The notes under the pieces are model-generated. The model had not been told where the DNA came from, searched no databases, and saw only the letters and a list, made by a program, of their open reading frames with translations. The translations under genes and the position numbers were made by a program. Shown here piece by piece: positions 1-64,000 of a stretch of 64,000 nucleotides of DNA (within the stretch, counting starts at the first letter, position 1; the number at the start of each line of letters is the position of its first letter). This stretch comes from a bacterium BMS3Bbin13 (GTDB taxonomy: Bacteria; Pseudomonadota; Gammaproteobacteria; 21-64-14), in contig BDTW01000042.1 of assembly GCA_002897735.1 (NCBI GenBank), positions 44,133 to 108,132 on the forward strand. The letters are read 5' to 3'.

Positions 1-2674
1 CCATGCCGTACGGGTTCAATCGGAGCTGCTGCGGGCCAATCGACGGCTGACCTGGATGGCGCTGTCCGACACCCTGACCGGCCTGCCCAACCGTTGCGCC
101 CTCCTGCAAAAGTTGCCCGAGGCCATGGCCCGCACCCGGCGGGATCAGCGTCTGCTCGCCGTCTGCATGATGGATCTGGACGACTTCAAGTCCGTCAACG
201 ACGCCCATGGTCATGTGGGCGGCGACCAGGTGCTCCGCGAGATCGCCCATCGCCTGCAAGGGGCGACGCGGGAAACCGACACCGTCGTCCGACTGAGCGG
301 CGATGAGTTTGTGCTGCTCCTGGAGGGCATCGAGCGCATGGACGATCTGGAGCAAATCCTGGAACGGGTCCATGTCGCCATCATGGCACCGATCACCCTG
401 GAGAACGGGGGGCGTGCTCAGATCCAGGCCAGTCTGGGGCTTGCGTTCTACCCCTTGGCCAAGGGAGGAGCAACATCCGACGGACTTCTGCGTCTGGCCG
501 ACCAGGCCCTGTACCGGGCCAAGGCCCACAAGGGGAGGCGGACGCAGTGGTGGATATTGGCCGGTGATGTGGAGAAGCCGGAGGCGGTGGAGTGGGGGGG
601 GGAGTCGAAGGTGGAGACCGTGCCCGCCTACGGGGCGGAAGCGGCGCGGCGCCTCGTCTCGTTGCGTGCCCTGCTCGGTGCCGTGACCGAGCGTTTTATC
701 GGGCTCTTCTACGCCGGGCTTGCCCGCGAGTCGGTGACGGCGATGATCCTCGATGCGCTCCCCCCGGGGGATCTCGGCCGCCTCAAGGCGAAGCAGTGCG
801 AGCATCTCAATTTCATCACCAACCCCGTGCTCGAGGAGTCGGCCCACCGCGAGGCCGCCCGGCGCCTCGGGCGGGCTCATGCCGCCGTGGGCGTGGATCG
901 TCCCTGGCTGATTCAGAGCTACGGGCTGTGGATGGATGCGCTGCCGAGCGTGTTCGCGCGCGAGCCGTTGCGGCTGCGCCTCGCACAGCCGGTGCTCGCC
1001 CGGCGCATGGCTCTGGAGGTCGAATTCGAACTCGAAGGCTACGCCGAGGTCGACTGCTCCCTCGATCGGGTCCACGGTGCGATCGAGGATCTTGCCTGGC
1101 ACGCCGAGCAATACACCGACCTGATCGAAGGGGCCGTCCTTGCCCTGCTCGGGCTCGAGCAGGTCGCGGCGGCCACCATCGCCCGCCCCGACGCCGAGGG
1201 TGTATTGCAATACGAAGCGATCGCGGGCGAGCCCTTCCGGTGCTATCTCGAACAACTCAAGGCGGGCAAGACTTTGCCCATCCGGATTGATTTCGAACCC
1301 CCCGAAGGTCGGGGCACAAGCTATGAGGCTTGGCACAGCGGCGAAATTCAGCACGTGTTGCATTACGCCACCGATCCCCGCGTTGTCCCCTGGCGGGAGG
1401 TGGCTTCGGGTTTGGGCATTCGCTCCTCGGCGGCGGTACCGCTTCGCATCGGGGGTGCCCCGGTGGCGCTGCTCCTGATCTTTTCACGCTATGCCGGGGG
1501 CTATACCGGTTCGGCGCAACGGGCGCTGCTCGAGCATCTGCAACGGGTGCTCTCGCTCGGCCTCGAACGCTTGCGCCAAGCCCCCCGGGTGCAGGCCGCG
1601 CCCGAGCGGCGACGATACCGGCACCTCCTCGCCTCGGGGGGGCTCGAGATGTTCTACCAACCGGTGGTGGATCTCAAGCATGGGGAGTTGGTCAAGGTCG
1701 AAGCGCTTGCGCGGCTGCACGAGGACGATGCGTGGTTCACCCCGGATCGGTTTCTGCCCGCCTTCGGCCACGAGGACCTCTACGCCCTGTATCGGCTCGG
1801 TCTTGACCAGGCCCTTCAAGCCCTCGATTCATGGCGGGCACCGGGCCTCGTAGTCGACGTGAGCCTCAATCTGCCGCCGCGGGGATTGAGCGAACCGCGG
1901 TACCTCGAGGCGACTCGACAGGCGCTTGCCGCTCACCCCCTGCCCGCGGGGCGTCACCTCTCGGTGGAGATCCTGGAAACCGAAGAGCTGCAGCAGTCCG
2001 CCTCCGTCGGGTCGATGCTCGCACCGTGGCGCGAACTGGGGGTACAGTTCGCCCAGGACGATCTGGGCAGCGGTCACTCGAGCTTGGTCCGTCTGCGCCG
2101 GATCTGCTTCGAGGAGATCAAAATCGATCGGGGATTGGTGCGAGGGGTCGCGGCCGATCCGTTGCGGGTGCTCAGGTTCATCGCGCGCCTGACCGACCTC
2201 GCCCAAGAGGCGGGTGCGCGGGTGGTGGTCGAGGGGCTGGAAAGCTTGGGGCTCATCGAGGCGGCGGCGATCCTCGGGGCCGACCTCGGCCAAGGCTATG
2301 CGATCGCCCGCCCGCTTGCCGCCGGGGATCTCCTCGCCTGGGCCGGGACACACCCGCCGCTTGCGATCGACCCCGCGCGGCCCCGCACCGCCCTCGGAGT
2401 CCTGGCGGAATCGATCCGTTGGGAACAACGTCTCGCGGCGGTGTCCGCCTGGCCGGAGATCCTTCGTCAGCTCGCCGCCCGACCATGCGCCGAGGGCTGC
2501 TACCTGCACGAGCGGGGGCTGGAAGCTTCCCCGCTGGGCGAGGCCCATGAGGCGATGCACATTGAAATCGCGCGGGACGGAAACCTTCAGAGCCCGGCCT
2601 ACCGGAACCTGCACGAGCGGCATCTGGCGCTGCTGGTCGAGCGGGCGACCGAGGGGGAGAATGGGGCGGATTGA
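1..2674 (+). CDS. Bifunctional diguanylate cyclase/phosphodiesterase with internal globin-sensor and GAF-like regions (5' end outside window)
   Basis: Frame is open from base 2 into the window start (HAVRVQSELLRANRRLTW before the listed M). GGDEF-type motif RLSGDEF; globin-sensor-like RLKAKQCEHLNF...GRAHAAVGV; EAL motif VEALARL with QDDLGSG, KIDRGLV and VVEGLES. Confidence 0.9.
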   Translation, partial: HAVRVQSELLRANRRLTWMALSDTLTGLPNRCALLQKLPEAMARTRRDQRLLAVCMMDLDDFKSVNDAHGHVGGDQVLREIAHRLQGATRETDTVVRLSGDEFVLLLEGIERMDDLEQILERVHVAIMAPITLENGGRAQIQASLGLAFYPLAKGGATSDGLLRLADQALYRAKAHKGRRTQWWILAGDVEKPEAVEWGGESKVETVPAYGAEAARRLVSLRALLGAVTERFIGLFYAGLARESVTAMILDALPPGDLGRLKAKQCEHLNFITNPVLEESAHREAARRLGRAHAAVGVDRPWLIQSYGLWMDALPSVFAREPLRLRLAQPVLARRMALEVEFELEGYAEVDCSLDRVHGAIEDLAWHAEQYTDLIEGAVLALLGLEQVAAATIARPDAEGVLQYEAIAGEPFRCYLEQLKAGKTLPIRIDFEPPEGRGTSYEAWHSGEIQHVLHYATDPRVVPWREVASGLGIRSSAAVPLRIGGAPVALLLIFSRYAGGYTGSAQRALLEHLQRVLSLGLERLRQAPRVQAAPERRRYRHLLASGGLEMFYQPVVDLKHGELVKVEALARLHEDDAWFTPDRFLPAFGHEDLYALYRLGLDQALQALDSWRAPGLVVDVSLNLPPRGLSEPRYLEATRQALAAHPLPAGRHLSVEILETEELQQSASVGSMLAPWRELGVQFAQDDLGSGHSSLVRLRRICFEEIKIDRGLVRGVAADPLRVLRFIARLTDLAQEAGARVVVEGLESLGLIEAAAILGADLGQGYAIARPLAAGDLLAWAGTHPPLAIDPARPRTALGVLAESIRWEQRLAAVSAWPEILRQLAARPCAEGCYLHERGLEASPLGEAHEAMHIEIARDGNLQSPAYRNLHERHLALLVERATEGENGAD

Positions 2675-2783
2675 GGCCCGGGTGCAACGGGATGCGAAGA
2701 TCGAGTCTCCCGCCGGCGTCATCGATGGCGGCGAGGATCCGCACGGGGTCGGCGGTGGCCCGACCTTCCGTAACCTATTGTTT

Positions 2784-2858
2784 TGGTGGGCGATGCTGGG
2801 ATCGAACCAGCGACCCCTGCCGTGTGAAGGCAGTGCTCTCCCGCTGAGCTAATCGCCC
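2784..2858 (-). tRNA. tRNA-Val(CAC)
   Basis: Reverse complement gggcgattagctcagcgggagagcactgccttcacacggcaggggtcgctggttcgatcccagcatcgcccaCCA folds as a cloverleaf; anticodon loop ttCACac; CCA encoded. Confidence 0.93.
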
Positions 2859-3222
2859 GCTTTATTCCTCGACAACCGATCGCGCACTGCTTGCCGGAAC
2901 CCGGTCGAGTGGCAGCCATGCCGGACGATGGTTGCCGCCGTATGCCGTTTCGCTGTTGCGCATTCTACTACGTCCGGCCGCGGCGTCCAGCGGACCGAGT
3001 CGGTAGCTTCTCGCGTCCCGCGCCGGGCGGGTGTTGTGCGGGAATCGGTGCGCGTAGCGTGGCGCGCCGCCGGCGCCCGGCTGGGCGGCGTCCACCTCGA
3101 GGCGCCACGGCCAAAGCCCCGGGGTCTGCGGGACTTCGCCTTCCCGACGCCGGGCCATGGGCGGCGGGATGTCTGCGGTACCTGCCGTGGGACCGTCCGC
3201 ACCGCTTTCCGGCGGCCGCGAG

Positions 3223-4521
3223 TTACCGGGGGCGCGCGGCACGCAGCATTTTCCGCAAGCGCAGGAACGTGAACAGATGACCCCGGGCGCGGCGCAGCGG
3301 CGGCAGCTCGATGGATACCGCCTCTTTTCCCCCTCGCAGCAGGCGGCGTAGCGATTCCAGCGCCGCACCGCGTACGCGCCGGCGCGGATCCTTCAGCGCC
3401 AGGCCGACCAAGGCACCGAGCGCCTCGGGCGTGTGGAGTCCGCCGAGGACGTCCGCCAGCGTCGCCCGCACCCCCGGATCCGGATGCCGGATCAAGCCGA
3501 TCACGTTGGATACGGCGGTCGTATCATGTACGCCGCGCAACGCCCGGATCGTGACGATCGCGGGCAGCTCGTACACGGCCGCACGGAGCATGTTCCGCCG
3601 AGGCGCATCGGCATTGAGGAACAGCACGCGCAGCAGCCAGGCGCGCTCGGCAGGCCCCACGGGGAGGCGGTCCCCATAGAGGTCGGTTATCCACTCGCGT
3701 CGGAGTTCGCTCAGCACTGCGTCGAGACAAACCCCCGGATACTTCTCGACGACCGCTTGGCACTCGAGCCTGAGTTGGCTTGTGGGACAGAGCGCGCCAC
3801 GGACGAGCGCACGGGCTTCCGCCGGAAGCGGTGCGCTACCGCGCAGCCAGGTCAACCCCAATGCCGCGGTAGAGCGCAGCAAGGGATGCGGGTCGTGCCG
3901 GAGGCGTTGCAGCGCCGGAACCGCATCGGGGTCGCCGATCGTGGCGAGGGCGATTGCCGTCATGAGACGACGGTGCGTCGCTTGGCCGAACGTCGCGCTT
4001 GCGGGTTCGGCCAGGGCAATCGTGAGTGCCGGGACCGCCGACGCACCGAAGCGCACGAGCGCTTCGAAGGCCGCCGAGCCGAGCATGCCGTCGCCGAGTG
4101 CGCCCGCAAGCTCGGGGATCAAACTCAGCATGCCCCGCTCCGCGGCGGCCGCGGCGGCCGCGGGGAGGCGTTCCTCCAGCAGGCCGAGGGAAACGAGTTC
4201 GTCGAGCGGCAAATAGCTCCGCCGTGTAAGCCGGCGCAAGGCCTCGTTCTTGACCACGTACTCGGCCTGCGCGTACTGGGGATGCAGCGAGCGCAACGAA
4301 TGGGCCCGCACGCCCCGGTCGAGCGCAGCCAGCGCCGCGGGCGTGCCGATGGCGTCCAGCATGCAGACCGCGAAGAGTCGGGCTTGGGGCGAAGGCTGCG
4401 TGGGGCCGGCGAGGAAATCCGCGAGCGCCGGTACGGCGCGGGCGCCCAGCAGTAGGATCTCCTCCGCGGCGTGTTCGTGGTCGGCCACGTTCTCGATCAA
4501 CTTTTGCAGCCGAACGTCCAT
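3223..4521 (-). CDS. HEAT-repeat domain protein
   Basis: Repeated helical units (AVPALADFL..., AVPALTIALAEP..., DAVPALQRLRHDPHPLLRSTAALGL, HPDPGVRATLADVLGGLHTPEALGALVGLALKDPRRRVRGAALESLRRLL). Confidence 0.85.
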   Translation of the reverse strand: MDVRLQKLIENVADHEHAAEEILLLGARAVPALADFLAGPTQPSPQARLFAVCMLDAIGTPAALAALDRGVRAHSLRSLHPQYAQAEYVVKNEALRRLTRRSYLPLDELVSLGLLEERLPAAAAAAAERGMLSLIPELAGALGDGMLGSAAFEALVRFGASAVPALTIALAEPASATFGQATHRRLMTAIALATIGDPDAVPALQRLRHDPHPLLRSTAALGLTWLRGSAPLPAEARALVRGALCPTSQLRLECQAVVEKYPGVCLDAVLSELRREWITDLYGDRLPVGPAERAWLLRVLFLNADAPRRNMLRAAVYELPAIVTIRALRGVHDTTAVSNVIGLIRHPDPGVRATLADVLGGLHTPEALGALVGLALKDPRRRVRGAALESLRRLLRGGKEAVSIELPPLRRARGHLFTFLRLRKMLRAARPR

Positions 4522-4527
4522 CTCCTC

Positions 4528-5055
4528 TCAAACGATGTGCAGCCATACCCCGACGATGCCCATGACGACACCGCCGCCGGCCATCCACAAGGCCCAGCGC
4601 ACCATCCCGCCGTGCACGGCCCGTGCCAGCAGGGCGCCGAGCACGCCGAGCGCAACGACGGCCACCCCGAGGCCCAGCATGCGCACCGGCCGCGGCGCCA
4701 GCATTCCCACCGCGAGCGGGAGCAGTGAGCCGAGGAAGGCGCAGCCGCCCGAGACGAGAGCGGCACCGGCGGACGCGCGCAACGCCCGAGCGCCCTGGCG
4801 CGACTCGATGAGGCGGCCGTGTTCGCCCATATTCAGCATGAACTCAGCGCGGGCCAAATCCCCTCTCGCCTGGGCATATTCCGCAACGAACAGCATGAAG
4901 ATGCCGGCGATTCCCGCAGCCGCTGCAATCCGTAGCGCCAGCGTCGGCGTTATCGCTTCGCCGGAGTCCACCAAGCGCCCCGCCGCGAGCGTGAGCGTGT
5001 TCAGGATACCGTCGGAGAACCCAAGTGCCACCGGCAACAATGCGAACGGTTTCAT
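4528..5055 (-). CDS. Membrane protein resembling VIT1/CCC1-type transporters
   Basis: Multiple hydrophobic helices; N-terminal GFSDGILNTLTLAAG and EYAQARGDLARAE segments resemble VIT/CCC1 motifs. Confidence 0.6.
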   Translation of the reverse strand: MKPFALLPVALGFSDGILNTLTLAAGRLVDSGEAITPTLALRIAAAAGIAGIFMLFVAEYAQARGDLARAEFMLNMGEHGRLIESRQGARALRASAGAALVSGGCAFLGSLLPLAVGMLAPRPVRMLGLGVAVVALGVLGALLARAVHGGMVRWALWMAGGGVVMGIVGVWLHIV

Positions 5056-5076
5056 CGTTCGACTGCGGCCGGCCGA

Positions 5077-5361
5077 TCAGCGGGTGCGGGGAACACGCTC
5101 GACGATGCGTGCGCCGGCCACGATCTCGTCGGTGCTGTGCACCGCTGCGCCGGTGTGCCCGATGGCATCGATCAGCGCATCGTAGTCGATGCCGTCGCCC
5201 TCCACGGTGACTTGCAGTCCCACCGTCTCCTCGTCGATCTCCGTGGTGGTGATGTTGACGCCCTCCACCCCCGCCACCCCTTCGATGGCCTCCGCGATGT
5301 CGACCAGCTCCGGACCGCCGCGCGCCTTGTCCACATCCAGCATGACCCTGCGTACGTTCAC
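5077..5361 (-). CDS. DUF211 domain protein
   Basis: [81 protein letters not shown] matches the DUF211 (COG1888) pattern; GTG start chosen at 5361. Confidence 0.8.
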
Positions 5362-5851
5362 CCAGCATGCTCCTCTTCCCGCCGGTTGCGTCCGGCCCGA
5401 CTCGGGGTCGATCGCAGGAGCCCGGCTTCCCGCCGGCGTTGCGACCACGCCGATCTTACACGTGCCGCCGCGAACACCACCCGCAGTCACAAGACACGCC
5501 GCCAACCATTCCGAAGCAAGTGTACGGCAGCCCGAAGGCCGCGCCCAGCCCGCCCGTGGCATGAGTGTCGACGTGGTCTGCGCTTCCCCTCGCGGAATGG
5601 GGCGTTGTCGACATCATGTGGATCGGCCTTCCGATCTATCGCAACTATCGTCTTGCGGGCGGCGTACGATGCCGTGCGCGACGGTGTTCTCCTGCCGAGC
5701 CGATCGCCCGGGTCCGGGACGGGATGCCGGAGTGTCGCCCGGCCCGGGCCGATTTCCGCACCATGCGCCGCACTCTGGTACAATCCCGCGCTTGTCCGCA
5801 GCCCAAAACCGCCGATCCGGCCAGACCCCCAGAGAACCCCGGCGAGACCCA

Positions 5852-7288
5852 ATGTCATTCTCCCCGCCTCCCAGGACCCGCTTCGCTCCCAGCCCTACCG
5901 GTTACCTGCACATCGGCGGGGTGCGTACGGCGCTGTTTTCGTGGCTGCACGCGCGCCGCCACGGCGGCGTCTTCGTCCTGCGGATCGAGGACACCGACCG
6001 CGAGCGCTCGACCGAGGCCTCGGTGAACGTAATCCTCGAGGGGATGCGCTGGCTGGACCTGGGCTGGGACGAGGGCCCGTACTTCCAGACCCGGCGCTTC
6101 GACCGCTATCGGGAGATCCTCGAGCGGCTGCTCGAGGAAGGCAAGGCCTACCGCTGCTACTGTTCCCGTGAGCGGCTCGAGACACTGCGCGCCGGGCAGA
6201 TGGCGCGCAAGGAGAAGCCGCGCTACGACGGGCTCTGCCGCGACCGGCGCGACCCGCCGCCGGAGGGCGCCGCCCACGTGGTGCGCTTCCGCAACCCCGC
6301 CGACGGCGTGGTGATGGTCGACGATCTGATCCGCGGGCGCGTGGCGTTTCAGAATCGGGAACTGGACGATCTCATCATCGCGCGTGCCGACGGCACCCCG
6401 ACCTACAACTTCACCGTGGTGGTCGACGACCACGATATGGGTATCACGCATGTGATCCGCGGCGACGATCATCTCAACAACACGCCGCGCCAGATCAACA
6501 TCCTGCGCGCCCTCGAGGCGCAGCCGCCGGTCTATGCGCACGTGCCGATGATCCTGGGTCCGGACGGCAAGCGCCTTTCCAAGCGCCACGGGGCCGTGAG
6601 CGTGCTCCAGTACCGCGACGAGGGCTACCTGCCCGAGGCCTTGCTCAACTACCTCGTGCGGCTCGGCTGGTCGCACGGCGACCAGGAGGTATTCTCGCGC
6701 GAGGAGATGATCCGCCTCTTCGATATCCGCGAAGTCAACAAGGCCGCCTCCATCTTCAACCCCGACAAGCTCCTGTGGCTCAACCAGCACTACCTGAAGA
6801 CCCTGGAGCCGGCCGTGGTGGCCCGCCACCTCGCTTGGCACCTGCAGCGCCTCGACCTCGATCCGGCTGCGGGCCCGCCCCTCGAAGAGGTCGTTCTGGC
6901 CCAGCGCGAGCGCGCCAAGACCCTGCAGGAGATGGCCCGCAACAGCGCGTTCCTGTTTCGCGAGCCGGAAGGCTACGACGAGAAGGCCGCCGACAAGCAC
7001 CTCGGTGAGGCCCAGCGCCCGATCCTCACCGCCCTGCGCGCCGCGCTTGCGGAACTCGACCCCTGGACCCCGGAGGCCGTGCACGCCACCGTCGGCGGGG
7101 TGGCCGAGGCCGCCGGCCTCAAGCTGGGCAAGGTCGCCCAGCCGCTGCGCGTGGCGCTCACCGGGGGCACGGTATCGCCCCCGATCGACGTTACGGTATA
7201 CTTGCTCGGACGCGATCGGACCCTCGCCCGCATCGCGCGGGCGTTAGGTGCCGGGCCGGGAGCCGGGCGGAGTGGGGTAACTCATTGA
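5852..7288 (+). CDS. gltX: Glutamyl-tRNA synthetase
   Basis: Class I motifs [13 protein letters not shown] and KRLSKRHG; full-length GluRS. Confidence 0.97.
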
Positions 7289-7334
7289 CATGGAACGGTT
7301 CCCGTCGTAAAGTTCGCGGCTCGTTTTTGTTCAC

Positions 7335-7410
<76 letters not shown>

Positions 7411-7455
7411 AGTCCAACGAGGCCGGGCTCTCAGCCCTGATTTTTTCCGGTATCC

Positions 7456-7532
7456 GTCCCCATCGTCTAGCTGGCCCAGGACACCGCCCTTTCACGGCGG
7501 CAACAGGGGTTCGAATCCCCTTGGGGACGCCA
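7456..7532 (+). tRNA. tRNA-Glu(TTC)
   Basis: gtccccatcgtctagctggcccaggacaccgccctTTCacggcggcaacaggggttcgaatccccttggggacgCCA cloverleaf; CCA encoded. Confidence 0.95.
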
Positions 7533-7541
7533 GTACCACAC

Positions 7542-7755
7542 GGGGTCAGGCTTGACTTATGGGTATTTGCAGAGCTTCCTTCCAATGCTTTCAACCCGTT
7601 CATCGATCCCGGACTTCCAAGCTTGCCGCTTATCCAATCGGCCGGTGGCTTGATTGAACCCGGGCCTTCCCGCCCCGGGTGCGTAGCCGGATCGGTCAGG
7701 GGTTCGGCCTTCCGTTGCCCGGGACAATGAATACCCATATGTCAAGCCTGACCCG
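7542..7755. mobile_element. Small non-autonomous element (MITE-like) with ~25-bp terminal inverted repeats
   Basis: Left gggtcaggcttgacttatgggtatt (7543-7567) versus reverse complement of the right end gggtcaggcttgacatatgggtatt (7730-7754): one mismatch in 25. Confidence 0.75.
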
Positions 7756-7777
7756 GTGCCTCCCGGTGCCCCCCGGA

Positions 7778-8815
7778 TCATTTCCGTGACCATGCCCGGG
7801 TGAGCGCCGTCAGCGTTCGCTTCTGAAGTTTGAGCTTGCCGCGTTTGGTTTCCCAGTTTGCGACGGTCTGTGAGCTTACGTTCAGCAGGCCCGCGAACTG
7901 GGGGCGCGTCATGGCGAACTGTTTGCGCAGCCGGGCCACCGCCGCGCCGGTAGGAGTAAAAGCCCTCTTTCCCGGAGCCGCTTTTGCGTTGCGGACCTTG
8001 GGTTTCCCGCTTCTTCCCGCCGTATTCTTCTTGGACGATTTTTGCTCGTTCGAGCGGCGTGCGGTTTTCCGCGGCGCTGTTTCTCCTCTTTTCTCCGGCG
8101 GAGTCGTGTCCTCGATATCGATACCGAACACATTCGAGAGATCCTGGTTCGCGAGCCGCCGTCGTTTCCCCCGCCCGGCGGTCGCCACCCGCATATCCAG
8201 ATCCGCCGAGATGAGTTCTAGGTGATCGACCTTGCGCAGCACGAAGAGCAGTTCCGGTTTTTCATCCAGGCGGGCGCCGACCCCGTACAGCACGGCGGCC
8301 ACATGCTTGCACATGACGGCCCAGTCGGGACAGTCGCAATGAAGCTTGATATCCCCGGGTTTGGGGAATAGCCCTTTTTCGGGCTCGGTCACGATTCCCA
8401 TCACGTGGTCGGAGAGGTGCCCCTGCAACAATTCCAACAGGGAGCCGATCCGGCCGGCGCATTGACTGCGTATGTTTTTCCACTTGTCCGGCGCCAGGGG
8501 GGCGATGCGGATGGCGACATTGTATAGCTCCGAACCGGAAACAATGGCCTCGACCTTTCCCTTCTTGATCGCCAAGTGACAGACCGAACCGTTACGGACG
8601 TAGGTCCGTCCGCGCGGCAGGCGGTTGGAGAAGTCGCTGAATCGTTCCAGGTGTTTGCACCAGGCCGCGCCCCAGAAGGTATGGGCGATCTTGCGGCCCC
8701 GGATCTCGATGGGTTCGATGTCCATGCCTTTGTTGTGCAGCTTTTTCATTTCCCCGGCCGTGTTGGCGCGTCGCCTTGCTACCGGCACATAGGGCCGCCA
8801 TCCATCGTAAGACAT
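7778..8815 (-). CDS. SWIM zinc-finger protein with C-terminal XRE-type HTH
   Basis: SWIM motif CDCPDWAVMCKH; C-terminal LRKQFAMTRPQFAGLLNVSSQTVANWETKRGKLK is HTH-like. Confidence 0.85.
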   Translation of the reverse strand: MSYDGWRPYVPVARRRANTAGEMKKLHNKGMDIEPIEIRGRKIAHTFWGAAWCKHLERFSDFSNRLPRGRTYVRNGSVCHLAIKKGKVEAIVSGSELYNVAIRIAPLAPDKWKNIRSQCAGRIGSLLELLQGHLSDHVMGIVTEPEKGLFPKPGDIKLHCDCPDWAVMCKHVAAVLYGVGARLDEKPELLFVLRKVDHLELISADLDMRVATAGRGKRRRLANQDLSNVFGIDIEDTTPPEKRGETAPRKTARRSNEQKSSKKNTAGRSGKPKVRNAKAAPGKRAFTPTGAAVARLRKQFAMTRPQFAGLLNVSSQTVANWETKRGKLKLQKRTLTALTRAWSRK

Positions 8816-8829
8816 CGGCTATTCTCCCG

Positions 8830-11571
8830 TCAGACTTGTATCTTGTCGACGTCGAGTGAAACCAGTTCCAGTAGTTCCCGGTTGTTCATTTCAGTCAGCA
8901 GGGTTTCGGCGCCGCCTTCCAGGATGTCGCTGGCCAACGCCGTCTTTTCCGTTATCAGTGCGTCTATTTTCTCTTCCACCGTGCCCTGACAGACGAACTT
9001 GTGGACCAGTACATTGTTCCGTTGGCCGATGCGAAACGCCCGGTCGGTAGCCTGATTTTCCACGGCCGGGTTCCACCAGCGGTCGAAGTGGACCACGTGG
9101 GACGCCTCGGTCAGGTTCAACCCGGTACCGCCGGCCTTGAGTGACAGTATGAAAAAGGGCGGCCCGCTTTCCTGCTGAAAATCGTCCACCAGTCGCTTGC
9201 GCTGTTTGACCGGAGTGCCGCCATGCAGAACCAGTCCGGGCCGGCCGAACTGCTCCGCCAGAAACGAGGCCAACGGGCCGGTTATCTCGCGAAACTGGGT
9301 AAAGACCAGCATCTTCTCCTGGCGCGAGGCGATCTCTTCGCACAACTCGGCCAACCGGGCGAACTTGCCGCTGTCACCGGGATCATACCGCTCATCGCCC
9401 AGCAACTGCGAGGGATGGTTGCAGATCTGCTTGAAGCGTATGAGGTAGGCAAGTACCAGGCCGCGCCGTTTCATCCCGTCCAATGTCTCCAGTGAAGCGG
9501 CCAGTTTTTTGACCTCTCTCCGGTACAACGCGGCCTGGGCCTTGGTCAGACCGCACCACGCATGCACCTCGGTTTTTTCCGGTAGATCGCTGATGATGGT
9601 CTTGTCGGTCTTGAGCCGGCGCAGGATGTAGGGGCGCACCAAGTTGCGCAATGGGGCGTATCGATCGTTTTCTCCGGCGGACAGCGATTTGACGAAGCCC
9701 TTGAATCGCGTCGCCGACCCGAGCAGGCCCGGGCACAGGAAATCGAACAGGGACCAGAGATCGCCGAGCCGGTTTTCTATGGGGGTCCCGGTCAACGCGA
9801 TCCGGGAGGCGGCTTTCAATTTCTTGGTTGCGCGGGTTTGTCGGCTGGCGGGATTCTTTATGGCTTGTGCTTCGTCAAGGATCAGCAACCGCCAGTCCCG
9901 CTCCTGCAGCCAGGATTGTCGCAGCAACATTCCGTAAGTGGTCAGAACCAGGTCGATCCCCGCCAAGTCGGATCCGCCATCCACGGCCCCCGCGAATTTA
10001 GTGCGTCCCTGCACGCCACCTCCGGCCAGGGCATCGATTTCCTGCTTGCACATCTGCGAGGTATGCACGAACAGGCAGCGCAGGGAGGGTCCATAGCGCT
10101 CCAATTCGGTTTTCCAGTTGGCCAGCAGCGACGCGGGCAACACCAGCAGGGAAGGCGTCTTGCAGCCCCGCTTTTTCAGTACCAGCAGCAGCGCAATGAT
10201 CTGCATGGTCTTGCCCAGGCCCATGTCGTCGGCCAGACAGGCGCCGAGTCCCAGTTGTGACAGGAGCCACAGCCAACTGACGCCGCTTCTCTGATACGGG
10301 CGCAGCCGGGTCTTGAGGGCACTGCCGGGGTCGATGCTCTTGAGCGTTTCCGGCGCCCGCAGTTCGTCCAGCAAGGATCCCAGCCACGGGCCCGGTTGGA
10401 CAAAGGCCCATTGCCGATCGTCGCCCGGCACATCCGATCGGCCCAGGTCCGCCGGGGCGCCGGCCAGCAATCGCATTCCTTCGGAAAAGGACAGCCCGTC
10501 TTCGGCCGCTCCGGCGGCGACCTTTTCCCAGTGCGCAAGGGCCTCGGCCAGTTTCTCGCGGTCCACCTCCACCCATCGACCCTTGATGAATACCAGCCCC
10601 TCTTGTGTCGCGAGCAGTGTCCGTAATTCACGTTCGGTCAGGGTTTCGTCACCCAGGGCGATCCCCAGTTTGAAATCCAGTAGCGCATCGGCGCCGAGTT
10701 TGCTTTGTTTGATACTGCCGATCGTGACGCTGACCTGTGGCCGGGTGCGCTTCTTCCACCAGTCGGGCAGGCGGACGATCACACCGCACTGCTCGTAACG
10801 CGGCGTCTCCTTGAGAAATTCGTAGGCCTCGGCCGGGGTCCACGCGAGCGGGTGGTACAGATCGCCGCTCTCGACCAGTTCCCGGATCAGGACACTGGAT
10901 TCGGATACACGCTGCACGGGGGACAACAGGCGGATGAGGGCTTTCTTGTTCCGGGCGCCCGCATACTCCTGCAAGGCCCTGGCCAAGGGTTGGTGGCGGA
11001 TTTGGCCCCGGCTCCGGTGGGAGAGTTCCGGTGCATAGGTCGCCATGAACGCGAACGGATAATCCCGGTCGAGTCGGTTCTCCGCCAAGTGAAAGCAGAC
11101 GCGGCCGACTTGGTGCCAACGTGGTGCGTTTTCTTCCAAGAATGCGCCGAGGCCGCCGTGTCGACGGATTTGTGCGCATACCTGATCGTCGAGCCAGGAC
11201 CAGATGCCGTTCAGCACCTGCGGGGAGAGATACTCGGCGCCGCGCATCGGGGGTACGCCTTCGAGCAGCGATCCCGTTTGGGGTTCGTCGAGTGCACCGA
11301 TGGGATCGGGACGCGCCGGGTCGGCCGGCGTCATCTGACATCGCTCGGCCAGATACCGGCAGGTGAAGGCCCGCCAATAGCCGAGGACGGGGGAAAGATC
11401 GGCGGCGTAGTCCTTCGCCGCCAGTGCAATCAGGCCTTCGGCGATACCTCGCGCAAACGCATCGGCGATTGCGGCCGCCCGCCCGGTTTCCCGGTCGGTA
11501 TCGCCGGCGTCCTCCGCCGGGAACCAGTGCAGGTGTCCCGAGGGCAATACGCCGAGTTCAGATCTGGTCAT
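8830..11571 (-). CDS. SNF2-family DEAD/DEAH-box helicase
   Basis: Motif I DDMGLGKTMQ, motif II LILDEAQAIKN, TGTPIENRLGDLWSL, motifs V/VI GGTGLNLTEASHVVHFDRWWNPAVENQATDRAFRIGQ. Confidence 0.95.
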   Translation of the reverse strand: MTRSELGVLPSGHLHWFPAEDAGDTDRETGRAAAIADAFARGIAEGLIALAAKDYAADLSPVLGYWRAFTCRYLAERCQMTPADPARPDPIGALDEPQTGSLLEGVPPMRGAEYLSPQVLNGIWSWLDDQVCAQIRRHGGLGAFLEENAPRWHQVGRVCFHLAENRLDRDYPFAFMATYAPELSHRSRGQIRHQPLARALQEYAGARNKKALIRLLSPVQRVSESSVLIRELVESGDLYHPLAWTPAEAYEFLKETPRYEQCGVIVRLPDWWKKRTRPQVSVTIGSIKQSKLGADALLDFKLGIALGDETLTERELRTLLATQEGLVFIKGRWVEVDREKLAEALAHWEKVAAGAAEDGLSFSEGMRLLAGAPADLGRSDVPGDDRQWAFVQPGPWLGSLLDELRAPETLKSIDPGSALKTRLRPYQRSGVSWLWLLSQLGLGACLADDMGLGKTMQIIALLLVLKKRGCKTPSLLVLPASLLANWKTELERYGPSLRCLFVHTSQMCKQEIDALAGGGVQGRTKFAGAVDGGSDLAGIDLVLTTYGMLLRQSWLQERDWRLLILDEAQAIKNPASRQTRATKKLKAASRIALTGTPIENRLGDLWSLFDFLCPGLLGSATRFKGFVKSLSAGENDRYAPLRNLVRPYILRRLKTDKTIISDLPEKTEVHAWCGLTKAQAALYRREVKKLAASLETLDGMKRRGLVLAYLIRFKQICNHPSQLLGDERYDPGDSGKFARLAELCEEIASRQEKMLVFTQFREITGPLASFLAEQFGRPGLVLHGGTPVKQRKRLVDDFQQESGPPFFILSLKAGGTGLNLTEASHVVHFDRWWNPAVENQATDRAFRIGQRNNVLVHKFVCQGTVEEKIDALITEKTALASDILEGGAETLLTEMNNRELLELVSLDVDKIQV

Positions 11572-11634
11572 TCATGTGGTTGAGACGTCCGGGAGGAAGG
11601 GTCCCCGCGACCGGCTGCGAATCCGAATCCGTGA

Positions 11635-12840
11635 TCAGGAGGTTCCTTTGGGAGGGGTGATCCCCGGGGGGGAGAGGTCGGGATAGGTGTGTACGCAATT
11701 GCGTCCATGGGCCTTTCCGTAGTAGAGGGCCTCGTCGGCCTCGCGGATGAGTTGAGCCAGCAGTTGCGCGGAGTCCTCCGGGTGGCCGGGGCGGTGGCAG
11801 GAGACCCCGACGGTGATGGTCGTGCGCCGCTCGGTGTCCTGGTGGCGCAATGGATGCTGCGCCACCCGCTTGCACAGGCGCTCGCCGAAGCGCTTGGCGC
11901 CGTCGCAATCGGTATGAGAGAGCAACAGGACGAATTCCTCGCCGCCGAAGCGTGCGAGCAGATCGCCGCGACGCATTCCGGCCTCGAGCAGCTGAGCGAT
12001 CTCGCGCAATACCGCATCGCCCTGACCGTGTCCCCAGGTGTCGTTGATTTTCTTGAAGCGGTCGAGGTCGAGCATGATGAGGCTCAGGGAATCGTCGTAG
12101 CGCAACGAGCGCTGCACGAGGATCTCGCCCTCCGAGAAGAAGAAACGGCGGTTGCGCAGTCCGGTGAGTTCGTCGACCAGGGCCCACTCCTCGAATCGCT
12201 TGCGCAGGCGTTGTGACTCGTCGAGCGCGTCGGAGAGCGCCCGGGTACGTTTGCGAACCTCGGTCTCGAGGTCGCGCGCGAGACGGTTGCTGTGCAGGAG
12301 TTGCCCCACGGCACCGGCGAGCGTTGCGGCGAGTCGCTCGTGCCAGCGGGTGAATTGCCCGGGGTCGGCATGGGCGAGGCTGAGGACGCCGAGCACCTCG
12401 GGCGTCCCGTCGCTGCCGGGGATGGGGGCGGCGATCAACGAGCCGGCGTTTGGCTGGCCCGGCCCCGCCGGTTCCTGAGCGCAGTCCGCGCAGTGTTGCA
12501 GCGTCGCGGCGACGGCCGCGCGGCCGATCACTCCCTCGCCGGGCGCGATCCGTTCGGCTCCGGGCAGAGGTCCCGGTGCCGGGGCATCGGGACCGAGCAG
12601 GTCGGCGACGTCGCGCGCGGCGACGCGTTCGAGCCGCTCGCCGCGCAGCAGATGGATCGAAGCGCTCTGTACGCTCGGATGGCCGAGCACGATTTCCAGA
12701 ACGGCGGACAGCAACGCCTCCTCGCCCTGCCCGTCAGCCGGCAGGGCCCAGGTGGCGCCGAGCACCGAGAGGGCGTCGAGCAGGTTCAGGACGCCGTCCT
12801 GCAGGTCGCGGACTACGTCGCGTAACGGTTCGCGGCTCAT
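11635..12840 (-). CDS. GAF-GGDEF diguanylate cyclase
   Basis: GGEEF active-site motif (LLARFGGEEFVLLL), N-terminal GAF-like region; start at 12840 overlaps the upstream stop (ATGA). Confidence 0.9.
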   Translation of the reverse strand: MSREPLRDVVRDLQDGVLNLLDALSVLGATWALPADGQGEEALLSAVLEIVLGHPSVQSASIHLLRGERLERVAARDVADLLGPDAPAPGPLPGAERIAPGEGVIGRAAVAATLQHCADCAQEPAGPGQPNAGSLIAAPIPGSDGTPEVLGVLSLAHADPGQFTRWHERLAATLAGAVGQLLHSNRLARDLETEVRKRTRALSDALDESQRLRKRFEEWALVDELTGLRNRRFFFSEGEILVQRSLRYDDSLSLIMLDLDRFKKINDTWGHGQGDAVLREIAQLLEAGMRRGDLLARFGGEEFVLLLSHTDCDGAKRFGERLCKRVAQHPLRHQDTERRTTITVGVSCHRPGHPEDSAQLLAQLIREADEALYYGKAHGRNCVHTYPDLSPPGITPPKGTS

Positions 12841-13730
12841 GCGCCGTGCTCCGCCATCTCCCGGGCGGTCTCGCGCAGCGACTCGGCGGTCGGCGCCAAC
12901 TCGTCGCGCAGGTGGTTCGCAAGCCTCGGGGCGATACCCAAGGCGGCGAGGGTCGTGTCGTCCCACGGCGTTTCCGAATCGCCGGCCAGGATCCCGTCGG
13001 CCCAACGTGAGGCAAGCCCCACCAGGGCGCACAACCCCCAGTCTTCGCCGCGGTAGCCGCGCTCCGCGTAGTGCGCCGCGACGTGCGGCAGCGGTCCGGG
13101 CAGTCGCCAGCGCCACAGCAGCCACGCCCCGGCCTGTCGGTGATTCATCTGCAGATAGCGTTCCTCCAGGCTGCTCAGCGGCGTGTCGTCACGTCCGCGC
13201 GGACCCAGCAACGGTTCCATCACGTCCGGGCGCAGGAAGACCAGTGCGATGATTCCGATACGGTGCAAGAGGCCGCCGAGATAGGCGAAATCTTCGGAAA
13301 TCGTAGAGGACGCAGCGGTCCCGGCGTTCACCAGCGGCGACAGACGCTGCGCCGCGAGCGCGGTGAGCAGTGAGGACAGCCAGTAGTCCCGGGGGCGGAA
13401 GTTCGCACAACGCCGGGTGTCCAGCGGTTCCATGAGGCACATGCCCATGGCCACGCCGCGCACCAGGGTCAGCCCGAGCACCCGGACCGCATCCTGCACC
13501 GAGTGCACGCGCCCCGCCATGCCGTAGTAGGCGGAGTTGGCCAGCCCGAGGATGCGCGCGGTGAGAGGCGGGTCGCGGTTTAGGGCCTGGGCGATCGCCG
13601 CGTAGTTTGCCCGGTCGTTGCTGAGGGTCGCAGAGAGTTCCCGGATCGCCAGCGGCAGCGGCGGCAACTCGCGCAGTCTCAGTAGGGCGTGCTCTACGGC
13701 CACATTCCGCTCTGTGGTTGCCCCTGTCAT
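12837..13730 (-). CDS. HDOD domain protein
   Basis: LPPLPLAIRELSATLSNDRANYAAIAQALNRDPPLTARILGLANSAYYG is a classic HDOD signature. Confidence 0.92.
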   Translation of the reverse strand: MTGATTERNVAVEHALLRLRELPPLPLAIRELSATLSNDRANYAAIAQALNRDPPLTARILGLANSAYYGMAGRVHSVQDAVRVLGLTLVRGVAMGMCLMEPLDTRRCANFRPRDYWLSSLLTALAAQRLSPLVNAGTAASSTISEDFAYLGGLLHRIGIIALVFLRPDVMEPLLGPRGRDDTPLSSLEERYLQMNHRQAGAWLLWRWRLPGPLPHVAAHYAERGYRGEDWGLCALVGLASRWADGILAGDSETPWDDTTLAALGIAPRLANHLRDELAPTAESLRETAREMAEHGA

Positions 13731-14073
13731 ACGTCAGCGGACTCGTTTTTCTTCAGGTTTCTTCCCGCGGGCCGTCATCGGCTCGCCGGCGCCGTCTCCA
13801 GTATAGCAACACGGCGCCCCGCCCGGGCGGGGCGCCGTGCCGCCTCCAGTGGCGGTCGTCCGATGTTCGCTTAGTGGTTTCAACTACAAGTGCCCGCCGG
13901 GGCGCGGCGGAATGCGTGCGCGCGGTCCCCGGCGAACGGTACGGCGGGGGCCTATGGTGCCTCCGATACGCCGCCCACGGCCGTGCGGGTGCAGGGCCGT
14001 GATTCCGGATCGATGATCGCCGAGGGGGCTCGGGCGCACAAAGGCTTGCCGCGAGGGGGTGCGCCGGCGCTTC

Positions 14074-14445
14074 TCAGTCGTTCCCGGGCGCAGGGGCCGC
14101 GGGGGACGAGGGGCTTTGTGCACCCGACCCGCAATTGCAGCGCGCCGACCACGAAACGATATGGCCGGGCGGCATCAGTGCTTCGATCAGCTCGAGAGCA
14201 CTTTCGACGACCTCCGGTTCGTCGAAGAACTCCACCACCAGCGGCAGGTGGGCGGTGAGGCGCAGCAGGTCGGCGGAGTGCACCACGCCGCGCGCGCCGA
14301 AACCGCTGATCGCACGGAACACCGTCATGCCATGCACGCGGCGGCGGTCGTGCAGAATCGAGAGGATCTCCTCGAGCAGCAGGTGATGATCGCGGTGGTC
14401 GCCCTCGACGAGATAGATGCGCACGACGGTGACGTCTTTGAGCAT
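14074..14445 (-). CDS. DUF190 (PII-like) protein
   Basis: MLKDVTVVRIYLVEGDHRDHHLLLEEILSILHDRRRVHGMTVFRAISGFGARGVVHSADLLRL pattern. Confidence 0.85.
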   Translation of the reverse strand: MLKDVTVVRIYLVEGDHRDHHLLLEEILSILHDRRRVHGMTVFRAISGFGARGVVHSADLLRLTAHLPLVVEFFDEPEVVESALELIEALMPPGHIVSWSARCNCGSGAQSPSSPAAPAPGND

Positions 14446-14492
14446 GCCGGTCTCCTCCCGGTAAAGTGAGTCTTTGTCGCCGGTGCCCCCGG

Positions 14493-14867
14493 CTACAGTT
14501 TACGTGATAGATAGGCGCCGGCGAAGGCGGCGCTGAAGCCGATCACGACCGACAGGGTCACGTAGGCCAGCGCCGCCGCCAACCGACCGTCTTCGGCGAG
14601 CAGCAGCGATTCCATCGTGAAGGTGGAGAAGGTCGTGAACGCCCCGAGCCCTCCGGTGAGCAGCCCGGCGCGCAGTTCCGGTGAGACGACGACGCGTTCC
14701 AGGGTCTCGAAGAACAAAAAGCCCATCAGGAACGAGCCCAGCACGTTGATGACGAGCGTCGCCCAGGGGAAGCGATGCCCGGCTACCGTCTGTATCAGCA
14801 TCGTCATGCCGTAGCGGGCCCACGCTCCGGCCACGGCGCCGAGGCTCACCGACAGGAACAACCACAT
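14493..14867 (-). CDS. crcB: Fluoride efflux channel CrcB
   Basis: GAVAGAWARYGM, FPWATLVINVLGSFLMGFL, GGLGAFTTFSTF motifs. Confidence 0.93.
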   Translation of the reverse strand: MWLFLSVSLGAVAGAWARYGMTMLIQTVAGHRFPWATLVINVLGSFLMGFLFFETLERVVVSPELRAGLLTGGLGAFTTFSTFTMESLLLAEDGRLAAALAYVTLSVVIGFSAAFAGAYLSRKL

Positions 14868-15118
14868 ATGTATCCTCCTTCTTCATAACGGAACCGTCGC
14901 CGGGACGGGGGCAAGAATAGCATGCCGATCGGCGCAAAGTGGGCGTTCATGGGCTTCATCCGCCATCGCGGGTGTCGCCGAGTATGTCCACGTCACGGGA
15001 AAGCCGGAGCATGCCGAGCCGCCGCGCAAGCAGGCGGGCATCAGGAGCGCCGACGGTGATTTGCAGCTCCCCCGGCGAATTGCGGCGCCGGGGGACTGCC
15101 GGAGAGTTCGGGCGCACT

Positions 15119-17239
15119 TCAATTTATCAGCATCAGGGCCGCGGCGAGCAGCAGCGCCAGTACCACACTCGAGAGGATGAAGGCGGCGTAGAGCGTCACC
15201 CGCCCGCGATGCATGCGCGCAAGCCCGCTCGATGCGGCGTTCGCCGCGGCGACCAGCGGGCGCAAGGTCCAGCGCTCGGCGACGTGCACGAGACGGGTTT
15301 CGCGCTCCAGGCCTATCCGGAACACGCCGTGCTGGTGCTGTTGCTCGTCGACTATGGGGTGGAGCAGGGTATCGAAGAGTACCCGCACGGGAGCGGAGAA
15401 GGCGGTGGCGGTATAGAGCATCTCCGGCTGCAACTGCGACAGGCCGGCGTCCCAGGCCCGCACGCGCCGCGTCCGTGCTCCGCGCAGCAAGCGGACCGCG
15501 AGCCAGACGCAGAGCAGCGCGATGGTGATCACGGCGAAGGCGAGGGCGGTGGACATGGCGAAGACCACCGGTGTGGCGGCGCCGCCCGAATGCACGACGA
15601 CCAGCGAGCGCAACGGCAGCACGCCGCGCCCGATCTCGGCGCCTATCCCCGAAAGCGCGGTTGCCAGGCCGGCGGGAAGACCTTGGGGGATGCCGAAGAA
15701 GGCGGGTACCAATGCGTTGGTGGGATCGGCGCCGGCCAGCGGGTGCACCAGTGCGCCGAGCAGTGGAATGACGGCGGTCGCGGAGACGCCGAGCGCCAGG
15801 CACACGCCCGCCAGCAGCCACATCGGCAAGGATGCGCTCATCGGCGCGACGCGCGCGTTGGCGGCATAGGACGAACGTGGCCGGCCGAGCAGTGCGGTTC
15901 CGGCGAGCGACACGAAGCAGGTGAGCGCAAGTCCCGCGGTAAGCGCGAGCAGCGCGCCGGAGAGAGCGAAGACGAGGCGAACGGGCACCGAAGCGATCGC
16001 CACCACGCGCAACAGCGATTCAAGCACCAACCACTCACTTACGAAGCCGTTGAACGGCGGCAGCGCGGCGATTGCGATCGTGCCGATGAGAAAGGCCGTG
16101 GCGAACATCGGTACGCGTCGCATGAGCCCGCCCAATTGGTCCAGATTGGCGGTACCGGTCGTTTGCTCGATGCCGTCGGCGCCGAGAAAGAGCAGTGTCT
16201 TGAAGGCGGAGTGGTTGAGCATGTGGTAGAGCCCCGCCACCAGCGCGATGGCGCCGAGCACCGGGTGGCCGTAGGCGACGAAGGCGAAACCGGCACCGCT
16301 TGCCGCCACCACGATGCCGAGGTTCTCGATGGAACTCTCGGTGAGCAGGCGGCCGATGTCGCGTGCGAGGATCGCGTAGAGGATGCCGAGCAGCGCGGTG
16401 ACGGCGCCGGTCACCAGCACCAGCAGCCCCATCCACGGTTCGTGGATCGCGAGCGGGCCGTCGATGGTCCATAGTGCGAACACGCCGAGGTTGATGGTTG
16501 CTCCGGAGAACAGCGCGCGCGCCGCGGGCGGCGCGGCGGCATAGCCGTCGTTCATCCAGAGATTGACCGGGGCGATGCCCGTTTTCACTCCGAAGCCGTA
16601 GAAGGTGAGCAGAAAGCCGGTCCAGCGGATAGCCGGCGGCAGATCGCCCGCGCGTTGGGCGATCACGGCGAGATCCGGGCTGCCGGCGCCGGCGGCGAGT
16701 ATCAGCAGTCCGGCAAGCCCGGCGATGGTACCGGCCTCGCTGAACGCGATGGTGCTGAGCGACGCCCGCCAGCGTTGCTCGCCCTCTATGCGAAAGCTCA
16801 CCAGGCCCCACAGCGCCAGCGACATGATCTCCCAGGTGAATATGAAGGAGAGGACATCGCCCGCGGTAAGCACCGCGAGCAGGGCCGCGAACAGCACCGT
16901 GTAGAGGGTGAGAAACAAAACGGCCCGCCGGGGCGGTTCACGCCCGGCGCCGGCGGTCGCGCCCGCGAGCGTGGCCGCGTATACGCAGGCGGCGATAACG
17001 ATAAAGAAGCCTCGCAACGGATTCAGCGTAAACAGCATCGATCCGAGCAAAGACAGGGGGACATGCGCCGACAGCGTGTGCCCCAGCATGGCCAGTACAC
17101 CCGCGGCCAAGGCCAGCGCCGCGGCGCTCCATCCGGCCAAGCGGTGCAGGTTGCGCCCGATCGGAGAGCCGGCCAGGACGGCACCTCCCAACGCCGCGAG
17201 CAAGGCAACGAAAACCAAAGTAAACAAGGTCCAGATCAT
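15119..17239 (-). CDS. NuoL/HyfB-like proton-conducting subunit (copy 2)
   Basis: Polytopic; SSIENLGIV, HMLNHSAFKTLLFLGADGI, LPPFNGFVSEWL motifs of HyfB/HycC/NuoL proteins. Confidence 0.9.
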   Translation of the reverse strand: MIWTLFTLVFVALLAALGGAVLAGSPIGRNLHRLAGWSAAALALAAGVLAMLGHTLSAHVPLSLLGSMLFTLNPLRGFFIVIAACVYAATLAGATAGAGREPPRRAVLFLTLYTVLFAALLAVLTAGDVLSFIFTWEIMSLALWGLVSFRIEGEQRWRASLSTIAFSEAGTIAGLAGLLILAAGAGSPDLAVIAQRAGDLPPAIRWTGFLLTFYGFGVKTGIAPVNLWMNDGYAAAPPAARALFSGATINLGVFALWTIDGPLAIHEPWMGLLVLVTGAVTALLGILYAILARDIGRLLTESSIENLGIVVAASGAGFAFVAYGHPVLGAIALVAGLYHMLNHSAFKTLLFLGADGIEQTTGTANLDQLGGLMRRVPMFATAFLIGTIAIAALPPFNGFVSEWLVLESLLRVVAIASVPVRLVFALSGALLALTAGLALTCFVSLAGTALLGRPRSSYAANARVAPMSASLPMWLLAGVCLALGVSATAVIPLLGALVHPLAGADPTNALVPAFFGIPQGLPAGLATALSGIGAEIGRGVLPLRSLVVVHSGGAATPVVFAMSTALAFAVITIALLCVWLAVRLLRGARTRRVRAWDAGLSQLQPEMLYTATAFSAPVRVLFDTLLHPIVDEQQHQHGVFRIGLERETRLVHVAERWTLRPLVAAANAASSGLARMHRGRVTLYAAFILSSVVLALLLAAALMLIN

Positions 17240-17265
17240 GCGCGCCTTATCCTTCGGCCGGGAGG

Positions 17266-19374
17266 TTACAAGGAAAATTTCATAGCCATCAGCGCGGCGA
17301 ACAACGTCGCCAGCACCCAGGTGGCGTAGAGCGTGACGGCGCCTTGGTGCAGCCAGGCCAGTGACCGCCCAATCGCCTTCACCGCATAGGCCACCGGGTT
17401 CAGGAACAGACGATCAACGAGGTGGACTACGCGCGTTTCGCGTTCGAGGCCGAGGAGAAAGCCGCCTTGAGAGTGTTGCCGTTCTTGCACGACGGGGCGC
17501 AATAGGGACTCGAAGAGCACCCGCACGGGGGCGGAGAAGGCGGTGGCGGTGTAGCCCATCTGCGGTTGCAGGCACGGCAGGCCGGCGTCCCAGACGCCGA
17601 CGCGGCGGGTGCGGCGCCGACGCAGCAGGCGCGTCGCACCCCAGGTGCTCAGCAACAAAAGGGCGATCACCGCGAATGCAAGTGCGGTGGACATCGCAAA
17701 GACCACCGGTGTGGCGGCCCCGCCCGAATGCACCACCACCAGAGAGCGCAACGGCAGCACGCCGCGTCCGACCTCGGCGCCTATCCCCGACAAGGTGGTG
17801 GTCAGTCCGGCGGGCAGCCCATGAGGTGTGCCGAAGAAGGCCGGGACCAGCGCCGCGGTGGGGTTGGCGCCGGCCAGCGGTCGAACCAGCCCCCCCAGCA
17901 GCGGAATCACCGCGGTGGCCAGTACGCCGAGCCCGAAACAGACCACGACGAGTCCCCACATCGGAATGGTCGCGCTTACCGGTGCCGGCGCCGCTGCGGC
18001 GACCACTTCGGAACGCGGCCGCCCAAGCAGCGCCGAGCCCGCCAGCATTACGAAGCAGGTCATCGCGAGCCCGACGGTCAGTGCGAGCATCGCCCCCGAG
18101 AGCGCGAAAACGGCGCGCACCGGCTGCGAGGCGATCTCCACCACTCGCAACAGCGATTCGAACAGCAGCCACTCGCTGACGAAGCCGTTGAAAGGCGGTA
18201 GTGCGGCGATCGCCAGCGCGCCGATGAGAAAGGCCGTGGCGAACACCGGCATGCGCCGCATGAGTCCGCCCAACCGATCCAGGTCGTGGGTGCCGGTCGC
18301 CTGGTCGATGCCGGCCGCCCCCACAAACAGCAAAGTCTTGTAGGCGGAGTGGTTGAGCATGTGGTAGAGCCCGGCTACCAGCGCCATAGCGCCGAGCACC
18401 GGGTGGCCCAGCGAGACAAAGGCAAAGCCCGCTCCCAACGCCGCCACCACGATCCCCAGGTTCTCGATCGAACTTTGCGCAAGCAGCCGTTTCAGATCAC
18501 GCTCGGTAAGCGCATAGACGATACCGGTCAATGCCGTCACCGCGCCGACGAAAAGAACGAGCAGCGCCATCTGTGGGTGATGGATCGCGATGGGACCGTC
18601 GATGACGAAGAGTGCAAACACGCCGAGGTTGAGCGTCGCGCCGGAGAGAATCGGTGAAACCGATCGCGGGGCCGAACCGTGCGCCTCGGGGAGCCAGGCA
18701 TTGACGGGCACGATGCCGGCCTTGACGCCGAAGCCGAAGAACGTGAGCAGAAAAGCGATCCACAATGCGCCCGCCGGCAGTTGATTCCCCGCCGCCGCGA
18801 TGGACGACAACGCCGTGCTATGTGCATGGGAGGCGAGTATGAAAAGGCCGGCCATGCCGGCCAGCGTTCCGGCTTCGCTCAACATCAGTGTCAGATAGCC
18901 CGCCGCGACCGGGCGCGCTTCCCGAGAGTGGAAGGTGACCAGCCCCCAGATAGCCAACGCGCTGATTTCCCAGAAGAAGACGAAAGATACGATATCGGCC
19001 GCGGTGAAGAATGCGAGCATGCCGGCGTATAATATCGCGACCAGGGTGAGAAACAGGGCCGCCCGATGGCGCGGGTACTGCGCCGCGTCGCGAACCAGCA
19101 GGGGAGTTGCGGCCAGGAATACGACAGCGGTGACGATGAGAAACAACCCCCGCAGCGGATTCAGCACAAAGCCGATCGGTTCCAGCAACGAGAGGGGACC
19201 GAGGGAAAAGGTTGCGCCGCCGGTCGATATGGCCTCTACCCCGGCGACGAACACCAATCCGCTCGCCGCGAAAAAGGCGCACCCGCCCGCCCAGGATCGA
19301 GCCCGGGCCGGCGAAATCCAGGCCGCTACGATACTCGCGGCCAGAGCGGCGAAAGCGGTAGCGAACCACGTCAT
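17266..19374 (-). CDS. NuoL/HyfB-like proton-conducting subunit (copy 1)
   Basis: Same motifs (SSIENLGIV, HMLNHSAYKTLLFVGAAGI, LPPFNGFVSEWL); start MTWFATAFAALAAS at 19374 overlaps the upstream stop. Confidence 0.9.
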   Translation of the reverse strand: MTWFATAFAALAASIVAAWISPARARSWAGGCAFFAASGLVFVAGVEAISTGGATFSLGPLSLLEPIGFVLNPLRGLFLIVTAVVFLAATPLLVRDAAQYPRHRAALFLTLVAILYAGMLAFFTAADIVSFVFFWEISALAIWGLVTFHSREARPVAAGYLTLMLSEAGTLAGMAGLFILASHAHSTALSSIAAAGNQLPAGALWIAFLLTFFGFGVKAGIVPVNAWLPEAHGSAPRSVSPILSGATLNLGVFALFVIDGPIAIHHPQMALLVLFVGAVTALTGIVYALTERDLKRLLAQSSIENLGIVVAALGAGFAFVSLGHPVLGAMALVAGLYHMLNHSAYKTLLFVGAAGIDQATGTHDLDRLGGLMRRMPVFATAFLIGALAIAALPPFNGFVSEWLLFESLLRVVEIASQPVRAVFALSGAMLALTVGLAMTCFVMLAGSALLGRPRSEVVAAAAPAPVSATIPMWGLVVVCFGLGVLATAVIPLLGGLVRPLAGANPTAALVPAFFGTPHGLPAGLTTTLSGIGAEVGRGVLPLRSLVVVHSGGAATPVVFAMSTALAFAVIALLLLSTWGATRLLRRRRTRRVGVWDAGLPCLQPQMGYTATAFSAPVRVLFESLLRPVVQERQHSQGGFLLGLERETRVVHLVDRLFLNPVAYAVKAIGRSLAWLHQGAVTLYATWVLATLFAALMAMKFSL

Positions 19375-20108
19375 GGCTCGAGGGCGTCGCTGCCCCGTCC
19401 CGGTTGCAACTGGCCGGCGGCGAGCAACAGGCCATGCGCGATCGCGAGCGGCGGGGGCGGGCAGCCGGCGATGACGAGGTCCACGGGCACCACATCTCCC
19501 GCGCCGCCGATGCTGGCGAAACTCCGGCCGAAAACGCCGCCGTTGATTGCGCAGACACCCATCGCCACCACCCGCTTCGGCTCCGGCATCGCCTCGTAGG
19601 TCTTGCGCAACGGCAGGCGCATCGCCTCGGTGACCGGCCCGGCGACCAGCAACACGTCGGCATCGCGCGGCGTGGCCGTGACGAAGATACCGTAGCGGTG
19701 CAGGTTGTACGGCGGCGCGTCGATCAGGCGCACCTCGCCCATGCAAGCGCCGCAAGCGCCGGCGTCGAGGTAGCGCACGTTGACCGAGTGGCGAAAGCGG
19801 TGCGGCAAGGGGTTGGACGCCGCATCACGCCATGCGCCCCATTGCGCATCTTCCCGCCATGCGAGATCGCCGTCGGGCCGGCGACAGCGCTGACAGTGCA
19901 CACAGTGCACGAAATCCACGCCGACCGCATCCCCGCGCGCCGCTATCGCTCCGCCGGGGCAGATTGCGGCCATCCGCGCCGCGGCCTGTGCCGCGAGCGG
20001 CTGCGAGACCGGTCGACCGGGGGTCGCGCCCGCCGGCAGGTGCTCGGCGTCGAGGCCGGATTCGCTGCGGATACCGTCGATCAGACTGTGTGCTACCCAG
20101 TTGGCCAT
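19371..20108 (-). CDS. HyfI/HycG/NuoB-like Fe-S subunit with N-terminal ferredoxin-like Cys motif
   Basis: CGACMGE...GVCAINGG...AGCPPPP keeps the [4Fe-4S] ligand pattern; N-terminal ICPGGA...CVHCQRC motif; ATGA overlap with the upstream CDS. Confidence 0.85.
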   Translation of the reverse strand: MANWVAHSLIDGIRSESGLDAEHLPAGATPGRPVSQPLAAQAAARMAAICPGGAIAARGDAVGVDFVHCVHCQRCRRPDGDLAWREDAQWGAWRDAASNPLPHRFRHSVNVRYLDAGACGACMGEVRLIDAPPYNLHRYGIFVTATPRDADVLLVAGPVTEAMRLPLRKTYEAMPEPKRVVAMGVCAINGGVFGRSFASIGGAGDVVPVDLVIAGCPPPPLAIAHGLLLAAGQLQPGRGSDALEP

Positions 20109-21673
20109 CAGCGATCGTTCTCCGCTACCGAAAGTCCGAAGCTTGCCATGATGATCGGGAAATCCTGGAATGTGGCACCCTCCACCGCGCGGTGGAAGGC
20201 ATGCCAGTTGCGGTACCCCGGCGTGCCGGCCGACCAGCGTTGCACACGGCCGTCCGCGTCGAGTCGCAGCCAGTCGAAGAATGCCCCGGACGGCGCCTCG
20301 GCCCAGCCGAGGGCGGAACCCTCGCACGGCTCCCAGCCGGTGGCCGCCGCACCGCTCGGCAGGGCGTCGAGCGCCGCGCCGATCAACGCACCCGAGTCCT
20401 CGATTTCATGGAAGAACACCCGCATGCGCGCGTAGCCGTCACCCTCGGATTCCACCGCCACCGTGGGAGGCAGGCACGCGTAGCCGGCATAGGGCAGGGC
20501 GCAGCGCAGGTCCAGGGAACGGCCGGAAGCGCGTCCGACCGGGCCGACGGTGGCGTAGCGCGCGGTGAGCGCCGCATCGAGCGCGCCCACCTCCTCGATG
20601 CGATCGAGAAAGCTCGAACTCGCCTCCAGCAGCCGCCGGTATCGGCGTATACGTGTCACGATCAAGGGGAGTTCGGCGCCGAGCGTCGCCAGCGCGCCGG
20701 CATCCAGGTCGCGAGCGAGTCCGCCGGGGGCGATCAGGCCGAACAAGTAACGGTGGCCGCCGACGCGTGCGGCGAGGCGCAGCAGCGCCTCTTCCAACTC
20801 CTGGCCCATGGCCTTTCCGACCGCCAGGCCGGTGGAACCGGCAAGCTCCGCCATCACCGCCATGTGGTAGCGCATGCGCTCGAGCTCGGCAAGCACCACG
20901 CGCAGGCGACGCGCCCGCTCGGGTACCACCGTGTGCGAGATGCGTTCCGCCGCCTGGCACAAGGCCAGTGCGTGCGCCACGGCGGCATTGCCGCTGAAGC
21001 GTTCCGCGAGCAGCAGCACGGCGGGCACCGGCAGGCCTTCGGCGATCTTCTCCACCGCCCGGTACTTATAGAACAGTCGTGTGTGGGCGAGGCGGATCTG
21101 TTCGCCGGGACCTTCGAGCACGTAGAGCCCCGCCTCGAGGTAATCGCCCCACACCGGTCCGACCGGAAAAACGACGCTCCCGGATTCGGTGAGTTGGCGC
21201 CGCGGGTGCCACGTGGAGGCACGCTCGGCGCTCGCCGATGGGGTCGTCGCGGCGTAGCGTCGGCACATCGGCGCGACGGCCTCCGGCCAGACGTCGTCGT
21301 GGAGCACGAAGTCCCCGAGGAAGGGATGTCCGGAAAAATGCAGCCCGAACAGATCCTCGGCCTCGCGCTCGTACAAGTCGGCCGCATAGATGCGGTCGCT
21401 GATGGTCGGCAGTTCCCCGCTTGCGCTCGTCCCGATCGAGACGAGCACGTGGTCCGCCGGATGGAAGAAGAAATAATGCAGGGTAAAGCCGCAATCGAGA
21501 TCCTCGGCGAGCAGTGTCGCAAACTCGAAACCGTACTCGTGGGTCAGCAACTCCACGAGGACCGAAACCGCTCCGGGCACCGCGGCAAGTTCCAGCCGAT
21601 CTTGCTTGAGCCGGGATGATTCGAGGCCCGGATGATCGGCCAGCGCCTCGGCCAATGTCGTGAGCCGACTCAC
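20108..21673 (-). CDS. HyfG/HycE/NuoCD-like large subunit lacking NiFe ligands
   Basis: NuoC-like N-terminus (DLYEREAEDLFGLHFSGHP) and NuoD-like body (KIAEGLPVPAVLLLAERFSGNAAVAHALALCQAAERI); GTG start overlaps the upstream TGA. Confidence 0.87.
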   Translation of the reverse strand: MSRLTTLAEALADHPGLESSRLKQDRLELAAVPGAVSVLVELLTHEYGFEFATLLAEDLDCGFTLHYFFFHPADHVLVSIGTSASGELPTISDRIYAADLYEREAEDLFGLHFSGHPFLGDFVLHDDVWPEAVAPMCRRYAATTPSASAERASTWHPRRQLTESGSVVFPVGPVWGDYLEAGLYVLEGPGEQIRLAHTRLFYKYRAVEKIAEGLPVPAVLLLAERFSGNAAVAHALALCQAAERISHTVVPERARRLRVVLAELERMRYHMAVMAELAGSTGLAVGKAMGQELEEALLRLAARVGGHRYLFGLIAPGGLARDLDAGALATLGAELPLIVTRIRRYRRLLEASSSFLDRIEEVGALDAALTARYATVGPVGRASGRSLDLRCALPYAGYACLPPTVAVESEGDGYARMRVFFHEIEDSGALIGAALDALPSGAAATGWEPCEGSALGWAEAPSGAFFDWLRLDADGRVQRWSAGTPGYRNWHAFHRAVEGATFQDFPIIMASFGLSVAENDR

Positions 21674-23127
21674 GGCGTACCCCCGAGCAGGGCGGCGGCC
21701 TGGTGGACCAGCCGAAGCAGCGGCGGCGGCAGATAGAAGCCGAACACCAACAGCGGCAGGAAGGCGATCGCCATCGCAAACACGCTGCTCACCGGAAGCG
21801 GGTGGGCGGGAGCGCGCTCGGGCGCGGGTTGGCGAAACACGATGCCGCCGATCTGATACACGATGGCGATGAAGGCGACCACGATAAACACGGTCAACAG
21901 GCCCGTGGCCAGGTACTCGCCGGCCCCGAACCCGGCGCGCAGAATCTGAAACTCGGAGATAAAGATGGCGAAAGGCGGTGCGCCGGCGATGGCCAACGCA
22001 CCCAGCAGCAATGCCCAACCGACCAGCGGCGAACTGCCGAGGAGTCCGCTGCTGCCTCGTATACGCTGCGTGCCCAGGGTGATTGCGGCAAGACCCGCGG
22101 CATAGAAGCAGAATGACTTGGTCAGGGCATGGGCGAAAAGCTGGTACACCGTACCCAGATGGGCGGCGGGGGTGCCCAGTCCGCAGGCGGTGAGGATGAT
22201 GCCCATATGCTCCACCGTGGAGTAGGCGAACAGGCGTTTGAAATCGGTGACCTGAAGAATGAGGAACGCGGCCGCTCCCACCGAAATGAGGCCGGCGACC
22301 AGGTACCAGGCGTTTGCATCGGGGATGCCGGGGTTACGCGCCAGCGCCGGGTACAGGCGCAGAATCATGTACAGCGCGGCGCTGGTCTCCACACCGGAGA
22401 GCAACGCACAGACCGAGGCCGGCGCCTGGCTGTGCGCATCCGGGAGCCAGGTGTGCATCGGAACCAGGCCGGCCTTGGCGCCGAAGCCGACCAGCGCGAG
22501 CACGAAGCCGGTGAGCAGCACCGCAGGCGGTATGTGCGGCGCGGCGGCGACCAGTCCCGCCCAGCTTGGCGGTTGGCCCGCATGGTGGACGCCGTAGTAG
22601 ATCACCAGGATGCCCAGCAGCGCGATCATCGCGCCCATGGTGGTGAGGGCGACGTACTTCCAGGCCGCTTCCAGGGCCTCGGCGCGGTCTTCGTAGGCCA
22701 CCAGGAAGGCGGAGAAGATGGTGGTGAGTTCGATCGCTATCCACATCACCGCAAGGTTGGTGAGCAGGGGCACCGCCAGCATGGAAGCGAGAAAGAGATT
22801 GAACAGCGGGTAATACTGGCGGTAGCGGGGCGCAACGCGGCCTGCCTCGCGGTGGCGGGCCTCGAGGTAACCGATCGAATACAGCGAAGCGGTCACGCCC
22901 ACGAAGGCGACCAGCAGCAGATACAGCGCACCCAGCGCATCCAGCGTAAACCCGCCGTGCGCCCCCACCAGCGTTCCGGCCGCCATCACGTCCCGCGCGG
23001 CGACGACGGCCAGACCCAGCACCGCCAGGGCGGAGGCCAGGGTGACCCACGGCGCGGCGCGGCGGCCCGCCACGGTGAGCAGCGCCGCGCCGATCGGAAG
23101 GATGAGGATGAGAGGGAGTATCATCAA
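21670..23127 (-). CDS. HyfF/NuoM-like membrane subunit
   Basis: Polytopic; YSTVEHMGIILTACGLG, HALTKSFCFYAAGL, GAPPFAIFISEF motifs. Confidence 0.88.
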   Translation of the reverse strand: MMILPLILILPIGAALLTVAGRRAAPWVTLASALAVLGLAVVAARDVMAAGTLVGAHGGFTLDALGALYLLLVAFVGVTASLYSIGYLEARHREAGRVAPRYRQYYPLFNLFLASMLAVPLLTNLAVMWIAIELTTIFSAFLVAYEDRAEALEAAWKYVALTTMGAMIALLGILVIYYGVHHAGQPPSWAGLVAAAPHIPPAVLLTGFVLALVGFGAKAGLVPMHTWLPDAHSQAPASVCALLSGVETSAALYMILRLYPALARNPGIPDANAWYLVAGLISVGAAAFLILQVTDFKRLFAYSTVEHMGIILTACGLGTPAAHLGTVYQLFAHALTKSFCFYAAGLAAITLGTQRIRGSSGLLGSSPLVGWALLLGALAIAGAPPFAIFISEFQILRAGFGAGEYLATGLLTVFIVVAFIAIVYQIGGIVFRQPAPERAPAHPLPVSSVFAMAIAFLPLLVFGFYLPPPLLRLVHQAAALLGGTP

Positions 23128-23807
23128 CGGCGCTCGTGCAAGGTGGCCATGTGTCCGACGCGGGTGCTGCCGGTCACCGCTCCTATGGAACGCAGGAGCA
23201 GCCCGATGACCAACGCCGCAATGGGGACGTCCACCGCCGCGGCGATCTCGGCGATGATGGTCAGGTCATGAACGATCGAGATCGATGCGAAAAAGGCGCC
23301 GCTTTCCATGATCAGCAGGCCCATGAGTTGGGCCACGCCCTCGCGGCGTACCGCTACCGTGAAGGCCCCGAAGAAGATCGCTATGAGGCCGGTAGGTAAA
23401 TTGATCGCCGCGAAGGGCCGTGCGGGGATGGCATGGACCAGCGGCTGACTCACGATCCAGGCGGCGAACGCCAGCCCGGCGGCGATCAACAGCGACAGGG
23501 GGACGGAAAGCACGTGGTCGACTTCGCGCCGCCCGTAGACCTTGGCCCCCGTCGCCCAGACCAACACCAACGGCACGGCCACCACTTTGGTACTGAAGGT
23601 GATCAGCGCCACCCAGGCGAGATGGGTGCTGTGCAGGGCCACGGCGAGTACGACGGCCGAGGCGCTGAGCATCAGCGCATGCGACATGAACAGATACAGG
23701 GTGCCGCGCATCTGCCGTGCCACGATCACGCCCAGGCCGGCGAGCACGAACAGCGCGGCGAAAAAGCCGTCGAACGCGCGGGCGAGTTCCAGGGCATGCG
23801 GGCTCAC
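23124..23807 (-). CDS. HyfE-like membrane subunit
   Basis: Polytopic HyfE-like protein; position between HyfF-like and HyfC-like genes with ATGA overlaps. Confidence 0.82.
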   Translation of the reverse strand: MSPHALELARAFDGFFAALFVLAGLGVIVARQMRGTLYLFMSHALMLSASAVVLAVALHSTHLAWVALITFSTKVVAVPLVLVWATGAKVYGRREVDHVLSVPLSLLIAAGLAFAAWIVSQPLVHAIPARPFAAINLPTGLIAIFFGAFTVAVRREGVAQLMGLLIMESGAFFASISIVHDLTIIAEIAAAVDVPIAALVIGLLLRSIGAVTGSTRVGHMATLHERR

Positions 23808-24766
23808 GAGAGTCCCACCAGTCTGACGCTCATCGCGAACACGCAGATCACGAAGGCGGTGGCCAGGAACTCGCTGATGCGGAACAGGCGCAACTTCGCG
23901 AGGCTCATCTCGACGGTCGCCAGCACCACCAGAAACACCAGTATCTTGGCGAGCACCAGGGGGATGGCGAGGAAGATGTTACTCCAGGCCATGGTGGTCG
24001 CGAGCCCCCAGGGGGTGAGCAGCACGTTGAGAAAGATGATCGCGAGCAGCATCAGTTTCATCGACCCGCCCCATTTCATCAGGGCGGCGCCCGGCCCCGA
24101 ATACTCGAGGTTCTTGGAATGTCCGATCATGGCGATCTCGGTTTTGCCGGCGGCGTTGTCGACCGGAATGCGGTCGTTCTCGGCGAGGATGAGCATGAAG
24201 AAGGCGACCAGCACCAGCAGGTGCGCGGGCTCGAGGCTCGACGCCCAGGACGCCGAGAATGCGGCGTTTACCGCGTAGGGGATGGTCGAATTGGCGATAT
24301 AGGAGACGCTGAAGAATACCATGATGAACACGGGCTCGGAGAGAAAGCCGACCATGCGCGTGCGGCTTGCCCCGACCGGGCCGTATACGTTTCCGGTATC
24401 CATGGCCGCCAGTGCGACGAAGAATCCGCCGAGCGCAAGGAAGAAGCCGGCCGCGACCATGTCGCCCATGAAGGCGAAGAACAGCGGATAGGCGGTGAGC
24501 GCCGGTACCAGCAGGACGACGAAGATCGGCATCACGAACTGTATCCGCGGCGCAAAGCGAAACACCCAGGAAGAATCTTCGGAAATCAGCTCTTCCTTGG
24601 TGAAGAGTTTGGCGATGTCGCGGTAGGGCTGGAAGATGCTCGGGCCGTGCTTGCCCTGCAACATCTCCTCGATGCGCGCGAGCACACCGCTTACCAGCGG
24701 TGAGAAGAAGACCAGGAAGGCGGCTTGGAGAAGATTGGCGAGCAGATGATGAACGAGATCCGGCAC
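23804..24766 (-). CDS. HyfC/HycD/NuoH-like membrane subunit
   Basis: SGVLARIEEMLQGKHGPSIFQPYRDIAKLFTKE and AENDRIPVDNAAGKTEIAMIGHS signatures of the NuoH/HycD family. Confidence 0.93.
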   Translation of the reverse strand: MPDLVHHLLANLLQAAFLVFFSPLVSGVLARIEEMLQGKHGPSIFQPYRDIAKLFTKEELISEDSSWVFRFAPRIQFVMPIFVVLLVPALTAYPLFFAFMGDMVAAGFFLALGGFFVALAAMDTGNVYGPVGASRTRMVGFLSEPVFIMVFFSVSYIANSTIPYAVNAAFSASWASSLEPAHLLVLVAFFMLILAENDRIPVDNAAGKTEIAMIGHSKNLEYSGPGAALMKWGGSMKLMLLAIIFLNVLLTPWGLATTMAWSNIFLAIPLVLAKILVFLVVLATVEMSLAKLRLFRISEFLATAFVICVFAMSVRLVGLS

Positions 24767-25215
24767 ACACCCTCCTCACACGGGGCACCATTCCCGCGGC
24801 TTAAACAGCTGCCACCTGTAGCAGGAGTTATCAGCCGAGAGGGCGATTCCGGCGCGCGCCGCGGCGAACTCCTTCGCCGTTGGGCAGAGATTACCCCCGA
24901 CCCCCGCGCCGATGCAAGCATCGTTTCACTCTTGGCGGCCCGCAATTTAAATTGCGTCTGAAAAGAAAAATCTCGTGGGATGAGTTGAGTAAGATCGGAG
25001 GTGTTCAAGGACTCCGCTCTCATTACCCGCGAGGTGAGATGCGAAGCGGATCGTGCGGAGCGCTCCGCCCTTCAATCTCGAATCCTCCACCGAGACGCCC
25101 ACCTCGCAAGGGGGCGGCTATTGACAGGGGGAGTGCTTTCATGCTCCGGAATTTCCGAAAAGACGGCTGCTTCGGTGCGCGAGTGATATCGGTCGAAGGA
25201 ACGATAGGCTGCGGA

Positions 25216-25248
25216 AATAAAAAAGGGCGGCCCCTCGCGGGGCCGCCC
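25216..25248 (-). terminator. Rho-independent terminator downstream of the phosphoesterase
   Basis: Minus strand gggcggccccgcgaggggccgccc hairpin followed by ttttttatttc. Confidence 0.85.
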
Positions 25249-25259
25249 GGCGGACGGGA

Positions 25260-26813
25260 TCAGTCACTCATGGATACGTCGTCGCCTCCGCGATCGCGGC
25301 CTACCCGCGTGCCCGTGCTCGGGCGCAGGAACAACCGGCCCATATGCGCGCCGCCACGGAAGTCGAACAGGTTCCGGAGCGAACCGGCCTTGGCGTCGAA
25401 GGACTGATCGCCGATGCGTCCCAGGTGCCAGTTGTCCTCGATGAAGCGCAGGATGGAAGACTGGTCGGTGATGCTGTGGTCGACGAAGTTCTTCCGGGCC
25501 CACGGCGAGATCACCAGCAGCGGCAGGCGCGGACCGTAGCCGCAACGGTCGGGATAGGCGCCGGTGGCCGTTTTCCCGCAGGTGCCGGGACCGGTCAGGG
25601 CATCGTAGTTCGGGTCGTTGGACTGGTTGACGATCGGGGCGAGCACGTGGTCGTACCAGCCGTCGGAGTCGTCGTAGGAGATGACGACGGCGGTGTGCTT
25701 CCACTGCGGCAGGCGCTGGAGCCGGTTCAGAGTCTGCACGAGGAAGGTCTGCTCGTCGAGCGGGTCCGAGTAACCGGCGTGACCGTCCTGGTACTTCTTG
25801 GCCTTGAGGAAACTTACCGCCGGTAGATCGCCGGCTCGTGCCGCGGCCCAGAAATCGCGCAGGTCATACTGGTGCTTCGCCTGATCGGTGCGCCCGATCA
25901 TCGCCACCGATGTCGGTGGGAGGTGATGCGGATTCGCGGTGGAGGCGTAGTACTGAAACGGCTCGTGGTGCGGGCTGTAGTCGAGCACCGTCCGGTCGGC
26001 GATGTTGATGCTCGTGGCGCCGCACACGGCCTTCCCGTCGATGCGCGCCGTCGGCCGAAAGCCGCCCTGGAACCATCCCCAGGTGACGTGCGCGGCGTTG
26101 AGCAGGTTGCCGACATTGGTCCCGCGCATGGCCAAGGTCGGTTTGTTGGTCGGCGAGCAGTCGTCGTAGGTCGGATTCAGGTCGCCGATTACGGTCCCGT
26201 TGGCGACCTTGTTCGGTAGGTTGGCGGGGGTGGCCCCGTGGGTCTGCCCCGCGACCAGGTTGAGCGCGCCGACCGTCGACGGTCCGAAGGTGGTGCCGAA
26301 CGAGTTGTCGCTCATGGCGAAGCGTTGCGCGTAGTTCCACAGCGCCGTAACGGTATTGCCGTCGTAGTAGCCCATCACCTGCGACGGATTACAGCCGTCG
26401 TAGGTCGCGCCCGTCGACTCGACGAAGCGATCCATGAGGCCCGCGTCGGCGGCGCGCTGCTCGGCGGCGTAGGCATGGTCCATGTCGCAGGTCATCGCCT
26501 GTGAGCGATTGAGGCGGAAGGGGTTGGCGCTGTTCGGGTTGTGTGTGAGCAGGTAGCGGGTGAGGCCGTTGACCGACGGCGTGCCGGGTGCCGCGGTGAA
26601 GCGGGGCTCGCCCGGGGGGTTGGCGGCATGCGGGTAGGTGGCGAAGTAGTGGTCGAAGGAGACGTTCTCCTGAAAGATGACCACCAGGTGTCGGATGGGT
26701 GTGGCCGCCGGACGCGCATGTGCCGCCGGGCCGAATGCGCCGAATGCACCGAGCATGAGTCCGCCTAGAGCGAGTGCTCCGGCCTTGATGTGATGCAGGT
26801 TTTGCATTTGCAT
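25260..26813 (-). CDS. Secreted phosphoesterase (acid phosphatase/phospholipase C family)
   Basis: Signal peptide; IRHLVVIFQENVSFDHYFATYPHAANPPGEP; SYDDSDGWYDHVLAP; GYGPRLPLLVISPWARKNFVDHS. Confidence 0.92.
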   Translation of the reverse strand: MQMQNLHHIKAGALALGGLMLGAFGAFGPAAHARPAATPIRHLVVIFQENVSFDHYFATYPHAANPPGEPRFTAAPGTPSVNGLTRYLLTHNPNSANPFRLNRSQAMTCDMDHAYAAEQRAADAGLMDRFVESTGATYDGCNPSQVMGYYDGNTVTALWNYAQRFAMSDNSFGTTFGPSTVGALNLVAGQTHGATPANLPNKVANGTVIGDLNPTYDDCSPTNKPTLAMRGTNVGNLLNAAHVTWGWFQGGFRPTARIDGKAVCGATSINIADRTVLDYSPHHEPFQYYASTANPHHLPPTSVAMIGRTDQAKHQYDLRDFWAAARAGDLPAVSFLKAKKYQDGHAGYSDPLDEQTFLVQTLNRLQRLPQWKHTAVVISYDDSDGWYDHVLAPIVNQSNDPNYDALTGPGTCGKTATGAYPDRCGYGPRLPLLVISPWARKNFVDHSITDQSSILRFIEDNWHLGRIGDQSFDAKAGSLRNLFDFRGGAHMGRLFLRPSTGTRVGRDRGGDDVSMSD

Positions 26814-26962
26814 GAATCGGTTCTCCAGTGCGTTTGCCGCGCCGCCCGGCGTTTGCTTTCCATTGCGGCCCGCGCGGCGGTGGGTGGGACGCCCGCCTCG
26901 CGGACTCGCCGGGGCACGTCGGGCACCGCAGGTCGGGACGCGAGCCAGGGTAGGGCGGCGCA

Positions 26963-26991
26963 ATGACCTGAAGGTGATCGAACGATGACAG
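26963..26991 (-). promoter_or_regulatory. Candidate Pho box upstream of the phosphoesterase
   Basis: Minus strand CTGTCAT-cgtt-CGATCAC-cttc-AGGTCAT: three 7-mers at 11-bp spacing; the first matches the PhoB half-site exactly. Confidence 0.6.
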
Positions 26992-27341
26992 TTTGGTTGC
27001 CGGTGGTGCCGGAGCCGGTATGGAGGAGTGCACGGGGCCGTATATGGGACGGAACGGGTTGCGGGTGGGCGTGGTGGTGAGGGCCGGGAGATGCCGGAGT
27101 TGCGGTATGCCGCCGGGCAAGGACCGGGCCGGCGGCGGCACCGGGGCGAATGGGGCGAACGGGGGCGGGAGCGGTCGGTACTGCAAGTTACTGCTGCGTC
27201 AATGGACGGTTCCGCCGGCCCGAACCGGCGCCGCCGCAACGCCGCGCGTAAGGCCATGCGCATAACGGGCACGCCGCGGGTCGCGGCCGAGTAGGGGGCG
27301 TCGAAGACGGAGTGACACGCCCGCCGGGCGTGTACGGGGGC

Positions 27342-27548
27342 TCAGGTCGGGTGATTTTGCCGCGGCTCCGCGGCGTGCTCGATCACCTGCGCTTGCGCGT
27401 CGGGCTCACCCTCGCTTTCCTTCATCGCCTTGCGGAAGCCGCGGATCGCAGTACCGAGATCCGAGCCCAGCGACTTGACACGCTTGCCGCCGAACAGCAC
27501 CAGTGTGATAAGCAGGATGACCAGCAGTTCCTTGAGGCCGAAGTCCAT
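27342..27548 (-). CDS. tatA: Sec-independent translocase subunit TatA
   Basis: MDFGLKELLVILLITLVLFGGKRVKSLGSDLGTAIRGFRKAM. Confidence 0.9.
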   Translation of the reverse strand: MDFGLKELLVILLITLVLFGGKRVKSLGSDLGTAIRGFRKAMKESEGEPDAQAQVIEHAAEPRQNHPT

Positions 27549-27994
27549 AACCTGTGCTCCTGAAACCCGGCGGCGGGTGGTGAAACGGGTTCGGGGTGGG
27601 CGGCAAACCCCCTTCCCCGCGACCGTCGCGATATGACCGATAATCATAATAGTATACTACCGCGGGCCGTATAGCGTAATAGCAGGGAGTATTCGCGCCC
27701 GAAGCGGTCGCTCAACGGGTCGCCGCGAGGAAGATCGCCCCGCACAGGACTGCGTCGATCGTTACCCCCGGCCGGTACAAGGTGTGGAGATGGAGGGCGA
27801 AATCCACCCTGCCCGACGTCGCGCGCGCGGGCGGAGCCGGGCCGGTGCAGCCATCTTTGTGTGCGCTTTCCCCTACTTGCCGAAACCGGGTAAGCTTCGG
27901 GATCCTGGTGGGTGGCGGCCTTCGAGCCGGTATCCTCTTCATGAGCGGTTTTCGGCCGCGTTTCAGGCGGAGGCGGTCGGTACCGGTCGGGGGC

Positions 27995-28621
27995 ATGGCG
28001 CAGACGAGGCGGCTCAGACTCGGTGTATTCACTTTGGTCGCCGTGTTGGCGGCCGGGGTCTCCGGGTGTGCCACGCCGCCCGCGAACCCGCGCAATGCCT
28101 GTGCGATGCTCAAAGAGGAATCGGGGTGGTACCGCGATGCCCAGCGTGCTTATAAGCGCTGGGGTGTCCCCATCCAGGTGCAGCTCGCTATCATCTATCA
28201 GGAGTCGCGGTTTCGGCATGACGCCAAGCCGCCGCGCGGGCGGCTGCTGTGGGTGATCCCCTGGGGCCGCGTGTCGTCGGCCTACGGTTACGCCCAAATC
28301 CAGGACGGAACCTGGCGGTGGTACCAGCGGGCGACCGGTCACTACGGCGCCGACCGCGACGACTTCGGGGATGTGACCGATTTCATCGGTTGGTACGTCT
28401 CGATGGTGCACCGCACCCTCGGGATCTCCAAGTGGGACGCCTATCATCAATACTTGGCCTACCACGAAGGCCCCGGCGGCTACAGGCGTCATACCTATCG
28501 GAAAAAGCCCTGGTTGATGCGCGTGGCGCGCAAGGTCGCGGCCAACGCCCGGCGCTATCGCGCGCAGATCGCGCGTTGCCGGGGCGAGCTCGAAAGCGGT
28601 CCCTGGTGGTGGCCGTTCTGA
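27995..28621 (+). CDS. Lytic transglycosylase-like lipoprotein
   Basis: Lipobox VSGC; YQESRF, SSAYGYAQI SLT-type motifs. Confidence 0.85.
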   Translation: MAQTRRLRLGVFTLVAVLAAGVSGCATPPANPRNACAMLKEESGWYRDAQRAYKRWGVPIQVQLAIIYQESRFRHDAKPPRGRLLWVIPWGRVSSAYGYAQIQDGTWRWYQRATGHYGADRDDFGDVTDFIGWYVSMVHRTLGISKWDAYHQYLAYHEGPGGYRRHTYRKKPWLMRVARKVAANARRYRAQIARCRGELESGPWWWPF

Positions 28622-28818
28622 GGCCCTTCGGGGCACTCGGCGGGGACGTCGTGTGCCCGGAGGGAATGTCGGATGCGCGCCATGCGTCTTTCCTCGGGAT
28701 GTGATGTAAGGATCGTGGCCGTCCCGGAGCCGATACGCCGGGGCGTTATGGGTATGCCCGACGCAGCGGGCGGCCGGGGCAAGGGCCTTGCCCCGGGGCG
28801 TAATGAGACCGACTGGAG

Positions 28819-29421
28819 GTGAATGTGCTGAAATCGATGCGATGGTGGGGCGGAGCGCTGGCCCTGGCGGCGGTGCTGGGCGTGGCCGGTGTGGTTTCCG
28901 CCGCCGGAGCGCCGCGCGGAGCCACGACCGCCGCCGGGCAGGCCAAGATCGAGAAGGTGATGGCCCGCTTCGCGGCCGCCCGCTGGATCGCCGAAGGCGT
29001 CGGCAAGCGCGTCATCTATGTCTTCACGGATCCGAACTGCCCGTATTGCCGCAAGCTCTTCGAGGAACTCCAACCGTATATCGGCACGCGGGATCTGCAG
29101 GTGCGCTGGATCGTGGTCGGGTACCTGACCAGTACCAGCCGGGGCAAGGCCGCCGCGATCCTTGCCGCCAAGGATCCGTTCAAGGCGCTGAAGTACAACG
29201 AGCGCCACTTCGGGCGTAACGGCGACCTCGGCGGCATCGACGAGATCCTGCCCTCCGCCCGAATCATCGGCGAACTGGAGAAGAACTACCGCCTGTTGGA
29301 GGCAACCGGCGCCGACGGCGTACCGGCCATGGTCGTCGTCGATCGCGAACGGGGGCCGACCCTGGTCCCGGGCGATCCAAGTCCCAAGGATCTGCGCAAG
29401 ATCCTCGACAACCTGCGCTGA
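28819..29421 (+). CDS. DsbC/DsbG-like thiol:disulfide protein
   Basis: Signal peptide; YVFTDPNCPYCRKL active site; start codon uncertain (GTG). Confidence 0.82.
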   Translation: MNVLKSMRWWGGALALAAVLGVAGVVSAAGAPRGATTAAGQAKIEKVMARFAAARWIAEGVGKRVIYVFTDPNCPYCRKLFEELQPYIGTRDLQVRWIVVGYLTSTSRGKAAAILAAKDPFKALKYNERHFGRNGDLGGIDEILPSARIIGELEKNYRLLEATGADGVPAMVVVDRERGPTLVPGDPSPKDLRKILDNLR

Positions 29422-29439
29422 CCCGACCGGTGCGCCCGC

Positions 29440-30141
29440 TCAGCGGGCGTCTGCGATGCCCGGTTCATTCAGCAAGGCCTCGATCCCGGAGAGCGAGTCA
29501 AGCACGGCGTCCGGTCCGCACGGCAGGCGCTCGGGTGTTCGGCCGCCACGGTTGATCCAGGCGGTGCGAAAACCGAAGCAGGCGGCGCCGGCGACGTCCC
29601 AGCCGTTGGACGAGTGGAACAGGATCGCGCTGGGCGCCGTGGCGAGGTGCTCGACCGCCAGCCGGTACACGCGCGGATCGGGCTTGTAGACCCCGAGCGG
29701 GTCGACCGAGAGCACCGCATCGAATGCACCGGAGAGCCCGGCCCCGGAGATCGCCGCCTCGAGCATGGCCGGCGCGCCGTTGCTGAGGATCGCCAGTGTC
29801 AGGCCGCGCCCGCGCAACCGCGCCAGTGCGGGGGCGACGTCTGAGTAAATGCGCGGCATGTCGTATGCCGCCATGAGATCCGCATGCAGTCCGGTATCGC
29901 CGATTCCGTGCGCTGCCATCGCGTATCCGAGTGCCTCGGCGGTCACGGTGCGGAAATCCACGTAGCGGCCCATGAGGCTGCGCAACCAAGTGTATTCGAG
30001 CTGTTTGCGCCGCCACAGGGCGGAGAGTGCTTCGGCGTCGGCGCCGAGGCGCGCCCGATGGGCACGCACCACGGAGTCGACGTCGAACAGCGTTCCGTAG
30101 GCGTCGAAGACGCAGGCGCGGATCGCGCCCGCCGCATTCAC
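29440..30141 (-). CDS. Haloacid dehalogenase, type II
   Basis: ACVFDAYGTLFDVDSV, LAILSNGAPAML, FHSSNGWDVAGAACFGFRTAWINR. Confidence 0.93.
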   Translation of the reverse strand: MNAAGAIRACVFDAYGTLFDVDSVVRAHRARLGADAEALSALWRRKQLEYTWLRSLMGRYVDFRTVTAEALGYAMAAHGIGDTGLHADLMAAYDMPRIYSDVAPALARLRGRGLTLAILSNGAPAMLEAAISGAGLSGAFDAVLSVDPLGVYKPDPRVYRLAVEHLATAPSAILFHSSNGWDVAGAACFGFRTAWINRGGRTPERLPCGPDAVLDSLSGIEALLNEPGIADAR

Positions 30142-30515
30142 GCGTCGACTTCCCGGTAGCCGAACTCACCGCGCCACTGTCCGCGGCGGTAGTCGATCCG
30201 CAACCAGTGCGGAGTGAAGGGTCCGGGTCGGCGGATCGGGAAATCGGTGAGCTGGGGTGCGTGCTCGGGGTCCCCGATGCGGCAACCGGCCGTCATCACC
30301 GGTCGGAAGCGCACCACGAAGGTCCCGGCCACCGGTGTCACGTCGGGCTCGTCGCCCTGATCGCGGAAGCGAACCGCTTTACGTATCAGGCAACTGAAAT
30401 AGAGTTCCATTTCGACGAGCAGCGGCGTGCGGCGCGCGGCAAGCGCGCGTTGCGCCGCCCGGCTGACCTCCACCCGCAACGGGCGTCCGCCGAGATCGAT
30501 CACGGTCGGTTCCAT
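30138..30515 (-). CDS. Hypothetical protein
   Basis: ORF with ATGA overlap to the HAD gene; ATG start with a ggagaaac ribosome-binding-like region; contains no clear known motif. Confidence 0.6.
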   Translation of the reverse strand: MEPTVIDLGGRPLRVEVSRAAQRALAARRTPLLVEMELYFSCLIRKAVRFRDQGDEPDVTPVAGTFVVRFRPVMTAGCRIGDPEHAPQLTDFPIRRPGPFTPHWLRIDYRRGQWRGEFGYREVDA

Positions 30516-30727
30516 GGGTTTCTCCTGTCGGTTTCAGGCGGGCCGTTTCCCCGTTCAGGTCTTCCGTTGCCGTCGGCGCGGGCCGGTCCATGGCGGTGTC
30601 TTCTTGGCGTGGCCCGTGGGGGCGTGTGGACGGCCGGCGGTCGGCCCCCGTCACCGGATGGTGCGGCACGCAGGCGGGACGTGCGTGCAAGATGTCCGAC
30701 TCGATTTTGAGGCAAGGATTTCGCACC

Positions 30728-31294
30728 TCAGGCCTGCTCCAGCCAAGCCCGCAGCCGCACAGCCTGGCGTTTCAGCATCTCGGGATCGCGGCGCGCGTGG
30801 GCCACCAGCGTGATGCCTTGCAGCATGGCCACGAAGTAGGCGCCCAGCCCCTCGGCATCGCCGCGGCCCAGGGTGCGAAACTGTCCGATCGCCCAATCGA
30901 CCTGCTGCTGGAGGACCCCGTCGGCCTTCTTCGCCAGCGGGGCGGTTTCCTTGTCGAGTTCCTGGCAGAGGCTGCCGACCGGACACCCGTGTCGCGCGAG
31001 TTCTTCGCGATGGGCCTCGACGAAATCGATGAACGCCGCGAGCCGGCGGCGCGGATCGGGCAGGGTCCGGTCCCATTCGTCGAACAGGTCGCGGAACTCG
31101 GCGGTGCGACCCTCGATCACCGCGGCGCCCAGGTCATCCTTTGTCTTAAAGTAGTAATAGATGTTCCCGAGCGGGATGCCCGAGGTCTTGGCGATGTCGG
31201 CCAGCGTGGTCGGCCGGAAGCCCTGGCGGTGGATCAGGGTCCGGGCGGCAGCCAGCAGGCGCTCACGCTTGTCACTGACACGGGGCATCGGCAT
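30728..31294 (-). CDS. TetR-family regulator
   Basis: N-terminal HTH LIHRQGFRPTTLADIAKTSGIPLGNIYYYFKTKDDLG. Confidence 0.93.
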   Translation of the reverse strand: MPMPRVSDKRERLLAAARTLIHRQGFRPTTLADIAKTSGIPLGNIYYYFKTKDDLGAAVIEGRTAEFRDLFDEWDRTLPDPRRRLAAFIDFVEAHREELARHGCPVGSLCQELDKETAPLAKKADGVLQQQVDWAIGQFRTLGRGDAEGLGAYFVAMLQGITLVAHARRDPEMLKRQAVRLRAWLEQA

Positions 31295-31689
31295 AATTCA
31301 GTCATAAAACTAACTTAGACCATACGCCCATCCCCCCGGCTGTCAAGGGGGACGCTTCGCGACCGGCAAGGGAAAGCCGCCGCCGCCCCGGACCAAGTTC
31401 AGGGGCCGGCTCCGGGGGCATTGCCGCTCTTCCGTCACGGTCCGGAGCGGGATGCCCGGTGGTTTCGGTCAGGGCGTTATCGGTTCGTTGCCCAGGTTTC
31501 CGTCGGGCCATCGGCGACGCACGCCGGGTTCCCCGGGCGCTGTCGTGGAGGGGGCGGTCGTCCGTTCAGGCGCCGTTAAGTTGCGCGGGCGTAGGATCGA
31601 GGTCATGGAACGCCGGCCCCGCAGTCCGCGGAGGCTCCGCAGGAGCGGTGACGATGACGGGTCTCAACCGATGCACGAAGGAGGGCTCG

Positions 31690-32076
31690 ATGAAAAAGCT
31701 GATGATTGCCGCGGTCGCCGGTCTGGCGCTGGCCTCCGCCTCCGGCCGGGCGCTCGCCGACGGTGATGACGCGGGGATCTTCGCGCTGGGGGTGGTGATC
31801 GGTAGCGTACTGGCCCCGCAGCCGGTGTATCGCTACTATGCTCCGCCCGCGACGGTCACTGTGGTGCCGGGCGGCTATTACACCTATCGCTACCGCCCCT
31901 ATTTCTCGTATCGCTACCGCCCCTATTTCTACGGATACTCGCGGTGGCGCGCCCGCGAGTGGCGTGAGCATGCATGGCGGCGGCACGTATGGCGACGGCG
32001 TGCATGGAGACGGCACGAGCGGCGCGAACATGAGTGGCGCCGCCGCGAGCGGCGCGAGCACCGCCGGTGGCACTGA
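31690..32076 (+). CDS. Secreted Tyr/Arg/Trp/His-rich low-complexity protein
   Basis: Signal peptide MKKLMIAAVAGLALASASGRALA, then YRYRPYFSYRYRPYF and WRR/ERREH repeats; good RBS (aggaggg). Confidence 0.65.
   Translation: MKKLMIAAVAGLALASASGRALADGDDAGIFALGVVIGSVLAPQPVYRYYAPPATVTVVPGGYYTYRYRPYFSYRYRPYFYGYSRWRAREWREHAWRRHVWRRRAWRRHERREHEWRRRERREHRRWH
31885..31932 (+). repeat. 24-bp tandem duplication inside the low-complexity ORF
   Basis: tatcgctaccgcccctatttctcg followed by tatcgctaccgcccctatttctac. Confidence 0.9.
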
Positions 32077-32195
32077 GGCGAGGACGGAATCCAGGCGCCG
32101 TCAGGCGACAGAAAATGCGGCTGTGCCGAATCGGTACCTCCGGCGCAGCCGCTGAGCGCCGGCGCAATCGCTGCGCAAGGTACGGGGTGCCGCGG

Positions 32196-32672
32196 TTAGG
32201 CGGGGTTCTCGCCTGCGTTTCCGTCGGTCTGCGGCTCGCCGGGGGCGATGGCCACGAGGACGCTGCACGGCGCCTGTTCCAACAGCGAGGCGCTGACCGA
32301 GGCGCCCTGCCACCATCGCGCCAGGCGGCTGCGATTGCGATGTCCGACCACGACGAGGTCGGCGCCGATCTCGCGCGCGACGTCGGCGATACGCTCGGAC
32401 GGCTGTCCCTGCACCATGCGGCCCTCGACGGCGAGTCCGCGGTTGCGCAGCCGTTCGACGCCTTGCTCGAGGACCTCCCGATAGCGGGCGATGTCGCGGT
32501 CGACCGCGTGTCCGGCGTCGAAGCCTTCGCCGAGCGCGATCTCCGGTGCCAGGTCGAGTACCGCCAGCAGGCAGGTCTTGGCACGGCATGCCGCGGCCAC
32601 CTCGGCGCCCTCGCGCAGCGCCAAGCGGCCCTCACGGGACCCGTCATAGGCCAGTAGAATCATGCGGTACAT
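32196..32672 (-). CDS. Universal stress protein
   Basis: MILLAYDGSREGRLALREGAEVA ... DLVVVGHRNRS ... SVLVAIAP UspA pattern. Confidence 0.93.
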   Translation of the reverse strand: MYRMILLAYDGSREGRLALREGAEVAAACRAKTCLLAVLDLAPEIALGEGFDAGHAVDRDIARYREVLEQGVERLRNRGLAVEGRMVQGQPSERIADVAREIGADLVVVGHRNRSRLARWWQGASVSASLLEQAPCSVLVAIAPGEPQTDGNAGENPA

Positions 32673-32845
32673 CGTCGCAGGACCTCAGGAATGCGGTGGG
32701 GTGCCCGCGAAGTGGATTCTACGCCGGGCGCGGTACTCCCACTACGCCCGATAATCATGGCGCGACTGCGGCGGCGGGAAATCGCTCTATCTCCATCGGT
32801 GCCAGCCGGGTAAGCCCGGCCCACAAGACGTGCAGAGGAGCCCCC

Positions 32846-32938
32846 GTAGGGCGGGCCTCGGCCCGCCAACAACGTTGCGGGAACCCGCCGCGATCGCTCA
32901 CGGGTCCCGCGACATCGGCCGGGCGAGCCCGGCCCTAC
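32846..32938. repeat. REP/BIME-like palindromic repeat pair
   Basis: gtagggcgggcctcggcccgcc and inverted ggccgggcgagcccggccctac; the same family recurs at 51037-51176. Confidence 0.75.
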
Positions 32939-34473
32939 TCGGTGGTCGGTGCCGGTGCCGCACCTGTGCCGCTCCGGGCTCCAATCCGGGATCCGCGCAG
33001 CAGCAGGATCATCGGCACCATGGCCACGAAGCTCCACGCAATCAAGGTGAAGGCGTCGGCGAACGCGACCATCCGGGCTTGGCGCCCGAGTTCCAGGCCG
33101 AGCACCGCGGCGGCGCGCGGGTCGGTCGGGGTCAGGTGCAGGCGGTCCAGGTACAGGTACAGGGACGGGTTGAACGGTTGGATGTGTCCACCCAACTGGT
33201 TCCAGACCACCCGGGCCTGACGGGTCATCACCGTAGTGACGATGGAGATCCCGATCGAGGAACCGATGGTGCGCAGGAGACTGTACATGCCGGCGGCCTC
33301 CGCGGACTGCTCCGGGCGCAGGGTCGTGAACGCCACCGCCGCCAACGGCACGAAGATCATCCCCATTCCGAGCCCCTGCACCACGATCGGCCAGATGACC
33401 CAGAACGGGCTGATGTAGAGGTTGTAGTGCGTCGTTGCGAAGGTGCCGATGATGCTCAAGAGGATCCCGGCGGTGATGAGCGGGCGCGCTCCGACCCGGT
33501 TGATCAGACTGCCCACCAGAAACATGCTGAGCATGCTCGCGATACCCCGCGGGGCCATTACCAGTCCCGTGGTGAAGGTGGGGTAGCCGAGCAGCGATTC
33601 GAGCATCATGGGTTGCAGCACCAGCGTTCCGTAGAGTCCCAGCCCGAATACCGCCAGGAGCAGGCTCGAGGTCGAGAAGTTGCGATCCCGGAAGATGCGC
33701 AGGTCGAACAACGACCTTTCCCGGTGGACCAGTCCGTGCCAGACGAAGCCGAGGAACCCGATCACGCTGAGCAGCGCGGCGATCTGGATCGTGTGCGAAT
33801 CGAACCAGTCGTCCTGGTTGCCGCGATCGAGTACGAACTGCAGTCCGCCGATCCCGAACGAGAGCAGTGCCAGGCCGAACCAGTCCATGGTCCGCGGTCG
33901 CCGCTTGGTGTCGGGCACGGCGTGCCAGATGGCCAGCATCGCAAAGATCCCGACCGGGACGTTGATATAGAACGTCCAGCGCCAGCTTAGGACCTGGGTC
34001 AGGTAACCGCCGAGCGTCGGCCCGAGGATCGGGCCGATCATCACGCCGATGCCCCAGATCGCCATGGCCTTGCCGCGTTCCTCGGGCGGGTAGGTGTTGA
34101 CCAGAATGGACTGGGAGAGCGGCACCAGCGAGGCGCCGAACACGCCCTGCAGCAGGCGGAACACGACGATCTCGGTGAGACTGGTGGACAGCCCGCTGAG
34201 CGCGGAGGCGATCACGAAGCCGAGGACGCTCAGCAGCAGGTAGCGCTTCTGGCCCAGGCGGTCGGTGAAATAGCCGGTGAGCGGCATGAAGATGCCGGAG
34301 GCCACCAGGTAGCTGGTGAGCACCCAGGTGATCTGGTCGGGTGAGGCGGAGAGCTGGCCCTCCATGTGGGGCAGCGCCACGTTGACGATCGTGGTGTCGA
34401 GTACCTGCATCACCGTGGCGGACATGACCGCCACGGTGATCAGCGCCCGCTCCGACCCTGCTCTGGTCATCAT
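32935..34473 (-). CDS. DHA2-family MFS multidrug transporter (EmrB-like)
   Basis: 14-TM type; TIVNVALPHMEGQL, WVLTSYLVASGIFMPLTGYFTDRLGQKR, RLLQGVFGASLVPLSQ. Confidence 0.93.
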   Translation of the reverse strand: MMTRAGSERALITVAVMSATVMQVLDTTIVNVALPHMEGQLSASPDQITWVLTSYLVASGIFMPLTGYFTDRLGQKRYLLLSVLGFVIASALSGLSTSLTEIVVFRLLQGVFGASLVPLSQSILVNTYPPEERGKAMAIWGIGVMIGPILGPTLGGYLTQVLSWRWTFYINVPVGIFAMLAIWHAVPDTKRRPRTMDWFGLALLSFGIGGLQFVLDRGNQDDWFDSHTIQIAALLSVIGFLGFVWHGLVHRERSLFDLRIFRDRNFSTSSLLLAVFGLGLYGTLVLQPMMLESLLGYPTFTTGLVMAPRGIASMLSMFLVGSLINRVGARPLITAGILLSIIGTFATTHYNLYISPFWVIWPIVVQGLGMGMIFVPLAAVAFTTLRPEQSAEAAGMYSLLRTIGSSIGISIVTTVMTRQARVVWNQLGGHIQPFNPSLYLYLDRLHLTPTDPRAAAVLGLELGRQARMVAFADAFTLIAWSFVAMVPMILLLRGSRIGARSGTGAAPAPTTE

Positions 34474-34506
34474 GCGTCACCGGCTTGAGGGGGTGCCGGT
34501 CCCGAT

Positions 34507-35508
34507 TCAGCGCACACCGGGCTGCGGCGGGTCGGAGACGGTGGTATCGATGGTGACTTCGGCGCTGGTGCCGACCCGCAGGGGGAGGCGCGGGTCGGGG
34601 TCGGTGATGCGCACACGCACCGGGACGCGTTGGGTGACCTTGACCCAGTTGCCGGTGGCGTTCTGGGGCGGCAGCAGCGAGAACGCCACGCCGCTCGCGC
34701 CCCCGATGTGTTCCACGCGCCCGTGGAAGGGGTGCCCCGGGTACATGTCTACGTGCACCGTCGCCGGCTGTCCCGCCCGGATCCGTTCGAGCTTGGTCTC
34801 CTTGTAGTTCGCGTTGACCCACCATTCCTGATTACAGATCAGCGCGAAGAGCGGCACGCCGGGTGAGACGACGTCGCCCGGGCGTAGCGAGAGCGCCGCG
34901 ATCTTGCCGGTGCAGGGGGCCGTCACGCGCGCATACCCCAGTTCGACCCGGGCCTGTGCAAGCGCCGCGGCGGCCGCGCGCAGGCGTGCATTGCGCGCCC
35001 CGCCCGCACCCAGGGTCGCACGTGCCTGGTGCATTCGCGACCCGGCGAGGGAAAGCTGTGCCCGTGAGCCGCGTACGGCGGCATCGGCGTCCTCGACTTC
35101 CTGGATCGAGGCGTAACGGCGCTTGAGCAGGCTGCGCAGCCTGCGCGCGCGCTCGCGGAGGTTGGCGAGCAGTACCTTTCGCTCGCGCACCGCGGCCCCG
35201 GCGGCGCGCACCGCGGCCGCCTGCGCCTGCAGGGTCTCGCGCACGATGCCGAGTTCCGCACGGGCATGGTCCACCGCGAGTTCGAACGGACGCGGGTCGA
35301 GCGAGAACAGCGGCGCGTCGTCGGCGACGTCCTGCTGGTCGTGCACGAACACCCGGTCCACACGACCGGAGACCTGTGCGGCGACGCGCACGACGTGGGC
35401 GTCGACGAACGCGTCGTCCGTGCTCGGATAGTGCCGGGCGTGTTCCCAGTAGAGATAGCCCCCGGTCGCGACGGCGAGGCCCGCCACTGCGACGAGGGTC
35501 CATGTCAT
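34507..35508 (-). CDS. HlyD/EmrA-like membrane fusion protein
   Basis: N-terminal TM, DAFVDAHVVRVAAQVSGRVDRVFVHDQQDVADDAPLFSLD; RVTAPCTGKIAALSLRPGDVVSPG. Confidence 0.92.
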   Translation of the reverse strand: MTWTLVAVAGLAVATGGYLYWEHARHYPSTDDAFVDAHVVRVAAQVSGRVDRVFVHDQQDVADDAPLFSLDPRPFELAVDHARAELGIVRETLQAQAAAVRAAGAAVRERKVLLANLRERARRLRSLLKRRYASIQEVEDADAAVRGSRAQLSLAGSRMHQARATLGAGGARNARLRAAAAALAQARVELGYARVTAPCTGKIAALSLRPGDVVSPGVPLFALICNQEWWVNANYKETKLERIRAGQPATVHVDMYPGHPFHGRVEHIGGASGVAFSLLPPQNATGNWVKVTQRVPVRVRITDPDPRLPLRVGTSAEVTIDTTVSDPPQPGVR

Positions 35509-35564
35509 CACGCGCACCGAACCACCTCCTGGATATCCCGGGGTTGCAGCCTCGCGCGGGCCGC

Positions 35565-36002
35565 TCAGACGCCTTCGATCCGTTCCTTGATGTGCAGCAG
35601 CACCCGCGTGCAACGTTCCAGGTCGCGCGCCGGGATCCCCGCCAGCAGTTCGCGGCGCAGCTCGGCGGCCACCGCCTCGATACGCGGCAGCACCGAGCGC
35701 GCGCGCTCGGTCAGATACACATTCTTGCTGCGCCGGTCGTGCTCCGATTCGCGGCGCACGATCCAGCCGTCGCGGGCCATGCGGTCGAGCAGGCCGACCA
35801 GCGTCGCCCCTTCGATCCCGACGCGCCCGGCCAGTTTCTTCTGGACCATGCCATCGCCGTCGCGTGCCAGCTTCAGCAGCACCAGCCACCGCGCCTGGCT
35901 CAGGCCGAGGGGCTTCAGGCGCTGGTCCAGGCGCTGACGCCAGGCGCGCGCCGTCTCGCAGAGCAGCGCCCCGAAGTTCTCCGGCACACGGGCACCGGCC
36001 AT
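35565..36002 (-). CDS. MarR-family regulator
   Basis: LGLSQARWLVLLKLARDGDGMVQKKLAGRVGIEGATLVGLLDRMARDGWIVRRESEHDRRSKNVYLTERA. Confidence 0.93.
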   Translation of the reverse strand: MAGARVPENFGALLCETARAWRQRLDQRLKPLGLSQARWLVLLKLARDGDGMVQKKLAGRVGIEGATLVGLLDRMARDGWIVRRESEHDRRSKNVYLTERARSVLPRIEAVAAELRRELLAGIPARDLERCTRVLLHIKERIEGV

Positions 36003-36014
36003 GAAAGCCCCCAA

Positions 36015-36036
36015 AACGATAAGGTAACGAATCGTT
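36015..36036. promoter_or_regulatory. Candidate MarR operator
   Basis: Inverted repeat AACGAT-aaggtaacga-ATCGTT just upstream of the marR-like start. Confidence 0.45.
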
Positions 36037-36087
36037 AGTCTACGAACGAATAGTACACAAATCAAGTTCCGGCGGTGCCGGCGTGCG

Positions 36088-37197
36088 TCAATACATGCGA
36101 TGACGAAACAGCCAGCCGGCGAGGGCCAGCGAGACGACACCGATCAGCGCCATGGGCCAGAGCTGGGCGAACAGCAGGGAGAACGGGGTCTCCTCCAGGA
36201 ACACCCCCCGCAGTACGATCATCAGGTAGCGCATCGGATTGAGGAGGGTGAGCTTCTGTACGATCTCCGGCATGTTGGCGATGGGCGTGGCGAAGCCCGA
36301 GAGGATAATGGCCGGGACCAGGAACAGAAACGCCCCCACCATGCCCTGCTGCTGGGTGGCGGACAGGGAGGAGATCATCAGGCCCACACCGATGGCCGAT
36401 AGCAGGAACACGGAGACGCCCGTATAGAGGGTCGCCAGGCTGCCGAGCAACGGCACCCGGAACCAGAGCACGGCCAGTGCGATGATGAACGTGGCCTCGG
36501 CGAGACCGATCAGCAACCCCGGCAGCGCCTTGCCGAGGAGGATCTCGACCGGGCGCAGCGGTGTCACCAACAGTTGGTCGAAGGTGCCCTGTTCCCGTTC
36601 CCGGGCGACCGACATCACGGTGACCATCATGGTCACCACCAGGGTCAGCAGCCCCACGATCCCGGGCACGATGAACCAGCGGCTCTCGAGGTTGGGATTG
36701 AACCAGGCGCGCACGGCGAGGTGCGCGGGCGGCGCGGCCAGGCCGTGCCCGGCGGCCCAGTGTTCATTGAAACGGATGACGATGCTGCGCACGTAATTGA
36801 GGGCGATGAGCGCGGTGTTGGAGTTGCGCCCGTCGAGGAGCACCTGCAGGTCGGCGGGACGCCCGGCCTGCAGGTCGCGGCTGAAGCGCGGCCCGATATG
36901 GACCACGAGCAATGCGCGCCGGTCGTCCAGGGTCGGTGCGATCTGTCCGGCGCGGGTGATCCGGGCGACCTCGCGGAAGTTGGGCGAGCCGCGGAAATCG
37001 GCCACCAGTTCGCGCGCCGCCGGCCCCGGGTCCTCGTTGTAGACCGCGAACGGGACGTGGTTGAGGTTGAAGCTGGCGGCATAGCCGAATACCAGGAGCT
37101 GAATGATGGGCGGGCCGATCAGTACGAGGCGACTCTGCTTGTCCTTGAGCAGGGTCAGGAACTCCTTCTTGACCAGGGCGATGATCCGCTGCCACAT
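36088..37197 (-). CDS. ABC-2 type permease (YbhR-like)
   Basis: LLKDKQSRLVLIGPPIIQLLVFGYAAS; LLTLVVTMMVTVMSVAREREQGTFDQLLVTPLRPVEILLGK. Confidence 0.92.
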   Translation of the reverse strand: MWQRIIALVKKEFLTLLKDKQSRLVLIGPPIIQLLVFGYAASFNLNHVPFAVYNEDPGPAARELVADFRGSPNFREVARITRAGQIAPTLDDRRALLVVHIGPRFSRDLQAGRPADLQVLLDGRNSNTALIALNYVRSIVIRFNEHWAAGHGLAAPPAHLAVRAWFNPNLESRWFIVPGIVGLLTLVVTMMVTVMSVAREREQGTFDQLLVTPLRPVEILLGKALPGLLIGLAEATFIIALAVLWFRVPLLGSLATLYTGVSVFLLSAIGVGLMISSLSATQQQGMVGAFLFLVPAIILSGFATPIANMPEIVQKLTLLNPMRYLMIVLRGVFLEETPFSLLFAQLWPMALIGVVSLALAGWLFRHRMY

Positions 37198-37220
37198 GGG
37201 ATGTCCTCTGCGCGGTGCGC

Positions 37221-38366
37221 TTACTCCAGCCGTTTGCGGGCGTGGTGCCGTGCCAACCCGAGGAAGATGGCCGCGATTGCGATGAGCGCCAGCGCATTGG
37301 GCACGATGATGTGCCACAGGTCGCCGGCCAGGAACACGGTCTGCAGGATGAAGACGAAGTAACGGGCCGCCACGAGGTAGGTGATCCCCTGCACCGCCTG
37401 CGGCATGCTGCCGATGTCGAACACGAAACCCGAGAGCACGAAGGCCGGGAGGAAGGTGGCGATGATCGCCGTCTGTCCGGCCACGAACTGGTTCTTGGCG
37501 ATGATCGAGATCAACAGCCCCATGCCGAGCGCGGCGAGCAGGAACAGCGCCGCGCAGAGGAACAGCACCGCAAGCGAGCCGCGCAACGGAACGTGGAACA
37601 ACCATACCGCCATGGCCACCGACAACGCCATGCCGCCCATGCCGAGAATGAGATAGGGGATGAGCTTGCCGAGCAGCACCTCGCGCATCGCCACCGGCGT
37701 GACCATGAGCGCCTCCATGGTGCCGCGTTCCCACTCCCGTGCCATCACCAGCGCGGTGAGCAGCGCGCCGATCAGGGTCATGATCACCGCGATCAGCCCC
37801 GGCACGAGGTAGTTGCGGCTGCGAAGCTCGCTGTTGAACCACACGCGCGGGTCGAGCCGGACCGGGATGCGCAATGCGACGCCCCGGGCGCGCGCCCGCT
37901 GGCCCAGCCAGCCGATCCATACCCCCTCCACGTAGCCCTGGATCAGCCGGGCGCTGTTGGCGTCGACGCCGTTGACGATCAACTGGATCGGCGCACCGTG
38001 CGGTCCGCGCAGGCGCCGCGCGAAATTTGCGCGCAGGCGTATGATCGCCTGCACCCGGCCCTGCATGAGCGCCTCGGTGGCCCTCGCCATGTCGGGCAGG
38101 GACAGCGGGGCGAAATAGCGCGAGTGATAGAACGCGCCGGTGAAGCTCGCGGTGTCGGCGCTCGGTTGGGCCACCACCAGCGCCACGGGCACGTGCTTGG
38201 CGTCCAAGGACACGCCGTAACCGAAGATCAGCAGCAGCACCACCGGCAGTAGGAAGGCGATGGCGATACTGCTCGGGTCGCGCAGGATCTGAAGAAACTC
38301 CTTGCGCACGAGTCCCTCGAGACGCATGGCGGCGCCGCCGCGTCGCATGGGCGCCGGCGTGTTCAC
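37221..38366 (-). CDS. ABC-2 type permease (YbhS-like)
   Basis: KEFLQILRDPSSIAIAFLLPVVLLLIFGYGVS; REWERGTMEALMVTPVAMREVLLGK. Confidence 0.92.
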   Translation of the reverse strand: MNTPAPMRRGGAAMRLEGLVRKEFLQILRDPSSIAIAFLLPVVLLLIFGYGVSLDAKHVPVALVVAQPSADTASFTGAFYHSRYFAPLSLPDMARATEALMQGRVQAIIRLRANFARRLRGPHGAPIQLIVNGVDANSARLIQGYVEGVWIGWLGQRARARGVALRIPVRLDPRVWFNSELRSRNYLVPGLIAVIMTLIGALLTALVMAREWERGTMEALMVTPVAMREVLLGKLIPYLILGMGGMALSVAMAVWLFHVPLRGSLAVLFLCAALFLLAALGMGLLISIIAKNQFVAGQTAIIATFLPAFVLSGFVFDIGSMPQAVQGITYLVAARYFVFILQTVFLAGDLWHIIVPNALALIAIAAIFLGLARHHARKRLE

Positions 38367-40171
38367 GCCGCCGCCCCCCGCTCCCGCTCGTGTTCCTCGA
38401 TCAGTGCGATGAAGGCGTCCTCCATGCTCGGGTGGGTATGCCCCGGAGTGCGTGCGCGCGCCTTGATCTCGCGCGGGGTGCCGAGGGCCAGGATCTCGCC
38501 GGCGGCGATGAGCATGAGCCGGTCGCAGTACTCGGCCTCCTCCATGGAGTGGGTGGTCACGAGCACCGTGACGCCCCGTTCGGCGAGCACGTTGATGCGC
38601 CGCCAGAAGCCGCGCCGCGCGACGGGGTCGATTCCGGAGGTGGGTTCGTCGAGGAACAGGATCCGCGGCTCGTGCATGAGCGCACAGGCGAGCGACAGGC
38701 GTTGCTTGAACCCCAGCGGCAGCTCGCCGCTGACGGCCTCGCGCACCGGTGCGAGATCGAACCCGGAGAGCGCCCAGGCGATACGCTCGCGCCGGCGTCG
38801 CCCACCGAGGCCGTAGGCGCCCGCGAAGAACTCGAGATTCTCGCGCACGCTCAGGTTTCCGTAGAGCGAGAACTTCTGCGACATGTAACCGATGCGCGCG
38901 CGTACATCGGCGGCGGCGGTGCGCAGATCGGCGCCGGCCACGCGCAGCTCGCCGCCGCTCGGTGGCAGCAGGCCGCAGAGCATGCGGAAGGTGGTCGATT
39001 TTCCGGCGCCGTTGGCCCCGAGCAGACCGAAGACCTCGCCGCGCCGTACCTCGAAGGTGAGGTTGCGCACCGCATAGAAGTCCCCGAAGCGGCGCTGCAG
39101 GCCGCGCACCTCGATCACCGTGTCATGCTCGGCGCCGGCGTCGGGGGGCGCGTCGGCCGGGGCCGGCGCCGCGACGGCGCCCGCGCCTTCGGCGTCCGCG
39201 CCGTCGCGCAAGGTGGCGATAAAGCTGTCCTCGAAGCGCGGCGCGATCGGCTCGATGGAGACGCCCCGGACGCCCGGCAGCAGCCGTTGCAGGTCGGGCG
39301 TGATGTGCGCGGCCATCACCAAGCGGATGTGTTCGCCCTGAATGACCGCATCGACCACGTCCGGGGCGTCGGCGAGCCGCTCGTGGACGGTGCGTTTCTT
39401 CAGCGATTCCGGAACGCTCACCGCGTAGGTGCGCCCGGCCAGCGGCGTCGTGAACCGCTGCGGGGGGCCGCGGCCGAGCACCTCCCCCTCGTGGATCAGG
39501 ATCACCTCGTCGCAGCGCTCGGCCTCGTCCAGATAGGCGGTGCTCAGGAGCACGCTCATTCCCTGCTCGCGTACCAGCCGGTAGACGATGCTCCACAGTT
39601 CGCGACGCGAGAGCGGGTCCACGCCGACCGTGGGCTCGTCGAGCAGCAACAGTCGCGGCGGGCGTATCAGCGTGCAGGCGAGACCGAGTTTCTGCTTCAT
39701 GCCCCCCGAGAGATGGCCGGCGAGCCGGGTGGTGAACGGCTCGAGCCCCGTCATGCGCGTGAGTTCCTCGTAGCGTGCCGCGCGCTCGCCCTTGGGCACC
39801 CCCTGCAGCCGCGCGTAGAGATCGAGATTCTCCTGCACGGTGAGGTCCTCGTAGAGGCCGAATCGCTGCGGCATGTAGCCCAGCGCCGACTGCACCGCGA
39901 GCGAGTCGTGCGTGGCGTCCAGGCCGAGCACCGTGACCGCGCCGGCATCGGGCACCAGCAGGCCCGCGGTGGTGCGCATGAGGGTGGTCTTGCCGGCCCC
40001 GTCCGGTCCGACCAGACCCGTGACCTGTCCGCTGCGTACCTCGAGGTTCACACCGCGCAACGCCTGTACGGTGCGCCCGCCGGTGCGGAAGGTCTTGTCC
40101 ACGTCGCGGAAGGTGAGCACGATGTCGGACCCGGCGATCGGCCCCGACGCGGGTGCCGGGGTCCCGGTCAC
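38363..40171 (-). CDS. Duplicated ABC ATPase (YbhF-like)
   Basis: Two Walker A motifs (GPDGAGKTT, GANGAGKST); LSGGMKQKLGLACTL signature; two LLLDEPT/LFLDEPT Walker B motifs. Confidence 0.95.
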   Translation of the reverse strand: MTGTPAPASGPIAGSDIVLTFRDVDKTFRTGGRTVQALRGVNLEVRSGQVTGLVGPDGAGKTTLMRTTAGLLVPDAGAVTVLGLDATHDSLAVQSALGYMPQRFGLYEDLTVQENLDLYARLQGVPKGERAARYEELTRMTGLEPFTTRLAGHLSGGMKQKLGLACTLIRPPRLLLLDEPTVGVDPLSRRELWSIVYRLVREQGMSVLLSTAYLDEAERCDEVILIHEGEVLGRGPPQRFTTPLAGRTYAVSVPESLKKRTVHERLADAPDVVDAVIQGEHIRLVMAAHITPDLQRLLPGVRGVSIEPIAPRFEDSFIATLRDGADAEGAGAVAAPAPADAPPDAGAEHDTVIEVRGLQRRFGDFYAVRNLTFEVRRGEVFGLLGANGAGKSTTFRMLCGLLPPSGGELRVAGADLRTAAADVRARIGYMSQKFSLYGNLSVRENLEFFAGAYGLGGRRRRERIAWALSGFDLAPVREAVSGELPLGFKQRLSLACALMHEPRILFLDEPTSGIDPVARRGFWRRINVLAERGVTVLVTTHSMEEAEYCDRLMLIAAGEILALGTPREIKARARTPGHTHPSMEDAFIALIEEHERERGAAA

Positions 40172-41208
40172 GGACCCGTGCAGCCCGCCGGGCGTCCGGC
40201 GGCGCCCGGCGGCGCATTCAGGGGGATCTCGACCGTGGCCGGCATGCCCAGGCGCAGCTCGCCTTGCGGATTGCAGGCGTAGACGCGCACTTGGTAGACG
40301 AGGTGCGTGCGCACCTGCGGGGTCTCCACGGGCTTGGGGGTGAACTCCGCGGTCGGCGAGATGAAGCCGACCCAGCCGGCGTAGCGCTTACCGGGGTAGC
40401 TGTCGGTGGTGATCCACGCGCGCATGCCTTCGCGGATCCGTCCGAGATCGGGTTCCGGGACATAGGTGCGTACCCACATCGGATTGGTGAGTGCCAGGGT
40501 GTAGACCGGTCGCTGTGGTGAGGCCATGTCGCCCGGTTCGAGGAGGCGGTCCTGGATGATCCCGTCGGCGGGGGCCTCGAGCCGCGCGTCGGCGAGCCGG
40601 CGTCCGGCGAGTGTGAGTACCGCCTCGTCCGCCTGCAGCGTCGCCTTCGCGGCGGCGATGTCCTCCTTGCGCGGGCCGGCGAGCACCAGCTTCAGGGTCT
40701 CCCCGGCGGCCTCGAGCCGCGCGCGCGCCGCCACGGCGATCGCCGTGGCGGCATCGTCGGCGGCCTGCGGTACGAGTTTGCGGCGCGCGAGATCGCGCTG
40801 GCGCCGCTCGTTGAGCGTCGCGTTGTGGGCCTCGGCCTTGGCGGCGGCCACGTCGGCGCGCACCTTGCGGATCTCCTCCGGGCGGCTGCCGGCCAGCAGT
40901 CGCGCCACCACTTGGCGTTGCGCCGCCACCCGGGCGCGCGCCTCGTCCGCCGCCGCCTTGAGTCGCCGGGTATCGAGACGTGCCAGCAACTGGCCGGTCC
41001 GGACGCGGTCGCCCTCGCGCGCCTCCATGGCGACGATGCGTCCGCTGTCGTTGAAGGCGACTTCCACCTGACGGATGTCCACGTTCCCGTACAGGATCAG
41101 CCGGTCGGCGGACGCGCCGCCGTGATCCGTGCGCCACCACCAGGCCCCGCCGCCCACGGTGGCGAGCACGAGCAGGATGGGCAGCAGGATACGGGCCTTG
41201 GGTTTCAC
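40168..41208 (-). CDS. HlyD-family periplasmic adaptor (YbhG-like)
   Basis: VDIRQVEVAFNDSGRIVAMEAREGDRVRTGQLLARLD; coiled-coil; DARLEAPADGIIQDRLLEPGD. Confidence 0.92.
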   Translation of the reverse strand: MKPKARILLPILLVLATVGGGAWWWRTDHGGASADRLILYGNVDIRQVEVAFNDSGRIVAMEAREGDRVRTGQLLARLDTRRLKAAADEARARVAAQRQVVARLLAGSRPEEIRKVRADVAAAKAEAHNATLNERRQRDLARRKLVPQAADDAATAIAVAARARLEAAGETLKLVLAGPRKEDIAAAKATLQADEAVLTLAGRRLADARLEAPADGIIQDRLLEPGDMASPQRPVYTLALTNPMWVRTYVPEPDLGRIREGMRAWITTDSYPGKRYAGWVGFISPTAEFTPKPVETPQVRTHLVYQVRVYACNPQGELRLGMPATVEIPLNAPPGAAGRPAGCTGP

Positions 41209-41894
41209 GGTGCGGTTTCCTCTTGGGTGACGATGAACGCGCCGAGCGGGGCCGGGGCGCCGGCCCCCGAATAGAAGAGCCGGACGGTATGGTCCACGAG
41301 CCGTGCGACCCGCGCCGGTTCCGCCGGCACGTCGAACACCCGGCGTGCGACGGGCAGGGCGAGGAACGGGTGCAGGGCGAGACTCATCAGCGAGAGCGCC
41401 GCGAGTTCCGGGTCGAGGTCGGCGCGCAGCCGCCCCGCGGACACCTCGCGTGCGATCAGCTCGGCCAGCCCCGAACCGCCGGGGACGGCGTAGGTGCGCA
41501 CGAATTCCTCGCGGTACTCCCCGTCGGGGGCGAGTACGTCGCGGGTGAGGAGGGCGGCCAGCCAGGGCGCGGCGGCGAGCGTACCCATGAGGCTCGCGAC
41601 GAAGGCGCGGATCGGATCGCGCTCGGTGGAACCGGCAAAGAGGAGCCGGCGTAACCGAGTCAGTACCGGCGCGGCGGTCTCTTCGAAGATGTGCCGGTAG
41701 AGACCGCGCTTGTCCCCGAAATAGTAGTGGACCATTGCCGGGTTGACGCCCGCCTCGCGCGCGATGCGGCGCAACGACGCGCCGGCGTAGCCGTGTGCGG
41801 CGAACAGGCGTCGCCCACTGTCGAGCAGCGCCTCGCGCACCGCGGCCTCGCCGTGGCCCGATCGTCCCGTGACCGATCTCGCCTCGTGGCTCAC
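41205..41894 (-). CDS. TetR-family regulator (CecR-like)
   Basis: LFAAHGYAGASLRRIAREAGVNPAMVHYYFGDKRGLY; genomic context; GTG start at 41894 preferred over the listed 41960. Confidence 0.88.
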   Translation of the reverse strand: MSHEARSVTGRSGHGEAAVREALLDSGRRLFAAHGYAGASLRRIAREAGVNPAMVHYYFGDKRGLYRHIFEETAAPVLTRLRRLLFAGSTERDPIRAFVASLMGTLAAAPWLAALLTRDVLAPDGEYREEFVRTYAVPGGSGLAELIAREVSAGRLRADLDPELAALSLMSLALHPFLALPVARRVFDVPAEPARVARLVDHTVRLFYSGAGAPAPLGAFIVTQEETAP

Positions 41895-41952
41895 GTCCCT
41901 TCCCAACGGATCCAATGGGATCTTCCCGCCGGACGCGTGCCCGACAGTCCCA

Positions 41953-41968
41953 TTAAACACTCGTTTAA
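41953..41968. promoter_or_regulatory. Candidate TetR/CecR operator
   Basis: Perfect inverted repeat TTAAAC-ACTC-GTTTAA directly upstream of the regulator. Confidence 0.55.
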
Positions 41969-42031
41969 CGATCGGTCAAGGGGACGGCGTCAGGCACCGA
42001 TGGGATCGAGCGGTCGGCCGGTGCCGGTGCG

Positions 42032-42874
42032 TCAGCCGGCCGGGGCGCAGCGCCCGTCCCGGAAGGGCCCGATGGTCTTCATCATCCGGCTCACGGCGCC
42101 TTTCGGGAGGCCCTGCAGGAGCACCGGTTTTCCCCGGCGATTGCAGTAGAGCAGGGTGGGGGTGGCGACCTGACCGGCCTTCGCCAGCAGCTTGGTATTG
42201 GCCTTCACCTTGGCCCGGACGGCCGCGGACGGATTCGCCACGGGGGTGACGCCGCCCTCTTCCCGGGCGACATCGAAGCCCTTCTCATTCTTCGCCAGCG
42301 CGGCCGCCGGGTCCTTGGCGGTCAGCAGGGCCGCGGATTTTCCGGTGCTGCTGGGCTTGAGGAAGGCCACCGGGATGAAGCGCACCCGTACGCGGCCCGC
42401 CTTCACCAGGGGCATGACCTCGGCGTAGAACTTGTGGCAGTAGATGCAGTTCGGATCGATGAAGGCGGTGAGCAGCGGTCCTTTCCGGCCCACGGTAAAA
42501 CCGGCGGCCCGCACGCTGCCGAGCGCGAACTTCGCGGCCGGCATCGGCTTGGAGATCAGCCCCAGGCGCTCCATCGCCGCACGCGTCTCGCTGGCGCCGC
42601 CGGGACCGATCAGGTTGCCGAGCAGCAGGTACTGATCGTCGCCCGTGAGCCAGCCGACCATCTTGCGGCCCCGGATCTCGAGCAGCACGCCGGTCAGTCC
42701 CGCAGGGCCCGGGAAGAGCTTCTCGACCCGGGCACGCCCGTGGCTGATGCGGGCGATGTGTTCGCTGGCCTGTTTCAGGGTCGGCGCGGCGCCTGCCGGG
42801 GTGGACCACAGGACTCCGGTCAGGACCAGCGACGAAAGGAGTACGGAGAGCGCAGCGGTGCGTGTGCGTGGCAT
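42032..42874 (-). CDS. DsbC/DsbG-like thiol:disulfide isomerase
   Basis: Signal peptide; TAFIDPNCIYCHKFYAEVMPLV active site; QVATPTLLYCN. Confidence 0.9.
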   Translation of the reverse strand: MPRTRTAALSVLLSSLVLTGVLWSTPAGAAPTLKQASEHIARISHGRARVEKLFPGPAGLTGVLLEIRGRKMVGWLTGDDQYLLLGNLIGPGGASETRAAMERLGLISKPMPAAKFALGSVRAAGFTVGRKGPLLTAFIDPNCIYCHKFYAEVMPLVKAGRVRVRFIPVAFLKPSSTGKSAALLTAKDPAAALAKNEKGFDVAREEGGVTPVANPSAAVRAKVKANTKLLAKAGQVATPTLLYCNRRGKPVLLQGLPKGAVSRMMKTIGPFRDGRCAPAG

Positions 42875-43240
42875 CGGAGGTTCCTTGTGCCTGCGTGGGT
42901 CGGGCCGCCGCAGTCCGCGGAACCGCTCCCCGATGGCGGGTCGGTCCCGATGCGGGCGAGTCGCGAACCATTGTACCCAGGATGGTGCGGCCCGGACTAC
43001 CGTCCTGTGAATACCCCTGCGCGGCTCCGGGGAAAGGGGGATCCTCGATGATGCGTCGATCCTCTTCGTCGACGATCTTTGAATAGTCCGTGCGTGCCGG
43101 ATTGACAGCCGCCCCTTAAGGAGTAAACAATATACAACTTATACGGCTTCCGCGCGGAAGGGCGCATGCCCCGGCGCCGCCGGTCCCTCGTGAGGGCGGC
43201 GCCCGCGCCGGATGAAGACAATCGAAACGGAGGGTTCCCG

Positions 43241-43498
43241 ATGGCAGGACCGGTCTTCAACTTGGTGAATCAGGCGCCCCACGTGTTCGATGCACGCGGC
43301 GTCGCCAAGCGGTTTCGCCATGCGGCGATTTTCGGTGCTCTCGATGCCCTGCGCCCCGGGGAGACGATGCGCTTCCTGAACGACCACGATCCCCTCCCGC
43401 TGCTGGAGCAGATGAGGACCCGTTACGGGGACACCGTACACATGGCCTATGTAGAGCGCGGGTCCGGGCGCGTGGTCATCGATTTCGCGAGGCGCTGA
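43241..43498 (+). CDS. DUF2249 domain protein
   Basis: VFDARGVAKRFRHAAIFGALDALRPGETMRFLNDHDPLPLLEQM. Confidence 0.85.
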   Translation: MAGPVFNLVNQAPHVFDARGVAKRFRHAAIFGALDALRPGETMRFLNDHDPLPLLEQMRTRYGDTVHMAYVERGSGRVVIDFARR

Positions 43499-43499
43499 G

Positions 43500-44057
43500 G
43501 TGTCTCTCCTGCGCGAGGCGCCGGGCTTCGACGACCCCGTGGGCCTGCTCGCGGCCTGCCATGGACGGATCGAGGATCAGTGCGCGATGCTGGTTCGGCT
43601 GCCGGCGCATCTGCAGGCGAACGGCCCGGACGAGGCGGCGCGGCGCGCGGGCGAGCGAGCGCTGCGCTACTTTGAGACCGCCGGGCGCCATCATCACACC
43701 GACGAGGACGAAGACCTGTTCCCGTTGCTGCTGCGCCGTGCCGGGATCGCGGGCGAATCCGCGCTGGCGCGGCTGATCGGCGAGTTGGGTGTCCAGCACC
43801 TCGAGCTCGAACGGCTCTGGTTGGGGTTGCGGCCGTTGCTGGAGCGTATCCGCGAGGGGGACGTCGTGGCCCCGGACGACCTGCCGGTGGAGGCGTTCGC
43901 TCATGTCTATCGTCGCCACATGTCCCGGGAGGACGAGCAGGTGCTGCCCTATGCGCGGCGGGTGTTGTCCGAGGACGAGCGGCGGGTCCTCGGCGAGTGC
44001 ATGGCGCGGCGTCGGGAGGCGGTGCCGGGCGGCGCACCCCGGTCGCCCCGCGGATGA
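43500..44057 (+). CDS. Hemerythrin HHE-domain protein
   Basis: LLAACHGRIEDQC...HHHTDEDEDLFPLL...LIGELGVQHLELERLW...HMSREDEQVLPYA; GTG start. Confidence 0.87.
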   Translation: MSLLREAPGFDDPVGLLAACHGRIEDQCAMLVRLPAHLQANGPDEAARRAGERALRYFETAGRHHHTDEDEDLFPLLLRRAGIAGESALARLIGELGVQHLELERLWLGLRPLLERIREGDVVAPDDLPVEAFAHVYRRHMSREDEQVLPYARRVLSEDERRVLGECMARRREAVPGGAPRSPRG

Positions 44058-44060
44058 CCG

Positions 44061-44513
44061 TCAGGGATCGGCGCGCGTCCGGTCCGCGGGGTGCAGTCGT
44101 TGCGAAACGGCGGGATTGACCAGATCGGCGAGGGTATATCGGTCGAGTGCTGTAAGAAACGCCGCGCGTGCGTCGGCGACCGCCCCCTTCAGCGCGCAGC
44201 ACGGGTCGAGGAGGCAGTTCGCGGGGTGGTCCTCGCCCATGCATTCCACCACCGCCAGGGATCCCTCCATCCGGCGCACCACCTCGCCGAGGTTGATCTG
44301 TGCGGCCGGGCGGGCGAGTTGCAGGCCGCCGCCCTTGCCGCGTCGGGTGATGAGGTATCCGGTGTGTGCCAGCCCATGGACCACCTTGAGCAGGTGGTTG
44401 CGGGAGATCCGGTAGCGCTCGGCGATCTCGGAGATGGTGCCGGTCCTCCCCGGTCGGCCGCCCAGGTACATGAGTACCCGCAGAGCGTAGTCGGTGTAAC
44501 GGGTCAGACGCAT
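44061..44513 (-). CDS. Rrf2-family regulator (NsrR-like)
   Basis: MRLTRYTDYALRVLMYLGGRPGRTGTISEIAERYRISRNHLLKVVHGL; Fe-S ligand-like Cys CMGEDHPANCLLDPCCAL. Confidence 0.9.
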   Translation of the reverse strand: MRLTRYTDYALRVLMYLGGRPGRTGTISEIAERYRISRNHLLKVVHGLAHTGYLITRRGKGGGLQLARPAAQINLGEVVRRMEGSLAVVECMGEDHPANCLLDPCCALKGAVADARAAFLTALDRYTLADLVNPAVSQRLHPADRTRADP

Positions 44514-44726
44514 CGGCGTCGGTGCGGTCCATTGTCCGGGGTCGCCGCGCGGCGACCCGCCGGAAGCATGCAGATTGTGGTATCCAGTATACAGGTTCAT
44601 GTGGAACCGTCGCTACGGGGCCGCCGCTCCCGCCGGGAACCCTACACAGGGGACGCGGTCTCACTTTTCGTTCCACCGGATCGACCGGAATCAGCCACGA
44701 ACCAAACCGAGATCGAGGAGAGCCCC

Positions 44727-45125
44727 ATGGATTATGCAAGCGCGGAGAATCAGATCGCACAGGTGGAGCAACAGGGCCGGACGACGCTGCAGAAAATGCA
44801 GACGCTGGCCCAGAAACTGCGCTCCTCCGCCACCGATGAGACCACCGGCCGCGAGCGGGCCATGGACCTGCGCGAAGTTGCGCTGTCCGTTCAGCAGCAG
44901 AACCAGTCCGTGGTGGCGCTGGTCGATCAGATGGCCGAGTACATCAAGACCCTGGAGGGGCAACTGCAATCGCACCCCAACCCCACGATGCAGCCGCGCG
45001 GCTGGGGCAACCGGGCCCCGATGTCGGGCGGCGGTTTCTGGGGCAGCATCACCAGCGGCTTGGGTATGGGCGCCGGATTCGCGGTGGCCGACGACGTGGT
45101 CGGCGGCCTGTTCAATATGTTCTGA
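44727..45125 (+). CDS. Hypothetical coiled-coil protein with Gly-rich C-terminus
   Basis: MDYASAENQIAQVEQQGRTTLQKMQTLAQKL; upstream gaggagagcccc RBS region. Confidence 0.6.
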   Translation: MDYASAENQIAQVEQQGRTTLQKMQTLAQKLRSSATDETTGRERAMDLREVALSVQQQNQSVVALVDQMAEYIKTLEGQLQSHPNPTMQPRGWGNRAPMSGGGFWGSITSGLGMGAGFAVADDVVGGLFNMF

Positions 45126-45130
45126 ACGCT

Positions 45131-45380
45131 GAACTTGACATCCTCCCCGGCATGAATGCCGGAGATTCCTACGGCGCTCAGGCGCGGCATTGAGCCGCTC
45201 CCGAGTCGCTTCGGCGGGTTCCTGCTTCATCGGGGCAGGTTGCGGCGCGCAGCGCCCAACACTTACGGCCTCTCCACAGGCTTCACTTCCCGCCTGCCCG
45301 GCGGTAGGTCTTGCAACATCCACATTATAGGACGGCTGCGCCGTCCGCGCTATCCTTCCCCGCCCTGAACGGCGGGGCTT
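45131..45380 (-). mobile_element. Decayed IS200/IS605-type element: tnpB 3' end remnant plus right end
   Basis: Hairpin end cttgacatcctccccggcatgaatgccggagattcctacgg and second hairpin tccttccccgccctgaacggcgggg; minus-strand translation PTAGQAGSEACGEAVSVGRCAPQPAPMKQEPAEATRERLNAAPERRRNLRHSCRGGCQ resembles TnpB C-terminal tails. Confidence 0.65.
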
Positions 45381-45426
45381 GCCGCGCACCGGGTCAGGTC
45401 CCGGGTCCCGGCGCCTTCCGGCGGAA

Positions 45427-46284
45427 TTAGCCCAGCAGCACCCAACCGAGCGCGCCGAGACCCGCCGCCACGCAGTAGAAGGCGAACGGGCGCAGCGCCT
45501 GGAATTCATGGCGGTTGAAGTAGCGCATGAGGATCCAGGCGCTCGCATAGGCAAACACGCCCGCCACCAGTCCGGCGAGGAACACCAGCCCCACGCTCAT
45601 ATGCGCGTGGGCGGCGAAGAGCTTCGGTACCTCGAGGAGCCCGGCGGCGCCGATGATCGGCGTGGCCATCAGGAACGAGAAACGCGCCGCGTCCGCGTAG
45701 TCGAGCCCGGTCCCGAGCCCGGCCACCAGCGTCACGCCGGAGCGCGACATTCCGGGGATCAGCGCCAACGCCTGGGCGAAGCCGATGAGCAGCGCCTTGC
45801 CCCAGGAGAGGGTGTCCGGTCGGCGGTCCGCGCAGCGGTGTTTGAGCCGGTCCCCCGCCAGCAGCACCACACCGTTGAGTGCCAGGAACGCGGCTACCAC
45901 GCCGGCATCCGAGAACAGCAGGCGCAGGTGCTTTTCGAACGCCAGGCCCAGCAGTCCGGCGGGCACCGTCGCCACGACCAGCAGCCAGAACAGCCGCGCC
46001 TCGGGATTGTCCGCACGCCCGCGCGCGCGCGCCACGCCGGAGAACAGTGCCATCCAGTCGCGTCGAAAGAACAGGAACAGGGCGCCGGCGGTGCCCAGGT
46101 GCAGGACGACGAGGAACGGGAGGAAGTCCGGATTGTATCGGTTCAGGTTCCAGTGCAGCAGGGTGGTGAGTAGCACGCCGTGCCCCAGACTGCTGATGGG
46201 AAACAGTTCCGTAATGCCCTGCATTACGGCGAAGAGCAGGATATGCGCGGTGTCGATCAAGGGGGTGGTGTCCCGGCGGCGCAA
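45427..46284 (-). CDS. uppP: Undecaprenyl-diphosphatase
   Basis: FAVMQGITELFPISSLGHGVLL and LIPGMSRSGVTLVAGL motifs. Confidence 0.93.
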   Translation of the reverse strand: MRRRDTTPLIDTAHILLFAVMQGITELFPISSLGHGVLLTTLLHWNLNRYNPDFLPFLVVLHLGTAGALFLFFRRDWMALFSGVARARGRADNPEARLFWLLVVATVPAGLLGLAFEKHLRLLFSDAGVVAAFLALNGVVLLAGDRLKHRCADRRPDTLSWGKALLIGFAQALALIPGMSRSGVTLVAGLGTGLDYADAARFSFLMATPIIGAAGLLEVPKLFAAHAHMSVGLVFLAGLVAGVFAYASAWILMRYFNRHEFQALRPFAFYCVAAGLGALGWVLLG

Positions 46285-46428
46285 GGAAGGTTTGCCGGTC
46301 GGGGCGGATGGCCGCGGCCGCTCCGGCCCTGCGCCGCGGGCGTGTCGGCGACGCGCAACGATGGTACCCTAAGCGCGCTCGCAGATGAACCGCACTCGCA
46401 GATGAACCGCGTCGGTAAGGGAGGGTAG

Positions 46429-47025
46429 ATGCAGCTCAAAGAGCGTGTGCGTAACATCCTCCTCAAGCCGAAGCACGAATGGGAGGTCATCGCCGGCGAG
46501 GACACCACTATCGGCGCGCTGTACCGCGGGTACATCGTCCCGCTCGCGGCCATCGGGCCGGTGGCCCTGTTGATACGCTTCTCACTCATGGGCGGGGGGA
46601 TGCCGGGCGGCGGACACCCCCAACCCTCACCCCTGCCCGGTCCGGGCCAGGCGGTACTCGCATTCGCCCTCAACATGGCGGCGGTGTTCGTGGTGGCTCT
46701 GTTGGTGGATGTGCTGGCGCCGATTTTCGGCGGGCGCAAAAACCCGGTCCAGGCACTGAAGGTCGCCGCCTATGCCAGTACCCCGGGCTGGATCGCCAGC
46801 GTGTTCGTGCTGGTCCCGATCCTGACCGTCCTGGCGCTGGCGGCGGGGGTGTACGGACTGTATCTCCTCTATCTCGGTCTGCCGCCCGTAATGGGGGCGC
46901 CGCGCGAGCGCGCGCTGGGCTATACCATCGTGGTGGTGATCGCCGTGGTGCTGGTCTATATCGCGATGGGTCTCATCGCCGGGATGGTCATGTCGCCGAT
47001 GATGCCGTCGGGGCCCGGGCATTGA
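46429..47025 (+). CDS. YIP1-family membrane protein
   Basis: RVRNILLKPKHEWEVIAGEDTTIGALYRGYIVPLAAIGPVA; APIFGGRKNPVQALKVAAYASTPGWIA. Confidence 0.85.
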   Translation: MQLKERVRNILLKPKHEWEVIAGEDTTIGALYRGYIVPLAAIGPVALLIRFSLMGGGMPGGGHPQPSPLPGPGQAVLAFALNMAAVFVVALLVDVLAPIFGGRKNPVQALKVAAYASTPGWIASVFVLVPILTVLALAAGVYGLYLLYLGLPPVMGAPRERALGYTIVVVIAVVLVYIAMGLIAGMVMSPMMPSGPGH

Positions 47026-47047
47026 GGACACCGCGGCGGGGCGCCCG

Positions 47048-47923
47048 TCACGGTACGCGGATACCGATCCGTCGCAGGGCGGTGTCCATCTGATCGGCCC
47101 AGCCGCGGTTGGCGCTCGGGCTGGCCGGGCTTGGATGGGGAACCCAGCCGGTGGCGACGCCGCTGCCGGCGAGCACCTCTGCGATGCGGGTTTGGGCGAA
47201 GCGGCCCACGCCCAGCACATGGCGCGGCGCCAGGGTGCGGACCGAGCGGGCGAGCGCCCGGTCGCAGGCCGCGAACAGCCCGGCGCGCTCCACGGCCGGC
47301 AGCCGGTCCGGCGTGCGGTTGCGCCCGGTGCTCTCCATGAAGCACAGCGGGCAGTAGTTGATCACCAGAAAGCGGGCGAAGAAACGTCGCGGCGTGCCGA
47401 ACCGTTCGCGCGCCCATCCCCACAGGCGCCCTCCGCTGACCTCGCGGCGCCGGCAGGCGAAGCCGAGCACCGGTCGCTTGGGGTGCTCCCGGCGCGGTCG
47501 CGCGACCGGGGCCTCGATGCCCAGCCAGTCGCGCACCATCTCCACGTCGCCGAACGGCACGCCGGTCTGGGCCATGCCCCATGGGCCGGGGTTCATGCCC
47601 ACCAGGATCACCTCGCGGGTGCCGGTACCGTAGCGGCGCAGGTAGTCGCGGTGCGGCGCCCAGGCGTATTCGAGGGGGTTGTACACGTGGGTGACCGGTG
47701 CCGCGAAGCGCAGCCCCGCCACCTCGGCGCCGAGCCGGCGCGCGGTCGTCACCAAGTCCAATCGCCCGCCCTCCCTGCGCCCGGACCGGCGGCGGCAGGT
47801 GCCGCGCCGCAGTCCTGTGTCGCCCGCCGCACCGCGGCACGGGGGGATGGCTCGCGCCGGTTTCCGAACACCCGCGGGGTCTCCCATCCATCTCCTCGCC
47901 CCCGCTTTCGCGCGAGAGGGCAA
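47048..47923 (-). CDS. SMUG1-type uracil-DNA glycosylase
   Basis: ILVGMNPGPWGMAQTGVPFGD, FLVINYCPLCFM, WVPHPSPASPSANRGW; start uncertain. Confidence 0.9.
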   Translation of the reverse strand: MPSRAKAGARRWMGDPAGVRKPARAIPPCRGAAGDTGLRRGTCRRRSGRREGGRLDLVTTARRLGAEVAGLRFAAPVTHVYNPLEYAWAPHRDYLRRYGTGTREVILVGMNPGPWGMAQTGVPFGDVEMVRDWLGIEAPVARPRREHPKRPVLGFACRRREVSGGRLWGWARERFGTPRRFFARFLVINYCPLCFMESTGRNRTPDRLPAVERAGLFAACDRALARSVRTLAPRHVLGVGRFAQTRIAEVLAGSGVATGWVPHPSPASPSANRGWADQMDTALRRIGIRVP

Positions 47924-48141
47924 CGGCCTTTCAAATCAAACGATATGAGATCCATGGAGTGATCCGGATTCAATGGCCGGGGGTGAGGGGGGGCATAGCG
48001 GACTTCGACGCCACTGTAGGTGATTCGATGGGGGCGTGGCAATCGCCCCGACTCCGAGCGTGCGCGAGGTGCCGACGGTGCGTTATTGTAATACAGTCGT
48101 GGGACTGGGATGCGGCCGTGCCGCTCGGTGTGGAGGGGGCT

Positions 48142-48795
48142 ATGGGTACCGAGCCGGATTGGGAACACGCGGCGTTGCTGGTGGTGGACGTGCAGCCGGA
48201 CTTCATGCCCGGCGGTGCGCTGCCGGTGTCCGAAGGCGACCGGATCCTCGCGCCGCTGCGCCGGCTGCTCGAATCCGGTCGTTTCCGGCACCGGGTCGCG
48301 ACCCAGGACTGGCATCCGCCCGGGCACATCTCCTTCGCCAGCCGTCATTCGGGGCGCGCGCCGTTCGACACCCTCGGACTCTACGGTCATCCGCAGATGC
48401 TGTGGCCGGATCACTGCATACGAGGCACGGCCGGCGCGGCGTTGCACCCGGCCCTGCCCTGGGAGCGCGTCGACCTGATCCTGCGCAAGGGGACCGATCC
48501 GCAGGTCGACTCCTACAGCGGATTTCGCAACAACTGGGATCCGCGCGGCGAGCGCCCGCCCACGGGGCTGGCCGGCTACCTGCGCGAACGCGGCGTGCGC
48601 GAGGTCTATCTGTGCGGGCTGGCGCGCGAGGTATGCGTGAAGTGGACCGCGGAGGATGCCGTGGAGGCCGGCTTCCGGACCCGCCTGCTGTGGGACCTGA
48701 CCCGCGCGGTCGACCCCGGGGCCGACGAGGCGTTGCGCGCCGATCTGACACGCCGCGGCGTCGAGATCATCACCTCGGATCGGCTGCCGGGATGA
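48142..48795 (+). CDS. pncA: Nicotinamidase/isochorismatase family
   Basis: LLVVDVQPDFMPGGALPV, TQDWHPPGHISFASRH, LWPDHCIRGTAGA, VYLCGLAREVCVKWTAEDA. Confidence 0.93.
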   Translation: MGTEPDWEHAALLVVDVQPDFMPGGALPVSEGDRILAPLRRLLESGRFRHRVATQDWHPPGHISFASRHSGRAPFDTLGLYGHPQMLWPDHCIRGTAGAALHPALPWERVDLILRKGTDPQVDSYSGFRNNWDPRGERPPTGLAGYLRERGVREVYLCGLAREVCVKWTAEDAVEAGFRTRLLWDLTRAVDPGADEALRADLTRRGVEIITSDRLPG

Positions 48796-49835
48796 GCGGC
48801 GGGGGACTCGATGACGGGCGCACCGGGGCGGATGACGCGGGCGGCCCGGACGAGGCCGCAGCGCCGTACGCGCGCCTCGGTCCGGAGACGGTACTGGCCG
48901 CGGTCGAGAGCGCGGGCTACTCCTGCGACGGGCACCTGCTCGCGCTCAACAGCTACGAGAACCGGGTCTACCAGGTCGGCATCGAGGATGCGCCGCCGCT
49001 GGTCGTGAAATTCTACCGCCCGGGGCGCTGGAGCGACGCGCAGATCCTGGAGGAGCACCACTACACTCTGGAGTTGGCCGAGCGGGAGATCCCGGTGGTG
49101 GCGCCGCTCGTCGACGGCGAAGGTCGTACCTTGCTGTGCCATGGTCCGTTTCGCTTCGCACTCTATCCGCGTCGCGGCGGGCGCGCTCCGGACCTGGAAG
49201 ACCCCGGGCAGCTCGAGCAGTGCGGGCGGTTTCTGGGACGTATCCATGCCTACGGCGCAGTGCGCCCATTCGAGCACCGCCCGGAGTTGAGCGTCGAACA
49301 GTTCGGGGTCGAGTCCTATCGCTACCTGCTCGAACACGGCTTCATCCCGCGCGGCCTGGAGGCGGCCTACCGCACGCTCGCCGAAGACCTGATTGCGCGC
49401 GTGCGCGCCTGCTACGAGCGCGCCGGTACACCGGCGCGGCTGCGTCTGCACGGGGACTGCCACCCCGGCAATATCCTGTGGACCGACGAGGGTCCGCACA
49501 TCGTCGACTTCGACGACGCGCGCACCGGTCCCGCCATACAGGATTTGTGGATGTTCCTGTCGGGCGATCGGGCCTTCATGACCGCCCGACTCGCGGACCT
49601 GCTGGAGGGTTACACGCAGTTCCAGTCCTTCGATCCCCGGGAACTGCATCTGATCGAGGCACTGCGCACGTTGCGCATGCTGCACTACGCGGCCTGGATC
49701 GCGCGACGCTGGGGCGATCCCGCCTTCCCGCGGGCGTTCCCGTGGTTCGCCGGCGGTCGCTACTGGGACGAGCACATCTTGTCGCTGCGCGAGCAGGCCG
49801 CGCTCATGGACGAGCCGCCGCTGGTCTGGTCATGA
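48792..49835 (+). CDS. srkA: Stress-response kinase A-like (YihE/SrkA family)
   Basis: LNSYENRVYQVGIEDAPPLVVKFYRPGRW; LRLHGDCHPGNILWTDEGPHIVDFDDARTGPAIQDLWM. Confidence 0.93.
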   Translation: MSGGGLDDGRTGADDAGGPDEAAAPYARLGPETVLAAVESAGYSCDGHLLALNSYENRVYQVGIEDAPPLVVKFYRPGRWSDAQILEEHHYTLELAEREIPVVAPLVDGEGRTLLCHGPFRFALYPRRGGRAPDLEDPGQLEQCGRFLGRIHAYGAVRPFEHRPELSVEQFGVESYRYLLEHGFIPRGLEAAYRTLAEDLIARVRACYERAGTPARLRLHGDCHPGNILWTDEGPHIVDFDDARTGPAIQDLWMFLSGDRAFMTARLADLLEGYTQFQSFDPRELHLIEALRTLRMLHYAAWIARRWGDPAFPRAFPWFAGGRYWDEHILSLREQAALMDEPPLVWS

Positions 49836-49880
49836 CCGTGGTGCCGGACGCGCGCCCGGTGCGGTCGGTATAATCGCACC

Positions 49881-50273
49881 ATGGAATTTTTCGCCGCCGT
49901 CGCGTGCCGTCCGGCCGCCGCGCGCCTGCATGCGCGGCTGACCGTGGCCGATTTGCCGTGCTGGTGCGCCTCCATCGAGCGGGTGCTGGCCGATCACGGT
50001 GCGGACGGCGAGATCTATACCGTGTGGGGGCGGTTCCGGGTGCACCGCGAGGAGATTCGCGACGGTGTGCGCTTCACGCTGCCCGGTTGTCCCAACGCGC
50101 TCGCGTGGACCGTGCGCCGTGACGAGTCCGCGGGGCTGTTGGTCCATTGCACCATCGATCGCCGCGACCCCGATCCGGATTTCGTCGCCTCGCTGCAACG
50201 ATTCGTCGCCGACTGGGCGCACGGATTGGCACGGCTGGCGCAGGATCCGGGGGAGGGCGCACGGGCGTCATGA
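49881..50273 (+). CDS. Hypothetical protein
   Basis: Co-oriented ORF between srkA-like and dsbA-like genes; no confident family. Confidence 0.6.
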   Translation: MEFFAAVACRPAAARLHARLTVADLPCWCASIERVLADHGADGEIYTVWGRFRVHREEIRDGVRFTLPGCPNALAWTVRRDESAGLLVHCTIDRRDPDPDFVASLQRFVADWAHGLARLAQDPGEGARAS

Positions 50274-50328
50274 TCGTGGATCCGGACTATACTTGGAGTT
50301 GAAAACTCCCGGGTGTGGCGCGGTGGTC

Positions 50329-50952
50329 ATGGGCAAACCGACACGGTTGGTCACGGTGTTCGTCGACTATATCTGTCCGTTCTGCTATGTGGGCGTGGCC
50401 CGTCTGGACGCCTTGCGCGCCACCTATGATCTGCGGGTCAACTGGTGTTTCCTGGAGATCCGTCCGGGGAATTCCCCGGACACCGAGCCGGTGGAGACGC
50501 CGCCCTACGAGCCGGAGCGGCTCAGGCGCAAGATGGAACGTCTCGCGCGCATGGCCGAGGAGGAGGGTCTGCATTTCGCCGATCTCACGGTGTCGACCAA
50601 CTCGCATCGGGCACTGCTGCTGGCGGAGGCGGCGAAAGAGGACGGGCGCGAGCCCTTCTATCGATTGCACCGGCGCATCTACCACGCCTATTTCGGCGAG
50701 GGCCGCAACATCGGCCGGGAGGCGGTGCTGTGTGAACTGGCGGCGGAGTGCGGGCTGGGTCCGCGCACCCCCGAACGCGCCTGGTCCGAACCGCGCTACG
50801 AGGAGCGCTTGGCGCGTAACCGCTTGCTGGCCATGCAACTCGATGTCACGGATACGCCGACCTACTTCTTCGGTGACACCCGGGTGGCCGGCGCGGTGCC
50901 GACCGGGCGGCTCGCGGAGGCCGCGCGCGTAGGCGATGTCCCGGTCCACTGA
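50329..50952 (+). CDS. DsbA/FrnE-family oxidoreductase
   Basis: VFVDYICPFCYVGVARLD active site; C-terminal VTDTPTYFFGDTRVAGAVP. Confidence 0.9.
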   Translation: MGKPTRLVTVFVDYICPFCYVGVARLDALRATYDLRVNWCFLEIRPGNSPDTEPVETPPYEPERLRRKMERLARMAEEEGLHFADLTVSTNSHRALLLAEAAKEDGREPFYRLHRRIYHAYFGEGRNIGREAVLCELAAECGLGPRTPERAWSEPRYEERLARNRLLAMQLDVTDTPTYFFGDTRVAGAVPTGRLAEAARVGDVPVH

Positions 50953-51036
50953 CCGGGATGTTGGGAAGGCCCCGGACGGGAATGGCGCTTAGCCAAACCC
51001 CCGCCGTTCGAGGCGGACCGAATGGTGTCGATCGTC

Positions 51037-51176
51037 GTCGGCGGGGCGAGCCCCGCCCCACGGGATTTTTGGTTGGGGTGATTGGGTAGGGCCGGGCTCG
51101 CCCGGCCGACGTCGTTGGAATTCCCGCGGCGGCGTTGCGATTTCGGGTGTTGTCGGCGGGGCGAGCCCCGCCCTAC
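51037..51176. repeat. Cluster of three REP/BIME-like palindromes
   Basis: gtcggcggggcgagccccgcccca, gtagggccgggctcgcccggccgac, gtcggcggggcgagccccgccctac. Confidence 0.8.
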
Positions 51177-51235
51177 GGGGAACCCGCTTCGGTCGTTCGA
51201 GCGACCGGCGTGCAGATTCGGCCGCCTCTGCGCGT

Positions 51236-51439
51236 TCAGTAGTGCGGCGGCGGCGTCTCCTCCGAGGCGGGTGCCACGGGGGACGGGGCGAGTTCGCGCA
51301 CCTGTTCCATCAGTCGTTCCACGCGTTCCCGGAGCCGGTCGATCATCCGCTGCTGTTCCACCACGGCGCGGTCGAGCGTCTCGATGGCCGCCTCCTGATG
51401 TGTGAGGCGGATCTCCAGATCGGTCATACGCTGTTCCAT
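51236..51439 (-). CDS. slyX: SlyX family protein
   Basis: DLEIRLTHQEAAIETLDRAVVEQQRMIDRLRERVERLMEQV...PPPHY. Confidence 0.9.
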   Translation of the reverse strand: MEQRMTDLEIRLTHQEAAIETLDRAVVEQQRMIDRLRERVERLMEQVRELAPSPVAPASEETPPPHY

Positions 51440-51578
51440 GGTCCACCTCGCTCGTCGTGACCTCTCCGGCACCCGCCGTGCGGTCCGGTTCCGCCCATGG
51501 TAACGCAGCAGGGCGCTTGCGGGGCGACTCCGTATGGGCTTGTGATATTCTGAACGCGATGATAAGGGATGTGCGGTC

Positions 51579-51785
51579 ATGCTGGATGAAGAAGTAGAGG
51601 CGACTAAGTGCAGGTTAGGTGAACTGCGCGTGGAGCACCGTGACCTGGACGACGCCATCGCCCGCCTCTCATCCGATCCCCTGGTGGATCAGTTGCAGCT
51701 GCGCCGGCTCAAGAAGCGCAAACTGTTGCTGAAGGATCTGATCGCCAGACTGGCGAGCCGGCTGATACCCGATCTCGACGCATGA
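51579..51785 (+). CDS. DUF465/YdcH family protein
   Basis: EHRDLDDAIARLSSDPLVDQLQLRRLKKRKLLLKDLIARL. Confidence 0.87.
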   Translation: MLDEEVEATKCRLGELRVEHRDLDDAIARLSSDPLVDQLQLRRLKKRKLLLKDLIARLASRLIPDLDA

Positions 51786-51817
51786 GCACGGGTGTCCGGG
51801 CGACGTCCCCGGCGTTC

Positions 51818-52240
51818 TCAATCCTCGGACGCGACCGCACCGCGGAGCCGCTTGGCGGCCCCGCGGCGGCGCTTGTCTTCCAGACGGCGTTTCCTTTCCG
51901 CGCTGCTCGGGCGGGTCGCGACGCGCGGCACCGGGGGCTGTGCGGCGCGCCGGATCCAGCGAACGAGGCGCTCGCGGGCATCGCGCCGGTTGCGCTCGCG
52001 CGTACGAAATCGCTGCGCCTCGATGATGAACACCCCGCGGGTGTTGATTCGCCGCCCCGCCAGGCGCCGCAGCCGCGTGCGCACCTCCTCGGGGAGCGAG
52101 CGCGAGCCGGCCACATCGAAACGCAGTTGCACCGCGGTGGCCACCTTGTTGACGTTCTGGCCGCCGGGCCCCGAGGCGCGGATGAACCGCTCCTCGATCT
52201 CGTCCTCGTCGAGCGAGAGATTGAGGGTGACATGGATCAT
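51818..52240 (-). CDS. arfB: Alternative ribosome-rescue factor / peptidyl-tRNA hydrolase ArfB
   Basis: FIRASGPGGQNVNKVATAVQLRFDV GGQ motif, basic C-terminus. Confidence 0.93.
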   Translation of the reverse strand: MIHVTLNLSLDEDEIEERFIRASGPGGQNVNKVATAVQLRFDVAGSRSLPEEVRTRLRRLAGRRINTRGVFIIEAQRFRTRERNRRDARERLVRWIRRAAQPPVPRVATRPSSAERKRRLEDKRRRGAAKRLRGAVASED

Positions 52241-52317
52241 CGGGTCAGGGTACGCGCCGGCATGCGGCCCCTCAAGTCGGATTCGGGCGCCGTCGCCGCG
52301 GTGCCGGGATAGGCCGA

Positions 52318-52610
52318 TGCCCCGGGGAACGGCGAACTGGTATGTCTATATCCTCGAGTGCCGCGACGGCACTTTCTATACCGGAATCACCACCGATCCG
52401 GTACGCCGCCTTGCCGAGCACAATCGCGGCGCTTTGGGTGCCCGCTACACGCGCGCCCGGCGCCCGGTTCGCCTGGTCTATCAGGAGCCGGCGGCCTCGC
52501 GCGCGGCGGCCTCGCGCCGCGAGCATGTCCTGCGGCGTCTGCACCGTGCGGACAAACGGACCCTCGTGGCCGCCGGGTCCGCGGAAGACCGTGTCGTTTC
52601 CGTCGAATAG
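52318..52610 (+). CDS. GIY-YIG nuclease family protein
   Basis: WYVYILECRDGTFYTGITTDPVRRLAEHNRG. Confidence 0.9.
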
Positions 52611-52994
52611 TTCCGCTATTCGACTACGCGCGGATCCCGCCCGCCTTTTCGTCGGGGCCGTGGCACGGATGCCCGCCGCCGTGTGACCGTTCGGTTCGGG
52701 CTTGGCGGGACTGTTCTCCGTCCCGGCATCTGCGTCGCCCCTCTCTGCGTCGTAAACCGCGAGGCCGGTATTCCACATCGCCGCCGCATACCAGCGCGGC
52801 GGAAAAAGGAGTCGAGAGAGGGGAAACAGCGCCCGGGCGCATAGGGCCGTCCGTGGCGCATTACAGGGGCGCCCTCCCGAGTATTCGCGGTCCCTTTGGG
52901 GGGCCGTCCGCCCGTTGGGCGGCCGAAGGCATTCTTTCTTCTATAATAATAAGCACCATATGAGCGGGAAATTGCGCAACCATGCCCGGGGGGC

Positions 52995-53023
52995 TTGACA
53001 TCCCAAAATTTATTTTCTAACCT
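52995..53023 (+). promoter_or_regulatory. Candidate promoter of the DrsE2 operon
   Basis: TTGACA-N17-TAACCT in a locally AT-rich stretch, followed by the palindrome TTACGTAA (53024-53031). Confidence 0.5.
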
Positions 53024-53131
53024 TTACGTAAGATATATATACAGAGAGGCCCAATGGCCTGCGTTCGGCGGGATCTGTTTTCAGATACGGACGCAGGTGA
53101 TCGAAATCAAAGCGAAGAGGAGGGCGAAGGA

Positions 53132-53743
53132 ATGGCGACCTCACCGGAAAACATGCGGCGGGAACAGCTCGATTCATGGTTCGACCAGCGCCTGGGTGAG
53201 CGGCTTCCCGAAAAACTGAAGGAGATCGAGGCGGCGAAAACTCCTTCCATGACGATCATCGTCACCAAGGGCACGCTGGACTGGGCCTATCCACCGTTCA
53301 TTCTGGCTTCCACCGCCTCCGCGCTGGGCTGGGAGGTGTCCACATTTTTCACCTTCTACGGTCTGCTGCTGCTGAAGAAGGATCTCGGCACCACGCTCAG
53401 TCCGCTTGGCAATCCGGCCATGCCGATGAAGATGCCGTTCGGTCCCCGGTGGTTCCAGAACATCGAGTGGCCGATACCGAACCTGATCATGGCAAACGTC
53501 CCCGGCTTTGAGAAGTTTGCCACGGCCCTGATGAAGAAGACTTTCAAGAACAAGGGGGTGGCCACGGTCGAGGAACTGCGTCGGTTATGCCTGGAGGCGG
53601 GCGTGAAAATGATCGCCTGCCAGATGACGGTGGACGTGTTCGGTTACAGCCGGGATGACTTCATTCCCGAGGTGGCGGACTACGCGGGTGCGGCCAGTTT
53701 TCTGCCGGTCGCGCAAAAAAGCGACGTAACGCTGTTTATCTGA
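53132..53743 (+). CDS. DsrE/DsrF-like (DrsE_2) family protein
   Basis: MTIIVTKGTLDWAYPPFILASTASALGWEVSTFFTFYGLLLLKKDL; MIACQMTVDVFG; RBS aggagggcgaagg. Confidence 0.87.
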   Translation: MATSPENMRREQLDSWFDQRLGERLPEKLKEIEAAKTPSMTIIVTKGTLDWAYPPFILASTASALGWEVSTFFTFYGLLLLKKDLGTTLSPLGNPAMPMKMPFGPRWFQNIEWPIPNLIMANVPGFEKFATALMKKTFKNKGVATVEELRRLCLEAGVKMIACQMTVDVFGYSRDDFIPEVADYAGAASFLPVAQKSDVTLFI

Positions 53744-53816
53744 TCCTTCAGTCGAATCACCCCCGGTGTGGCCGGGGGCCTACCTCCACTGAGTCAATAA
53801 ACACTCGGGTGACACC

Positions 53817-54125
53817 ATGAATATCACGAAACTGCCCATACGTGGAAAAGAACCGGACATCAGGGCGTTTGCCGAAATCGATCCGGAAAAATCGGGTCCG
53901 CAGCACGCCGCGGTCCTGATCCATACCAACGGCGCCCTTGACGAATCGGCCGCCCGGCATGTGATTCATAAGCTGAATCAGGTCGAGGGGGTTTCCGAAA
54001 CACGGTTCACCCTCGAAAAGGATCATCTGATCATGGTGGCCTATGACCAACATGCTGTAAAAGCGGTGCAGTTGCTGGAAAAGGTGAGGGAACTCGGACA
54101 TGAAGCACAGCTCGTCGGGCTGTAG
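53817..54125 (+). CDS. HMA-fold-like small protein lacking CxxC
   Basis: ESAARHVIHKLNQVEGVSETRFTLEKDHLIMVAYDQHAVKAVQLLEKVRELGHEAQLV resembles a ferredoxin-like HMA fold. Confidence 0.65.
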   Translation: MNITKLPIRGKEPDIRAFAEIDPEKSGPQHAAVLIHTNGALDESAARHVIHKLNQVEGVSETRFTLEKDHLIMVAYDQHAVKAVQLLEKVRELGHEAQLVGL

Positions 54126-54135
54126 AGGGACGCAC

Positions 54136-54651
54136 ATGCCGGGAAAACAGGAGATCAGTGCCGCCGACCGGAACGGACCCGACTATAAAATCGGCGAGGT
54201 CGCCGGGCTGCTGGATACGACTCCCCGAACATTGCGGTTCTACGAGGAACAGGGCATGTTGACGCCGTTCCGGACCGCCAGGGGGACGCGGCTCTATTCG
54301 CAAGAGGATATTGCGCGCCTGCGTGTCATTCAACATCTGGTGCGTCTCGATGTGCCCTTGCGCACCGTCCGCGAACTGGCCGTTGCCCGACCTGAAAGCC
54401 GAAGCGGAGACGAGGCCAGTCACAAGGTCTTCGCGTTGTTGAACGAACTCCGCCTGGATGTGGAAGAGAAGAAACGGGAATGTCAGGATGCGCTGCGGCA
54501 GATCTCCGCCGCCCTGCAACTCGTCGAGCAGTGTTTCGGATGCCGGAACAAGCCCACTTCCCGGGGCTGCAAAGGCTGCCCGGTGGAGGCGCAAACCGAT
54601 AAGTCGCGCCTGTTCCACCTGATTTTGGATCAGGGGAAAGCCATGAGATAA
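54136..54651 (+). CDS. MerR-family regulator with C-terminal Cys cluster
   Basis: YKIGEVAGLLDTTPRTLRFYEEQGMLTPFRTARGTRLYSQEDIARL; C-terminal CFGCRNKPTSRGCKGCP. Confidence 0.92.
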   Translation: MPGKQEISAADRNGPDYKIGEVAGLLDTTPRTLRFYEEQGMLTPFRTARGTRLYSQEDIARLRVIQHLVRLDVPLRTVRELAVARPESRSGDEASHKVFALLNELRLDVEEKKRECQDALRQISAALQLVEQCFGCRNKPTSRGCKGCPVEAQTDKSRLFHLILDQGKAMR

Positions 54652-54673
54652 CCCCGTGCGCGGACCGGCCGTT

Positions 54674-57600
54674 TCAGTCCTTCGGGGGTTCGGGCGGCTG
54701 ATCCACGCCGGCGTCGTGCGCATAGCGCCGGAAGCGCGCGTCGACGTCTTCCTGGGCGGCGCGCAGAAGCCGCTCGGCATTCTCGGGGTTCGTTTTCCAC
54801 AGCAGGCTGAAGCGCGTCTCCGTCAAGGCGAAGTCCCGGTACGGGATCGACGGGCGGGCGTAGTCGAGGCGCAGCGGATTCTTTCCCTGCGCGGTGCGTC
54901 GCGGGTCATAGCGCAACAGCGGCCAATGCCCGCTCTTCACCGCCAGCGTCTGCTGGCGCAGGTTGTTCGCCAGGTCCACGCCGTGCGCGATGCACGGGCT
55001 GTAGGCGATGATCAGCGACGGTCCCGGATAGGATTCCGCCTCCAGGAACGCACGCAACGTCTGCACGTCCTTGGCGCCGAACGCCACCTGCGCCACGTAT
55101 GCGTTGCCGTAGTCCATGGCGATGCGGGCGAGGTCCTTCTTGGCGCCCGGTTTCCCGGCCGCGGAGAACTTCGCGACCGCCCCGCGCGGCGTGGCCTTCG
55201 ATGTCTGGCCGCCGGTGTTCGAATAGACCTCGGTGTCCAGCACCAGAATGTTCACGTCGCGGTCCGAGGCGAGCACCTGGTCGACCCCTCCGAAGCCGAT
55301 GTCGTAGGCCCAGCCGTCACCGCCGATGATCCATACGCTGCGCCGGATCAGGAACTCGGCGAGCGATTCGAGCCGTCGCGCGGCGGGGTCGTCCAGCTCG
55401 CGCAGCCGTGTGCGCAGTTGCGCGATCCGCTCGCGCTGTTCATGGATGCCGGCCTCGGTGGATTGATCGGCGCCGGTCAGGGCGTCGATCGGCTCGTCGC
55501 CGATCGACGGGCGCAACGCCTCGAGCAGGACGCGCGCCTGGCGGGCCTGCTGGTCGATCGCGATGCGCATTCCCAGCCCGAACTCCGCGTTGTCCTCGAA
55601 CAGCGAGTTGGACCATGCCGGGCCGCGGCCCTCGGCGTTGGCGGTCCACGGCGTCGTCGGCAGATTGCCGCCGTAGATCGAGGAGCATCCGGTCGCGTTG
55701 GCGACCACCATGCGGTCCCCGAAGAGCTGGGTGGCCAGACGCAGATAGGGCGTCTCCCCGCAGCCCACGCACGCGCTGGAGAACTCGAACAGCGGCTGCA
55801 GCACCATGGAGCCCTTGATGGTCTCGCGGCGCAGCCGGGCGCGGTCGTACTCCGGGAGCGACTGGAAGAATGCCCAGTTGGCGCGTTCCGCCTCCTGCAG
55901 CGGCGCGTGCGGCGCCATGTTGAGTGCCTTGCGGTCGGGATCGCGCTTGTCGCGGATCGGGCAGATCTCGACGCACAGGCCGCAGCCGGTGCAGTCCTCG
56001 GGGGCCACCTGGTAGCTGATGTGCAACCCGGGCTCGAAGTCCCGGCCCTTGACCGGCACGTGCTTGAAGCTCGCCGGGGCGGCATCGGCGAGTTGCGCCG
56101 GGAACAGCTTGCTGCGGATCGCCGCGTGCGGACACACGAACGGGCACTTGCCGCAATGGGTGCACAGGTCCGGCTCCCATACCGGGATCTCGACGGCCAG
56201 GTTGCGCCGCTCCCAGGCCGCGGTTCCGAGCGGATAGGTGCCGTCGACCGGCAGGGCGCTGACCGGGAGGGCGTCGCCGCGCCCGGCGATCAGCTCGCCG
56301 GTGAGGCGGCGCACCGATTCCGGGGCCTCGGCGGGCAGCGGCGCAGGCCGGTCGAAACCGCCGGTGACGCGTCCCGGAACCGCGACCCGGTACAGGGCCA
56401 CCAGCGCCGCCGAGATCGCACGCAGGTTGGCCTCGACGATGTCCGGTCCGCGCTTTCCGTAGGTCTTGCGTACGGCATCGCGGATCGCCTCGATCGCCTC
56501 GTCGCGCGGCAATACCCCGCTGATCGCGAAAAAGCAGGTCTGCATGACCGTGTTGACGCGCGTCCCGAGACCGTTCTCCTCGGCGATGCGGTAGGCGTCG
56601 ATGGCGTGGAACTCCAGGTGTTTTTCGAGGATCCGGCGCTGCATCTCGCGCGGCAGGGTGTCCCATACGGCGTCCGGTGCGGCGGGTGAGTTGAGCAGGA
56701 ACACACCGCCCGGCGCGGCATGGGCGAGCACGTCGTAGCGCTTCAGAAACTGCGACTGGTGACAGGCGACGAACTGCGCCTCCTCGGTGCCGATCAGATA
56801 CGGCGCCCGGATGGGTTGCGGGCCGAAGCGCAGATGGGAGACGGTGACCGCGCCGGCCTTCTTGGAGTCGTAGACGAAGTAGCCCTGCACGTGCAACCCG
56901 GTTGCACCGCCGATGATCCGGATGGAGTTCTTGTTCGCGCTGACGGTCCCGTCGGAGCCGAGGCCGTAGAAGACGCAGTGCGTCGCGGAGTCGCCGGCCT
57001 CGGTGCGGAAGCGTGCGTCCCACTCCAGGCTGGTGTGGCTCACGTCGTCGTGGATCCCGATCGTGAAGGGGTGGCGCGGGCGTTCGCGGCGCAGCTCGTC
57101 GAACACCGCCTTCGCCATGCCGGGGGTGAATTCCTTGGACGAGAGCCCGTAGCGCCCGCCCGTCACCACCGGGAACTCCTCCGGCCGCGGCCCGTCCTGC
57201 GTCCAGGCGCGGGCGAGCGCCGTGGCGACGTCCTTGTAGAGGGGCTCGCCGTCGGCGCCGGGTTCCTTGGTGCGGTCGAGTACCGCAATGCGACGCACGC
57301 TCCGCGGCAGTGCGGCGAGGAACCGCCCGGCATCGAACGGCCGGTACAGGCGCACCTTCAACACACCGACCCGCTCGCCGCGGGCGGTGAGGTGGCGGAC
57401 GCTTTCCTCGACGGTCTCGGCGCCGGAGCCCATCAGGATCACCACGCGCTCGGCGTCGGGGGCGCCCACGTAGTCGAACGCCCGGTATACGCGCCCGGTG
57501 AGTGCGGCGAAGCGTTCCATCACCCCCTCGACGATCCCCGGCATGGCCTGGTAGTAGGGGTTGACGCGCTCGCGACTCTGGAAGTACACGTCCGGATTCT

Positions 57601-58261
57601 GGGAACTGCCGCGCAGCACGGGATGCTCCGGGGACAGCGCACGGGCGCCATGCTCCGCGAGGCGCGCGGTGTCGATCATTTCCGCCGCCAGTTCTTCGGT
57701 CACGGGCTCGATGTCGTCGATCTCATGCGAGGTGCGGAAGCCGTCGAAGAAGTGGACGATGGGGATGCGCGACTCCAGTGTGGCGGCCTGCGCGATGAGT
57801 GCGAGGTCGGCGGCCTCCTGGACGGAGTTCGAGGCGAGGATCGCGAAGCCGGTGGCGCGTGCCGCCATCACGTCGGAGTGGTCGCAGAAGATCGACAGGG
57901 CGTGGGTGGCGAGCGAGCGGGCCGCCACGTGGAAGACCGCCGGCGTCAGCTCGCCGGCGATCTTGTACATGTTCGGCAGCATCAGGAGCAGGCCCTGCGA
58001 ACTGGTGAAGGTGGTGCTCAGTGCACCGCTCTGCAGCGCGCCGTGTATTGCGCCGGCCGCGCCCGCCTCGCTCTGCATCTGCACGATCTCGGGGACCGCA
58101 CCCCAGAGATTGGTCCGACCCTGCGTCGCCCACGCATCGGCCAACTCGCCCATGGGGGAGGCGGGGGTGATCGGATAGATCGCGATGACCTCGTTGGTCA
58201 GGTAGGCGATACGCGCGACGGCCTCGTTGCCGTCGAGAATGGCGGTACTCCGGTGCGCCAT
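54674..58261 (-). CDS. nifJ: Pyruvate:ferredoxin (flavodoxin) oxidoreductase
   Basis: AIYPITPASPMGELADAWA; 4Fe-4S motifs CTHCGKCPFVCPH and CTGCGLCVEICP; TPP-domain GGDGWAYDIGFGG; SACVGCGETPYLRL. Confidence 0.97.
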   Translation of the reverse strand: MAHRSTAILDGNEAVARIAYLTNEVIAIYPITPASPMGELADAWATQGRTNLWGAVPEIVQMQSEAGAAGAIHGALQSGALSTTFTSSQGLLLMLPNMYKIAGELTPAVFHVAARSLATHALSIFCDHSDVMAARATGFAILASNSVQEAADLALIAQAATLESRIPIVHFFDGFRTSHEIDDIEPVTEELAAEMIDTARLAEHGARALSPEHPVLRGSSQNPDVYFQSRERVNPYYQAMPGIVEGVMERFAALTGRVYRAFDYVGAPDAERVVILMGSGAETVEESVRHLTARGERVGVLKVRLYRPFDAGRFLAALPRSVRRIAVLDRTKEPGADGEPLYKDVATALARAWTQDGPRPEEFPVVTGGRYGLSSKEFTPGMAKAVFDELRRERPRHPFTIGIHDDVSHTSLEWDARFRTEAGDSATHCVFYGLGSDGTVSANKNSIRIIGGATGLHVQGYFVYDSKKAGAVTVSHLRFGPQPIRAPYLIGTEEAQFVACHQSQFLKRYDVLAHAAPGGVFLLNSPAAPDAVWDTLPREMQRRILEKHLEFHAIDAYRIAEENGLGTRVNTVMQTCFFAISGVLPRDEAIEAIRDAVRKTYGKRGPDIVEANLRAISAALVALYRVAVPGRVTGGFDRPAPLPAEAPESVRRLTGELIAGRGDALPVSALPVDGTYPLGTAAWERRNLAVEIPVWEPDLCTHCGKCPFVCPHAAIRSKLFPAQLADAAPASFKHVPVKGRDFEPGLHISYQVAPEDCTGCGLCVEICPIRDKRDPDRKALNMAPHAPLQEAERANWAFFQSLPEYDRARLRRETIKGSMVLQPLFEFSSACVGCGETPYLRLATQLFGDRMVVANATGCSSIYGGNLPTTPWTANAEGRGPAWSNSLFEDNAEFGLGMRIAIDQQARQARVLLEALRPSIGDEPIDALTGADQSTEAGIHEQRERIAQLRTRLRELDDPAARRLESLAEFLIRRSVWIIGGDGWAYDIGFGGVDQVLASDRDVNILVLDTEVYSNTGGQTSKATPRGAVAKFSAAGKPGAKKDLARIAMDYGNAYVAQVAFGAKDVQTLRAFLEAESYPGPSLIIAYSPCIAHGVDLANNLRQQTLAVKSGHWPLLRYDPRRTAQGKNPLRLDYARPSIPYRDFALTETRFSLLWKTNPENAERLLRAAQEDVDARFRRYAHDAGVDQPPEPPKD

Positions 58262-58425
58262 GGCGGCCCTTCTCGAATTACATCGGGGATGTGATGGACG
58301 GCGGGAACCCGGGCGCGACAACCGACCCCGCGCCCCGTACGGCTACTGTAGAGATCGGCGTGCGGGGCGGCATTGACGCCGGTCAAGAACCGCAGACGGG
58401 GGGGGCCGCGGTGCCCCGGTTCCGG

Positions 58426-61164
58426 TCACCGGGGCGGCGGCCCGCGCGTGACCTGCACCAGATCGCCCGGACGCAGCCAGCGGGCGTAGGCCGCCCGGAT
58501 CCGGGCGGCGCTGAGGTGGAGATAGCGGCGCGCGGCGCGCGTGGGCTCGTCGAGGGGCAGCTTGTCCACGGCGCGGGCGAGCAGGCCCGCGCCGATATCG
58601 TCGATGCTCGCCTCCGAGAGCGGGATCTCACGCAGTGCCAGGGCCTTGGCCCGGTGCAGTTCCGCGGCGCCCACCGGCGTGGTCTGCATTTGCTTCAGGT
58701 CGCGTACGACGATCGCGCGGGCGCGCGCGGCGTTGCGCGGATCGCAACCGTAGGACACGACATAGACGCCCCGGGTACGGTTGATCTCGAAGTTCGAGGA
58801 TACGTAGTAGACCAGCCCCCGCTCCTGGCGCAGGTCGCGGTACAGGCGCGTCGCATAGAAGCCGCCGCCGAGCACGTGATTGCCGAGTTGCAGGGCGTAG
58901 TAGTCCGGATTGGTGCGCGTCAGGCCCAGGGTCTCGGCGAGCGTGACCTGGTCCTGGATGCGTCCGGCGTCCGGCACCCGGGTGGTCGACGGGCGGTTCG
59001 GCGGGACCGGCGGCAGCCAGGTGTTGGGTCGCGGGCCGTGCGCCTTCCACGAGCCGAAGTACCGGTCGACGACGGCGCGGGCCCGTCGCGGGGTAATCTT
59101 GCCGATGACGACGATGGTCGTGAGATCGGGCCGGAAGGTCTTGCGGTAATAACGTCGCACGTCGCGTAGCGTCAGGGATCCGATGGTCGCGGGCGTGGCC
59201 TCCCGGAGCGTGGGGTCGTTGTGCGGATACAGGGCGGCGTGCAAGGCGCGCCCGAAAAGGTAGGCCGGGCTGTGCAGCTCGCCGGCGGCGGCGGCCGCCT
59301 CCTGCGTGCGCACCACCTTGAAGGCGGCGGGCGGAAGCGCCGGGTGGCGCAAATTGGCGGCCAGCAACTGCACGCCGCGATCGAAGTGATCGGCGAGCAC
59401 CTGGAGGGAAAAGTCGTAGCCGGCGGACTCGTCGGCGGCGATCGCGTCCAGCGCCCGTTGGAAGGCCAGGCGGCCCAGGTGGGTGGTGCCGTAGCCGAAC
59501 AGGTCGGAGAGTACGCCCGCGACTCCCTCCTGTCCCCCGGGCGCTTCCAGGTCGGCGTTGGTGCGCACACGCCCGTAGACGTTCACGGTCGGGCTGACGG
59601 TCTCGCGCTGCACGATCAGCCGCAGCCCGTTGGGCAGTACCATGCTGACCGGATGCAGTGTCGACGGGGGTACGGTGAGCCGGTTGAGCGCATGCCGCGC
59701 CCACTCGGGCAGGTGTACCGTGCGCGCGGCGTGCGGGGCGAACGATTCCTTGCCGCCGTAGCCCTTGTCGGAGACCGGTCGACTCGAGGACTCGGGTGTG
59801 AGGACCGCGATCACGGCGTGGCGCGGATCCAGCCAGCGGCGCGCCACGCGGTCGACGTCGCGCGGCGTGACCCGATCGATCGCCGCGATATCGTCCCGCG
59901 GTGAGCGGCGCCCTTCCACCGCCACGCTCTGCGACCAAGTGTCCGCCAGCTCGGGAATCGAGTTCGCCCAGAACGCCGCCCCCGCCCGTTCGCGGCGCTT
60001 GGCCGCGGCCACCAAGTCCGCGGGTACGCCGTGCTTGGCGATCCCGGCCAGGACGTGCCGGAGGTTCGCGACCACGTGTCGGGAGTCGCCGCCGCGCGGG
60101 AAACCGAGCGCGGCGATGCCGAATCCGGCCCCCGGCCAGGCGCTCACCGAGTAGCCCGCGCTCAGGGCCTTGCCCTTCGGCACCAGGGCGTAGAGGCTGC
60201 CGCGCCGGCTGTTGAGGACGTCGGCCAGGACCTGTGCGGCCGCGTAGTCCGGGCTGTCGGTGCCGGGCATGCGCACGGCCAGTACCGCCAGGCCGTAGCC
60301 CCGGTCGGTGGTCAGGTGCAGCGTTGCCGGCGTGACCGGGCGCAGGTGGATGGCCGGCCGGGGCGGGAGGCTGCGGCGCGGGATCGCGCCGAACAGCTCG
60401 CGTACCCGGCGCAGCGCCCGTTCCGGCCGCACGTCGCCCGCGATCACCAGGATCGCGTTGTTGGGTGCGTACCACGCCTCGTGGAATTTGCGCAGCATCG
60501 CCCCGGTGGTGCGCTTGAAGGAGGCGCGTGTCCCGAGCGCGTCATGCGCATAGGGGGTGCCGTGGAACAGCCGCGCGAGCAGGCGACGGTAGAGGCGGTA
60601 GTCGGGGCTCGAGAGATCCCGGGCCACTTCCTGATCGATGGCGCCGCGCTCGCGCCGCCACAGCGCCTCGTGGTCGAGCACCCCGCGCATCCGGATCGCC
60701 TCGATGTGCAGCGCGATGCGCAGGTCGCGGGCCGGCACGGTGAAGAGGTATTGCGTGACGGTCTGCTGGGTGTCGGCATCGAAGTCCCCGCCCATGGCCG
60801 CCCCGATGTAGGCGAGCTGGTTCGCGGACAGCCCGGGGCTGCCGCGGAACATCATGTGCTCCTGGGCATGGGCCATGCCGGGGAAGCCGGGCGGCGCCTC
60901 GTTCGATCCGACGAGATAGTTGATCTCGGTGGTGACCACCGGCGCGAGCGGGTTGCGGACGATGACCACGCGCAGGCCGTTTTTCAGAGTCGCGCGCAGG
61001 ACACCGGGGGTGTGGCCCGCGCGTGCACCGGGGGTCGCGATCAACGCGATAACGGCCGCCAGGACCGCCGCCAGCCGGCGAGTGTGTCCTCCGGGCCTCG
61101 GAGCAGGGCGGACGCCGATCGTCCACCGGTTCCACGATGACTCGGTTCGTAGGTTGGTTGGCAT
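58426..61164 (-). CDS. M16-family zinc metalloprotease (two-domain)
   Basis: Inverted zinc motif HAQEHMMF; N-terminal signal-like segment; second M16-like half TVNVYGRVRTNADLEAPGGQEGVAGVLSDLFGYGT. Confidence 0.93.
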   Translation of the reverse strand: MPTNLRTESSWNRWTIGVRPAPRPGGHTRRLAAVLAAVIALIATPGARAGHTPGVLRATLKNGLRVVIVRNPLAPVVTTEINYLVGSNEAPPGFPGMAHAQEHMMFRGSPGLSANQLAYIGAAMGGDFDADTQQTVTQYLFTVPARDLRIALHIEAIRMRGVLDHEALWRRERGAIDQEVARDLSSPDYRLYRRLLARLFHGTPYAHDALGTRASFKRTTGAMLRKFHEAWYAPNNAILVIAGDVRPERALRRVRELFGAIPRRSLPPRPAIHLRPVTPATLHLTTDRGYGLAVLAVRMPGTDSPDYAAAQVLADVLNSRRGSLYALVPKGKALSAGYSVSAWPGAGFGIAALGFPRGGDSRHVVANLRHVLAGIAKHGVPADLVAAAKRRERAGAAFWANSIPELADTWSQSVAVEGRRSPRDDIAAIDRVTPRDVDRVARRWLDPRHAVIAVLTPESSSRPVSDKGYGGKESFAPHAARTVHLPEWARHALNRLTVPPSTLHPVSMVLPNGLRLIVQRETVSPTVNVYGRVRTNADLEAPGGQEGVAGVLSDLFGYGTTHLGRLAFQRALDAIAADESAGYDFSLQVLADHFDRGVQLLAANLRHPALPPAAFKVVRTQEAAAAAGELHSPAYLFGRALHAALYPHNDPTLREATPATIGSLTLRDVRRYYRKTFRPDLTTIVVIGKITPRRARAVVDRYFGSWKAHGPRPNTWLPPVPPNRPSTTRVPDAGRIQDQVTLAETLGLTRTNPDYYALQLGNHVLGGGFYATRLYRDLRQERGLVYYVSSNFEINRTRGVYVVSYGCDPRNAARARAIVVRDLKQMQTTPVGAAELHRAKALALREIPLSEASIDDIGAGLLARAVDKLPLDEPTRAARRYLHLSAARIRAAYARWLRPGDLVQVTRGPPPR

Positions 61165-61700
61165 GTCGCTCTCCCCGGGAGCCGGCACATTCTTTTGTAG
61201 GACCGCGAAGCGGGATCGGGGTTCCGGCCTCCGGGCAGGTAGGGCGTCGGCGCAATGCGGGCCGGATCCACGGTGCCCCATCCTATGCCCGGCGCGCGTT
61301 CCGGTGTACCACCGGTCACGGCCATCGTGGTCGGGGCCGACATCGGAATGCCCCTCGCCGCGGTCCGCCCGCCGTTGTCGCGCCGTGGTGTCGAGGTGCG
61401 ATAAACGCCTATATTACAGCAAGTTGAAAACCTGCTCGCAGTGATGTGACGGTGCGAGCCCGATCCGGAAACTCCCGGCGGGTCCGATGATCCTGCGAAC
61501 GGGAAGGTCGTGCGCACGAGATCGAGCGGAGTCGCGGGGGTCCGGGGCGTGCGCCCGCTTTTGCGCCGGTACCGCGGATCGCCTAAGATTCTTTAAGACT
61601 CCAATGAGCGATACGGACCGGTTGCGGGCAACGGGTGCCGACACGGCCGCAGGAGGCGGGGCGTCGGCGAGCGGGGCTCGGGCCGCCGGGGGGTGGGCGG

Positions 61701-62480
61701 ATGCAGGGACAGACCATGGCTCCACCACTGTCGTTACGCCGGCTGCTACGCGTAGTGCTGGCGTGGTTCGTTGCCGCGAGTCCGGGGGTCACGACCGCGA
61801 TGGCGGGCGATCCGGGCGAGGCCGCTTCGGGGGATCTCCAGCGCAAGTTTGCGGTGCACGTGCAATGTGCCACGGAACGCGAACGCACTGCGCTCGCCCG
61901 GGAGTTGCACGACGAGTTCGGCAGTGTCTTCACCGCCCTCAGTCTCGATTGCACCCATGTCATCCGGACCCTTCCTCCGGAAAACACCGCGGCGCACGAA
62001 CGCCTGTCGGAGATGAATGAACTCATCGAGCAGGCCCTGAACTCCATGGAACGGCTGCTCACCGATCTGCGTCCGCAGGTTCTGGATGATCTGGGGCTGA
62101 GGTCGGCGATCGAATCCGAGGTCCGGGCGTTCGGCAAACGTACCGGCATCGCGTGTACGATACGAGCGCCCGAGGAAGAGGTTGCGCTTGCGCCCGAACG
62201 GGCCGCCGCGCTGTTTCGGGTCGTTCAGGAATCTCTGACCAACGTGGCCCGATACGCCGGGGCCTCGTGCGTGCAGGTCGTGTTGCGGCGAATCGATGCG
62301 AACCTGTCCCTGGAAGTGCGCGACGACGGGCGCGGAATCGAGCCCGATAAGATCGCCGATCCCAACTCCTACGGGATCCTGGGAATGCGGGAGCGTATGC
62401 AGTTGTTTGGGGGGCGGTTCGAGATCGAAGGGAGTCCGGGGCGCGGAACGCGGGTGCACGTGACACTCCCGATGGGGTGA
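61701..62480 (+). CDS. NarX/UhpB-type sensor histidine kinase with minimal N-terminus
   Basis: HisKA_3 ERERTALARELHDEFGSVFTALSLD; HATPase VVQESLTNVARYAGA, DDGRGIEPDK, GILGMRERMQLFGG. Confidence 0.9.
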   Translation: MQGQTMAPPLSLRRLLRVVLAWFVAASPGVTTAMAGDPGEAASGDLQRKFAVHVQCATERERTALARELHDEFGSVFTALSLDCTHVIRTLPPENTAAHERLSEMNELIEQALNSMERLLTDLRPQVLDDLGLRSAIESEVRAFGKRTGIACTIRAPEEEVALAPERAAALFRVVQESLTNVARYAGASCVQVVLRRIDANLSLEVRDDGRGIEPDKIADPNSYGILGMRERMQLFGGRFEIEGSPGRGTRVHVTLPMG

Positions 62481-62509
62481 TGGACCCGGTTCCGCAGAGG
62501 TTGGGTCCA

Positions 62510-63142
62510 ATGAGAATACTGATCGTCGATGACCATCCGGTGGTCCGCCAGGGCCTGAGGCGCATGCTCGAAGCGGCCGACGATCACCTGGTCTGTGCCG
62601 AGGCCGGGGATGCGGAAGGTTGCCTCGAGCGGTTGCAGGCGGAAGCCTTCGACGTAGCGGTCCTGGACGTGTCCCTGCCGGGACGCAGCGGCGTCGAACT
62701 GCTTAAGCAGATCCACCGGCAGTGGCCCAAGCTGCCGGTCCTGATCCTTACCATGTACCCCGAGGAGCAGTACGCGGTGCGCGTGCTCAAGGCCGGAGCG
62801 GCGGGTTTCCTGAACAAGCGCAGCGTGGCCTCCGAACTGGTGGCCGCCGTGCGCAAGGTGGCGACGGGCGGGCGTTACCTCTCACCGGCGGTGGCCGAGA
62901 GTCTGGCCGCCGCCATGGCCCGTCCGGACAAGCCGGCCCACGAGAGGCTCTCGGACCGGGAGTTCCAGATCCTGCGTATGATCGCGGCGGGATCCCGGGT
63001 CTCGGATATCGCGACCAAGCTGTCGCTGAGCGTGAACACCGTGAGCACGTATCGGGTCCGGGTCCTGAGGAAGCTCGATCTGCGTCACAACGGCGAGCTG
63101 ATGCATTACGCGCTTCAGCACGGTATCGCGGGCCACGAATGA
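62510..63142 (+). CDS. NarL/LuxR-type response regulator
   Basis: MRILIVDDHPVVRQGLRRML; AVLDVSLPGRSG; LSDREFQILRMIAAGSRVSDIATKLSLSVNTVSTYRVRVLRKL. Confidence 0.95.
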   Translation: MRILIVDDHPVVRQGLRRMLEAADDHLVCAEAGDAEGCLERLQAEAFDVAVLDVSLPGRSGVELLKQIHRQWPKLPVLILTMYPEEQYAVRVLKAGAAGFLNKRSVASELVAAVRKVATGGRYLSPAVAESLAAAMARPDKPAHERLSDREFQILRMIAAGSRVSDIATKLSLSVNTVSTYRVRVLRKLDLRHNGELMHYALQHGIAGHE

Positions 63143-63175
63143 TCCCCGGCCCGGCCGCGTCCGGGGTCCGCAAGT

Positions 63176-63213
63176 CGTTGCGGGGGGCGGGGCGTACGTC
63201 GCCGCCCCCCGCT
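63176..63213. terminator. Possible bidirectional terminator between convergent genes
   Basis: gcggggggcgg-ggcgtacgtcg-ccgccccccgc followed by tccgttttct. Confidence 0.6.
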
Positions 63214-63220
63214 CCGTTTT

Positions 63221-63904
63221 CTACGATCGATCCGAATCGCCGGCGTGCTCGCCGCGTTCCAGCAGATAGACCGATTCGATGAGCGTATCGAGCCCCAGTT
63301 CCTGAAAGCGCCGGTGCTCACCCAACACGTCGCGCCGCGCAAGCCGGCGGATCGCGAACGCGCCCTCGTACAGCGCCGTCACCTCCGCCTCGCTCACGGA
63401 GAACGGCGGCCCGGCCATGGCCTCCTGCGGATATTCGAAGGTGATCAGCAACCCCCGTGCCGTGTCCGGCAGGAGCGCCGCGAGCTTCGCCGCGTAGCGC
63501 GCCCGCAACTCCTCCGGCAGCGCGATGAGGGCGGCCCGGTCATAGAACAGGCGCGCCGGCGTCACGTCCTGCGCACACAGCCCGAAGAAGTCGCCGCACC
63601 ATATGCATATCGGGGGGTCCTCCCAGCGCTCGCAGTGCCCCGTGGACCGGTGCACCGGCGCACGGCCCTGCTCGGTGAAGAACGATTCGACGGCGATCGG
63701 GCTGACTTCCACGCCGATCACCGAATGCCCCCGCCGGGCGAGCCATTCGAGGTCCACGCTCTTGCCGCACAGTGGTACGAATACCGCCTCGCCCGCGCGT
63801 GGGTCGAGCCTCGGGAAGAACTCGGCCAGATTGGGGTTGACCCGGTCCAGATGGAACCCGGTACGTCCTTCCCGCCAGCGTTGTTGCCATGACTCCGGAT
63901 CCAT
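63221..63904 (-). CDS. tpm: Thiopurine S-methyltransferase
   Basis: WQQRWREGRTGFHLDRVNPNLAEFFP; VFVPLCGKSVDLEWLARRGHSVIGVEVSPIAVESFF. Confidence 0.95.
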   Translation of the reverse strand: MDPESWQQRWREGRTGFHLDRVNPNLAEFFPRLDPRAGEAVFVPLCGKSVDLEWLARRGHSVIGVEVSPIAVESFFTEQGRAPVHRSTGHCERWEDPPICIWCGDFFGLCAQDVTPARLFYDRAALIALPEELRARYAAKLAALLPDTARGLLITFEYPQEAMAGPPFSVSEAEVTALYEGAFAIRRLARRDVLGEHRRFQELGLDTLIESVYLLERGEHAGDSDRS

Positions 63905-64000
63905 TTCTGCGCCTCCTGTTCTTCAGTGATCGGGCTTGTCGAGTCGTCGATCCACGGGCCGGCGCCGTCGGGCACGCCGCACCAGTACCACTCGCAGCGT

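Follow-up and report, generated by a model that had tools for sequence, protein, structure and literature searches.

A complex I-like membrane complex without a NiFe site, preceded by a fluoride riboswitch, is probably an ion pump for fluoride survival

In the window (the whole 64,000-nucleotide stretch of DNA analysed here, from the bacterium BMS3Bbin13), seven co-directional genes on the minus strand at 15119-24766 encode a Hyf/complex I-like membrane complex, which is probably an ion pump for fluoride survival and not an enzyme that makes or uses H2. At the level of sequence, the complex is characterized by a fluoride riboswitch, its gene set, the loss of the NiFe ligands, conserved cluster and antiporter residues, and a riboswitch linkage extending across the clade of its relatives.

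All seven genes are present where an earlier sequence-only reading had placed them. Its assignment to HyfC/NuoH-, HyfE-, HyfF/NuoM-, HyfG/NuoCD- and HyfI/NuoB-like proteins and two HyfB-like ones agrees with the Pfam/NCBIfam matches: NADHdh (NuoH/HycD), hydrogenase-4 membrane subunit E, HyfF, a Complex1_30kDa+49kDa fusion, Oxidored_q6 and HyfB twice. The features of the region are the following:

24815..24887, minus strand: fluoride riboswitch aptamer RF01734 (crcB motif), 37.2 bits, full model 1-64
23804..24766, minus strand: gene A, NuoH/HycD/EhrB-like membrane anchor, 320 aa, GTG start (PF00146, 2.9e-29)
23124..23807, minus strand: gene B, HyfE-like membrane subunit, 227 aa (NF008556, 1.2e-13)
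21670..23127, minus strand: gene C, HyfF/NuoM-like antiporter-type subunit (PF00361, 2.1e-47; HyfF, 7.4e-99)
20108..21673, minus strand: gene D, NuoCD/HycE-like large subunit without NiFe ligands, 521 aa (Complex1_30kDa+49kDa fusion)
20984..20995, minus strand: former L1 site in gene D, CGIC replaced by S227-G-N-A230 (HycE and family alignments)
20120..20131, minus strand: former L2 site in gene D, DPCxSC cysteines replaced by S515 and E518 (G513-L-S-V-A-E518; alignment)
19371..20108, minus strand: gene E, NuoB/HycG-like small subunit, 245 aa (PF01058, 9.6e-25)
17266..19374, minus strand: gene F, HyfB/HycC-like antiporter-type subunit (NF005086, 1.5e-125; HycC 7z0s_C, 1e-54)
15119..17239, minus strand: gene G, second HyfB-like subunit (NCBIfam match; synteny)
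14493..14867, minus strand: crcB/fluC fluoride channel gene (PF02537, 4.6e-27; TIGR00494 above cut-off)
14074..14445, minus strand: DUF190 protein gene (PF02641, 5.2e-23)

Genes A/B, B/C, C/D and E/F overlap by 4 nt each and D/E by 1 nt, with 26 nt between F and G. The best solved relative of gene A is HycD (7z0s_D, 1.2e-36), and gene B holds an identical position in every operon of the clade. Six genes form the conserved core of these operons; by synteny, the second HyfB-like copy (gene G) occurs only in the window genome and in one other (G166). Two HyfB-like genes are also found in the Ehr locus of Geobacter, GSU0739-45 (PMC13194489, PMC7894505).

The large subunit had been described as having lost both NiFe-binding CxxC motifs, and the alignment with HycE indeed leaves none of the four ligand cysteines in gene D. 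Cys241, Cys244, Cys531 and Cys534 of HycE (7z0s_E) align with Ser227, Ala230, Ser515 and Glu518, the last two being placed by MAFFT and by the common ending '...DR', since the HMMER alignment ends just short of both. In the family alignment, the L1 replacement reads SG[NTS][AS] in most relatives, and the C-terminus FQDFPI..A[ST][FY]GL is found in every subclade A member with a complete end. No relative has more than two of the four ligands (two in L010, one in L013); the identical motif scan recovers CGIC and DPCxSC in true group-4 hydrogenases. We found neither displaced CxxC pairs elsewhere in gene D nor a separate NiFe large subunit in the operon, and apart from gene D the large-subunit relatives detected in the host genome were limited to a NuoD (C8) and another NiFe-less complex (C38).

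The AF2 model of gene D (pLDDT 87) has HycE as its closest fold (7z0s_E, TM 0.89). The HycE proton-path residues His284, Arg395 and Glu437 correspond to H270, R381 and E423 and are kept in the relatives, save one change at E423, while the loop Glu193 corresponds to E180, retained in 25 of 28. The position of the canopy aspartate (HycE Asp529), reported to be strictly conserved across the superfamily, is an invariant Gly in this clade. The pocket has neither the NiFe ligands nor the quinone Tyr/His pattern of complex I, the quinone His and Tyr positions of NuoD being occupied by other residues. Ehr is defined as a homologous complex without NiFe ligands (PMC6349859), a description that fits the gene D complex. 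The NiFe-less large subunit and the HyfB/HyfE/HyfF/NuoH-like membrane subunits are shared with Ehr of Geobacter (GSU0739-45) and its relatives (PMC13194489, PMC7894505). However, Ehr is a loose label, whereas the present clade is defined by its fluoride riboswitch linkage and by a small subunit carrying a fused ferredoxin domain.

The ligands of the proximal 4Fe-4S cluster, also claimed from the sequence, are all retained in gene E (C119, C122, C186 and C216), and the CxxC..C..C cysteines are present in 27/27 small subunits. Foldseek results for its AF2 model revealed HycG and MbhJ as fold relatives. The N-terminus contains a one-cluster ferredoxin-like domain (C50, C69, C72 and C75), found in all examined clade members but one. 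In the antiporter-type subunits, K218, H333, K337 and E392 of gene C are invariant among 24 sequences, as are K218, H342, K346 and E401 of gene F among 27. In three members from Acidobacteria, the acidic residues of TM5 and the glutamate of the loop are missing. The cluster cysteines and the antiporter Lys/Glu residues support the earlier proposal of an ion-translocating redox module; among the reactions suggested for it, ferredoxin as donor is plausible, but formate is disfavoured. Given the NuoL-like subunits, a DAB-like carbon-concentrating role was also considered and dropped, the operon having no DabA-type gene.

With respiratory complex I, the complex shares NuoB/C/D/H/L/M homologues, the NuoCD fusion and the conserved antiporter residues, but it has no NADH module or NuoI gene, and C119xxC122 stands in place of the tandem CC at the proximal (N2-type) cluster. 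The sulfane sulfur reductase MBS of P. furiosus (6u8y) is another NiFe-less relative, which passes on ferredoxin electrons and pumps ions, and whose shortened proximal-cluster loop with three Cys ligands is the basis of its chemistry (PMC7684303). In contrast, all clade members keep the hydrogenase-type CxxC spacing, which disfavours direct MBS-like catalysis at the proximal cluster, and the Mrp small subunits of MBS are absent from these operons.

The predicted riboswitch lies 48 nt upstream of gene A on the same strand and exceeds the gathering score, although modestly (RF01734 threshold 34). It is the sole fluoride riboswitch found in the host genome, and the crcB following gene G is the sole CRCB match detected there. 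The two together point to fluoride stress. The locus carries the aptamer of the known regulon (crcB, eriC, enolase, mutS and 'formate hydrogen lyase'); a link between the crcB motif and genes named 'formate hydrogen lyase' has been on record since 2010 (PMC2864571) and appears again in the 2024 review (PMC11139923). The sequence-only reading was right about the NiFe loss and the redox module but overlooked the riboswitch and crcB; the DUF190 gene and the ferredoxin-like domain of gene E are also absent from it. DUF190 recurs beside crcB in the related loci L106, L017 and L011. The terminator scan detected nothing resembling a terminator in the 251 nt from gene G to crcB; a strong terminator-like site belonging to the upstream gene (25248-25225) separates the unit from that gene. 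No sigma-70-like promoter was found in the promoter scan of the unit. In the minimum-energy fold of the leader RNA the purine run ahead of the start codon is paired, which would suit translational control, but at z = -0.96 the fold supports no claim.

Relatives come from Gammaproteobacteria, Deltaproteobacteria, Acidobacteria, Nitrospirae, Bacillota and Actinomycetes MAGs, and their large subunits form one clade (support 97/90, in 98% of bootstrap trees). In 26/26 operons with upstream DNA, three of them assembled by joining contig ends, the NuoH-like first gene has a fluoride riboswitch ahead of it. The linkage is 0/44 for genomes whose large subunits are of other group-4-like types, a count from whole genomes; a second control, mostly of loci with 1.5 kb flanks, is weak. 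Two genomes (G041 and G251) have two copies of the complex, both with the riboswitch. In the window, L101 and L106 the genes of the complex are followed by crcB, which is nearby in L011 and L017, and several copies are flanked by enolase, Usp, MutS-like and MFS genes and additional riboswitches. No CrcB match was found in 13/24 host genomes (MAGs being incomplete), therefore a partnership with CrcB cannot be general. Voltage_CLC proteins occur in 23/25 genomes, a family match that does not imply fluoride selectivity.

We suggest that fluoride induces the complex and that it acts as a redox-driven proton pump, offsetting HF entry and powering F- efflux, a reading with about an even chance of being correct. 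What we infer comprises its induction in the host, its electron donor and acceptor, the pumping and the coupling to F- export. Known fluoride riboswitches switch genes on upon fluoride binding, and here fluoride would bind the leader RNA and turn on the operon. Subunit E would receive electrons at its ferredoxin-like cluster from a soluble donor of low potential, most likely ferredoxin, and relay them via its proximal [4Fe-4S] cluster to the remodelled pocket of subunit D, where the acceptor would most likely be quinone. Protons would be pumped outward by the NuoH-like subunit together with the antiporter-like C, F and G. HF diffusing in would free H+ and F- inside the cell; the complex would expel the H+, turning the interior more negative, and CrcB would let F- out, so that pump and channel amount to net HF export. 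Fluoride entry as HF has been linked to acidification, and Na+/H+ antiporters are the second commonest class of fluoride-riboswitch genes (PMC11139923). Weighing against this reading are the pocket without NiFe ligands or the quinone pattern, the invariant Gly at the canopy position, the hosts in which CrcB was not detected, the three Acidobacteria exceptions and the modest riboswitch score in the window.

It is unlikely, though worth considering, that the complex is instead a fluoride-tolerant stand-in, i.e. an alternative ferredoxin:quinone (or other) oxidoreductase keeping electrons flowing while fluoride blocks enolase and other enzymes, with pumping as a by-product and no special role in F- export. 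The enolase genes adjoining the complex in L011 and L017, the ferredoxin-like domain of the small subunit, a PFOR-like ORF 30 kb from the complex in the window and the many hosts missing crcB are consistent with this. On the other hand, the gene string of the complex includes crcB in the window, L101 and L106, and the host NuoD-type gene (C8) indicates that an ordinary complex I is probably available.

A Mrp-like cation/proton antiporter for pH homeostasis under fluoride, its redox arm vestigial or regulatory, seems quite improbable. Genes C and F do match MrpA/MrpD, and Na+/H+ antiporters are common among fluoride-riboswitch genes (PMC11139923). However, the six-gene core is conserved without small Mrp subunits, and the proximal-cluster cysteines and, in all clade members but one, the ferredoxin-type cysteines are kept in several phyla, an argument for selection on electron transfer.

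That the complex is itself a primary pump for fluoride or HF-linked anions is very doubtful, even if it would account for the hosts without detected CrcB and for the strict riboswitch linkage. Its conserved charged residues match those of H+ pumping subunits, CLC-type proteins, possibly F- selective, occur in most hosts, and CrcB may be missed in incomplete MAGs. No complex I relative is known to transport anions.

A real formate hydrogenlyase or hydrogenase serving fluoride-stressed fermentation has next to no chance, in spite of the overall homology and the name used by Weinberg in 2010 (PMC2864571) and in the 2024 review (PMC11139923), and is rejected on the NiFe ligands, none of which is left in the window, and on HypD. 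HypD has no match in 14/25 hosts, including a single-contig complete genome and the window host (97% complete), which extends genome-wide, for HypD, the earlier remark that hydrogenase maturation genes are lacking. No formate dehydrogenase gene is present among the identified operon genes of the window and relatives. The E. coli formate hydrogenlyase/hydrogenase 4 (7z0s) is the closest solved relative of the large, small, NuoH-like and HyfB-like subunits, but the conserved operon has no FdhF/HycB/HycF-type genes and is under fluoride riboswitch control; of the group 4 hydrogenase hallmarks examined by sequence, the window complex has the proximal-cluster ligands but not the NiFe ligands, and its host has no HypD match.

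Judged by sequence, the clade cannot make or use H2 via a NiFe site and the literature name 'formate hydrogen lyase' is wrong for it, which bears on the 2024 explanation of the riboswitch association as fermentation (PMC11139923). The evidence suggests instead a redox-driven ion pump dedicated to fluoride stress; if true, this would add to the roles known for the complex I superfamily, and fluoride would give a concrete physiological setting for NiFe-less Ehr-like complexes. A bolder proposal, to which we attach little probability, is that the complex I-type machines of this clade, spread over several phyla, were rebuilt to defend against fluoride and perform a new chemistry where NiFe used to bind; where the host has no CrcB, they might be the main fluoride extrusion system, themselves moving F- or HF equivalents on redox energy. 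The pump may be relevant to acidophiles and bioleaching, because HF entry and an inside-positive membrane potential should render passive F- channels inefficient.

The seven minus-strand genes described in the sequence-only reading are present and together form one gene string. Scanning the full window against Rfam revealed a fluoride riboswitch in front of them, absent from that reading:

24887-24815, minus strand: fluoride riboswitch (RF01734), 48 nt before the first gene
15119-24766, minus strand: genes A to G, in transcription order NuoH/HycD-like, HyfE-like, HyfF-like, NuoCD/HycE-like (large subunit), NuoB/HycG-like (small subunit), HyfB-like and HyfB-like
14867-14493: crcB, downstream of gene G (PF02537, 4.6e-27)
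Downstream of gene G, with crcB: DUF190 gene

The riboswitch is a full-length match (37.2 bits; gathering score 34). No other was found in the host genome (2.69 Mb), in which this crcB is also the only CRCB match. No terminator-like site was found by a terminator scan of the 251-nt gap between gene G and crcB, and crcB may have its own promoter there.

The reported loss of the NiFe-binding cysteines holds, with 0 of 4 kept. In the alignment with E. coli HycE (7z0s_E; phmmer, E = 9.8e-49), HycE Cys 241/244 (motif L1) correspond to Ser227/Ala230; Cys 531/534 (motif L2) are matched to Ser515/Glu518 by the common "...DR" end (numbering of Cys531 and Asp529 from PMC9474812). In true group-4 enzymes, the same motif scan did pick up both CGIC and DPCxSC. 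HycE is also the top match (TM 0.89) of the AlphaFold2 model (pLDDT 87). Given this alignment and model match, the predicted protein is a hydrogenase large-subunit fold without its metal ligands.

When the large subunit was searched against 84,980 species genomes, 17 more loci emerged, in MAGs labelled Rhodanobacteraceae, Oceanospirillales, Salinisphaera, Desulfobacterales, Syntrophobacteraceae, other Deltaproteobacteria, Acidobacteria, Nitrospirae, Bacillota and Actinomycetes; whole-genome searches added genomes G041, G166, G251, G374, G224, G451 and G478. The order A-B-C-D-E-F is identical at every locus with a long enough contig, and the second HyfB copy occurs in the window and G166 alone. 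All 26 operons with upstream DNA have a same-strand fluoride riboswitch ahead of gene A, including three (L013, L014, L018) where the riboswitch end and the operon remainder are on two contigs of one genome and the join is inferred; L002 and L110, cut by contig ends, are outside this count. G041 and G251 have two divergent operon copies each, with the riboswitch at both. As a control, 44 genomes carrying large subunits of other group-4-like or NiFe-less types were scanned whole; the riboswitch was found in 10, in no case less than 100 kb from the large subunit.

All riboswitch-linked large subunits fall on one side of a single branch (97/90 support; 98% of bootstrap trees), comprising subclade A, the window type, and subclade B, 32-35% identical to the window type. 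Sister to this clade is a further NiFe-less family (large-subunit C-terminus VPDFPVCNKSVNGSYSGHDL in L103 and L104), which includes the host's own second Hyf-like complex (L103, contig C38, 24288-25580) and one from the same genus (L104, genome G001). No riboswitch was found beside the C38 complex.

Several copies lie inside fluoride islands, which also contain enolase, Usp, MFS and dynamin-like genes, MutS-like pairs and further riboswitches. At L106 (12785-16078) and L007 (15588-18802, the second protein judged by eye) the complex adjoins a pair of MutS-V domain proteins, and in L106 this pair has its own fluoride riboswitch in front. A dynamin-like GTPase gene is directly 3' of the complex in two distant hosts (L010, 14708-16492; L017, 14680-16449).

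Across the fluoride clade, the L1 pair became mainly Ser/Thr and Ser/Ala, and the L2 pair Ser/Thr and Glu, Asp or Gly; two of the four ligands are retained in L010, one in L013 and none elsewhere. HypD is required for maturation of the NiFe site. For HypD, the absence of maturation genes noted for the window extends to the host genome (97% complete), and HypD was not found in 14 of 25 hosts, among them G374, a single-contig complete genome. The association of fluoride riboswitches with "formate hydrogen lyase" is already published in general form (PMC2864571; PMC11139923), but since the ligands are lost and HypD is often missing, that label is the wrong biochemistry for this clade. In the literature searched, we found no report of the missing hydrogenase site of these genes, of the single clade or of the recurrence of the six-gene module.

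Separately, five group-4 [NiFe] large subunits of one phylum, that of G101 (L063, L065, L067, L068, L071), carry in-frame TGA codons in place of both L1 cysteines (ERI-U-GI-U-GYIHS) with a normal L2 (DPCFSC), being candidate double-selenocysteine motifs; L061 has a single one.

The suggested ion-translocating redox module is supported at the sequence level by conserved cluster cysteines and antiporter-type residues. The small subunit keeps all four proximal-cluster cysteines in 27/27 cases, with the hydrogenase-type CxxC spacing, and has an N-terminal ferredoxin-like domain, lost only in L015, with one 4Fe-4S set in subclade A (C50-P, CxxCxxC) and the full two-cluster pattern in subclade B. 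Since the conserved six-gene core contains no separate NuoI/HyfH-type gene, this fused domain is likely the electron entry. An ORF of about 1200 aa in the window (54674-58321) resembles, by eye, pyruvate:ferredoxin oxidoreductase, which could supply reduced ferredoxin.

K218, H333, K337 and E392 of subunit C (HyfF-like) and K218, H342, K346 and E401 of subunit F (HyfB-like) are invariant, as expected for putative proton-moving antiporter-type subunits. HycE proton-path residues His284/Arg395/Glu437 are retained in the clade as H270/R381/E423, with one E423 change, and loop Glu193 as E180 in 25/28 (roles from PMC9474812). In three acidobacterial loci (L009, L011, L012), HyfB and HyfF no longer have their TM5 glutamate and the large-subunit E180 has become Q, which is a coordinated change of the predicted proton path. 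The canopy aspartate (HycE Asp529), reportedly conserved even in complex I (PMC9474812), is an invariant Gly in the fluoride clade, where K203 is also invariant; as read from the alignments, the former NiFe pocket is rebuilt.

In the proposed mechanism, HF diffuses inward and splits into H+ and F-. Acidification and proton-motive-force dependence are core to fluoride toxicity, and Na+/H+ antiporters rank second commonest among fluoride-riboswitch classes (PMC11139923). We infer ferredoxin as the electron donor and quinone as the acceptor. CrcB was not found in 13 of 24 hosts, so in these F- must take a different path or the complex must have a broader role. Anion entry is favoured in acidophiles by their inside-positive potential (PMC12831704), and a passive channel of the CrcB kind should therefore gain from an electrogenic H+ pump. 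We propose that the window operon provides pump and channel together.
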